A stretch of DNA of 37,779 nucleotides from Acetivibrio sp. MSJd-27. GTDB taxonomy: Bacteria; Bacillota; Clostridia; UMGS1840; HGM11507. The notes under the pieces are model-generated. The model was not told the origin of the DNA. It ran no database searches and was given only the letters and a program-made list of their open reading frames with translations. Location: assembly GCF_018918095.1 (NCBI RefSeq), contig NZ_JAHLPV010000027.1, forward strand, positions 1 to 37,779, written 5' to 3'. Positions 1-37,779 of this stretch are shown here, piece by piece (positions within the stretch are counted from its first letter, which is position 1; the number at the start of each line of letters is the position of its first letter). A program made the translations under genes and the position numbers.

Positions 1-269
1 TATGCGATGTTCATGCCAATCTCCTGCATGGTACGGCGCAGCGAGGGGATGCCGTACAGGTGCTGGATGAACACAATTTTGAACAATACCACCGGGTCAA
101 TGCTGGGACGGCCGTTGTCGCGGCTGTAAAGCGCATCCACCAAGTCGTACAGATGCGTAAAATCCACCGCGCTGTCAATCTGCCGCAGCAGATGCTCCGA
201 TGGAACCAGCTCCTCCAAACATAGGATTTCTACTACATTTCTGCGCAATTCCTGCTCTTTTGCTAGCAC
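1..269 (-). CDS. IS1182-type transposase, N-terminal fragment cut by the window edge
   Basis: Reading leftwards from a GTG at 269, preceded by a GGGAGGG ribosome site, the frame stays open to base 1 (89 codons). It encodes a stretch typical of the DUF772 N-terminal domain of IS1182-family transposases: a segment LVPSEHLLRQID, then YDLVDALYS, then DNGRPSIDPVVLFK and IPSLRRTMQEIG. The DDE catalytic domain would lie outside the window. The gene is intact as far as it can be read. The probable end of the element is the inverted repeat at 344-361. Family assignment rests on remembered family sequence patterns; the truncation is simply the window edge. Confidence 0.85.
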   Translation of the reverse strand, partial: MLAKEQELRRNVVEILCLEELVPSEHLLRQIDSAVDFTHLYDLVDALYSRDNGRPSIDPVVLFKIVFIQHLYGIPSLRRTMQEIGMNIA

Positions 270-343
270 ACGCCGTCCCTCCCCAGTCTTTTCTTATCTT
301 TATTTTACCACACATACGCAAAAAAGCCCAGTGTATACTGGAC

Positions 344-361
344 TTTTTCGACAGGCTGAAA
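344..361 (-). repeat. IS terminal inverted repeat (transposase 5' side)
   Basis: On the minus strand this reads TTTCAGCCTGTCGAAAAA. The same 18 bases occur in opposite orientation at 37649-37666 beside the other IS fragment. This marks the boundary between the IS (positions 1 to about 358) and host DNA. An imperfect hairpin with a T-rich 3' arm follows inside the element (about 320-348). Confidence 0.75.
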
Positions 362-384
362 GCCGTATGCTCGGCATACGGCTT
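360..384 (-). terminator. Hairpin after the anti-sigma gene, abutting the IS end
   Basis: A perfect 10-bp inverted repeat, AAGCCGTATG / CATACGGCTT with a 5-base loop, lies 43 bp past the stop codon of the anti-sigma gene. On the minus strand the stem is followed by only TTT before the IS terminal repeat begins, so the U-tract may have been interrupted by the IS insertion. Confidence 0.6.
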
Positions 385-426
385 CTCCCGGTTGAAAAAT
401 TTAAAATATGGAATTTTATCGGTTCC

Positions 427-1281
427 CTATCGCTTTTTAATATCTTTTATTATCTCATCAGGAATAACAAATTCCGGACTGCCGGAAGAACCCGGCCCCA
501 CTTCATATTTATCAAAACAAATTACCAAATCTCCGTCCCTGTTTAAATAGAACTGCTGAGCTTCTTTTATTGTCCGAAAGGGTTCCGCAAACTCGTTTTC
601 TTCCGTCCAGAATTGATTGATTCCAGCCTTATTCTGGCGTTTCATCTCCTGAACAATATACTGGCTGATCGGAGTTTTATAATCTGCTTCTTCTTTAAAT
701 AACTCCTTTAACTCCAGCAGATGTCCAGTCTTTTTATCAATTGTATAAAACTGTTTCACGGTAGACGAAGAGCCCACTGCATGATACCAATAAACATCGA
801 TTGCCAAATAGTCTTCATTATCCGTAAGTATTTCATAATCGTATCTGACGCCAAGATGCGTTTCCGGATCGACCGCCTTCATTTGGCGGTAATCTTCCTC
901 AAAAGCCGTCTTGACCAAACTGGCCTGCTCCCGGAAATCACGGTTGATTTTTTCCTCCAGCTCTTTGTCCAAAAGCCCTTCTATCTCCGGCGTTGTAATT
1001 TGAGCACTGAAGTTATTCTCCTCAAACTGATATCTGCCGAATGTCAATACTTTTACCACGCTATCCATGCCGGGAATCCCAGCAACGCTCTGTGCAAACA
1101 CCGGAATGGCATTGAGAGAGGTGACGAACAGAAGGCAGGCGGCGGCAACAGATGTTCCCGCTCCGATAAACTTTTTCCCAATGCTTTTTCGTTTTATCAT
1201 TCGCTCCATTCTTTCTTTAAATTCTTTGGAAGGTCTAGCCTCCATATATTCTCTTTTGAAATCTTTAAACTCTTTTGGCAT
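427..1281 (-). CDS. rsiV: RsiV-like transmembrane anti-sigma factor (DUF4163/DUF3298 type)
   Basis: A 284-residue protein with a charged cytoplasmic N-terminus (residues 1-37), one membrane segment (about 38-64) and a large extracellular part. The extracellular part has the features of RsiV-type proteins: a DUF4163-like strand-rich region near 85-150 and a DUF3298-like region near 150-280 with a VKQFYTIDKKTGHLLEL segment. In Bacillus subtilis RsiV holds SigV inactive and releases it after binding lysozyme and being cleaved. The start codon overlaps the end of the upstream sigma-factor gene by 17 bases, which indicates translational coupling and supports the pairing. The inducer here is not known. 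It could answer lysozyme or another cell-wall stress. The symbol is given by similarity of domain layout and context only. Confidence 0.8.
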   Translation of the reverse strand: MPKEFKDFKREYMEARPSKEFKERMERMIKRKSIGKKFIGAGTSVAAACLLFVTSLNAIPVFAQSVAGIPGMDSVVKVLTFGRYQFEENNFSAQITTPEIEGLLDKELEEKINRDFREQASLVKTAFEEDYRQMKAVDPETHLGVRYDYEILTDNEDYLAIDVYWYHAVGSSSTVKQFYTIDKKTGHLLELKELFKEEADYKTPISQYIVQEMKRQNKAGINQFWTEENEFAEPFRTIKEAQQFYLNRDGDLVICFDKYEVGPGSSGSPEFVIPDEIIKDIKKR

Positions 1282-1756
1282 CCTTTATTTCCTCCTCCAG
1301 CTTCATTAATTTCAAAGCCTTGTATAGATGACTTTTTACCGTACTGAGGTTCATATCCAGGGTGCGCGCAATTTCCTGTAAGGTAAAATCCTCAAAATAC
1401 CTGAGTATGATAATTTCGCGGTATCTTTCAGGCAATTTTTCGACCATTTCCTTCACATCATTATCCTGGTACCTGTCACTGCTGCTGCCCAGAGCATCTA
1501 AATCTTCATGCGCCAGGTATACTACTTTTTTCTTTTTTCGAAGAAAGGATAAAGCTGTGTTAATCAGTATTTTAAAAAACCAACTCTTCATATATTCACT
1601 TTTTTTCAGGCTTCCTATATGGGATAAGGCTTTGATAATGCTTTGGCTGACGATATCTTCAGCATCCTGATGATTCTTTACATAGGAGTATGCAAAACGG
1701 TAGGCGCCGTCCATATTTTGCATGATGAATTCATTAAACAGCTGTTGCTTTGTCAT
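1265..1756 (-). CDS. sigV: ECF sigma factor (SigV-like)
   Basis: A 163-residue protein with the two-domain form of extracytoplasmic-function sigma factors. Region 2 spans about residues 8-75 (DGAYRFAYSYVKNHQDAEDIVSQ, -10 recognition and core binding). Region 4 spans about 108-155 (LPERYREIIILRYFEDFTLQEIA followed by a helix-turn-helix with STVKSHLYKALK). It directs RNA polymerase to stress promoters and should be sequestered at the membrane by the product of the overlapping downstream gene. Such operons usually regulate themselves. I see no clear ECF-type promoter upstream, but three extended -10 elements point leftwards in 1864-2074. Assignment to the SigV subgroup depends mainly on the RsiV-like partner. 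Confidence 0.85.
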   Translation of the reverse strand: MTKQQLFNEFIMQNMDGAYRFAYSYVKNHQDAEDIVSQSIIKALSHIGSLKKSEYMKSWFFKILINTALSFLRKKKKVVYLAHEDLDALGSSSDRYQDNDVKEMVEKLPERYREIIILRYFEDFTLQEIARTLDMNLSTVKSHLYKALKLMKLEEEIKDAKRV

Positions 1757-1906
1757 GTATTGCTTCCCCTTTCCTCTATTAGATGAATCGGGATGTCAAA
1801 AAGTTTTGTTTACGGACAATTTTTTCAATTTTTATCTCCTGATCCAATCATTCAGCTTCTTTTATTATATCATAGTCACGAGCCGTGTTTGTGGCAAAGC
1901 GGCACA

Positions 1907-2074
1907 ATTCAATGGTTCTTCAAAGTTCTTGTCATTTTTATGTCTTAGAGATTGTGAGGTTATTATACCACAACAACGAAGACGGCGGAATGTCGCCGCA
2001 GTATTGTGATTCAATCGTTCTCCAAACCTCTTAACATTTTCAATGTTCTAGAGGTTTGTGAGGTTATTATACCA
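1907..2074 (-). repeat. Two imperfect tandem copies of a 64-66 bp intergenic repeat
   Basis: Copy 1 is 1907-1970 and copy 2 is 2009-2074. They align over their full length with about three quarters identity and share the end GTGAGGTTATTATACCA. Read leftwards, each copy starts with the extended -10 element TGGTATAAT, then AACCTCACAA, then a stem-loop, then GAAC..TTGAAT. The stem is strong in copy 2 (AACCTC..AACATT / ATGTT..GAGGTT) and weak in copy 1. The 38 bp between the copies hold a small GC-rich hairpin (CGGCG/CGCCG). They could be duplicated promoters for the sigma-factor operon, two small RNAs, or a dispersed repeat. No known family was recognised. Confidence 0.65.
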
Positions 2075-2110
2075 TATGTTTCTATCACAAGCTTTTTTTC
2101 TGGAAAATTG

Positions 2111-2139
2111 TTGCGGGCTTGTCCCAGTTATAGTATAAT
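2111..2139 (+). promoter_or_regulatory. Predicted sigma-A promoter of mscL
   Basis: TTGCGG (2111-2116), a 17-bp spacer and TATAAT (2134-2139), about 93 bp before the mscL start codon. Confidence 0.65.
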
Positions 2140-2231
2140 AAGTTCACAAAATAAATTTAACGTTTTCGCATTCTTTGGAGAATCTGGAATCATGAAATCA
2201 AATTTGTCATTACAAATAAGGAGTGAAAAAT

Positions 2232-2669
2232 ATGTGGAAAGAATTCAAAGAATTCGCATTTAAGGGGAACGTACTGGATATGGCAATTGGTGTCATCATT
2301 GGCAGTGCGTTCGGAAAAATAGTCACCTCGCTGGTAAATGATATTATAATGCCCATATTCGGCTATCTCACAGCGGGAATGGATTTTAAAGCGCTGAAAT
2401 TTGTATTAAGTCCGGCAGAGCTGGCTGCCAATGGAAGTGTTTTGCATGCGGAATCGGCCATCCTGTATGGAAATTTTATTCAGAACATCGTGGATTTCTT
2501 AATTATTGCCTTTTGTATCTTTCTTTTTGTGAAGCTGGCGAATCAGGTAAGGACTAAAATAGCAAAAGAAGAAGGTCCAAAGGATGAGGAAGCGCCAAAA
2601 ACCCCCTCTGCGGAAGAATTGTTAACAGAGATCCGCGATCTATTAAAAAAAGAAAAGGACATAGATTAA
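2232..2669 (+). CDS. mscL: Large-conductance mechanosensitive channel MscL
   Basis: A 145-residue inner-membrane protein that opens a wide pore under membrane tension and releases solutes during osmotic down-shock. The N-terminus has the amphipathic helix and first membrane helix typical of the family (MWKEFKEFAFKGNVLD, then AIGVIIGSAFGKIVTSLVNDIIMP). A short extracellular loop, a second membrane helix (about 85-107) and a charged C-terminal helix (EELLTEIRDLLKKE) follow. An in-frame GTG lies three codons upstream, but the AAGGAG site at 2218-2223 fits the ATG at 2232 and the family normally begins with M(W)KEF. The length is normal. It is transcribed alone from its own promoter. Confidence 0.95.
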   Translation: MWKEFKEFAFKGNVLDMAIGVIIGSAFGKIVTSLVNDIIMPIFGYLTAGMDFKALKFVLSPAELAANGSVLHAESAILYGNFIQNIVDFLIIAFCIFLFVKLANQVRTKIAKEEGPKDEEAPKTPSAEELLTEIRDLLKKEKDID

Positions 2670-2720
2670 TATTCCCCGAATATATATGATAGGGTAATCC
2701 TGTCAAAAAGGAGCATAAAT

Positions 2721-3455
2721 TTGAACACAAAAAAAGAGAAAATAAAAAAAGACACCCCATCTCTTGTGGAAGAATTACTCAATTATAAAGAACGGCTGAA
2801 TATGGCCTTGAAGGTTTCAAAAACATGTATTTTTGAAGTGGATCTTACCAGACAATTATATACGGTATTTGAAAATGCTGAGGTTATTTTTGGAGTATCC
2901 GGTGAAAGCATCTTAAATGATGTACAGCCCTTTCATACACTCAGTCCGGAAGATTATGAAAAAGCATGCTCTGAATACTTCTCTCATCCCGGTGATAAAG
3001 ATACAATCAGCGATGCATTTCATAAAATTTTCAGTGGAAAATCTGCAACTTATCAGGCCCGCATGAAAGCGGGCAACAGTCAGTACACTTGGTGTCAAAT
3101 AGCGGTATCTCCTGTCATAAAAAACGGCAAACCTGTTAAAATGATAGGGGTAATCTCAGATATCAATGAAATGAAACTGCAGAATGATGAACTGCAGGAA
3201 AAAGCAGGACTTGACAGTTTTACAAACCTTTATCACAAGAACAAAGGACAGCAGCTGATAGAAACCACTTTGCAAGAATTTCCCAAACAAAAGCATGCAC
3301 TTATTTTATTTGATCTGGACAATTTTAAAGAAATCAATGACAAATATGGTCATCTTATCGGTGATCAAGTTTTGAAAAGCACAGCGGATGCAGCACTATA
3401 TCAGGCAAAAAAATGTAAAAATTGTTATTCTATCTTTCCGGAATTCTCAGAATAA
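2721..3455 (+). pseudogene. PAS-GGDEF protein with an internal in-frame deletion that removes the GGDEF motif
   Basis: A 244-residue protein read from a TTG start behind AAAGGAG. Residues about 25-155 form a PAS sensor domain (PAS_3-like; ends PVKMIGVISDINEMK). It continues as the start of a diguanylate cyclase domain: DSFTNLYHKNKG, then FDLDNFKEINDKYGHLIGDQVL. The sequence then jumps directly to the usual last helix and strand of the domain (ADAALYQAKK..NCYSIF). About 75-90 residues that normally carry the GG(D/E)EF active site and the inhibitory site are absent, with the join near 3376-3385. The reading frame is preserved. A normal protein would make cyclic di-GMP; this one cannot. It could be a recent pseudogene or a leftover PAS sensor. 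An IS3 remnant overlaps its 3' end. Confidence 0.8.
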
Positions 3456-3660
3456 TTTTTCAGCAACTTGATTCAATTTTGATATGAAGCAACGGAATGG
3501 CTTGACGTCTGTCAAGCCGTTTCATTTTAACTCGATTCTGCGGTTATTGAAATAATCCAAATATTTTTTCAATTCTCTTTTAAGTGAGTCAAGATGTTGC
3601 CCACACTGAATTTTACTGTATCGTTTCCTTTACGGTTCACTCTTTGGAAATACCTTTTTC
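3449..3660 (-). pseudogene. Decayed IS3-family transposase (OrfB C-terminal remnant)
   Basis: Leftward translation gives pieces in two frames that resemble the end of IS3/IS150-type integrase-core transposases. One frame gives VNRKGN (near 3630-3648; compare the family's SRKGN) and the other gives LDSLKRELKKYLDYFNNRRIELK (about 3525-3593). An in-frame stop follows where the family usually has a residue such as W, and then NGLTDVKPF, close to the family's NGLSPVQYR. Frameshifts and stops show it is dead. No upstream half of the transposase and no terminal repeats were found, so only about 200 bp survives. The match is from memory of the family and is weak in places. Confidence 0.55.
3499..3530 (+). 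terminator. Possible terminator after the PAS-GGDEF gene
   Basis: A perfect 8-bp stem GGCTTGAC / GTCAAGCC with a 4-base loop, followed by a weak T-rich tail (GTTTCATTTT). It lies inside the IS3 remnant, so the stem could be fortuitous. Confidence 0.4.
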
Positions 3661-3727
3661 TTTGTATATGATATGATATCATTTCCTTGGATACCTTGAT
3701 ATATTTTTATTTGCTATTGCTTTTGAC

Positions 3728-3795
3728 ATAAAACACCCCATCTATTAGGCATTCAATCACATTGTCTAACAAATGGGGTGCTTTTCCTTTTTAGA
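3728..3795 (-). terminator. Long-loop bidirectional terminator between convergent genes
   Basis: CACCCCAT (3734-3741) pairs with ATGGGGTG (3773-3780) around a long inner region that can pair further. On the plus strand it is followed by CTTTTCCTTTTT and on the minus strand by TTTTATG. It fits termination of the leftward SLH gene ending at 3821 and of anything reading rightwards from the PAS gene. Confidence 0.65.
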
Positions 3796-3820
3796 ACAAA
3801 AACTTTTTATTCCATTCGCT

Positions 3821-6800
3821 TTATTCCGATGTTTTCTCCAGCAACTTCGCAACCATTGCGCAGATTTCTGCTCTCGCAGCCTGCTGCTTTGGTGCAAAAC
3901 TGCCATCGGGAAGCCCGTTTAAAATTCCCGCTGTCTGCATTTTTTCGACTGCTTCTTTGGCATAATCTGCAATATCATTCTCATCGGAGAATGATATTTT
4001 TTCATTTTCCGCAGGCAATTCCATCCCGCTAATTTGAAGAATCCGCTCTAAAATCACCGCGGCATCCTCCCTGGTGACATCCTGACCGTATCCGAATTCC
4101 TTTGGACTAACACCCTGAATCATTCCGCTTTTCACAGCCGCACAGAGATAGGGATAGCTCCAATCGTCCTTCCTGACATCAGTAAAGGAAAGCTCTCCCA
4201 TTTCCGGATCCATAGAGAAGGCCTCCACAATCACTTTGACAAACTCTTCCCTCTTGATACTGTTATCTGGACGGAAGCTGCCATCCTCATACCCTTTTAT
4301 AATCCCTTTTTCTACCAACCCATAAATCGGTTCATAAGCCCAATGATCTTCATCAAGATCCGTAAAGGAATCCGGCCGTGCTGTCGGTTTCTGAGGCTGT
4401 GTGGGTTCCGGAGTTTCCGTCGGTAACGGTGTAGGTGTCGGCGTTGCTGTCGGTCTGGAACCGCCTCCGCCTCCGCCACTTCCTCCGCTGCTGCCGGATC
4501 CGGATGTGTTCTCTTCCAGTTCAATGGAATGCTGCGCTTCCGCACCTCCCGCTTCCGCAAGGATTACAATGGTTCCTGCCGAGGCGGAACGGGAGATCTT
4601 TAACTGGTTCCCCTCCACGAAAACGCCTGGGTATCCCTCCAGTAAGCTCCATGTAACTGGTGCGTCAATTCGGTTTCCGGCCTGATCTTTCACCTCCGCA
4701 TTCAGCGTCACTTGTTTCGGTGTACCGCCTGTGGGGATTGTAATACTGGAAACCGCGCTGATTGAAATGCTGAGAACCAGCTTTTTCAAGTTTATTTTAT
4801 ATTCTGCCGATGCCTTACGCGCGGTTCCGACTACCGTGATCTCTCCGCTCTCAGCCTCCTTTGTAATTTGCAGGACGTTGCCATTGAGGCTCACACCTTT
4901 ATAGATCTCCTTTAATGCCCAGACAACCTCCGCCTCCACCTTCTGCCCTGTGCTGTCTGTCACTTCAGGGATCAGTATCACCTGCTTCACCGTTTTGTCA
5001 TAGGGAATTGTGGTTTCTTTTTCACCAGTTATGGAAAGCATCAGAACCGGCTCCTGCAAGGATACCGAAAAATCCGCGGAAGCATTCCCGACGGCAGCCG
5101 TTACAATGACTAGCCCCTCTACCGCTTCCTGTGCTACCTCCAACCTGTTTTCTTTAATATTTACCCCTTTGGCAGGCTGCTTCAGCTTCCAGGAAACCTC
5201 TGTCTGTACCGTCTGGCCTGAGGTGTCTTTCACTTCTGCCGTCAAAGGAAGCTGCCTTACGGTTTTGTTATATGGAATTTCAACGGCCGCTTCCGAAGTC
5301 ATCGTAATCAAAAATTCCGGTTTCTGCAAGGTGATTGTATGCTCCGCTATGAAGCCTTCCACCTCTGCCGTCACCGTGATGTCTCCAGCTGCCGCTTTCG
5401 GTGAGACGCTGACGACGCCATCTTTCACGCTGATTTCCTCCACGGAAGTCTTCAAAGACCAGTTCACATCACAGTCTGTAACCGTCTGGGATCCTTCCCG
5501 GACAACCGCCTGCAGCACAATTTCCTGGTTTAAACCGCCTGCCGGAATCACCACGTTTTTTTCCCCGGTGATCGAGATGTTCAGGGCAGTGCTTTGCAGC
5601 ATGATTTTGTGCTCGGCTGATACGCCGCCCGCCGCTGCCACAACCGTGATTTCTCCGTCCTGTGCTTCCCGGCTGACCTGAACGGTTCCATCTGATACGC
5701 TGACGCCCGGATAATTTTCTTTCAGTTTCCATTGCACCGCACTTTCCATCGGGTTTCCGAATCGATCCTTCACAACGGTTGTAAGAACCGCTTGGCTCGG
5801 TGTATTTCCAACCGGTATTTTTATGCTATTCTGTCCTGAAATATTAATTTGAGCGGCAATTTTTTCGTTTATGCGGTAGGAAAGGGCCGCTTTCTTCACC
5901 TCAGCGCCGCTGTAAAAATAAATCTGCTCCTCTTTATCCATCACAAAGCAGGTGCCGCACTCCACATCGGTCAGTCTGCTCTCCCCGGTCAGCGGATCGA
6001 TAATCCGCAGTTTACCTCCATCCGACACATACAGATGACCGTATTTTCCGAACAGAACGCTCTTAGGCCACCAGTACTGCTTGTACGAGCTTGGCTGAGA
6101 TTCGTTTGTCAGTTTAATCTGCTTCACAACCTCCAGCGTATCCTTGTTCATGGCAAACACCATCCCAGTGGTCGCCGCCCACAAAAGTCCGTCTGGTCCA
6201 ATTGCCACATCACCGATCCCACCTACCGGTTTGGAAAAACCACTCAAATTCGGAACTCTGTGAGATAACAGCTTTCCCGTGTTCATATCAAAGCGAAAAA
6301 CCTCCGCATACTGTTTGGTCGGATTCGTATCCAAACCGCAGGCTACCGAGGAGCTCCCATAAACAATCCCATCTTCATAGCAAAGACCGGTTATGCTTTG
6401 CTCTGCAATCAGATTCCGGTATACCTTGCTTTGTTTTGTATTGGGGTCATAGATGGTCAATGCGCCGCCCACCTGATCATAATCAGGGATGGAACCAATA
6501 ATAGCCTTTCCATTTGCCTCCTCCATCACGGTCGGTCTATCCTGATCCTCGCCGATTGATCCCACAATGATCGGGTTCATATTCGGATCATTTTTATTGT
6601 ACTGTTCGTAAATCGGCTTATTTAAGTCCATTTGATAGAGAGTAGCGCCGGTATAATTTCCAAAGATCATCTGATCACCGACCTGGCATATACTGTCCCC
6701 CTGTGCCATATGGTAATATTCTAGCTGTTCTGCCTCCGGTTTCGTGAAATCCCATCTTGCTCCTTTCGTGCCCATGTATTCCGTTGCGTACAGGCGGTTT

Positions 6801-7936
6801 TGGTCGTCAAAGGTAATCCGGCGTATCGCCGCGGGAGAACCATGCAGCATCCCCTCATAGGTGACTGTTTTTCCCTTTTCAAAATTCATCAGATACAGCC
6901 GCCCGTTATACTGCGCGTTTACAAAACAAGTCCCTGCCACATCGGGACGCTTGACCTCCACAAAATCGGTTCCGCGGATATAAGAACCGAAAGTCAATGA
7001 CGTTTTTGTGCTGGTAAAAGTGTTCATATCAAAACGAAACAAGGCATGTCCGTCAGCCGCTTTCGAACTTTTATAGTAAAACACACCGTTATTTATCTTC
7101 GATATATATTGACCATATACATTTTCGACCACCTTGTCCTTCCACTTTCCTGTTAAGGTATCGTAAAAAAACAGGCAACTCATCTCGCTTCCGCCGTTTT
7201 TAGCGGCACCGACAAGCGCAATGATATACTGTCCCCGCAGAAACATTTTTTGCCCGCTGGTTTGCGTATATCCAGCCGGCAGAGCTGGCATCTCGTTTTT
7301 TGTCCCGGTTTCCGGGTTAAAGACGTAAAGCCCTGGTTTGGTCTGAAAACAGTAGTAAAGTTTTCCGCTGTGATAGGCTAGCCCCTGCAGATACTGCTCT
7401 CCCGTTTTCATCCTTCCATAATTGATAAATTGGCCAGCGGTCACGTCATATTTGACAATAGATGCGTTGGGATAAGTCCCCAGCCAGGGATTGTCATCAT
7501 CGTCAAAGGCCAAAGAGATCAAGGCTGTCGTACCAGGAATCTCTCCCAGATTTTTTAGCTGTTTTGTAACCGGATCATACCGATACAGTTTGCAAGGCTT
7601 ATTATAGGATGCAAAATATACATTTCCCTTGCTGTCCGTTTCAATGGTCCAATAGGTTTCGCCTTCATCCAATTCTATGTAGTTTTCTAATTTCCCAGTT
7701 TCCAGATTGACCACATTGAAGGTGGCAGGCGTTCCTGATGTAAGCGTAACCGCAACAGGGATTCCGTCCTGTACCGTGGCGGCACATCTCAAAATATAGT
7801 CTGTCCGCAGTGGAATTCCCATACTCTGCGCCGGCTGCACCTCTACCTGATCCAAAAATGCTGTTTCGTTTCCCGCAAAGACAGGCAACCCTCCCAGCAA
7901 GCAGACAATCAATACAATTGCTAGTACCCTCTTCAT
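3821..7936 (-). CDS. Giant SLH-anchored surface protein: beta-propeller plus five Ig-like repeats
   Basis: A 1371-residue secreted protein. Order: signal peptide (1-22, ending VFAG); a long beta-propeller-like region (about 45-690) with repeated blade signatures such as FDDDDNPWLG, FNPETG, IGPDGLLWAA and YVSDGGKLRIIDP; five tandem Ig-like repeats of about 90 residues (about 690-1140), each with a core like (I/V)PxxxTxxQ..L.A.VKD, W.L, GV.V and I.V.A..G..A.H.I.L; a Gly-rich then Pro/Thr-rich linker (about 1141-1189); and three SLH domains (about 1190-1371). SLH domains bind pyruvylated secondary cell-wall polymer, so the propeller is displayed at the surface on a stalk. The propeller is clearly related to that of the protein at 25809-29066 (shared IGSIPDY, NYTGA/TYTGA and GPDGLLWA). 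No catalytic motif is evident; a glycan- or protein-binding role is inferred. RBS AAAGGA; monocistronic. Confidence 0.85.
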   Translation of the reverse strand: MKRVLAIVLIVCLLGGLPVFAGNETAFLDQVEVQPAQSMGIPLRTDYILRCAATVQDGIPVAVTLTSGTPATFNVVNLETGKLENYIELDEGETYWTIETDSKGNVYFASYNKPCKLYRYDPVTKQLKNLGEIPGTTALISLAFDDDDNPWLGTYPNASIVKYDVTAGQFINYGRMKTGEQYLQGLAYHSGKLYYCFQTKPGLYVFNPETGTKNEMPALPAGYTQTSGQKMFLRGQYIIALVGAAKNGGSEMSCLFFYDTLTGKWKDKVVENVYGQYISKINNGVFYYKSSKAADGHALFRFDMNTFTSTKTSLTFGSYIRGTDFVEVKRPDVAGTCFVNAQYNGRLYLMNFEKGKTVTYEGMLHGSPAAIRRITFDDQNRLYATEYMGTKGARWDFTKPEAEQLEYYHMAQGDSICQVGDQMIFGNYTGATLYQMDLNKPIYEQYNKNDPNMNPIIVGSIGEDQDRPTVMEEANGKAIIGSIPDYDQVGGALTIYDPNTKQSKVYRNLIAEQSITGLCYEDGIVYGSSSVACGLDTNPTKQYAEVFRFDMNTGKLLSHRVPNLSGFSKPVGGIGDVAIGPDGLLWAATTGMVFAMNKDTLEVVKQIKLTNESQPSSYKQYWWPKSVLFGKYGHLYVSDGGKLRIIDPLTGESRLTDVECGTCFVMDKEEQIYFYSGAEVKKAALSYRINEKIAAQINISGQNSIKIPVGNTPSQAVLTTVVKDRFGNPMESAVQWKLKENYPGVSVSDGTVQVSREAQDGEITVVAAAGGVSAEHKIMLQSTALNISITGEKNVVIPAGGLNQEIVLQAVVREGSQTVTDCDVNWSLKTSVEEISVKDGVVSVSPKAAAGDITVTAEVEGFIAEHTITLQKPEFLITMTSEAAVEIPYNKTVRQLPLTAEVKDTSGQTVQTEVSWKLKQPAKGVNIKENRLEVAQEAVEGLVIVTAAVGNASADFSVSLQEPVLMLSITGEKETTIPYDKTVKQVILIPEVTDSTGQKVEAEVVWALKEIYKGVSLNGNVLQITKEAESGEITVVGTARKASAEYKINLKKLVLSISISAVSSITIPTGGTPKQVTLNAEVKDQAGNRIDAPVTWSLLEGYPGVFVEGNQLKISRSASAGTIVILAEAGGAEAQHSIELEENTSGSGSSGGSGGGGGGSRPTATPTPTPLPTETPEPTQPQKPTARPDSFTDLDEDHWAYEPIYGLVEKGIIKGYEDGSFRPDNSIKREEFVKVIVEAFSMDPEMGELSFTDVRKDDWSYPYLCAAVKSGMIQGVSPKEFGYGQDVTREDAAVILERILQISGMELPAENEKISFSDENDIADYAKEAVEKMQTAGILNGLPDGSFAPKQQAARAEICAMVAKLLEKTSE

Positions 7937-7959
7937 TTTTCACATTCCTTTCTGAAACG

Positions 7960-7990
7960 GTTTCCCGTCCAAAAGTCCTGACCGGGAAAC
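7960..7990 (-). promoter_or_regulatory. Leader hairpin before the giant SLH gene
   Basis: GTTTCCCG / CGGGAAAC (8 bp, perfect) sits between the promoter-proximal stem at 8011-8043 and the ribosome site, about 24 bp before the start codon. It has no U-tract. It may be an operator or an mRNA-stabilising stem. Confidence 0.5.
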
Positions 7991-8010
7991 GAAAAACTTT
8001 CAATCATGAT

Positions 8011-8043
8011 AAAGGCGCAGCCGTGCCCCCGGCTACGCCTTTA
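8011..8043 (-). terminator. Strong hairpin at the 5' end of the SLH-gene transcript, also able to terminate the upstream gene
   Basis: Interrupted stem AGGCG-AGCCG / CGGCT-CGCCT of about 11 bp, with CGCCTTTATC on the minus-strand side. It lies downstream of the YdcZ-type gene (ends 8140) and could terminate it. It also begins within a base or two of the expected start point of the promoter at 8049-8077, so the SLH mRNA would begin with this stem. Confidence 0.6.
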
Positions 8044-8048
8044 ATTAA

Positions 8049-8077
8049 ATTGTATCATTTCAAAATTACAGTGTCAA
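8049..8077 (-). promoter_or_regulatory. Predicted sigma-A promoter of the giant SLH gene
   Basis: On the minus strand: TTGACA (8072-8077), a 17-bp spacer, TACAAT (8049-8054). The predicted start point is near 8042, giving a leader of about 105 nt. Confidence 0.8.
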
Positions 8078-8139
8078 TCACTATTTTAGCCTCGTATTAG
8101 GCAGTAATTTTTTCCTTTCTCCATGATTCAATAAAGAGC

Positions 8140-8574
8140 TTACTTTAATCTGATTTTAAAGAGAACAACTCCTGCGATCATCAAACCAATCCCCACATAT
8201 TTCGTCCAGTCAAAGGCAACTCGCTCCGACCCCATCCAGCCGAAGGCATCTATCAAGGCCGCAACCAGAAGCTGGGATATTAAAATTGTGGATATCGCTA
8301 TCGTCGGACTCAATTTTCCGATTCCCATCATTACCGTGATGGTGATGACAATCCCCAAAACACCTCCAAACAGATAAAGCTTATCCACCTCCAAAATGGA
8401 GCGGAAGCTCCCCTTTCCGAATACCACCACAGCAATAAGCGAAAGGAGAAACGCTGTGCCCTGTACAAACGCATTGGATTCATACAGTCCTATTTTTTCG
8501 CCCAGACGGGTATTCATTACGCCTTGAATACTCATCGCCGCACCTGCGATAGCGCTCATAATAAATCCTAACAT
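8140..8574 (-). CDS. YdcZ-type DMT family small membrane transporter (DUF606)
   Basis: A 144-residue, strongly hydrophobic protein with about five membrane helices. It matches the half-size DMT/DUF606 (YdcZ) family: N-terminus LGFIMSAIAGAAMSIQGVMNTRLGEKIG, then a glycine-rich GGVLGIVITITVMMGIGKLSPT helix pair, and LISQLLVAALIDAFGW near the end. Full length for the family. These proteins are thought to export small metabolites, often working as pairs; only one copy is present here. Ribosome site AGAGGTAAG before the ATG. It stands alone, in the same direction as the SLH gene downstream but separated from it by a hairpin and a new promoter. Confidence 0.85.
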   Translation of the reverse strand: MLGFIMSAIAGAAMSIQGVMNTRLGEKIGLYESNAFVQGTAFLLSLIAVVVFGKGSFRSILEVDKLYLFGGVLGIVITITVMMGIGKLSPTIAISTILISQLLVAALIDAFGWMGSERVAFDWTKYVGIGLMIAGVVLFKIRLK

Positions 8575-9060
8575 ATATCTTACCTCTACTTATTCTTTTC
8601 TGTAAAAAAGTTTTTCTTTCCGAAAAACAACAAGTCTGCTTCGCATGCTATTTTTTGAAACATGCAATTGCACACGATTCTGCGTAATTTCCTATGTTAT
8701 AAAATGATTTGCCGCACACTATACACAAAGGCTGCATTACAAGCATTTCAGCCTTGCGAAAATGGAAGCAGGTGGTTTCTCGAAGTTTTACATTGTTCCC
8801 CAAACAGTATTGACCGAAAAGCACAAAAAAATTCTCATTTAAATTCACAACGAATAAAAAGAACAAAAGGCGATGGTTCCGCAGCTTTAGGGAACAAGGG
8901 AAACCATTTGCTTTTTCAGTTGAAGAATGTGCTCCCCCTGAAACACTGATTCTGATACAGCATGCATTATTGAATATTTTTTCGGAAAAGGCTGTTTTTT
9001 TGACGAAAAAAATGTTACGATAGAGAAAATCGGATTTCAGAAAGCGAGGAAATACATAAG
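8575..9060. other. Intergenic region with no recognisable gene
   Basis: This 486-bp divergent spacer contains only short overlapping frames without good ribosome sites or family resemblance. A TTGACG near 9000 might be a -35 element for the rightward AI-2E-type gene, but no convincing -10 is spaced correctly. No repeat or RNA family was recognised. Confidence 0.5.
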
Positions 9061-10218
9061 ATGGAACTTAACAAAAAAAACATCAAAAAAATTTTATGGA
9101 TCATCACCTTTGCCATCGTATTGTTTAGTATCCTTCAGAACATGGAGAAGGTGAGCAGCGTCGTCCGGATTGCAGTGGGGCTGCTATCGCCGCTTCTGAT
9201 CGGTCTTTGCATTGCCTTTGTGATCAATGTACCCATGCGTTTTATCGAAGCCCACCTTCTGCGCAACCGGAAAAAGTTCCGAATACCGTCCAAGCTGAAA
9301 CGACCTTTGAGCATCACATTGACCCTTCTATTTGTCACAGGTGTGATATCCATTGTGGTTTTCCTCCTGCTGCCCGAGCTCATCAATACTTTCGGCATGT
9401 TAAAGAACATGCTCCCTATTTTTATTGAGGACACCCAGACCTGGGCTATGCAGTTTTCCGATGAGTTCCCCGAAATCACCACTTGGATTATGAACATCGA
9501 GCTGGACTGGAATAAAATCACCTCCTTTATCCAGAACGGCGCTACCAATGTAATAAGCTCAACCTTCAATGCCGCTGCCTCGGTGGTAAATGGCACGATC
9601 AACTTTTTTCTGGGCCTTATCTTCGCCTTCTACCTGCTGTCCCAGAAAGAAAAACTCATGGTTCAAGCTAAACGCTTTTTATATGCCTTTTTTCCGGAGA
9701 AAAAAATGGATTCCATCCTTCGCGTCGGATCTCTGGCGAATAAAACATTCTCCAACTTCATTTCCGGGCAGTGCACCGAGGCAGTTATTCTGGGCGTTTT
9801 GTGTTTTATAGGGATGAGTGTTTTCCGTTTTCCCTATGCACTGATGATTTCGGTTCTAGTTGGTTTCATGTCCCTGATTCCTATCTTTGGCGCTTTCATC
9901 GGTGTGGCGATCGGCGCGTTTTTAATCCTGATGGTCTCCCCGCTGAAAGCCTTATGGTTTGTTGTCTTCTTTATTGTTCTGCAACAGGTGGAAGGCAACC
10001 TGATTTATCCCCGCGTGGTGGGAAATTCCATCGGACTGCCCGCCATCTGGGTTCTGGTCGCTGTTATTGTAGGCGGAAGCGCCATGGGCATTCTGGGCAT
10101 GATTCTTTTTATACCGCTCTGTTCTGTCCTCTATGCGCTTTTACGGGAGGCTGTTCCGAAGAAGCTGTCTGAAAAAGGACTGGAAAGAAACGAAACAGAG
10201 AATACCGCACTCGAATAA
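9061..10218 (+). CDS. AI-2E family transporter (PF01594 permease)
   Basis: A 385-residue polytopic membrane protein with the signature of the AI-2E/PerM family: two N-terminal helices (LWIITFAIVLFSIL; then VGLLSPLLIGLCIAFVINVPM), a long soluble central part, and a C-terminal helix cluster with FISGQCTEAVILGVLCFIGM, PIFGAFIGVAIGAFLIL, QQVEGNLIYPRVVGNSIGLPAIWVL. The QQ.EGN.I.P..VG..VGL motif is the best family marker. Members have been proposed to export signalling molecules or to act as Na+/H+ antiporters; the substrate cannot be told here. GCGAGGAAATACATAAG precedes the ATG. Normal length (about 350-400). Confidence 0.9.
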   Translation: MELNKKNIKKILWIITFAIVLFSILQNMEKVSSVVRIAVGLLSPLLIGLCIAFVINVPMRFIEAHLLRNRKKFRIPSKLKRPLSITLTLLFVTGVISIVVFLLLPELINTFGMLKNMLPIFIEDTQTWAMQFSDEFPEITTWIMNIELDWNKITSFIQNGATNVISSTFNAAASVVNGTINFFLGLIFAFYLLSQKEKLMVQAKRFLYAFFPEKKMDSILRVGSLANKTFSNFISGQCTEAVILGVLCFIGMSVFRFPYALMISVLVGFMSLIPIFGAFIGVAIGAFLILMVSPLKALWFVVFFIVLQQVEGNLIYPRVVGNSIGLPAIWVLVAVIVGGSAMGILGMILFIPLCSVLYALLREAVPKKLSEKGLERNETENTALE

Positions 10219-10329
10219 GAAAAGACAGAAAAAACATTTCATTTCAAAGGACTAATTAAAAAACCAGCTTCTGACACTCTATCCATAAAAAATCTGATTT
10301 CATTATCGTTTTTTCAAGGAGGAATAAAG

Positions 10330-11055
10330 ATGGGCACAATTTTCAAGGAACCAATCGTCAAAAGGAACTTTCAGTCATCCTATGCGCCGAAAGCAAAAAA
10401 ATCCTTTGCAAAAGGCTTAAGCTTTTATAAATTGTTCTGGATTTTCTTTATCGGCAGTTTTCTGGGCGTTGTGATAGAAATACTGTGGTGTCTGCTGACA
10501 CGTCATCACTATGAAAGCCGCCAGGGGCTTATCTACGGACCGTTCAATCTGGTTTATGGCTTTGGCGCGCTAACGATGACTCTGTCGCTGTATTGGCTGC
10601 GCCGCCAGCGGGACTCTTGGATCTTCCTGGGCGGAATCGTGATTGGAAGCGCTTTCGAGTATCTTTGCAGCTGGATACAGGAATTTCTGTTTGGCACAGT
10701 CTCGTGGGACTACAGGGAAATGCCTTTTAATCTAAACGGCAGAATCAATCTGCTGTACTCCATCTTTTGGGGAATTCTGGCCCTGGTGTGGCTAAAAACG
10801 CTATTTCCCTTGATGGAACGCTGGATCGAAAAAATCCCCAACTGCATCGGAAAGACGTTGACCTGGATCTTGTTCTCCTTTATGCTGGCCAACACAGTGG
10901 TATCCGCCTGTGCGGTTGCCCGCATGAGTCAAAGGCATCAAAGCATTCCCGCTTCTAATACGATTGATGTATTTCTGGACAAGCACTATGACGATGAAAG
11001 ACTGAATAAAATTTACCCAAATATGGTATTTGTACAGGACAACCCATCGGTGTAA
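10330..11055 (+). CDS. PF06541 (putative ABC-transporter type IV, CmpB-like) membrane protein, copy 1
   Basis: A 241-residue protein with about five to six membrane helices. Family landmarks: FIGSFLGVVIEILW, GLIYGPFNLVYGFGAL, SAFEYLCSWIQE and WDYREMPFNLNGRINLLYSIFWG. It is preceded by a perfect AAGGAGG site. Function is not established for the family, which is widespread in Clostridia without an ATPase partner; none is nearby. The C-terminal tail (about 195-241) is hydrophilic. A paralogue of the same family lies convergently at 11429-12004. Together with the GNAT remnant downstream it ends at the terminator at 11380-11422. Confidence 0.85.
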   Translation: MGTIFKEPIVKRNFQSSYAPKAKKSFAKGLSFYKLFWIFFIGSFLGVVIEILWCLLTRHHYESRQGLIYGPFNLVYGFGALTMTLSLYWLRRQRDSWIFLGGIVIGSAFEYLCSWIQEFLFGTVSWDYREMPFNLNGRINLLYSIFWGILALVWLKTLFPLMERWIEKIPNCIGKTLTWILFSFMLANTVVSACAVARMSQRHQSIPASNTIDVFLDKHYDDERLNKIYPNMVFVQDNPSV

Positions 11056-11086
11056 ATGCAGATTAAGATTTTGGAGGATGCAATAT

Positions 11087-11341
11087 ATGATATTCAGAAA
11101 GATGACGAAAGCCGATTATAACTAAAAGCAAGAGTCCCCCGCCCCTATAGGCGGGGGCTCCACTTACTTTTTTCAGCGGGAGATTGTACTCCCGCTGAAA
11201 CGTTGAATGACGGGGCATAGCCCCTTATTGAAACATGTATATGCTTTATGGACATTTTGCCCGGATATTGGGTTAAATGATAGGGACAATTCAAAAAATG
11301 GCATAGAACGATTCTTAGAAAAGAATCCGGAGACATGCTTT
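11087..11341 (+). pseudogene. GNAT acetyltransferase remnant interrupted by a small hairpin element
   Basis: Behind a GGAGG site, an ATG at 11087 opens MIFRKMTKADYN, a typical GNAT start, then hits a stop at 11123. After about 114 bp of hairpin-rich insert the coding sense resumes from 11237: VYALWTFCPDIGLND, then RDNSKNGIERFLEKNPETCF, which is the usual continuation of this clostridial GNAT family (the family continues with VAE and the acetyl-CoA site). Similarity then ends, so the acetyl-CoA-binding domain is also missing and the gene was broken at least twice. It is dead. Confidence 0.75.
11123..11236 (+). mobile_element. Small non-autonomous element with three hairpins (IS200/IS605- or omega-RNA-like)
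   Basis: This insert splits the GNAT remnant. It holds three stems: 11132-11160 (GAG.CCCCCGCC / GGCGGGGGCTC), 11171-11200 (perfect 12 bp, TTTCAGCGGGAG / CTCCCGCTGAAA) and 11212-11224 (GGGG/CCCC). The last two are separated by CGTTGAATGAC, and the element ends near TTATTGAAAC. Lack of terminal inverted repeats and subterminal hairpins resemble the ends of IS200/IS605-family elements and the right-end guide RNA (omega-RNA) of TnpB elements. There is no transposase or tnpB inside. Exact borders are inferred from the interrupted GNAT frame. Confidence 0.55.
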
Positions 11342-11379
11342 GGAAAAAACAATACCGGAAGCGAAAACGATTTATTTTT

Positions 11380-11422
11380 AACAGGACTGCCTTACACAAC
11401 GGTGAGGCAGTCCTGTTTTTAT
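11380..11422 (+). terminator. Rho-independent terminator
   Basis: Perfect 13-bp stem AACAGGACTGCCT / AGGCAGTCCTGTT with a 12-base loop and TTTTT following on the plus strand. It ends the transcript from the PF06541 gene at 10330. Confidence 0.9.
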
Positions 11423-11428
11423 CGATTC

Positions 11429-12004
11429 CTACCCAACGGGGTTTCGGAACAAAAAACTGAAAATACAATCAAGAAGCAGAAGCACGGCCAAACTCCCTCC
11501 TGCAATGGAAACCGCTTTCCGCTCCAGACGATCGTAGCCTTTTCTCAGAACAGGCTCCAAAATATAGAGCAGAAGCAGTCCCCCCACCGCGAAGGTGAGA
11601 ACGGAACGCAGGCAAACATATCCGTCAATATTCCAGAAGAGCCCGGTATAATCCCACCATCTGCGTCGCCATATCATCCACATCAAAGTCCCCGTGATAT
11701 ATTCCAGCACTCCGGTGATGACAGCAGAAAATACAAAAACCACCCCCGGTTTCCCCTTAAAACGCTTTAAGAATAGCTGTATCAAAAGCGCCCCAAATCC
11801 ATATACCGGCAGATAAGGTCCGTACAAAAATCCCCTTTTCTCCAAAACACCCTCGGTGAAAAGATAAAAAATTTCTTCATAGATCCATCCAACCAGACAT
11901 CCGCCCCAAAAAAGAAAGAAATAAAACAAAGCCACCTCTTTTATGGTACCGCCACGATCTTTCCTTTCCGCAGCAGTCGGATTCTCCCTTTCCAAAACCC
12001 TCAT
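11429..12004 (-). CDS. PF06541 (putative ABC-transporter type IV, CmpB-like) membrane protein, copy 2
   Basis: A 191-residue protein with about five membrane helices and the same landmarks as the gene at 10330: GGCLVGWIYEEIFY, GFLYGPYLPVYGFGAL, GVLEYITGTLMW and WWDYTGLFWNIDGYVCLRS. It lacks the long hydrophilic C-terminal tail of copy 1. Preceded by GGGGAAAG. It converges with copy 1 across the GNAT remnant and a terminator. The two are only distantly similar, so this is an old duplication or independent acquisition rather than a recent copy. Function unknown. Confidence 0.8.
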   Translation of the reverse strand: MRVLERENPTAAERKDRGGTIKEVALFYFFLFWGGCLVGWIYEEIFYLFTEGVLEKRGFLYGPYLPVYGFGALLIQLFLKRFKGKPGVVFVFSAVITGVLEYITGTLMWMIWRRRWWDYTGLFWNIDGYVCLRSVLTFAVGGLLLLYILEPVLRKGYDRLERKAVSIAGGSLAVLLLLDCIFSFLFRNPVG

Positions 12005-12132
12005 TTTTCTTTCCCCTTTTCCCTACAAAAGCCGATGCTTTGACTGGAATATGACGTTTCAAAGACAGAGCACAGCTTTCTCATAAACTTGTACCCGATC
12101 AACTGTAAAAGCTAATAAACATCAATGCGAGG

Positions 12133-12639
12133 TTATATTTCCACGGTTCCCCGAATGGTTTCAAAGGCACCGGGTTCCAGCTCGCAAGCCATCACGTTTT
12201 CATCCGGAACACCAGTCATATGCTGGATGCCAAAGGATGCCGCGCTTTGAAAACCAAAACGCTGATAATAGGCGGGTGCTCCTACCAGAAACACTGCCTT
12301 ATATCCCATATCCTTTGCAATACGGAAACTCTCCTGAATCAGTGCGCCTCCCACGCCGCGGTTTCGGTATTCAAACTTGACGGAGAGGGGGGCTAACAGC
12401 AATACGGTATGTTGTTTTGCACCTTCCTTTACATAGGTCCGCGTCAGCATGATATGGCCGATAAGCTCCCCGTCTTCCTCCGCCACCAGTGCAAGTCTTG
12501 GAATATAATTTCCCTCCGCGCGGAGCTGATTGACAAAATCCTGCTCCTCTCCGTTGGAGACATGGGCAGTCTCAAACGCCAGCTTCACCAGATCATATAT
12601 CTCTCTGAATTCTTCTTTTTTTTCTTGTCGAATAACCAC
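12133..12639 (-). CDS. GNAT-family N-acetyltransferase (YhbS-like)
   Basis: A 168-residue cytoplasmic acetyltransferase. Conserved parts: EEFREIYDLVKLAFETA at the N-terminus, a beta-4 strand LLLAPLSVKFEYRNRGVGGALIQE holding the acetyl-CoA pyrophosphate loop (R-N-R-G-V-G-G-A), and AVFLVGAPAYYQRFGFQ near the C-terminus, as in YhbS-type GNATs. The acceptor is unknown. I chose the GTG at 12639 rather than an upstream ATG at 12678 because AAGGAGG lies 8 bases before the GTG. It sits 16 bp after the DUF2461 gene and is probably co-transcribed with it. Confidence 0.88.
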   Translation of the reverse strand: MVIRQEKKEEFREIYDLVKLAFETAHVSNGEEQDFVNQLRAEGNYIPRLALVAEEDGELIGHIMLTRTYVKEGAKQHTVLLLAPLSVKFEYRNRGVGGALIQESFRIAKDMGYKAVFLVGAPAYYQRFGFQSAASFGIQHMTGVPDENVMACELEPGAFETIRGTVEI

Positions 12640-12655
12640 ATGCTTTACCTCCTTT

Positions 12656-13342
12656 TTAATGTGTTTTTTCCAAGGCAAAATCCATCGCCCGGATCAAAAA
12701 ATGATAGATGGGCGCCAAGGTCTGAAAGCCCTCCAGCAAAGTCTTAGGAAGCTCCTCCGAAAACAGCAGTTCAAAGTCCTCGCTCTCACAGAGAAAATCA
12801 AGATTTCTGCGGTCAAGCCACTGCCGGAGCATTTCCGGCTGTTCCGGATATTTGGAACGTTTATACCGCTTGCCGCTCATGGGAAACAGATTCTGCCCTT
12901 CAAAAGCTTTCTTCGCGGCAAGAAATGCTTTATCTTTTTTGAGAATCAGCCGTCGCACCTGCTCCATAACGGCCGGCGCAGCTTGGTAAAACCCGCAGCC
13001 GTAACGAAATCCCTCCGGTGAGAACTCCAGAACAAATCCCGGCGGGCAGGGGTAGGACTTCTTATCCCTGCAAAAGACAATCCACATGACATCACGATAC
13101 AGGCTTTTGTCCTTGGAAAAGCGGGTGTCGCGGTAGATTCTCGAAATCGTCCGATCCACCTTGGGCTCCACTACCAGCTGGGAGTCAATTTCAAGCATGG
13201 AAGGCGCCAGCTTCTCCACCAGTTCCCGCATTGGCTCTAAAACCAGCTTCTGGTATCTGGGCTTGTTCTCCTGATACCAGATTCTGCTGTCATGTATCTT
13301 GTTTTCTAGCAGAAAATCCAACGTTTCACCTGAAAGAGGCAT
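12656..13342 (-). CDS. DUF2461 domain protein
   Basis: A 228-residue cytoplasmic protein of the DUF2461 family (TIGR02453-like). Typical segments: LDFLLENKIHDSRIWYQENKPRYQKLVLEPM at the N-terminus, ISRIYRDTRFSKDKSLYRD in the middle and GFYQAAPAVMEQVR. Its biochemical role is unknown. Two ATGs are possible (13348 and 13342). The AAGGAGG site leaves seven bases to the second but only one to the first, so 13342 is preferred. The inverted-repeat arm of the element at 13371-13802 lies just upstream and may carry or disrupt its promoter. Confidence 0.88.
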   Translation of the reverse strand: MPLSGETLDFLLENKIHDSRIWYQENKPRYQKLVLEPMRELVEKLAPSMLEIDSQLVVEPKVDRTISRIYRDTRFSKDKSLYRDVMWIVFCRDKKSYPCPPGFVLEFSPEGFRYGCGFYQAAPAVMEQVRRLILKKDKAFLAAKKAFEGQNLFPMSGKRYKRSKYPEQPEMLRQWLDRRNLDFLCESEDFELLFSEELPKTLLEGFQTLAPIYHFLIRAMDFALEKTH

Positions 13343-13370
13343 TCCCATTCCTCCTTGTAATTTATTCGAA

Positions 13371-13802
13371 GGCTCCCTTGTGCAAAGGGAGCTGTCAGCG
13401 CAGCTGACTGAGGGATTGTTTCACCATGTTATCAATATATGTACAAACTCCCTCAAAATTTTTGTTAATATCAAGATTGGAAATTCTTATAATCTCTAAT
13501 CCGTATTTCTCTAAATATTCTGTTCTTTTTAAATCTTTGATAATATCTTGCTTTTTATACGTCAAGTTCTATCGCCAGCTTTGCTTTTGCACAGTAAAAA
13601 TCTACTATATATTTCCCTAATATTTTCTGTCTGGAAAACCTTATAGGATAATTTCTTAAAAAATCATACCAAAGGTGCCGTTCTTCTTTTGTCATATTCT
13701 TTCGAAGTTCTTTTGCAAACGGTACGATATTTTTATTGTGTTTTCTGTCCATTTACAATCCCTCCGGCTCTTCGAGCCACCTCCCTTTACACAAGGGAGG
13801 CT
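13371..13802 (-). mobile_element. Small inverted-repeat element carrying a DUF559 endonuclease gene
   Basis: The left arm (13371-13420) and right arm (13756-13802) are imperfect inverted copies. Each has a hairpin of the form (G)CCTCCCTTxxxxxAAGGGAGG/C, then a second small hairpin (TCAGCgcaGCTGA on the left, GGCTCttcGAGCC on the right), then GGAGGGATTGT or GAGGGATTGTT. Between them lies one DUF559 gene, now broken, whose last codons run into the left arm. I recall similar CCCTTtgtgAAGGG/DUF559 units in intergenic regions of many gut Clostridia. No transposase is present. Confidence 0.6.
13395..13752 (-). pseudogene. DUF559 (Vsr-like) endonuclease, frameshifted
   Basis: The ATG at 13752 opens MDRKHNKNIVPFAKELRKN, then TKEERHLWYDFLRNYPIRFSRQK and KYIVDFYCAKAKLAIELD, which is the N-terminal half of a DUF559 nuclease fold (related to Vsr and restriction endonucleases). 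The frame stops near 13557. In another frame the usual C-terminal half follows: KDLKRTEYLEKYGLEIIRI, then FEGVCTYIDNMVKQSLSQLR and a stop at 13395. A small deletion around 13555-13565, where the family has GxQHY after ELD, explains the break. The catalytic region is damaged, so the product is likely inactive. Confidence 0.8.
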
Positions 13803-13840
13803 TTTCATTTCAAGCAGGCTTCATAGCTATTGCTGACATA

Positions 13841-15055
13841 CTATTTCTCTAATGGTGTATATCCCGTCATCTCAATAATTTTTTGACCTTGTTCCCCCTG
13901 AATCCACTCAAGCAATTTTAATGTATTTTTGTCAGCGTCGCTTCTGGTAACCGCATAAAAATATGACGCAAGCGGATATTGACCGTTTTCGATATTTTCA
14001 AGATTAGGAAATATGCCGTTTATGCCAAGTAACTTAACTCGATTGTCTTTCACCATTTCTGTCACATAAAACCTGAACGAATATCCGATTGCATTCTTAA
14101 AATTTTTGTAATCAGCTGTCTTTTCAATAATACCGCCCATTCCGTCAATCACATCTTTTTTCGGCGGCGTCATTAACATCTTTCCCGCCATTAAATGTTC
14201 TAATGTTGATTGACTTCCGCTTCCTTTATCACGCTGAAACGCTTTTATTTCTCCGAGCTTTTGAACACCAAGTTCTCCCCAATCGGTTATTTCACCTGAA
14301 TATATCTTTTGAATTTCTTCAACTGTTATATTCTCTATAGGATTTTTAGCGTTTACAAAAAATACAAACGCTTCTTTTCCAATCGGTGTATATACCAGTT
14401 TAACCCCGTTTTCTTTCGCAAACTGTTTTTGTTCTTCAGACGGCGGCGCTGCAAAAATAATATCCGCATCGCCGGTGACAATATTATGATACGCCTCTGT
14501 TGTAGTCGTACATTTTAAAAACTCATTTTGATTTATGTTCGTAACATTCCCATTCCATACAACAATATCGTCCAGCAGCTCTTTGGGATAGACTGCCTTT
14601 GCAAAGCCTGAATAAATGGGATAAAGAGCCGTCGCACCATCCATAACAGGCAAATTTTCTGTTATGGTAAGCTCGCTTTTCTCATTCAGCGCAGCGGTTT
14701 TCGAATGTTCCGCATAAGGCGCATAGGAAGCAAGCAAATTCTTATTTTCTACAACCGTTGGTATATTGTCTATATAGTTTTGATAGCCCGAAACCATAAA
14801 CCAAGTAGCAATACAAACTCCAAACGCGATACACAGAGGGATCCAGAAGCGTTTCTTTTTTAGGAATCCCCACAACGCGCCTATAATCGCCGTTTCTAGT
14901 AAAATCCCAATTGCCAGCAAAAGATAAGTATAAATACGTCCATTCACATTTCCAAATGAAACTCCAAGCGCAGCAAATATAAATATAAAAAATAATACAA
15001 CCGCAGTCAGAAAAGCCCAAAAAACTTTATCAATGTTTTTTAATTTGTTATTCAT
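13841..15055 (-). CDS. Membrane-tethered PstS-like (phosphate-binding) protein
   Basis: A 404-residue protein. Residues about 10-95 contain three hydrophobic helices (AFLTAVVLFFIFIFAALGVSF; YTYLLLAIGILLETAIIGALW; WIPLCIAFGVCIATWFM). The remainder (about 130-404) is a periplasmic-binding-protein fold of the PstS/PBP_like_2 type with LPVMDGATALYPIYSGFA, ITVEEIQKIYSGEITDW and the ligand-site motif RDKGSGSQSTLE. It lacks a lipobox and is held by the helices instead. No PstC, PstA or PstB gene is nearby, so it may serve a distant transporter, act as a phosphate (or other anion) sensor, or scavenge. It has its own promoter at 15120-15148, divergent from ftsH. Confidence 0.85.
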   Translation of the reverse strand: MNNKLKNIDKVFWAFLTAVVLFFIFIFAALGVSFGNVNGRIYTYLLLAIGILLETAIIGALWGFLKKKRFWIPLCIAFGVCIATWFMVSGYQNYIDNIPTVVENKNLLASYAPYAEHSKTAALNEKSELTITENLPVMDGATALYPIYSGFAKAVYPKELLDDIVVWNGNVTNINQNEFLKCTTTTEAYHNIVTGDADIIFAAPPSEEQKQFAKENGVKLVYTPIGKEAFVFFVNAKNPIENITVEEIQKIYSGEITDWGELGVQKLGEIKAFQRDKGSGSQSTLEHLMAGKMLMTPPKKDVIDGMGGIIEKTADYKNFKNAIGYSFRFYVTEMVKDNRVKLLGINGIFPNLENIENGQYPLASYFYAVTRSDADKNTLKLLEWIQGEQGQKIIEMTGYTPLEK

Positions 15056-15119
15056 AGAATGACCCGCCTTTTATAATTTAATAATCAATCTTAAAACATC
15101 TAAACAGTTTTATTGACTC

Positions 15120-15148
15120 ATTATACCACACCCAACTCCAAACGACAA
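15120..15148 (-). promoter_or_regulatory. Predicted promoter of the PstS-like gene
   Basis: Minus strand: TTGTCG (15143-15148), 17-bp spacer ending TGG, TATAAT (15120-15125). No Pho-box-like repeat was recognised. Confidence 0.7.
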
Positions 15149-15184
15149 CCTTGAATAATTTATAGTATGTTCACAAAGATCATA

Positions 15185-15213
15185 TTGACATGGACATGAA
15201 AGCCAACTAAAAT
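15185..15213 (+). promoter_or_regulatory. Predicted sigma-A promoter of ftsH
   Basis: TTGACA (15185-15190), 17-bp spacer, TAAAAT (15208-15213). The start codon is about 36 bp downstream, behind AAAAGGGGGAA. Confidence 0.8.
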
Positions 15214-15249
15214 GGAAATAGTATCTATAGAAAAAGGGGGAATTTCGAA

Positions 15250-17106
15250 ATGAATGAAGCGAAACCGCCGAGAAAACCGCTGTTGTTCTATTACGGAATT
15301 GTCATCGCAATTCTTTTGCTTTTAAATATGTTTGTCTTTCCGTGGCTCACCAACTCCAATGTGACGGAAGCGGATTACAGCGACTTTTTAAACGCGCTGG
15401 GAAGCGGGCAGATTTCCGCCGTCCAGGTGGAGGAAAAAAGCCTCTACTACATGATCGAAACCCAGGACGGAGAAAAAACACAAAAAACAGTTTATATCAC
15501 CAACAAAATGGAGGATGACAATGTCCTGACCAACCGGCTTTCTGGAGCAGGAATCAAGTTTGCAAAGGTTCTGCCGAAGGAAATGTCACCCATCATGAGC
15601 TTTATCTTGAGCTGGATTCTACCTATTGCCATCTTTGCGGCGCTGGGACAGCTCATGATGCGTTCCATGCAGAAACGGATGGGCGGCAACGCCATGTCCT
15701 TCGGCAAGAGTAACGCCAAGGTTTACGTCTCGGCCCAAACCGGGAAAACCTTCGCTGATGTGGCCGGACAGGACGAGGCTAAGGAAGCTCTCACCGAGAT
15801 TGTTGATTTTCTGCACAATCCACAGAAATATAAAGAGATCGGGGCGCGCCTTCCGAAGGGTGCTCTGCTAGTCGGCCCTCCTGGAACCGGAAAAACCTTG
15901 CTGGCGCAGGCGGTTGCAGGGGAAGCCCATGTCCCGTTCTTCTCCATCTCCGGCTCGGAATTCGTGGAGATGTTTGTGGGAATGGGCGCTGCAAGAGTCC
16001 GCGACCTGTTCAAGCAGGCCCAGGAGAAAGCGCCCTGTATCGTCTTCATCGATGAGATTGACGCCATCGGCAAAAAGCGTGACAATGCCGGGATGGGCGG
16101 CAACGATGAGAGGGAACAAACCTTAAACCAGCTGCTGACCGAGATGGACGGCTTTGACGGCAGCAAGGGAGTTGTCATTCTGGCGGCTACCAATCGTCCG
16201 GAAACGCTGGATAAAGCCCTGCTTCGCCCCGGGCGGTTTGACCGCCGGATCCCCGCAGAGCTTCCCGACCTGAAAGGCCGGGAGGAAATTTTGAAGGTTC
16301 ACTCCAAAAAAATCCGCGCAGACGACAATATTGATTTCAACGCGGTGGCCCGTGCTACCTCCGGTGCCTCCGGCGCAGAACTTGCCAACATTGTCAACGA
16401 AGCGGCTCTTCTGGCGGTGCGCTCCGGCCGCAGCATCGTGAAACAGCAGGATCTGGAGGAATCGGTGGAAACCGTCATCGCCGGATATCAAAGAAAGGGC
16501 GCAGTAATATCGGATCATGAAAAACAGGTGATCGCTTACCATGAAATCGGCCACGCATTGGTGGCGGCGAAGCAGAAGCACTCTGCTCCCGTACACAAAA
16601 TAACCATCATTCCCCGTACCTCCGGTGCCCTGGGCTATACCATGCAGGTGGAAGAAGGGGAAAAAGTTTTGATGACTAAGCAGGAAGCTTTTGACAAAAT
16701 CGCCACCTTAACCGGCGGACGTGCGGCAGAAGAAATCATCTTCGGTTCTATCACCACTGGAGCGTCCAACGATATTGAGCAGGCTACAAAGATTGCTCGC
16801 TCGATGATCACCCGCTACGGCATGAGTGATACCTTCGGTATGATGGCTCTGGAAACCGTCAATAACCCTTATCTGAGCAACGATGCTTCCCTCACCTGCT
16901 CCGGTGAGACCGCCTCTAAGGTGGACGCGGAGGTGAAGGATCTGATTGGATCAGCTCACGACAAGGCACTGAAAATTTTGGAGGAGAATAAAGAAAAACT
17001 CCACGAGCTGGCAAAATATCTTCTGGAAAAAGAGACAATCACCGGCGAAGAATTTATGGAAATATTGAAAAAAACAGAAAGTGGGGAACAGAATGAATTG
17101 GCTTAG
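15250..17106 (+). CDS. ftsH: ATP-dependent zinc metalloprotease FtsH
   Basis: A 618-residue membrane AAA+ protease that degrades misfolded membrane proteins and selected regulators. Two membrane helices (about 11-30 and 115-136) flank the extracytoplasmic domain. The AAA module has Walker A GPPGTGKT (209-216), Walker B CIVFIDEID, the pore loop GSEFVEMFVGMGA and the second region of homology with RPGRFDR arginine fingers. The zinc protease site is HEIGH (431-435; the common form is HEAGH, but both zinc-binding histidines and the glutamate are intact), with the third ligand region ITTGASNDIEQATKIAR. Usual length. The last 14 bases overlap the next gene, pointing to a coupled two-gene operon. 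The common clostridial neighbours tilS and hpt are absent, so this may be a second, accessory ftsH. Confidence 0.96.
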   Translation: MNEAKPPRKPLLFYYGIVIAILLLLNMFVFPWLTNSNVTEADYSDFLNALGSGQISAVQVEEKSLYYMIETQDGEKTQKTVYITNKMEDDNVLTNRLSGAGIKFAKVLPKEMSPIMSFILSWILPIAIFAALGQLMMRSMQKRMGGNAMSFGKSNAKVYVSAQTGKTFADVAGQDEAKEALTEIVDFLHNPQKYKEIGARLPKGALLVGPPGTGKTLLAQAVAGEAHVPFFSISGSEFVEMFVGMGAARVRDLFKQAQEKAPCIVFIDEIDAIGKKRDNAGMGGNDEREQTLNQLLTEMDGFDGSKGVVILAATNRPETLDKALLRPGRFDRRIPAELPDLKGREEILKVHSKKIRADDNIDFNAVARATSGASGAELANIVNEAALLAVRSGRSIVKQQDLEESVETVIAGYQRKGAVISDHEKQVIAYHEIGHALVAAKQKHSAPVHKITIIPRTSGALGYTMQVEEGEKVLMTKQEAFDKIATLTGGRAAEEIIFGSITTGASNDIEQATKIARSMITRYGMSDTFGMMALETVNNPYLSNDASLTCSGETASKVDAEVKDLIGSAHDKALKILEENKEKLHELAKYLLEKETITGEEFMEILKKTESGEQNELA

Positions 17107-17485
17107 CAACTTCATGACAGGAAGGTATGGAACCGATCAGCTTTCCCTGGCATTGCTGATACTGGGAATGATTTTGACCGTTTTGGGCAGTCTCTTTAAA
17201 ATTCCGTGGCTGACAATCCTGTCCTATCTCCCTTTTCTGCTGTGCCTGTTCCGTATTTTTTCGCGGAATGTGAACAAACGCCGGATGGAGAACAACAAGT
17301 TCTTTAAGCTATGGTTTCCAATAAAACAGTGGTTTTCCCGTTTGCGCCATCGCATGAAGGATGAAAAAAACTACCGTTTTTATAAGTGTCCAAAATGCAA
17401 AATTCTGGTAAAAGTTCCGAGAAACCGTGGAAAAATCAAGATCAAATGTCCCAAATGCTCCGCGGAATTTGTCAAGAAAACCTGA
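17093..17485 (+). CDS. Small membrane protein with C-terminal zinc ribbon
   Basis: A 130-residue protein starting inside the end of ftsH (ATG at 17093 behind a GGGGA site; an ATG at 17081 has no such site). Two hydrophobic helices (about 17-35 and 40-57) are followed by a basic stretch and a CPKC...CPKC zinc ribbon at about 101-124 (YKCPKCKILVKVPRNRGKIKIKCPKCSAEF). The topology suggests a cytoplasmic ribbon next to the membrane. Similar DUF-type zinc-ribbon proteins are common in Clostridia without known function. Tight coupling to ftsH suggests an accessory or substrate role, which is an inference only. Confidence 0.8.
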   Translation: MNWLSNFMTGRYGTDQLSLALLILGMILTVLGSLFKIPWLTILSYLPFLLCLFRIFSRNVNKRRMENNKFFKLWFPIKQWFSRLRHRMKDEKNYRFYKCPKCKILVKVPRNRGKIKIKCPKCSAEFVKKT

Positions 17486-17494
17486 TCAGGCTAC

Positions 17495-17529
17495 AAAAAA
17501 GGCGTCCTCTTCAAAATGGACGCCTTTTT
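17495..17529 (+). terminator. Bidirectional terminator between convergent operons
   Basis: AAAAAAGGCGTCC / GGACGCCTTTTT, 10-base loop. It ends the ftsH operon; the A-rich left side gives a U-tract on the other strand for the leftward operon ending at 17555. Confidence 0.92.
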
Positions 17530-17554
17530 CAATGTATGAAAAGAATCTTTCTTT

Positions 17555-18427
17555 TTACAACCCCGCTTCCTCGGAATATCTCCGAAGATTCGCAAGCGAA
17601 ATGCGGAGCCCCTCCATCACGGGTTCCATGCCCTCGTATTCAATAGTAATTCCTTCTTGATATCCCGCTTTTTTCAAAATCTGAAGGCATTGTTTTACTG
17701 GAACCTGTCCATGACCTATAATGGTTCCCTTGAGGTAATTGAAGCCCCTGGTCTGAAAATATCCTTCGCCGGGATCAGGCCGGCTGCCGTCACGGATATA
17801 AAAATCCTTGGCATGAACAAAGGCGGCGTAGGGCGCAACCAGGCTTACTGCCTGCACAGGCTCCTCGTCAACACAGAGAAAATTCCCCATATCGCAGAGC
17901 AGACCAAAATTTGTGTGATTCACTGCATGAAACAGCTTCTCCATCCGCAAGCTGTCCTGGCAGATAAACCCATGATTTTCTGCCATGGTTCTGATGCCCT
18001 TCTCGCGAGCATAGTCCGCAACTTCCCGGATGCCATCGGCAATCAACGGCAGTGCCTGATCAAAAGAGACATACGCTCCTAGACTGTACAGAACATCATG
18101 GCGTATTCTCGGAGCCCCGATCAAACCGGCAATGTCCACCATTTTCTTGACCCTCTCGACCTCTTTCCTGCGTTCTCCGGAGTTATCCAGTCCGTTGAGA
18201 AAATCCGCGCGAAATACAAAATTGGTAACCGCCATATTCTCAGCTTCGCATTTCTCTCTCAACCTCCTGGCATACTCCTCCGGTTCCATTTCTTCCGGCG
18301 GAGTCAAGCCGCAGAACTCGATTCCATCAAATCCCAGCTCTTTGGCTCTCTTCACGCAGTCCAGCTGAGAGAGTCCCTCCTGCTTCATGAGGGAAAAAAA
18401 GCTGTAGGTGCTCACTGATATCTTCAT
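17555..18427 (-). CDS. Sugar phosphate isomerase/epimerase (AP_endonuc_2 TIM barrel)
   Basis: A 290-residue TIM-barrel protein of the xylose-isomerase-like family. The start is the ATG at 18427 (MKISVSTYSFF, behind AAAGGAG). Candidate metal and catalytic residues appear in order: E in MAENHGF, D in LLCDMGNFLCVDE, H in AFVHAKDF, and E in GITIEYEGME near the C-terminus. These are the usual divalent-metal positions of the family. Members isomerise or epimerise keto-sugars, inositols or sugar acids, or act as 3-dehydroshikimate dehydratases; the substrate cannot be read from sequence. It lies 60 bp after the Gfo/Idh/MocA gene, a pairing usual in catabolism of inositol-like or oxidised sugars. Confidence 0.88.
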   Translation of the reverse strand: MKISVSTYSFFSLMKQEGLSQLDCVKRAKELGFDGIEFCGLTPPEEMEPEEYARRLREKCEAENMAVTNFVFRADFLNGLDNSGERRKEVERVKKMVDIAGLIGAPRIRHDVLYSLGAYVSFDQALPLIADGIREVADYAREKGIRTMAENHGFICQDSLRMEKLFHAVNHTNFGLLCDMGNFLCVDEEPVQAVSLVAPYAAFVHAKDFYIRDGSRPDPGEGYFQTRGFNYLKGTIIGHGQVPVKQCLQILKKAGYQEGITIEYEGMEPVMEGLRISLANLRRYSEEAGL

Positions 18428-18487
18428 CTGTTTTCTCCTTTCTATTCTTCGGATGCCACAAAAATACTGCCTTTCTTCCGGCAAAAT

Positions 18488-19549
18488 TTATGACAGCACA
18501 ACCTCATGACCAGTCCGCGCTGACTCATAGACCGCCTCCAGAATCCGCATCATATCCACACCGTCCTCCTTGGGAGTCACGCAATCGGCCTCCCCTGCTA
18601 TACAGGATATAAAGTGGTCAATCTCATTCTGAAACATTTCCTTTAATTCAAGAGATGTCTTTGCGTCAAAAGAGACGTTGGACAGGTATCCATTTGTTTC
18701 GGTGAACAACTCCAGTTCCGGATCCAATACCGCTCCTGCCTTTGTCCCGAAGAGTTCCAGTTTGCCCACATTCTTTTTGATATTCAGACTGAAGCTGGTC
18801 TCCACCGAGAGAACCGCTCCGTTGTCAAACCGTATCATAGCCGCCGCCAAATCCTCCACATCGCAGACATCCTCCGGCGTGGAGGACACCGAGACATAAG
18901 CCTTCTTATCCTTCAGCTGTTTCCGGTCTAACAGCTTGCGGAAAGTGATGCCGTATACCGAAACAGGCTTCGGATTCCCCAGAAGATAGCGTGTCAGGTC
19001 AATGACGTGAACGCCCAAATCAATCAGCGGGCCCCCTCCCGATCGCTTCTTATCGCCGAACCACCCGCCGGGGTTTCCGTTTCTCCGCAGATAGCTGGCC
19101 TTTGCATAATAAATCTCGCCGAAATTATCGCTCGCAATCAAATCCTTCAGCATGGCGCAATCCCTGCCGAACCGTCTGACAAAGCCAATCATCAAAGTTT
19201 TTTGATAGGTTTCAGCCGCCTGCCGCATCATGACGGCCTCCTCGACAGACACCGCCATAGGTTTTTCACACAGCACATGCTTTCCCGCCTTTAGCGCCGC
19301 GATGGTGCAAGCGGCATGATTGGAATTCCACACACACACGCTGACGGCGTCCATCTCCTCCAGCTTCAGAAATTCTTCCAGATCCGTGTACAGCCTTTCA
19401 ACGTGGTACTTTTCCCCCTGCTTTTTCAACTGTTCTTCATCAATATCACAAAAGGCATAGAGCTCTGCCCGGTCATTTCCCAGATAGCTGTCGATGTGAC
19501 AGTTGGAGATGCTTCCCACGCCGATGATTCCGATCTTAAATTTTTTCAT
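18488..19549 (-). CDS. Gfo/Idh/MocA family NAD(P)-dependent oxidoreductase
   Basis: A 353-residue dehydrogenase. The start is at 19549 (MKKFKIGIIGVGSIS, behind GGGAGGAG). Rossmann domain 1-120 has GVGSIS nucleotide loop and the HVLCEKPMA motif, where the lysine is the usual catalytic residue. The C-terminal domain has GGGPLIDLGVHVIDLTRYLLG, with the Asp and His expected at the active site. These enzymes oxidise or reduce hydroxyls of sugars, inositols and sugar acids. It follows the S-layer-like gene in the same direction but a strong terminator (19586-19619) lies between, so it is probably expressed by partial read-through and at a lower level. Confidence 0.93.
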   Translation of the reverse strand: MKKFKIGIIGVGSISNCHIDSYLGNDRAELYAFCDIDEEQLKKQGEKYHVERLYTDLEEFLKLEEMDAVSVCVWNSNHAACTIAALKAGKHVLCEKPMAVSVEEAVMMRQAAETYQKTLMIGFVRRFGRDCAMLKDLIASDNFGEIYYAKASYLRRNGNPGGWFGDKKRSGGGPLIDLGVHVIDLTRYLLGNPKPVSVYGITFRKLLDRKQLKDKKAYVSVSSTPEDVCDVEDLAAAMIRFDNGAVLSVETSFSLNIKKNVGKLELFGTKAGAVLDPELELFTETNGYLSNVSFDAKTSLELKEMFQNEIDHFISCIAGEADCVTPKEDGVDMMRILEAVYESARTGHEVVLS

Positions 19550-19585
19550 TTTATAACTCCTCCCGTTTTTGGTTGTTTTATTCAT

Positions 19586-19619
19586 GAAAAAGGCACAAAA
19601 TCAAGGATTTCGTGCCTTA
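19586..19619 (-). terminator. Terminator inside the surface-protein operon
   Basis: AGGCAC and an adjacent wobble-paired GAAATC/GATTTT arm form a stem of about 12 bp, followed on the minus strand by TTTTTCATG. It sits between the S-layer-like gene (ends 19635) and the Gfo/Idh/MocA gene (starts 19549). No promoter is visible in the 36 bp left of it. Confidence 0.85.
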
Positions 19620-19634
19620 TTTCCGAACCGCTTT

Positions 19635-22600
19635 CTATTTGATGATCATAATATCGTAATCCACACAGTATGTGTCAAAGGTAAATATCTTAGTATAATT
19701 GACCGCACCGCTTTTATAGTCGATCAAATCGCCCGCGCCTCCGACAGACACCTTCTGCTTTTTGGAGTCATACACATAAATATTCTTGGTAACGCGGTGA
19801 ATCTCCAGCTCCAGCTCTTCTTCCGGATAAAGGGCAGGATCCTTTCTGGCCATCTCAAACAGCTCGTCTTTCATGGAATAAACATACCCCAGGCTGTTGC
19901 GGTGAGTGGTATAGCGTTTCTCCTTCCCCTCGTTGTTCACCAGCACATCTTTCTGTGCATCGTACAGCAGCTTGTAATCCATAATCTTCTGGTTTGCGTC
20001 AAAGGCCAAAAGCATAACATCTCCGGTATGCCTATCTTTGAAAATGTCCATATTCTTGGCGTAGCCCTCTTTTTCTACTCCCTTGTAGAAATAGGTTACC
20101 TTCTGCACCAGATTTCCGCTGCTGTCCACCGCGGTGATAAGCTTATGCAATACGCTGACATACTCATATTTGTTGTAGGAGGCCTCCGCCGCGTCATTGA
20201 TCAGGATGATCTCGGCTCCGATTCCATCCTCTGCGGATTTATAGGCTTTGAAATCGTATTTTTTCGCATTAACCAGAACACTGCTGTCTCCTACCACGAA
20301 GTCCTCGTCGGATGCACTCTGCGCATCCGGGGGAATACAGAATACTTTGCAGGATCCGCCCAAAAAGACATATCCGCCAAAGGATTTGGGATCAATATAG
20401 TATTCCACCTGGCTGCCTTCATAGAATTCAATCAATCGGTTATTCTCCGATTCCTTATCGTTGGTTTCAATGGTATCGACGCTGGAAAGATACCCCTCCC
20501 GATCCAGCCTGTAGCGAATCATCTGGCTTCCTCTCACGGACAGACTTTTCAAAGCATCCAGCGCAGACACGCGAACCCCATCCAGAGTCAGCTTCGCCTT
20601 GCTTTTAACCACCATCATCTTGTTATTTTCGCTTAAAAGTTTCACGTCGATCACGTCCGAGAAGGTGTCCTCCGGTTTTCCTGCCAGAAAATAGCCATAA
20701 GTATCCGAAGTGTCAATTCCCTCTCGATAACCCTCCACATTGCCCAAAATATCAAGATAGAAGGTTCCGGCGCTTCCGGTTTCCACATAAGAATAATTGT
20801 TCAAAAAGTTTTGGCACAGCCGGTATTCTTTTTGATTATCCAGAAGGATACTGCTATTCTTATCTGCCAGTGAAATCGACTCGATTTTTCCGGAAACTTT
20901 TTCCGACGAGTAAAAAACGCCTGCTATTTTCCCGTTTTCATCGTACATGACGCTCAGGATATTCCCCTGCGCAATTTGCGTTGGAGATACACTGCGCCCG
21001 TTTCGATCCAAAATTCCAACCTCATCGTCCAGCTTCAGCGCGGGATGATTCTCCACAAGAATAGCTTCCGTCTCCGTCTCGTACCGGATTGCCTGATAGT
21101 TTTCAAACTGGTAAATTTTCATCACGTCCGGTCTGGAATCGCCGCTGTTATCAATAAGCTGGATATAGCCGTAATCAATATTGTATAAATCGGGATTGTA
21201 GTTTTCGACTGCTTTGTCGTTGTATATCAGATAAACATCCTTGGAGATGCTTTGGCTTCTGTCCTTTCCGTCAACAGTATAGAACAGGGTTCCGTTCTGA
21301 TAACGCACATCCTGATCATAATAGATGACCTCGGTTTTATTTTTGGCATCTATCTCATAATAGAAAAGATTGTCATCCTCGTCGCAGTATGCCGTGATCC
21401 TCTGTCCCAGGAAGCCGTCCATATTCTCGCCTTTCAGCGTCCGGCTTTCCACCTGGAAATATCCGCTGCCCACACCGTCGGAACTGTCCAGAGAAGTATG
21501 GGAAACCGCGTTGACAACCCCTTCGTATATATAAATGTGATGATAAATTTCCAGAAGTGTCTTATCATTGTTGGTTATCTGATAACCGTTTTCGCCGATG
21601 GAATAAATCATCATCGGAGGTGTCTTTAAAAAGTTTACACTGATCTTAAAGATATCTTTTCTGGGAATAGAGCCGGACACAATCGCATCCTTTGCACCCT
21701 TTAACAGCCCCAGTTCGCTGGCCGCCTGATAGTATCCGTAGGGATAACCGCCGTAAGCTTTCGCTCTGTCCGAATATCCCAGCGCGTTAATAAAGGTAGT
21801 GCAGACTTCGAACAGGGTTATCTCATCGTCCGGGCAGAAAAGAGCATCCCCTCCCCTGGAGATCACACCCAGATAGTAAAGGGTGTTAATCTCCCTGGCA
21901 TAGGGGTGTTCCGCCGGCACATCCCAGTAGGTTTGCTTATAGTCCGCAACAGGTGCGTTCATACATTTCAGAAGCATACCGGCGAACTCGCCTCTGGTCA
22001 TGGGAGCAGTCTGCGCTTCCTTGCCGTCATAGAAGCCAAAAGCTTTTAAAAAGTTTTCTTCCTGTGCAGTAGTGTTCTCCGTCTCCTGTCCCTGATTCCC
22101 GCCGCTGGGCTCCGGCGAAAGGGAGGAATCTGCCGGATTCATGCCGTCGGTATATGAAAAAATTTTGATATAGTCCACATCCACATAGCTTGTAGCGTTC
22201 ATCCCCGCGCTGAGATTAAACTTGAAATCCCCGCCGGACGCATAGTTGTTTCCCTCAAAGGTCCCCTTCTCTTCCCCGTTGATGTAGATGGTGCGTTCCT
22301 GTTTCGCATTGTCGTATACGATGGAAAAATCATACCAGGTTTCCCGGTCAGCAATGCCGAAAGGAAGCATCTTTGTGCCGTTGGGTTTATCATAAATACC
22401 GTTGTTCTCCCCTCTCTGAAAATAGCACAGGAAATCCCCGTTGGATTTGCTCCAGGACAGGGTAGAACTGGCGCTGTCCAGAAAAGCTTTCACCCGGAAT
22501 TGAAGCACCATTTTCGGTTTGCCCGGAACCTGCGGGATCCATTTGCTGATTTGGGTTCCAGCCTTGTCATTGGGGAGTAGCCGCAGAAAATCGACTCCAT

Positions 22601-22811
22601 TCTCCTCTATTTTCTGTATAGTAGAACCATCCGCAGGAAACACATGATCCAAACCGAATTTTTCATCTGTTTTTTCCCCGTTGAAATCCTGATAGTAAAA
22701 CCATTGTATATTCTCCGCCCCCAGAGCCGGCGTTCTTAACGCCGGACAAAGCGAGAGCAAAATACTTGCCGCCAGACAGAAACAGCTTATCTTTTTCCAC
22801 AATTTCTTCAT
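19635..22811 (-). CDS. LamG-like domain fused to an S-layer protein (SLH plus full S-layer body)
   Basis: A 1058-residue secreted protein. Order: signal peptide (1-32, ending ALGA); a LamG/concanavalin-like domain (about 36-225) containing VPGKPKMVLQF, VYDNAKQERTIYINGEEKG and VDYIKIFSYTDG; a short linker; SLH domains (about 252-410; PMTRGEFAGMLL, YWDVPAEHPYAREIN, INALGYSDRAKAYGGYPYG); and a long beta-rich body (about 410-1058). SLH region and body match the probable main S-layer protein at 34952: GGYPYGYY versus GGYPNGFL, GTFYLDILGNV versus GTFYLDALGRI, YGYFLAGK versus YAYLVAGN, and an end with VYDS, AGDL and IIK versus SYDS, AGDI and IVK. It is thus an S-layer subunit variant carrying an added lectin-like domain. 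Third gene of the operon, 11 bp after the previous one; probably assembles into or replaces S-layer units. Confidence 0.85.
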   Translation of the reverse strand: MKKLWKKISCFCLAASILLSLCPALRTPALGAENIQWFYYQDFNGEKTDEKFGLDHVFPADGSTIQKIEENGVDFLRLLPNDKAGTQISKWIPQVPGKPKMVLQFRVKAFLDSASSTLSWSKSNGDFLCYFQRGENNGIYDKPNGTKMLPFGIADRETWYDFSIVYDNAKQERTIYINGEEKGTFEGNNYASGGDFKFNLSAGMNATSYVDVDYIKIFSYTDGMNPADSSLSPEPSGGNQGQETENTTAQEENFLKAFGFYDGKEAQTAPMTRGEFAGMLLKCMNAPVADYKQTYWDVPAEHPYAREINTLYYLGVISRGGDALFCPDDEITLFEVCTTFINALGYSDRAKAYGGYPYGYYQAASELGLLKGAKDAIVSGSIPRKDIFKISVNFLKTPPMMIYSIGENGYQITNNDKTLLEIYHHIYIYEGVVNAVSHTSLDSSDGVGSGYFQVESRTLKGENMDGFLGQRITAYCDEDDNLFYYEIDAKNKTEVIYYDQDVRYQNGTLFYTVDGKDRSQSISKDVYLIYNDKAVENYNPDLYNIDYGYIQLIDNSGDSRPDVMKIYQFENYQAIRYETETEAILVENHPALKLDDEVGILDRNGRSVSPTQIAQGNILSVMYDENGKIAGVFYSSEKVSGKIESISLADKNSSILLDNQKEYRLCQNFLNNYSYVETGSAGTFYLDILGNVEGYREGIDTSDTYGYFLAGKPEDTFSDVIDVKLLSENNKMMVVKSKAKLTLDGVRVSALDALKSLSVRGSQMIRYRLDREGYLSSVDTIETNDKESENNRLIEFYEGSQVEYYIDPKSFGGYVFLGGSCKVFCIPPDAQSASDEDFVVGDSSVLVNAKKYDFKAYKSAEDGIGAEIILINDAAEASYNKYEYVSVLHKLITAVDSSGNLVQKVTYFYKGVEKEGYAKNMDIFKDRHTGDVMLLAFDANQKIMDYKLLYDAQKDVLVNNEGKEKRYTTHRNSLGYVYSMKDELFEMARKDPALYPEEELELEIHRVTKNIYVYDSKKQKVSVGGAGDLIDYKSGAVNYTKIFTFDTYCVDYDIMIIK

Positions 22812-22822
22812 TGTTCTCCCTC

Positions 22823-25789
22823 CTAGACCGCGGTAAGCAGCCGGAATATCAGCACGGCCGCCTCCGCTCTCGTCAAAGATCCGTTCGGACGGAAGGACCC
22901 GTCCTCATATCCGCCGATAATACCCTTTCCGGCCAGCTTGCCCACCGCTTCCACGGCATAGGGAGAAATACTCCCGCCATCAGTGAACCCCTTCCTTGTT
23001 TCCCCAAAGGTTTTGTTGCCGGCGAGCTTGTAGAGAATAACAGCAGACATTTCTCTTGTAATATTTTGATCCGGAGAAAAGATATCGCTTTCCACTCCGC
23101 TGACAATCCCCGCCTGATAAGCGGACAGAACGCTGTCATGATACCATACGTCCTCCTCCACATCCTTGAAAGGATTAGCGCCGTCCGTGCCTTTGGACAG
23201 TTCAAACGCCTTGACCGCCATGGTCACAAACTCGGCTCTCGTCACCGTATCCTCCGGTGCAAATTTGCCTTCTTCTTTTCCCTGTACTGCTTTTTTGATG
23301 TGCAGATAGCGCACGGCGCTTCTCGCCCAGCGGGTATTGCCCATATCGCTGAAAGGATATTCTCCGCCTGGCACGGGGGTTGGGGTAACCGTCGGTTCTT
23401 CCGGCTTTTTAATGGGATCTTCCGTATCCTTATCGGGCACATTGGGAATCCATGTGGTCTGTCCATTGTTTCCGGACGGCCTTGAAGCTGTTCCTCCCGA
23501 TCCGGATCCTCCTGTTCCAGAATTACCGCCGCCGGTGTTTTGCTCCTTTTTCTTCTGATTGTCCGTCTCATCGGAGAATGCCTGGCTCAGCTGTTCAAAG
23601 CTTCCGAAGGACACACCGGTCAGCTTCTGATCCACCTTCTCCTTCTGCCTGAGTCCGTTGTATTTTGCAAAGACTGCGTCGCTTATACCGATCAGTTCTC
23701 TGCAGTCGGTGATAATTTTCCTCGTCTGCTTATAGTGTTCCGCCTTCTCCACTCCGGTGAGAACAACCGCTTGGTGCAGCGCCTTCAAAAAGCTTTCCTC
23801 TGTAAAGCATTCCTTTTTCCGCAGCGCTGTTTCCGCGGCGGTGACCGTCTCTTCAGACAGTTCCTCCTGATACAGGTTTTTCACCGCATCATCAGCCGGA
23901 AGATTGTCTGCCGTTTGCGCCATGCCGGCCCCCTGATAATAGAATGCGGCGAGCCGGTACAATCCGGCAAGCTTCTCCTGAAAAGCGTCGATGGAAGCAT
24001 AGCTTCCGTCCAGCTCTTTTTTCGTTTCCAGCACCGCGTTTAAGATATAATCCCTGCCCTCATGGGAAAGCGCTTCATAAGGCTCCAAATCAAGATTGCA
24101 TGCCTTGCCGTAATCCTCAAAAAACTGCCCGATGCCGGCTTTGTCCGCCGCCGCGTTCAGTGCGGGCAGCGCTTTTTCTATGTAGCCAGTGTCAAAAAAT
24201 TCAAAATCTTTTTTCGCCGTTTGTTCCGATTTGAAGAGGGATGCTATCCCGTAAAAGGTGCTGGTTTCCGTCAGAGTGACTGGCAGGGAGGCTTCCCCGT
24301 TTTCCGTGCTGAACAAGTCCACGAAAGCCAGATTTTCCTTTGTCACTGCCCCCTCCTGCCGCAGAACGGCGAATACTCCATCCCGCGAAGCAGTGTCGGA
24401 AATGCGGATCTGAGGGGTGACAACCTGCTTCTCATAGTCCGTGGCATAGCTTAAGGCGATATTCCCTTCATAGACACCGCAGTCCCGATTCAGACTGCCC
24501 TGCTTCATACCGCTACTATCATAGCTCGTTTTTCCCGAGATGGGGGAAAGGCTCTCCAGCGACTGCACGGCAAACAGTGTGCATTTCTGTTTCACCTTTT
24601 CCCCGTCCAGGGCAACGGTTGTCTCAACCGGTCCGTTCGCTCCCGCTGGGATGGAAAGTGTTGCGATATCCAGCGCGGATACAGCATTTTTCTCGTCGTA
24701 TGCCGTCACGAAAACGAACGCTTGGATGTCACTCGCCGTCTCATTAACAGCATTTGCTTTGATTTTATAAGTACCGGAGGTGCCCAGCGTAAAATTCTCC
24801 AGTTCCAGTCCTTCCAGATAGAGCGCCTGTTCCTTGGTGCGGAAGGTCTTGGCGGAATTTAACTGCCTGTCGTCAATATCGGTGACGCCTGCCGCCTGAA
24901 GGGTGTACGCCGCGCTGTTTTTCAGCGGCGTTTCAAAGGTCAGCGTATATTTTCTCGGATTGATGGGATCCCGCTCAACAGCCGATACCCTGTTTCCGTC
25001 TATGGAAAAGTTGTCCGCCGTCACTTCCGTGCCGGCCTTCACCGGAAAATTGAACAGAACATTGATCCGATCGGTTTCCGTGTTCTGCGCATTCTCCACC
25101 ACAAAATCAAATTGATCCTGATACTCATACAGTGCCGCGTAATCGATATTGAACCATCCGTCAATTTTATTAGCCGTATAGCCGCTCCATACAAATTTTC
25201 CTGTATTTGCGTAGCTGTTTCCTTGTATGTTCGGGTACTTGTTATGGTTGGTGACACCGTCAATAAAAATAGTCCTCTCTTCCTTCTCGTTGTCGTACAC
25301 GATGGTGACAGTATGCCATTCCGTCAGGTAATAGGGAAGGAGCAAATCCTCAAGGACTGTGCCATTCTCCTTGTCCTTGTATCCGCGGGGCGCTGCACGC
25401 TGGATACAGAAGGTTTCGGTTCTTCCCTTGACATCTTTGTAAATGGACGAACTGTTGTTGAGATTTGGCTGATACCGGAACTCCAGAACCAGCTTCGGTT
25501 TCCCCTCAATATAGGGGGTCAGATCTTTTCTGAAATCAGCGCCCGAAAGGTTCTTATTGACATTGACAAGCTGCATATAGGCGTTGTCGCCGTCCTCTAC
25601 TCTGGTAAGCTTTCCGACCGTGTTTTCATATCCGATTATCGCCGTGTCGCCCGGCTGATAGCCGGTGACAAAATCGTCGTAAAAATAGGTTTGAAAATCA
25701 GGGTTTTCCGCTTCTACCGGCTCTGCCGGAAAAAACGGAAGGCAAAGAAGCCATGCAAGTGCCGCGCAAAGTATTCTCTTCCCTTTCAT
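22823..25789 (-). CDS. SLH-anchored surface protein with LamG-like and Ig-like domains
   Basis: A 988-residue secreted protein. Order: signal peptide (1-27); LamG-like domain (about 35-225; EGKPKLVLEFRYQ, IVYDNEKEERTIFIDG, FNIDYAALYEYQD) related to those of both neighbours; a Big_5-type Ig-like domain (about 228-322; RINVLFNFPVKAGTEVTADNF, KYTLTFETPLKNSAAYTL); a second beta domain (about 325-415; LENFTLGTSGTYKIKANAVN); a long helical segment (about 450-720); a Gly/Ser then Pro/Thr linker (about 730-805); and three C-terminal SLH domains (about 811-988). It is wall-anchored and probably binds carbohydrate or protein ligands. No catalytic residues were recognised. Co-transcribed with the genes on either side (11 and 19 bp spacing). 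Confidence 0.83.
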   Translation of the reverse strand: MKGKRILCAALAWLLCLPFFPAEPVEAENPDFQTYFYDDFVTGYQPGDTAIIGYENTVGKLTRVEDGDNAYMQLVNVNKNLSGADFRKDLTPYIEGKPKLVLEFRYQPNLNNSSSIYKDVKGRTETFCIQRAAPRGYKDKENGTVLEDLLLPYYLTEWHTVTIVYDNEKEERTIFIDGVTNHNKYPNIQGNSYANTGKFVWSGYTANKIDGWFNIDYAALYEYQDQFDFVVENAQNTETDRINVLFNFPVKAGTEVTADNFSIDGNRVSAVERDPINPRKYTLTFETPLKNSAAYTLQAAGVTDIDDRQLNSAKTFRTKEQALYLEGLELENFTLGTSGTYKIKANAVNETASDIQAFVFVTAYDEKNAVSALDIATLSIPAGANGPVETTVALDGEKVKQKCTLFAVQSLESLSPISGKTSYDSSGMKQGSLNRDCGVYEGNIALSYATDYEKQVVTPQIRISDTASRDGVFAVLRQEGAVTKENLAFVDLFSTENGEASLPVTLTETSTFYGIASLFKSEQTAKKDFEFFDTGYIEKALPALNAAADKAGIGQFFEDYGKACNLDLEPYEALSHEGRDYILNAVLETKKELDGSYASIDAFQEKLAGLYRLAAFYYQGAGMAQTADNLPADDAVKNLYQEELSEETVTAAETALRKKECFTEESFLKALHQAVVLTGVEKAEHYKQTRKIITDCRELIGISDAVFAKYNGLRQKEKVDQKLTGVSFGSFEQLSQAFSDETDNQKKKEQNTGGGNSGTGGSGSGGTASRPSGNNGQTTWIPNVPDKDTEDPIKKPEEPTVTPTPVPGGEYPFSDMGNTRWARSAVRYLHIKKAVQGKEEGKFAPEDTVTRAEFVTMAVKAFELSKGTDGANPFKDVEEDVWYHDSVLSAYQAGIVSGVESDIFSPDQNITREMSAVILYKLAGNKTFGETRKGFTDGGSISPYAVEAVGKLAGKGIIGGYEDGSFRPNGSLTRAEAAVLIFRLLTAV

Positions 25790-25808
25790 TGTTCATTCCC
25801 CTTCCTCT

Positions 25809-28800
25809 TTATTTTGTGGTGATGGTGACAGTTTGGGAAGCATCCTCCCAGCCCACAACATATCCCATAGACTCCGCGATCACTCTCACCGGAATGTATG
25901 TGCGATCCTCTTTCAGCAGAGGAGAAACATCGAATTCTGTTTTGACTCCGTTGCACTCGTAAGTATTGCTGCCGATGGTCATTTTCATGTCATCGCCCTC
26001 CGGGCCGTATGCCGTGATGGTCTGAAGTGCGTCATCCCAGTTCACTGTCCACCCGAACCGTTCAAATAGTTTCCGGAAGGGAAGCATCACCCGGCTGTCC
26101 TCATACAGGAAGGGTTTTCCGTAAGTGTCATCAAAGCCGACCTCTTCCCCGTCAATTTTCACCGAAATGCCACTGCTTACCGGCGGTACATCCGTCTTGA
26201 CTGCGGTGTCCAGATAGCCTGCCAGCTTCTGTGCCGCCCCTTTGATGGCTTCTGACGAATCCGTTTGTTTGACTGCCTTTGCCGCGCTGAGCGCCTGCTG
26301 CGCTCCGGGATCGCTCGGCTTATCCCGCTCCGCTCTGGCTATCAGACTCTGCAGCCTTTCCCACTGGCTGACCTCCAGCTTGATAATGTGGGTTTTATCG
26401 TCATAGTACACATTGCCCGACGGATCCACCGCCACGTGGGTACAGTTTTTCGCAAGGTTTTTATAGGTGTTGTTGTAAATATCAACCGCGGACAATACAT
26501 AACCTGCGTTCGTATACATCGTACCGTCCGCACCCCACCGGATATAATTTCCTCTTCTGGTTGCAGGCATATCACTTTCGGTGGTGGAAATACTCTTCTT
26601 GACCTCCAGTGTTTCCGTATCAATACCGAAAACGGTTCCCTGTTTATCCGAGCAGGCCCACAGAAGGCCGTCCGGACCGAAGGACATCTGTCCGATGATG
26701 GCAGTTGAGGTTCCTATACCGGGGATATTCAAAATGGTTTCCTTTTCGATCGCCATCGTCTTCGCGTCAATCACAGCAAATTTTGCCTGACTTTCAACGG
26801 GATCGATGCCGATCCCGCCGCTTATCGTCGTTCCGACATAGATTTTTCCGTCCTTGTAGGCAAGTCCGCCGATCGCGTGGTTGGGAAACAGATTCCGATA
26901 GGTTTTGAAATCCGGTTTGCCGTTTTCGTCCTCATGATAGACTGTGATGGCACCGCCTAACTCACCGTAATCGGGGATACTGCCGATCAAGATGGTGTTC
27001 TCCCAAGCTGTTTCCATGACGAAGGGGCGATCCTGCATCTCCCCAATGTCCGCCACCATGCAGGGGTTACCCTCCGTGGAGAGATCCCTCTTATAGTCGA
27101 TGGGCTGTGCGGGATCATAGCGGTATATCACCGCCCCGGTGTAGGTTCCGTAGTAAGCTTTGCCGTTCATCATCACAAAGCCTTCCGGCTGATGGAAGTT
27201 CTGAATATTAAAGGTGAATTCTCCCTTGTTGGTGTCGTAGCCGCTGATGCCGTACTGATACCCGCCAATATAGAGCATTCCGTCATCCGCACACTGCATT
27301 CTCTGGATGGTGGGGCCGTCCGGCTCCAGTCCGGTCACCGGAACAGTCTCAACGGTTTTATCCTGCGGATTTAACAGATATACGTTTTCCACAAAATCGG
27401 AATTCATCGCCAGGCGATGGGATCCGTCCGGCATTTTAACCCAGTACAGCCCAATCAGCGGGCGATCCACCGGCGCATCGATCGTACAAATCTTCTCATT
27501 TTCTTTGGTGGAAATCCGATAACTGTAAATATCAACGTCCTTTGTGTAATAAATCAAATCGCTGTCATAAGGAGAAGGCTTGGACATGACATACTGTTTT
27601 CCGGTACACTTTATGGTATCCAGAAGTTCCAGCGTCTCCTCGTCAAACACCATCAATGTTCCCCACTGCATCGCGAAAAGTTTTCCATCCACCACCGAAA
27701 GCATATAGATGGTGCTTCCGCCCAACTGACTTTTGATCTCCTGCTTTTGCCCGGTCTGCCGGTCATAGCGGATGATAGCCTGAATATCCGCGTTGACGCC
27801 GGTTCCAACATACACATACTTATCTGTAACCGTCATGCCCTGATTGTATTGGGCTTCGGATTTCATGACACCGAGATTCCGGTATGCGGCTTTGTTGACG
27901 TCGTATTCGCTGACATAGCCGCCGCCCTTAGAGAAACTGCTGATATACACCTTATTGTCGTTCGATACACGAAGGGTATATGCGTCCTTCACTGGTGTAA
28001 AATTGGGGCATTCTGTGATCTTTTCCTGCTTGGGATCATAGCACATCAAGGCTCCTTTGGGATTGCCGACAAAATAAACCTTCCCGTCCGGCGCCACGTC
28101 CAGACCGTTGACCAGCGTCATAGAATCAATCCGCTGGCTGAAGTTCACCTTCCCGGTCAGGGCATTGATCGCATAAAAGGTACAACCCTGAACGCCGAAA
28201 TACAGCTCCGGATTTCCGTTTTTGTCGTATCCGTAAGCGCTGTAAGTCGTCTTTGCCGTTTTGACGCCGATTCCCAGATCCTCCTTGTTGCCAAACGAAG
28301 GCCCAACTTTCTCCACTGCGGTTCCCCCTCTGGGAGCGGTAGGCTCCTCCTGGGCGGGAACATTCTCCGTGAAGGTCGGTTGGAAAGAATCCTTGCTGAT
28401 CGGCTGGAAACCGTCGGTATACTCATAAATTTTGATATAATCAAAATCCACATAGCTGGTGGCGTTCATCACTGCCACGATGTTAAAGCGCAAATCACCG
28501 GTCTGATAATAATTGTTGCCTTCGAAGGTTCCCTTTTCCTCGCCGTTCAGGTATATGGTCCGGTTGGGCGACGCGTTGTCATACACAATGGTAATAGTAT
28601 GCCAGTTTTTCCGATCCTCCATGGTAAAGGTCGCCAGTTTCTGATCGTTTGCCTTGTTGTAAAAGCCGTTGTTTTCCCCTCTCTGAATATGGCAGGTTGG
28701 CTCCCCGTTAGAAGGGCTCCAGGATACATAGGAGCTTCCGCTGTCCAGAAAAGCTTTCATTTTGTACTCTACAACCATCTTTGGTTTGCCGGGTACGTCC

Positions 28801-29066
28801 TTCAGCCAGACGCTCAGTTGGGATCCGGCGCTTCCGTTGGGAAGCAGCCGCATATAGCCTTTCCCGTTCTCGTCGGTATAGCGCTCCACATTTGCAGAGC
28901 CTGCCGGAAACGTATGACTCAGACTTTTCACCTTGGTGTCCTGCTGTTCATACGCCGTTGTGAAGTCATCGTAATAATGGCACACAGGATCCTTGGCCTG
29001 TGCCGCGAATGGAATCCATTGAAGCAAAGTCAATGCTGTCAGAAAGAAAGCCACGATTTTTTTCAT
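25809..29066 (-). CDS. Secreted LamG-like / beta-propeller protein with C-terminal copper-amine-oxidase-N domain
   Basis: A 1085-residue secreted protein. Order: signal peptide (1-24, ending AQA); LamG-like domain (about 27-222; VPGKPKMVVEYKMK, IVYDNASPNRTIYLNGEEKG, VDFDYIKIYEYTDG), closest to that of the protein at 19635; linker; a large propeller (about 258-905) related to that of the protein at 3821-7936 (IGSIPDYGELGGAITVY, FGPDGLLWACSD); a short helical piece; and a Cu_amine_oxidN1-type stalk domain (about 970-1085; RVMLPFRKLFERFGWTVNWDD, RTYIPVRVIAESMGYVVGWED). There is no SLH domain, so it is either released or held by the C-terminal domain. The domain name does not imply copper or oxidase activity. 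It lies 16 bp after the FAD oxidoreductase gene. Ligand unknown. Confidence 0.83.
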   Translation of the reverse strand: MKKIVAFFLTALTLLQWIPFAAQAKDPVCHYYDDFTTAYEQQDTKVKSLSHTFPAGSANVERYTDENGKGYMRLLPNGSAGSQLSVWLKDVPGKPKMVVEYKMKAFLDSGSSYVSWSPSNGEPTCHIQRGENNGFYNKANDQKLATFTMEDRKNWHTITIVYDNASPNRTIYLNGEEKGTFEGNNYYQTGDLRFNIVAVMNATSYVDFDYIKIYEYTDGFQPISKDSFQPTFTENVPAQEEPTAPRGGTAVEKVGPSFGNKEDLGIGVKTAKTTYSAYGYDKNGNPELYFGVQGCTFYAINALTGKVNFSQRIDSMTLVNGLDVAPDGKVYFVGNPKGALMCYDPKQEKITECPNFTPVKDAYTLRVSNDNKVYISSFSKGGGYVSEYDVNKAAYRNLGVMKSEAQYNQGMTVTDKYVYVGTGVNADIQAIIRYDRQTGQKQEIKSQLGGSTIYMLSVVDGKLFAMQWGTLMVFDEETLELLDTIKCTGKQYVMSKPSPYDSDLIYYTKDVDIYSYRISTKENEKICTIDAPVDRPLIGLYWVKMPDGSHRLAMNSDFVENVYLLNPQDKTVETVPVTGLEPDGPTIQRMQCADDGMLYIGGYQYGISGYDTNKGEFTFNIQNFHQPEGFVMMNGKAYYGTYTGAVIYRYDPAQPIDYKRDLSTEGNPCMVADIGEMQDRPFVMETAWENTILIGSIPDYGELGGAITVYHEDENGKPDFKTYRNLFPNHAIGGLAYKDGKIYVGTTISGGIGIDPVESQAKFAVIDAKTMAIEKETILNIPGIGTSTAIIGQMSFGPDGLLWACSDKQGTVFGIDTETLEVKKSISTTESDMPATRRGNYIRWGADGTMYTNAGYVLSAVDIYNNTYKNLAKNCTHVAVDPSGNVYYDDKTHIIKLEVSQWERLQSLIARAERDKPSDPGAQQALSAAKAVKQTDSSEAIKGAAQKLAGYLDTAVKTDVPPVSSGISVKIDGEEVGFDDTYGKPFLYEDSRVMLPFRKLFERFGWTVNWDDALQTITAYGPEGDDMKMTIGSNTYECNGVKTEFDVSPLLKEDRTYIPVRVIAESMGYVVGWEDASQTVTITTK

Positions 29067-29082
29067 TTTCTTCCTCCTTTTT

Positions 29083-30333
29083 TTAATAAAGACAGTGATA
29101 GTTATCCATCAGGCGGTGTAACCGATTTATGTCTATTTCTCCCACTTTGAGCTGCTCCTGCAAAGCCAGACTGACCGCCATACCAGCCGCCTCACCGAGA
29201 TTGCTGCAGATCGGGATAATCCGGTAAGCGGATTGGGCCTCATGAGTAGAAGAGATGCATCTGCCTGTCACCAGAAAATTGGAATATAAGCGGTTCACCA
29301 TCGCCCGGTAGGGAATGGTATAAAAGTCATGATCGTCTATATGGTATTGAACCGTTCCGCTTCCGTCCGGGTTATGAATATCAATTCCGTAAGCCCCTCT
29401 GGAAACCGAATCCTCAAATTTCCTGCACTGCATAATATCCTCCGCCGTGATTTCGTACATTCCTTCAATCATACGGCTTTCCCGCACGCCAATCTGCGGT
29501 GCGGACATGATAAGATTGCTGTTTTGAAAACCGTCCGCATGTTTTTTTAAAAAGCTGTACAGCTCAAAAACCTGCTTCCGCGCTTCCTGTTCTGCCGCGC
29601 TCAGTTCTCTGGCGTTTAAGGGATTTTTCCGAACAATCCGGGTGGAGTTAAAGTGTACGACGCCCTTTTCGATATGTTCGAAGGTAAGAATGTTTTCCCT
29701 TGGATTTGTTATTTTTCCTTCTCTTTGGTATTGCTGATACAGCGCAAGGATTTTTTCACGATTTTTATGGAATGTCTCAACGTCCACGTTAGAAAGACGA
29801 AAGCACATAGTCATCGGTTGGCAGCACTCATCCTCTTTCCGCCCAACATGGTAAGGGCATCCAGCCAGATATGCCAAATCTCCGTCTCCTGTCGCGTCAA
29901 TAAAATAGTCTGCCCGATAGGTCTCGACTCCCGATTTGTTGGCAACGCGAATCTCGGTGATACGCTCATTTTCCGTACCGACACCGACAAGATAGCTGTG
30001 AAACAGCACATCAATGTGATATTCTTCCGTCAGCTCATCCAGAACAATTTTCAGGATCTCCTCATTAAAGGTGACTTTATTTTCAAGAAGGCCTCCTTTT
30101 TCCTCCAGCCGGTCTAAAATCTGCAGAAACAGGCCTCCGTTTACCGCTGTGTTCTGCCCGCTCTCATTCTTTGACCAATACCGCATAAACGGATTGACTA
30201 GGCAATTGACCGCAGAACCTCCCAGAAACCCGCTGCATTCTATCACTAAAACCTTTCTTTTTTCTCTTGCCGCAGCGATGGCCGCATTGACACCGGATAT
30301 GCCTCCGCCGGCCACAATCAAATCATAGTTCAT
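29083..30333 (-). CDS. FAD-dependent oxidoreductase (PF12831 type), first gene of the surface operon
   Basis: A 416-residue cytoplasmic flavoprotein without signal peptide. N-terminal dinucleotide-binding loop GGGISGVNAAIAAAREKRKVLVIE, then GGSAVNCLV, a second FAD contact YFIDATGDGDLAYLAG, and a C-terminal FAD segment NFLVTGRCISSTHEAQSAYRIIPICSNLGEAAGMAV. This is the FAD_oxidored family often found in polysaccharide-use loci and sometimes mislabelled xanthan lyase. The substrate is unknown; oxidation of a sugar or polyol hydroxyl would fit the Gfo/Idh/MocA and isomerase genes downstream. Start ATG at 30333 behind AAAGGAGG. A divergent PocR-AraC regulator lies 230 bp away and probably controls it. 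Confidence 0.88.
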   Translation of the reverse strand: MNYDLIVAGGGISGVNAAIAAAREKRKVLVIECSGFLGGSAVNCLVNPFMRYWSKNESGQNTAVNGGLFLQILDRLEEKGGLLENKVTFNEEILKIVLDELTEEYHIDVLFHSYLVGVGTENERITEIRVANKSGVETYRADYFIDATGDGDLAYLAGCPYHVGRKEDECCQPMTMCFRLSNVDVETFHKNREKILALYQQYQREGKITNPRENILTFEHIEKGVVHFNSTRIVRKNPLNARELSAAEQEARKQVFELYSFLKKHADGFQNSNLIMSAPQIGVRESRMIEGMYEITAEDIMQCRKFEDSVSRGAYGIDIHNPDGSGTVQYHIDDHDFYTIPYRAMVNRLYSNFLVTGRCISSTHEAQSAYRIIPICSNLGEAAGMAVSLALQEQLKVGEIDINRLHRLMDNYHCLY

Positions 30334-30376
30334 ACTGCCCCTCCTTTTGCTTTATGATAGGAACCTGTCAAGGGAC

Positions 30377-30505
30377 TTGTGCAAATCTCTCAAGCATTAG
30401 GGAGTCAAATCCTTGGAAGAATCCTATAATAATGTTCGTATGACATCATTATAGCAACTTACTGCGATTTTTTCTTGAACAAGCAAGAATAAAACCTTGC
30501 ACAAA
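30377..30505. promoter_or_regulatory. Divergent control region with a repeated TTGTGCAA motif
   Basis: TTGTGCAA (30377-30384) and its inverse TTGCACAA (30498-30505) lie 113 bp apart. The second overlaps the -35 box of the regulator gene. A leftward -10 (TATAAT, 30448-30453) has no good -35 at 17 bp, as expected for an activator-dependent promoter. Short CAAG/CTTG palindromes lie nearby. They are candidate sites for the AraC-type protein encoded next door. Confidence 0.45.
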
Positions 30506-30527
30506 AGATACATTCTATGATAAGATA
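30498..30527 (+). promoter_or_regulatory. Predicted promoter of the PocR-AraC gene
   Basis: TTGCAC (30498-30503), 18-bp spacer, TAAGAT (30522-30527), about 36 bp before the start codon. Overlap with TTGCACAA suggests autoregulation. Confidence 0.55.
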
Positions 30528-30563
30528 CATACAAAAGGTATATTTGAGTCAGGAGAAAATGCA

Positions 30564-31442
30564 ATGGAGAAGAAGGAAAGCCAGCTGCAGGCCTTAATCA
30601 ATGTGCTGACGGCAAACTCGAAGCTTCACATCTGCGTCTATGACATGTCCAATATTCTAAATAATGATGTGATGAGCTTAAAACGGCAAAATACCATGCA
30701 CTTGTCCGAGATCTGCAATCTGATGAAGCGTACAAAAAGGGGACTTGGGCGCTGCATGCGCTGCCGTTCCTATGTAAATCACAAAGTCTATTCCAAGAAA
30801 AAAATGCTGGTCGGTCAATGCATCAACGGGCTGACAGAAATTGTACAGCCGGTCATTTATAATGGAAGAGTGATGTGTATTATTTATATCGGTAATTTTT
30901 ATACCGACAAAGCTGTGACAGCGCATGAACTCTTGCAATCCGCAAAAAAGTGCGGCTGTCCGGAGATGGAGGCAGTCTACGCTCTGTCCGGACTTCAGCC
31001 CTGTCCGGATTTGAATCTCTATATTCAAATGGGCAGAATCATCAAAGAGTATATCATTATGCTTTTCGAAAAATACCATGTTTCTCTCACAGTGGATTCC
31101 CATTGGATTGTGGAGGATTTAAAAAACCATATTGCCTCCTACTATAACCACAGTCTAGTCCTGTCCGATCTGACCTCGGCATACCGCTTTAATGACAAAT
31201 ATATCGGCCGTATTTTCAAAAAGCATACCGGCCTCTCCTTTGCGGAATACCTGAACCAGGTGCGGATTCAAAAAGCTTGTATTCTGCTGAAGACCACAGA
31301 CAAGAAGATGATAGAGATCGCCCTGTCGGTAGGCTATGAAAATATTAGTTATTTTAACCGAACCTTCAAGAAGGTTACCGGTATGACCCCTTTGGAATAC
31401 CGCAATGAGCCCGATGCGCAGATTCCCGGCAATTTATTCTGA
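30564..31442 (+). CDS. AraC-family regulator with N-terminal PocR sensory domain
   Basis: A 292-residue cytoplasmic regulator. Residues about 8-170 form a PocR ligand-binding domain with its cysteine motif (RCMRC, then GQCINGLTEIVQPV). Residues about 188-285 form an AraC DNA-binding domain with two helix-turn-helix units (LSDLTSAYRFNDKYIGRIFKKHTG, and MIEIALSVGYENISYFNRTFKKVTGMTPLEYR). PocR domains sense small molecules such as polyols or other hydrocarbon derivatives; the clustered cysteines could also bind metal. Its position, divergent from the FAD oxidoreductase operon with shared motifs in the spacer, suggests it activates that operon when its ligand is present. RBS CAGGAG. Confidence 0.9.
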   Translation: MEKKESQLQALINVLTANSKLHICVYDMSNILNNDVMSLKRQNTMHLSEICNLMKRTKRGLGRCMRCRSYVNHKVYSKKKMLVGQCINGLTEIVQPVIYNGRVMCIIYIGNFYTDKAVTAHELLQSAKKCGCPEMEAVYALSGLQPCPDLNLYIQMGRIIKEYIIMLFEKYHVSLTVDSHWIVEDLKNHIASYYNHSLVLSDLTSAYRFNDKYIGRIFKKHTGLSFAEYLNQVRIQKACILLKTTDKKMIEIALSVGYENISYFNRTFKKVTGMTPLEYRNEPDAQIPGNLF

Positions 31443-31496
31443 CCTCTGCCTTTCAAACGTTTTGACACCATTTTATATTTTCTAATTCTAATGCGA

Positions 31497-31536
31497 AAAA
31501 AACAGCGAAAAAGTTGACTCTTTCCCGCTGTTTCTA
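31497..31536 (-). terminator. Terminator after ymdB (leftward), possibly also for the regulator gene
   Basis: AACAGCG (31501-31507) / CGCTGTT (31526-31532) with further pairing inside (AAAG/CTTT). The leftward transcript has seven Us after the stem; the rightward one has TTTCTATATTT. Confidence 0.75.
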
Positions 31537-31615
31537 TATTTCCTATCATCCAAACAAATGCCATTATGGCATTTCAGAAAACAAACGCTTTAAAGTTCGA
31601 TCCATCGCCGATTGC

Positions 31616-31646
31616 CCTTCCGAAACAATCGGAAGGACTTTTTTCA
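31616..31646 (+). terminator. Rightward terminator downstream of the regulator gene
   Basis: CCTTCCGA / TCGGAAGG with a 5-base loop, then ACTTTTTTC. It lies 173 bp past the stop codon of the AraC-type gene. A further perfect small palindrome (AAATGCC/GGCATTT) lies at 31557-31575. Confidence 0.75.
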
Positions 31647-31662
31647 AACACGCCCGCTTCCC

Positions 31663-32451
31663 TTATCCGTTGTATCTCCGGTTGATTTTGGTCATTTCCC
31701 GGACTTTAAAATCGCTCTCGTCTATTCCATACACAATCCCGTTTATCATAGCTTCGCCCTCGGCCCACTCAAAGGTTTTGGTTCGCTCTCCCAGAAAACG
31801 AGGGATGGCAATCTCTTTTTTCAATCCGATGACCGATTCCACCGGTCCGGTCATCCCCACATCGGTCAGATAAGCGGTTCCACCCGGCAGAATCCTGTCA
31901 TCGTTTGTCTGAACATGGGTGTGGGTTCCATACACTGCGGTAGCCTCTCCATCCAGATAATATCCCAACGCTTGTTTTTCGCTGGTAGCCTCAGCATGAA
32001 AATCCACAACAATGATGTCGGCCCGGTCTTTCACGTTTTCCACGGCCTTTTTCCCAGTGACAAAAGGGCAGGAATTTTTCTCGTCCAGATACACCTTGCC
32101 GATCAGGTTGATAACTGCTATCCGCATGCCGTCTTTCTCCGTAAGATAAACACCGTCTCCCGGCCGGTCCGGCGGATAATTCAAAGGACGGATAATCCGG
32201 TCTCCCTTTTCCAGCATGGGGAAAATGTCACTCTTGTCAAAGGCATGATTTCCCAGTGTGATAACATCTGCCCCTGCTTCCAGCATCTGATACGCATACT
32301 TTTCGGTGATGCCGTTGCGGGTCACCGCATTTTCTCCATTCACAATGGTAAAATTTATGTCAAATTCCTTCTGCAATTCTGGAAGGTGAGAAAACAGAAC
32401 ATTTCGCCCTGTTTTTCCTACAATGTCGCCGATTACTAAAATATAATACAT
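31663..32451 (-). CDS. ymdB: YmdB-type metallophosphoesterase (2',3'-cyclic nucleotide phosphodiesterase)
   Basis: A 262-residue protein of the TIGR00282 family. Dinuclear-metal ligands are all in place: D in VIGDIVGKTG, E and N in VNGENAV, N and H in TLGNHAFD, H in VVDFHAEATSEK, and both histidines in YGTHTHVQT. In Bacillus subtilis YmdB cleaves 2',3'-cyclic nucleotides, is encoded beside rny and influences sporulation and biofilm decisions. Here it also lies downstream of rny in the same direction, but the two are separated by a terminator and a good promoter, so they are transcribed independently. Normal length (about 260-265). Confidence 0.93.
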   Translation of the reverse strand: MYYILVIGDIVGKTGRNVLFSHLPELQKEFDINFTIVNGENAVTRNGITEKYAYQMLEAGADVITLGNHAFDKSDIFPMLEKGDRIIRPLNYPPDRPGDGVYLTEKDGMRIAVINLIGKVYLDEKNSCPFVTGKKAVENVKDRADIIVVDFHAEATSEKQALGYYLDGEATAVYGTHTHVQTNDDRILPGGTAYLTDVGMTGPVESVIGLKKEIAIPRFLGERTKTFEWAEGEAMINGIVYGIDESDFKVREMTKINRRYNG

Positions 32452-32521
32452 GCTTTCTCCTATCTATCGCCGCTTCTAATATCGGAAATATCATTTAAAC
32501 ACGAATCCGACTCGTCTTTTT

Positions 32522-32550
32522 ATTATAACAATATAAAAACGCTTTTGCAA
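32522..32550 (-). promoter_or_regulatory. Predicted sigma-A promoter of ymdB
   Basis: Minus strand: TTGCAA (32545-32550), 17-bp spacer, TATAAT (32522-32527), about 70 bp before the start codon. Confidence 0.85.
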
Positions 32551-32756
32551 GACAAAAGCCACCTTAAAAGTTTGAGCCTCGGCAAGCAGATAAAATATAC
32601 CCGCCGCCTGCTTTCTTTCATTGATTTCTGACACCAACAAAGATATAGCATTAACAATGAAGTTGTATGTGATACATGTTCTGAATTTCAATCTTTTATA
32701 CATACCATATGTTTTTTGAAAAAACGTATTAGAAATTCAAATCAAATTAAGACAAC
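32551..32756. other. Spacer between rny and ymdB without a recognisable gene
   Basis: About 206 bp between the rny terminator and the ymdB promoter. A leftward 70-codon frame (32491-32703) crosses the promoter, has no clear ribosome site and resembles no family. Nothing else was recognised. Confidence 0.5.
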
Positions 32757-32800
32757 ATAAAAATATCCCCGTCACAAAGAGACAGGGATATTTTTTCTTT
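32757..32800 (-). terminator. Terminator of rny
   Basis: AATATCCC..GTC / GAC.GGGATATT with a 7-base loop and T-rich ends on both strands, directly after the rny stop codon (32808). Confidence 0.9.
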
Positions 32801-32807
32801 TTTATTC

Positions 32808-34373
32808 TTACTTCGCGTATTCCACCGCTCTGGTCTCGCGCACAACACTGACTTTGATCTGACCGGGATATTCCAGCTCATTCTCTATCTTCTGTGCAAT
32901 CTCTCTGGCGATGACAATCATAGATTGGTCGTTGACGTCATCCGGTTTTACCATAACCCGAATTTCACGGCCCGCCTGAATGGCATAGGTTTTTTCAACA
33001 CCCTTGAAGGAGGTTGAGATCTCTTCCAATTTCTCCAGACGTTTGATATAGGTTTCAATGTTTTCACGCCTTGCGCCGGGTCTTGCAGCAGAAATTGCAT
33101 CCGCAGCTTGTACCAGACAGGCAATTGTGGAGGTTGGCTCCACATCGCCGTGATGCGCCATGATCGCATTGATGATCAGCTTGTCTTCATTGTATTTCTT
33201 CGCAAAATCCGCACCGATGGTGACATGGGAGCCTTCCACCTCATGGCTGGCGGCTTTTCCGATGTCATGAAGCAATCCTGCACGTTTGGCAAGCACGCTG
33301 TCTAGTCCCAGCTCAGAAGCCATAATGCTGGCAATCTGCGCCACCTCAACCGAATGGCGGAGCACATTCTGCCCGTAACTGGTACGGAAACGCAGTCTTC
33401 CCAAAAGCTTGATAAGTTCGGGGTGCAGACCATGCACACCGACTTCAAATGCAGCCGCTTCGCCTTCTTTTTTGATGGTGATGTCCACTTCCTTTTTGGC
33501 CTTTTCCACCATCTCCTCAATTCTCGCCGGATGAATCCGACCGTCGGAAATCAGCTTTTCCAAAGCCACCCTCGCAACTTCCCGCCGAATGGGGTCGAAG
33601 GAGGATAAAATGACAGCTTCAGGAGTATCGTCAATGATAAGATCAATCCCCGTCAGTGTTTCCAAGGTTCGAATATTTCGTCCTTCCCGTCCGATAATTC
33701 TTCCTTTCATCTCATCGTTCGGGAGATTTACAACCGACACAGTTGCCTCTGCAACATGATCCGCCGCACATCTCTGAATGGACTGGGTGATCAGATTTCT
33801 GGCTTTTTCATCCGCCACTTCCTTGGTCTGTTCTTCAATTTCTTTGATACGGACAGCCGCTTCCACACGAACTTTGTCCTCAATATTTTTCAGCAGGTAT
33901 TCCTTCGCTTCCTCAGCGGTCAAACCGGAGAGCTTTTCCAGCACTTCCAACTGTCTTTTCTGGATTTCTTCCACATGAGCTTCTTTCTCTTCCAGTTTTT
34001 TATTCTTGTCCTTTAAATTCTCTTCTCTCTTTTCTAAGTTGTCCAACTTTTTATCAAGGTTTTCTTCTTTTTGCAGCAATCGTCTTTCCGTGCGCTGCGT
34101 CTCGTTTCTGCGCTCTTTGATTTCTTTATCGAATTCCACACGATTCTTATGGATTTCATCTTTTGCTTCCAGCAGCATTTCTTTCTTCTTGCTTTCACAT
34201 GATTTCAAAGCGTCGTTGATAATTTTTTTTGCCTCTTCCTCCGCGCTTCCAATCGCGTTTTCCGCCACCTTTTTCCGGTAGGAAACGCCCATAAAAAAGG
34301 CTGCAACCGCCGCTAAAACCAGTAGAACCGCCGCAACGATAATAATAATTGTCTGGGTATCTATGTATACCAC
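32808..34373 (-). CDS. rny: Ribonuclease Y
   Basis: A 521-residue membrane-anchored endoribonuclease that starts mRNA decay in many Bacillota. N-terminal membrane helix (about 8-30), a long charged coiled coil (about 35-165), a KH RNA-binding domain around 205-275 ([20 protein letters not shown]) and an HD metal-dependent hydrolase domain around 330-430 ([33 protein letters not shown]). Length is typical (about 520). The start is unclear: GGAGGTG abuts and overlaps the GTG at 34373, with no usual spacing, and the next in-frame initiation-like codon at good spacing is ATA at 34364. An in-frame stop lies a short way upstream, so the start must be here. Own promoter at 34447-34475. Confidence 0.95.
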
Positions 34374-34446
34374 CTCCAGTTTCTTTTTCTTTTTTTATGC
34401 GATTAAAGAGAAAATCATTAAATTTATGCACTTTACCTGCTCTTAT

Positions 34447-34475
34447 ATTCTAATATTTTTTTTATACAGTGTCAA
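34447..34475 (-). promoter_or_regulatory. Predicted sigma-A promoter of rny
   Basis: Minus strand: TTGACA (34470-34475), 17-bp spacer, TAGAAT (34447-34452). Confidence 0.8.
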
Positions 34476-34717
34476 GGATAATCACCATTTACAACAAAAT
34501 TATTTTTTGAACCTCCTTTGCATCAGCCATCACAAAAGGAAAAGTAACGGAAAAGAAATATAATTGTAATGTATTTCCTGCAACTTTCCAAAATCCCAAG
34601 CGTCCAATCAGACAGAACGAGAGGCCCCCCTTCCCTCGAAATCCTATTACTGAAAACAGGTAAAAGTGCTGCCTTTCATGCTTGCCTGAGTTTTCCAGGC
34701 ATACCAAGTTTTTAGTA
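34476..34717. other. Spacer between rny and the S-layer gene without a recognisable gene
   Basis: About 240 bp between two divergent promoters. It contains GCCTGAG..TTTTCCAGGC (34685-34700), a small stem CCTG/CAGG, and GAGAGGCCCCCCTTCCCTC. A leftward 96-codon frame (34489-34779) runs through it but has no family resemblance. No riboswitch class was recognised. Confidence 0.45.
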
Positions 34718-34746
34718 TTGCAAAAGTGAGCAGGATGTTTTACAAT
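34718..34746 (+). promoter_or_regulatory. Predicted sigma-A promoter of the S-layer gene
   Basis: TTGCAA (34718-34723), 17-bp spacer, TACAAT (34741-34746). A second TTGACA follows at 34758-34763 but with a poor -10. The expected start point is near 34753. Confidence 0.7.
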
Positions 34747-34752
34747 AGGCAA

Positions 34753-34951
34753 CGTGGTTGACATAACACTAAATCGCATTTGAGAAAAACAAATTCAGAT
34801 ACATCACGAATTACAAATATTTTTAGTATCCATTCCGAAAATCAGGAACAAAAAAGATTCGCGTTATGTAAACTACATTTCCAAATGGGGAAATCAAAGA
34901 AAACAAAATTTGTTTTCTGTCACACCTAAAATTCTAAAGGAGGAATTTTTC
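34753..34951 (+). promoter_or_regulatory. Long 5' leader of the S-layer gene with two stems
   Basis: A leader of about 200 nt. CATTTCC/GGGAAAT (34876-34894) and AGAAAACAAA / TTTGTTTTCT (34898-34918, a near-perfect palindrome) lie just before the AAAGGAGG site. Long stable leaders are known for highly expressed S-layer genes. Confidence 0.5.
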
Positions 34952-37561
34952 ATGTCAAAACTCAAAAAACTTACCGCATTTGCAGTAACATTTGTCATGT
35001 TATTCGCATTTGTGCTTCCGACAGGCGCTTTCACCATCTCCCCGGATGTTGCTGGCACCAATTATGAGGAAGCAGCGTACGTTCTGGGTGCTTTGGGCAT
35101 CATGGTCGGCGACGCGGAAACCGGCGCGTTCCGTCCCGAAGATACCATCACCAGAGCAGAATTCGCAAGAGTATCTGTATCCGTGTTAGGTCTGGACGAT
35201 GTTGCGGAAGCATCCAAAGGTCAGTCTAACTTTACTGATGTATCAACCGACCATTGGGCAAACGGCTACATCAATGTAGCGACCAGCCAGAAATTAATCA
35301 TCGGTAACGGTGACGGCTCCTTTGCGCCGGAAGCAAATATCTCTTACCAGGATGCAATCACTATCTTAGTAAGAGCACTGGGATATGAGCCCGCTGCAAA
35401 CTCCAAAGGCGGTTATCCCAACGGTTTCTTAATCGTAGCCACGGAAAACGGCCTCAATAAAAACGCCGCGGGTGCAGGTTCCGAAGCGGTTATCAGAGGT
35501 ATCGTTGCCAACTTGGCATACAATGCATTAACCATCAATCTGATGGAGCAGACTGGTTTCGGTTCCGATGCAAAATACGAAGTAACCGACAAAACCATCC
35601 TGGCTAACAAGCTGAAAGTAGAAAAAGGCAGCGGCCAGATTACAGCAAATGAATATACTTCCATTTCCGGGAACACCGCTTTGAACGATGATCAGATCAA
35701 AATTGACAGCGACAAATTCTTCAAAGCAGGCAATTCCAATGCGAAAAATTACCTGGGTTATATGGTAACTTACTATGCAAAAGATAACGACGACGGTCTG
35801 GACAAAGAAATCCTGCTGGTAAGACCGGAAAAATCCAGAAATAAAACAATTAACATTGTCGGGTCTAACATGCACAAAGTGGAAGAGAGACAAGTCGAAT
35901 ACTGGAAAGATAAAGACAACGATAAAAGCCCCTCCAAGGCAAGAATCGCCGATAATGCGGTTATGATCTACAACGGTGTGTACGTTGATTACGACCACAA
36001 TAAAATGTTCCCGGACGGTGAAGAAATCGCCGGAAACGTGAAACTGTTGGAAACAAACGGCGATGACAGATACGACATCGTATTCGTAAACGAGGTAACA
36101 AACCTGGTTGTAGAGGAAACCGTAGCATCCAGCTTCAAGGTGATTGACAAATACGGCAATACGCCTCTGACACTGGATCCCGACGACAGCAACTACAAAT
36201 TTGAAATCAAAGACGCAGACGGCGGCCAGATCGAATTCGAAGATTTGAAAGAGTGGGATGTACTGTCCTACACCATATCCGAAGACAAAAGCCTGATTAT
36301 CGTTCAGGTCTCTAGAGAAAAAGTAACCGGCAAAGTAACGGAAATCGAAGATGACCGATATAAAATCGGTGAAAAATCCTACCAGAAGGCTGACAACTAC
36401 ACTGCAGATATCAAGCTGCAGGACGAAGGCACCTTCTATCTGGACGCGCTGGGAAGAATCGCGGCGGCTGACCAGACTGCTTCCGTCGGCACAGATTATG
36501 CTTACCTGGTTGCAGGCAACCTGAAAACAGGCCTCGACAGCGTGGTAGAGCTGAAATTGATGAACTCCAAAGGTGAAATGAAAATCGTTGAGCTGAACGA
36601 TAAAGTAAAATTCAACGGCAAAAACAACACCGAAGCGAAGGATGTTCTGACCGCCCTGACTTCTGGTGGAAAAGTAAAAGCGCAGGTTATCACGTATGAA
36701 GTGAACTCTGCAAATAAGGTAAATGCTCTGAAAACAGCGGCTGACAAATCCGGCGAAAGCAAGCTGGTTATCGACAAATACAACTTCACAAAGAACTTTG
36801 CAGGCAACGATGTTGTCTACAAATCCAATTCCAATAAACTGGGCAGATTCAACTTAAACAGCGATACACTGGTATTTGATATTCCAGCAGGCGCTGAGGA
36901 AGATGAATTCGCAGTCAGAGATTACAACATGTTTGAAAATGACGGCAAATACAACATCGAAGTATTCGACCTGGAAGAGGATCTGACCGCAAAAATCGTT
37001 CTGGTGACCAATTCCGACGGAAAAACGAATCTGGAATCTCCGATTGCTGTCGTAAACAAAATCACCAAGGCGAGAGACGATAACGGCGAAGAGATCGAAC
37101 GGCTTTATGTTGCATACGACAACAAGATGGCAACCTTTGACACAAAAGAGCTGGGCCTGCTTGTAAAAGGTGAAACCGGCAGCCAGAAAGCGCTGCAGCA
37201 GGGTGACGTTATCCAGTTCAGAACCAACAGTGACGGCAAGATTGAAAAAATCTCGGTTCTGTTCGATGTCTCTGCAAAGGATACTGAATTTACAAAAACC
37301 ATCAGTGAGGATATGCAGATTGTCTACGGTAAAGTAGCGAAGAAATTCCCGTCTTCCATGAACGTGACCGTCGGAGAATCTGATATCGAAAACTATGCTC
37401 TGGAAAACGTTGTTGTTTACAGCTATGACTCCACAAAAACATCCTCCAACGTTTCCATCAAAACAGCAGGAGATATCCAGAAATACGATGAATCCAACCC
37501 GAGCAGAGTCTTTGTGAGAATCTACAAAGACGTTGTAAAAGAAGTATTTATCGTAAAATAA
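34952..37561 (+). CDS. Probable major S-layer protein (N-terminal SLH domains)
   Basis: An 869-residue secreted protein. The start is MSKLKKL at 34952, 8 bases after AAAGGAGG, rather than a frame extension to 34910. Signal peptide 1-28 (ending PTGAF). SLH domains: about 33-82 (AAYVLGALGIMVGDAETGAFRP, TITRAEFARV), about 93-148 (FTDVSTDHWANGYINVATSQ) and a divergent third at about 150-205. The body (about 210-869) is beta-rich, Lys/Asp-rich, without visible cysteine, and ends with FVRIYKDVVKEVFIVK. It attaches to the cell-wall polymer through the SLH domains and probably forms the crystalline coat. Strong promoter, long leader and even codon choice suggest high expression. The body is homologous throughout to that of the protein at 19635-22811. 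Confidence 0.88.
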   Translation: MSKLKKLTAFAVTFVMLFAFVLPTGAFTISPDVAGTNYEEAAYVLGALGIMVGDAETGAFRPEDTITRAEFARVSVSVLGLDDVAEASKGQSNFTDVSTDHWANGYINVATSQKLIIGNGDGSFAPEANISYQDAITILVRALGYEPAANSKGGYPNGFLIVATENGLNKNAAGAGSEAVIRGIVANLAYNALTINLMEQTGFGSDAKYEVTDKTILANKLKVEKGSGQITANEYTSISGNTALNDDQIKIDSDKFFKAGNSNAKNYLGYMVTYYAKDNDDGLDKEILLVRPEKSRNKTINIVGSNMHKVEERQVEYWKDKDNDKSPSKARIADNAVMIYNGVYVDYDHNKMFPDGEEIAGNVKLLETNGDDRYDIVFVNEVTNLVVEETVASSFKVIDKYGNTPLTLDPDDSNYKFEIKDADGGQIEFEDLKEWDVLSYTISEDKSLIIVQVSREKVTGKVTEIEDDRYKIGEKSYQKADNYTADIKLQDEGTFYLDALGRIAAADQTASVGTDYAYLVAGNLKTGLDSVVELKLMNSKGEMKIVELNDKVKFNGKNNTEAKDVLTALTSGGKVKAQVITYEVNSANKVNALKTAADKSGESKLVIDKYNFTKNFAGNDVVYKSNSNKLGRFNLNSDTLVFDIPAGAEEDEFAVRDYNMFENDGKYNIEVFDLEEDLTAKIVLVTNSDGKTNLESPIAVVNKITKARDDNGEEIERLYVAYDNKMATFDTKELGLLVKGETGSQKALQQGDVIQFRTNSDGKIEKISVLFDVSAKDTEFTKTISEDMQIVYGKVAKKFPSSMNVTVGESDIENYALENVVVYSYDSTKTSSNVSIKTAGDIQKYDESNPSRVFVRIYKDVVKEVFIVK

Positions 37562-37621
37562 GAACCTCGAAGAATACCAAAATGCAGCTTTCCATTTTAC
37601 CTCACTCCAATCAATAGATAA

Positions 37622-37651
37622 AAACCACCGGCTTTTTTCAGCCGGTGGTTT
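37622..37651 (+). terminator. Terminator of the S-layer gene, abutting the IS end
   Basis: AAACCACCGGC / GCCGGTGGTTT, 11 bp perfect, 8-base loop. The usual U-tract is cut after TTT, where the IS terminal repeat begins. Confidence 0.85.
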
Positions 37652-37666
37652 CAGCCTGTCGAAAAA
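37649..37666 (+). repeat. IS terminal inverted repeat (transposase 3' side)
   Basis: TTTCAGCCTGTCGAAAAA, identical to and inverted relative to 344-361. The last bases lead into an inner hairpin (37662-37703; AAAAACGC.TGGATTC / GAATCCACGCGTTTTT, one mismatch) that probably terminates the transposase gene. Confidence 0.75.
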
Positions 37667-37679
37667 CGCATGGATTCCA

Positions 37680-37778
37680 TCAAGCGAATCCACGCGTTTT
37701 TGTGTCTATTGGGAATAAAAACATGAGTATCCGATGCAGCGTGCCATGGTTCCCATCCCGCCACTTCCACATGGCCAG
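37680..37778 (-). CDS. Probable IS1182-type transposase, C-terminal tail cut by the window edge
   Basis: Leftwards from the window edge an open frame of 32 codons (begins LAMWKWRDG, ends KTRGFA) stops at 37680, just inside the terminal repeat. A LA.W.WR-type tail is what I would expect at the end of some clostridial IS1182 transposases, but the short piece gives little to compare. The orientation matches the fragment at 1-269, so both could be copies of one element. Confidence comes mainly from the shared terminal repeat. Confidence 0.5.
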   Translation of the reverse strand: MAMWKWRDGNHGTLHRILMFLFPIDTKTRGFA

Positions 37779-37779
37779 C

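Follow-up and report, generated by a model that had tools for sequence, protein, structure and literature searches.

What an S-layer-type protein with an additional N-terminal domain does inside an operon adjoined by a regulator is the question raised by the locus described here. S-layers are usually pictured as uniform coats built from one or two abundant proteins. The window analysed, i.e., the whole stretch of 37,779 nucleotides of contig NZ_JAHLPV010000027.1 from Acetivibrio sp. MSJd-27, encodes two proteins that combine SLH repeats with a long body, one in an operon (P0001) and one standing alone (P0002). A first-pass annotation of this DNA regarded P0001 as "a second S-layer protein" that swaps in as a lattice subunit under the control of an AraC-type regulator and carries a LamG-like head. 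The features on which our analysis is based are listed in Table 1.

Table 1. Features of the window, in order of position (SLH x3, three SLH repeats).
Feature	Position	Strand	Length (aa)	Description	Basis or remark
Propeller protein	3821-7936	minus	1371	Propeller, Ig-like, triple-SLH protein	Propeller motifs in common with P0004 (RP.VME...IGSIPDY...GGA.T.Y)
Xylose-isomerase-like TIM barrel	17555..18484	minus		Last operon gene	AP_endonuc_2
Gfo/Idh/MocA oxidoreductase	18488..19585	minus		Operon gene directly after P0001	
P0001	19635..22811	minus	1058	Head-SLH-body protein: signal peptide ~1-32; lectin-like head ~33-222; linker; SLH x3 ~250-400; body ~402-1058	ORF
P0003	22823..25789	minus	988	P0001-like head, further middle region, C-terminal SLH x3; operon gene 3	
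P0004	25809..29066	minus	1085	Head, beta-propeller, Cu_amine_oxidN1 domain; operon gene 2	
FAD-dependent oxidoreductase	29083..30333	minus		First operon gene	Pfam (PF12831)
AraC-type regulator	30564..31442	plus		Divergent from operon	PocR sensory domain and AraC HTH
P0002	34952..37561	plus	869	Stand-alone SLH-body paralog, divergent from rny	Very high codon adaptation; conserved ortholog clade

The extra domain of about 190 residues that had been placed between the signal peptide and the SLH repeats of P0001 is present as the head, which a low-complexity linker joins to the repeats. These repeats, downstream of the signal peptide, match the Pfam SLH model (3.8e-06) and are predicted to fold as the SpaA SLH trimer (VIA Z 19.2). 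In the AlphaFold model (mean pLDDT 80.4, with the head weak), the body is predicted to comprise about 650 all-beta residues in tandem OB-like small barrels.

Comparison of P0001 with P0002 supports the resemblance claimed in the first-pass annotation, which was said to run from the SLH repeats to the last residues. Residues 271-1058 of P0001 align by BLASTP with residues 66-869 of P0002 at 25% identity (E=1e-39), from the SLH repeats to the last residue, and the GTFYLD.LG, Y.Y..AG-type and C-terminal I(V/I)K matches cited at the time are real in this alignment. When 22 paralogs are aligned, 22% of the 616 post-SLH residue pairs between P0001 and P0002 are identical, and the secondary structure of the two AlphaFold models (mean pLDDT of 89.5 for P0002) agrees at 84% of these pairs; shifted controls, in which one model was slid by 8-60 residues, gave a mean agreement of 43% and a maximum of 49%. 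Since the alignment reaches the last residue and the predicted body folds agree, neither of the two outcomes that the annotation had named as counting against its proposal, similarity limited to the SLH domains and different body folds, was found. The body of P0001 is homologous to that of the probable S-layer protein of its own genome. Both models contain a SpaA-type SLH trimer (Z 19-20), followed by bodies modelled as a string of OB-like small barrels; local OB-fold matches at Z 6-8 mean only "small barrels". No solved structure with a long-range match to either body was found by Foldseek and VIA structure searches, and neither body is covered by a Pfam or NCBIfam model. DDB1, DPP9 and the ER membrane complex, which gave long Foldseek matches with TM ~0.1, were discarded as relatives of the body.

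Calling P0001 a second S-layer protein, by contrast, proved wrong in scale, as P0001 is one of 24 full-length paralogs in the genome, 3 of them stand-alone and 21 operonic. The best 22 of these 24 copies align across approximately residues 241 to 1040 of P0001, and near-invariant positions occur along the whole body in the family alignment. Family loci in other genomes were collected with a DNA pattern of the LGY...GGYP.GY motif, and copies were counted from called ORFs and from profile matches in draft genomes. Among the matches listed, four genomes of the same class (G001, G003, G018 and G036) hold roughly 15 to 40 copies each, and related Clostridia hold about 2-40 copies per genome. With a body-only profile, the family was detected in 44 of the 148 genomes sampled from the class (about 15 families); approximately 100 genomes sampled at phylum level added only one weak occurrence. 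Among the named carriers are Ructibacterium gallinarum DSM 107454 (locus L120), Monoglobus sp. and Candidatus Ornithomonoglobus, along with numerous Clostridia bins from herbivore guts. P0001 used alone as query retrieved no relative among GTDB r220 genomes, the alignments being too diverged for that search. Short proteins of about 360-590 aa, some in tandem, also occur (L165, L111, L077, L102, L139 and L180); their match to the family profile is confined to its SLH part. At another locus (L192-L193, G003:C46), two adjoining SLH-body genes are each followed by an SLH protein of ~2,300 aa, the two having identical N-termini; this arrangement suggests that an entire operon unit was recently duplicated in tandem.

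As judged from strand and spacing, P0001 occupies the fourth position in a probable operon of six genes that runs from 30333 to 17555, the genes being 3 to 49 nt apart, and the operon placement and the AraC-type regulator of the first-pass annotation are both borne out; the regulator adjoins the operon, from which it is separated by an intergenic region of 230 nt. Gfo/Idh/MocA, FAD-dependent and TIM-barrel enzymes are associated with intracellular oxidative handling of sugars or glycosides, and the three such proteins encoded here, which have no obvious export signal, suggest oxidative sugar or glycoside handling inside the cell. The operon has the regulator that forms part of a Gram-positive polysaccharide utilisation locus (regulator, transporter and hydrolase or lyase), but contains no Pfam-recognisable glycoside hydrolase, lyase or transporter and hence does not qualify as one. 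A sister operon (L009) has a GH20-type gene.

Across the genome, the operonic copies keep company with secreted, carbohydrate-related proteins, many of them anchored by SLH repeats. A triple SLH is carried by the immediate operon neighbour in 16 of the 21 cases; in the rest, this neighbour is of the heparinase II/III-like, F5/8-type, propeller or kelch-like kind. Further neighbours of operonic copies include AraC-type sensors, solute-binding proteins, a GH20-type enzyme and an SLH-bearing PL8 lyase. Of 58 other SLH proteins, 22 are encoded no more than 5 kb from an operonic copy, where 8.9% would be expected (p ~1e-9); counting P0003 gives 23 of 59. An SLH protein of ~560 aa is a frequent partner of the body gene, adjacent to it at 50 of 64 loci, a figure that is biased because the loci were fetched around body genes. 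The tree of this partner is only partly congruent with the body tree, and body clades tend to follow operon type. In one further protein (L074, 6719-11035 of its locus; 1438 aa), the ~560-aa triple-SLH partner is fused with an SLH-body protein, giving two SLH sets. Three family members that have an unassigned N-terminal module in common (L062, 8395-12027; L162, 2345-5944; L098, 1172-4650) are encoded directly after an nrdG-like (anaerobic ribonucleotide reductase activase-like, radical SAM) gene, which is not a glycan context.

The stand-alone and operonic copies separate by codon adaptation, which serves here as a proxy for expression. The stand-alone copies, which lie beside the housekeeping genes rny (P0002), the recR/dnaX region (L026) and pyrG (L028), have the three highest values in the family (0.835, 0.789 and 0.874, respectively) and fall in the top 2% of genes, the 99th percentile of background genes being 0.790. 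P0001, at 0.710 (62nd percentile), is ordinary, and no operonic copy exceeds 0.741; by this proxy, very high expression is a property of P0002, L026 and L028 and not of P0001. P0002 belongs to an ortholog clade that spans several families, with 42-52% identity between P0002 and its relatives L083, L178 and L117; orthologs in other genomes likewise stand alone. One copy in the small genome G002 adjoins rny and another the ybaB region, as for L026, and G003 also keeps a copy beside the ybaB region. From these observations, the stand-alone form is probably ancestral and constitutive, and P0002 is a probable constitutive S-layer protein.

The head distinguishes P0001 from most of its relatives, as N-terminal extensions of more than 110 residues were present in 14 of the 120 family members examined. 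Describing this head as LamG-like holds in part: Laminin_G_3 matches 7 of 10 related heads at relaxed E-values of up to 0.1, but P0001 itself scores 19.0 bits, below the Pfam gathering cut-off of 27.6. VIA rows over the P0001 head list PL7 lyases, legume lectin and galectin at Z ~6, on a model with pLDDT mostly 40-75, and a LamG/ConA-like fold is hence a weak but consistent prediction. Tim15, retrieved from the PDB with the head profile, was rejected as a chance match (E 0.5). The P0001 head shows 53-54% identity to the P0004 head, a match that extends over most of the signal peptide, and 30% identity to the P0003 head; that its nearest match lies in the same operon points to duplication inside the operon. 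Apart from two weak matches, this head family occurs at only three loci in the genome, and the body copies encoded there group in a single clade with a protein from another genus that also bears a lectin-like head (L060) and whose operon is of the same kind in content. Discoidin heads of the F5/8 type occur in four members (L014, L171, L185 and L097), and a GDSL/SGNH hydrolase domain (E 8e-22) takes the head position of another SLH-body protein (L059, 8845-12564 of its locus). The L014 head is 74% identical, including the signal peptide, to the head of one gene of the same operon and 40% identical to that of a second, but at most 29% identical (long alignments) to heads of other operons. P0001 and L014 thus represent, in two operons and with two head types, a common pattern in which an S-layer-type protein and an operon partner carry closely matching heads. 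The match between the P0001 head and the domains of its neighbours suggests that the cell surface is tailored, one cluster at a time, to the glycan that the bacterium is consuming.

We propose, with a probability of about 0.6, that P0001 is an operon-specific, wall-anchored S-layer-type subunit, made together with the SLH-anchored proteins of one glycan system, with a head that binds that glycan. Such an inducible subunit accounts better than a switch of the major coat for the conservation of the whole body, the single copy in each operon, the SLH-rich surroundings, the ordinary codon use and the heads matched within operons. The AraC/PocR regulator would sense an inducer and turn on production of the operon, and the SLH trimer of P0001 would bind the secondary cell wall polymer among the constitutive subunits, with which, or with the other SLH proteins of the operon, the shared body would allow packing. 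The head, matched to those of the co-produced proteins, would then hold the same glycan at the surface, where the propeller protein and its partners could act on it, and the FAD, Gfo/Idh/MocA and TIM-barrel enzymes would process the released sugar in the cytoplasm. That P0001 mixes into the lattice is inferred from the shared body; given a cysteine content of 1.0% in the body of P0001 versus 0% in that of P0002, together with 22-25% identity, packing with constitutive subunits may have been lost. Also counting against the proposal are the operon's lack of a Pfam-recognisable glycoside hydrolase or transporter, the weak assignment of the P0001 head and the family members encoded next to nrdG-like rather than glycan genes.

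An alternative that we regard as rather doubtful is that P0001 is a wall-anchored surface glycan-binding protein which acts alone, as in Bacteroidota loci, and uses the S-layer body as a stalk that never enters the lattice. Ordinary codon use, the strong divergence of the P0001 body, the resemblance of the heads to binding modules and the predicted string of OB-like barrels would all suit a stalk of this kind; a plain stalk, however, would not need a whole body conserved with near-invariant positions throughout, nor does it account for one copy, mostly headless, being kept in nearly every such operon. Wholesale lattice replacement, in which P0001 displaces the major S-layer protein when induced, is unlikely, and we give it only a slight probability, even though P0001 and P0002 share architecture and predicted fold, an AraC-type regulator adjoins the operon and switches between S-layer proteins are on record in other bacteria (Sap/EA1 of Bacillus anthracis, PMC9802277). 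A replacement coat is hard to reconcile with codon adaptation so far below that of the constitutive copies and with a gene in fourth position among six rather than a strong single gene; the swap proposed by the first-pass annotation also has to face 20 other operonic copies, mostly beside SLH-anchored proteins. Scarcely probable at all is the view that the bacterium switches between the paralogs as alternative coats to evade immunity or phages; the set is indeed large and diverged, with copy number varying from about 2 to 40 between genomes, but each copy sits in its own operon, matching its neighbours and often with a dedicated regulator, the clades of the body tend to track the type of operon, and a check of the promoter region of the P0001 operon found no convincing invertible repeats.

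A broader and more tentative possibility is that the S-layer is a mosaic, to which each glycan operon contributes its own lattice-compatible subunit, some with a binding or enzyme head shared within the operon, such that the coat follows diet. Here an S-layer-type body is repeated two dozen times in a single genome and about 2 to 40 times in its relatives, mostly once per degradation-type operon and with interchangeable heads. Should the inducible copies become part of the lattice or rest on top of it, the S-layer of herbivore-gut bacteria would be a programmable glycan-capture display platform, and a large protein family that lacks Pfam and NCBIfam models would have a directly testable function.

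Among known systems, the SLH-type S-layer proteins Paenibacillus alvei SpaA and Bacillus anthracis Sap/EA1 have the same N-terminal SLH trimer with the same fold (VIA Z 19-20, TM ~0.7-0.83). In P0001 the repeat motifs read TRGE, TLFE and PRKD, comparable to TRAE/TVEE/TRAQ in SpaA (PMC6081394); in both proteins the first and third repeats keep the arginine and the second lacks it. Together with three PF04230 pyruvyltransferase-type genes in the genome, candidates for a wall-polymer pyruvyltransferase of the CsaB type, this trimer is consistent with anchoring to the wall polymer. What sets the present family apart is its body, which is related to no solved S-layer body found here, as well as the tens of paralogs that share the whole body, the binding or enzyme heads at the N-terminus and the operon context. 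A literature search limited largely to non-subscription papers returned no description of a one-copy-per-operon arrangement. The gene of the Lactobacillus brevis S-layer protein Lb1325 is among those highly transcribed on arabinoxylan plus xylanase, with reported binding of the protein to cellulose or xylan; it differs in encoding a single protein, and no one-copy-per-operon expansion is described in the accessible part of that report (PMC9026416). SLH anchors also place carbohydrate-active modules on the cell surface in enzymes such as Ruminiclostridium Cel5I (PMC4976890) and Caldicellulosiruptor Xyn10B (PMC6556019). With these enzymes, unlike here, only the SLH module is in common, and the proteins of the present family keep the whole S-layer-type body and add a head.

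A parallel in organisation may be drawn with the loci of Bacteroidota. In these, SusC/SusD and surface glycan-binding proteins occur as one dedicated paralog per glycan locus, co-transcribed with enzymes. One dedicated paralog per locus is likewise the arrangement of the present family, but what is dedicated here is a wall-anchored, S-layer-derived protein in a Clostridia lineage; no Pfam match to a TonB-dependent barrel or SusD was obtained among the proteins of the P0001 operon. The mosaic reading, if true, would represent an S-layer-based counterpart of the SusC/D principle.
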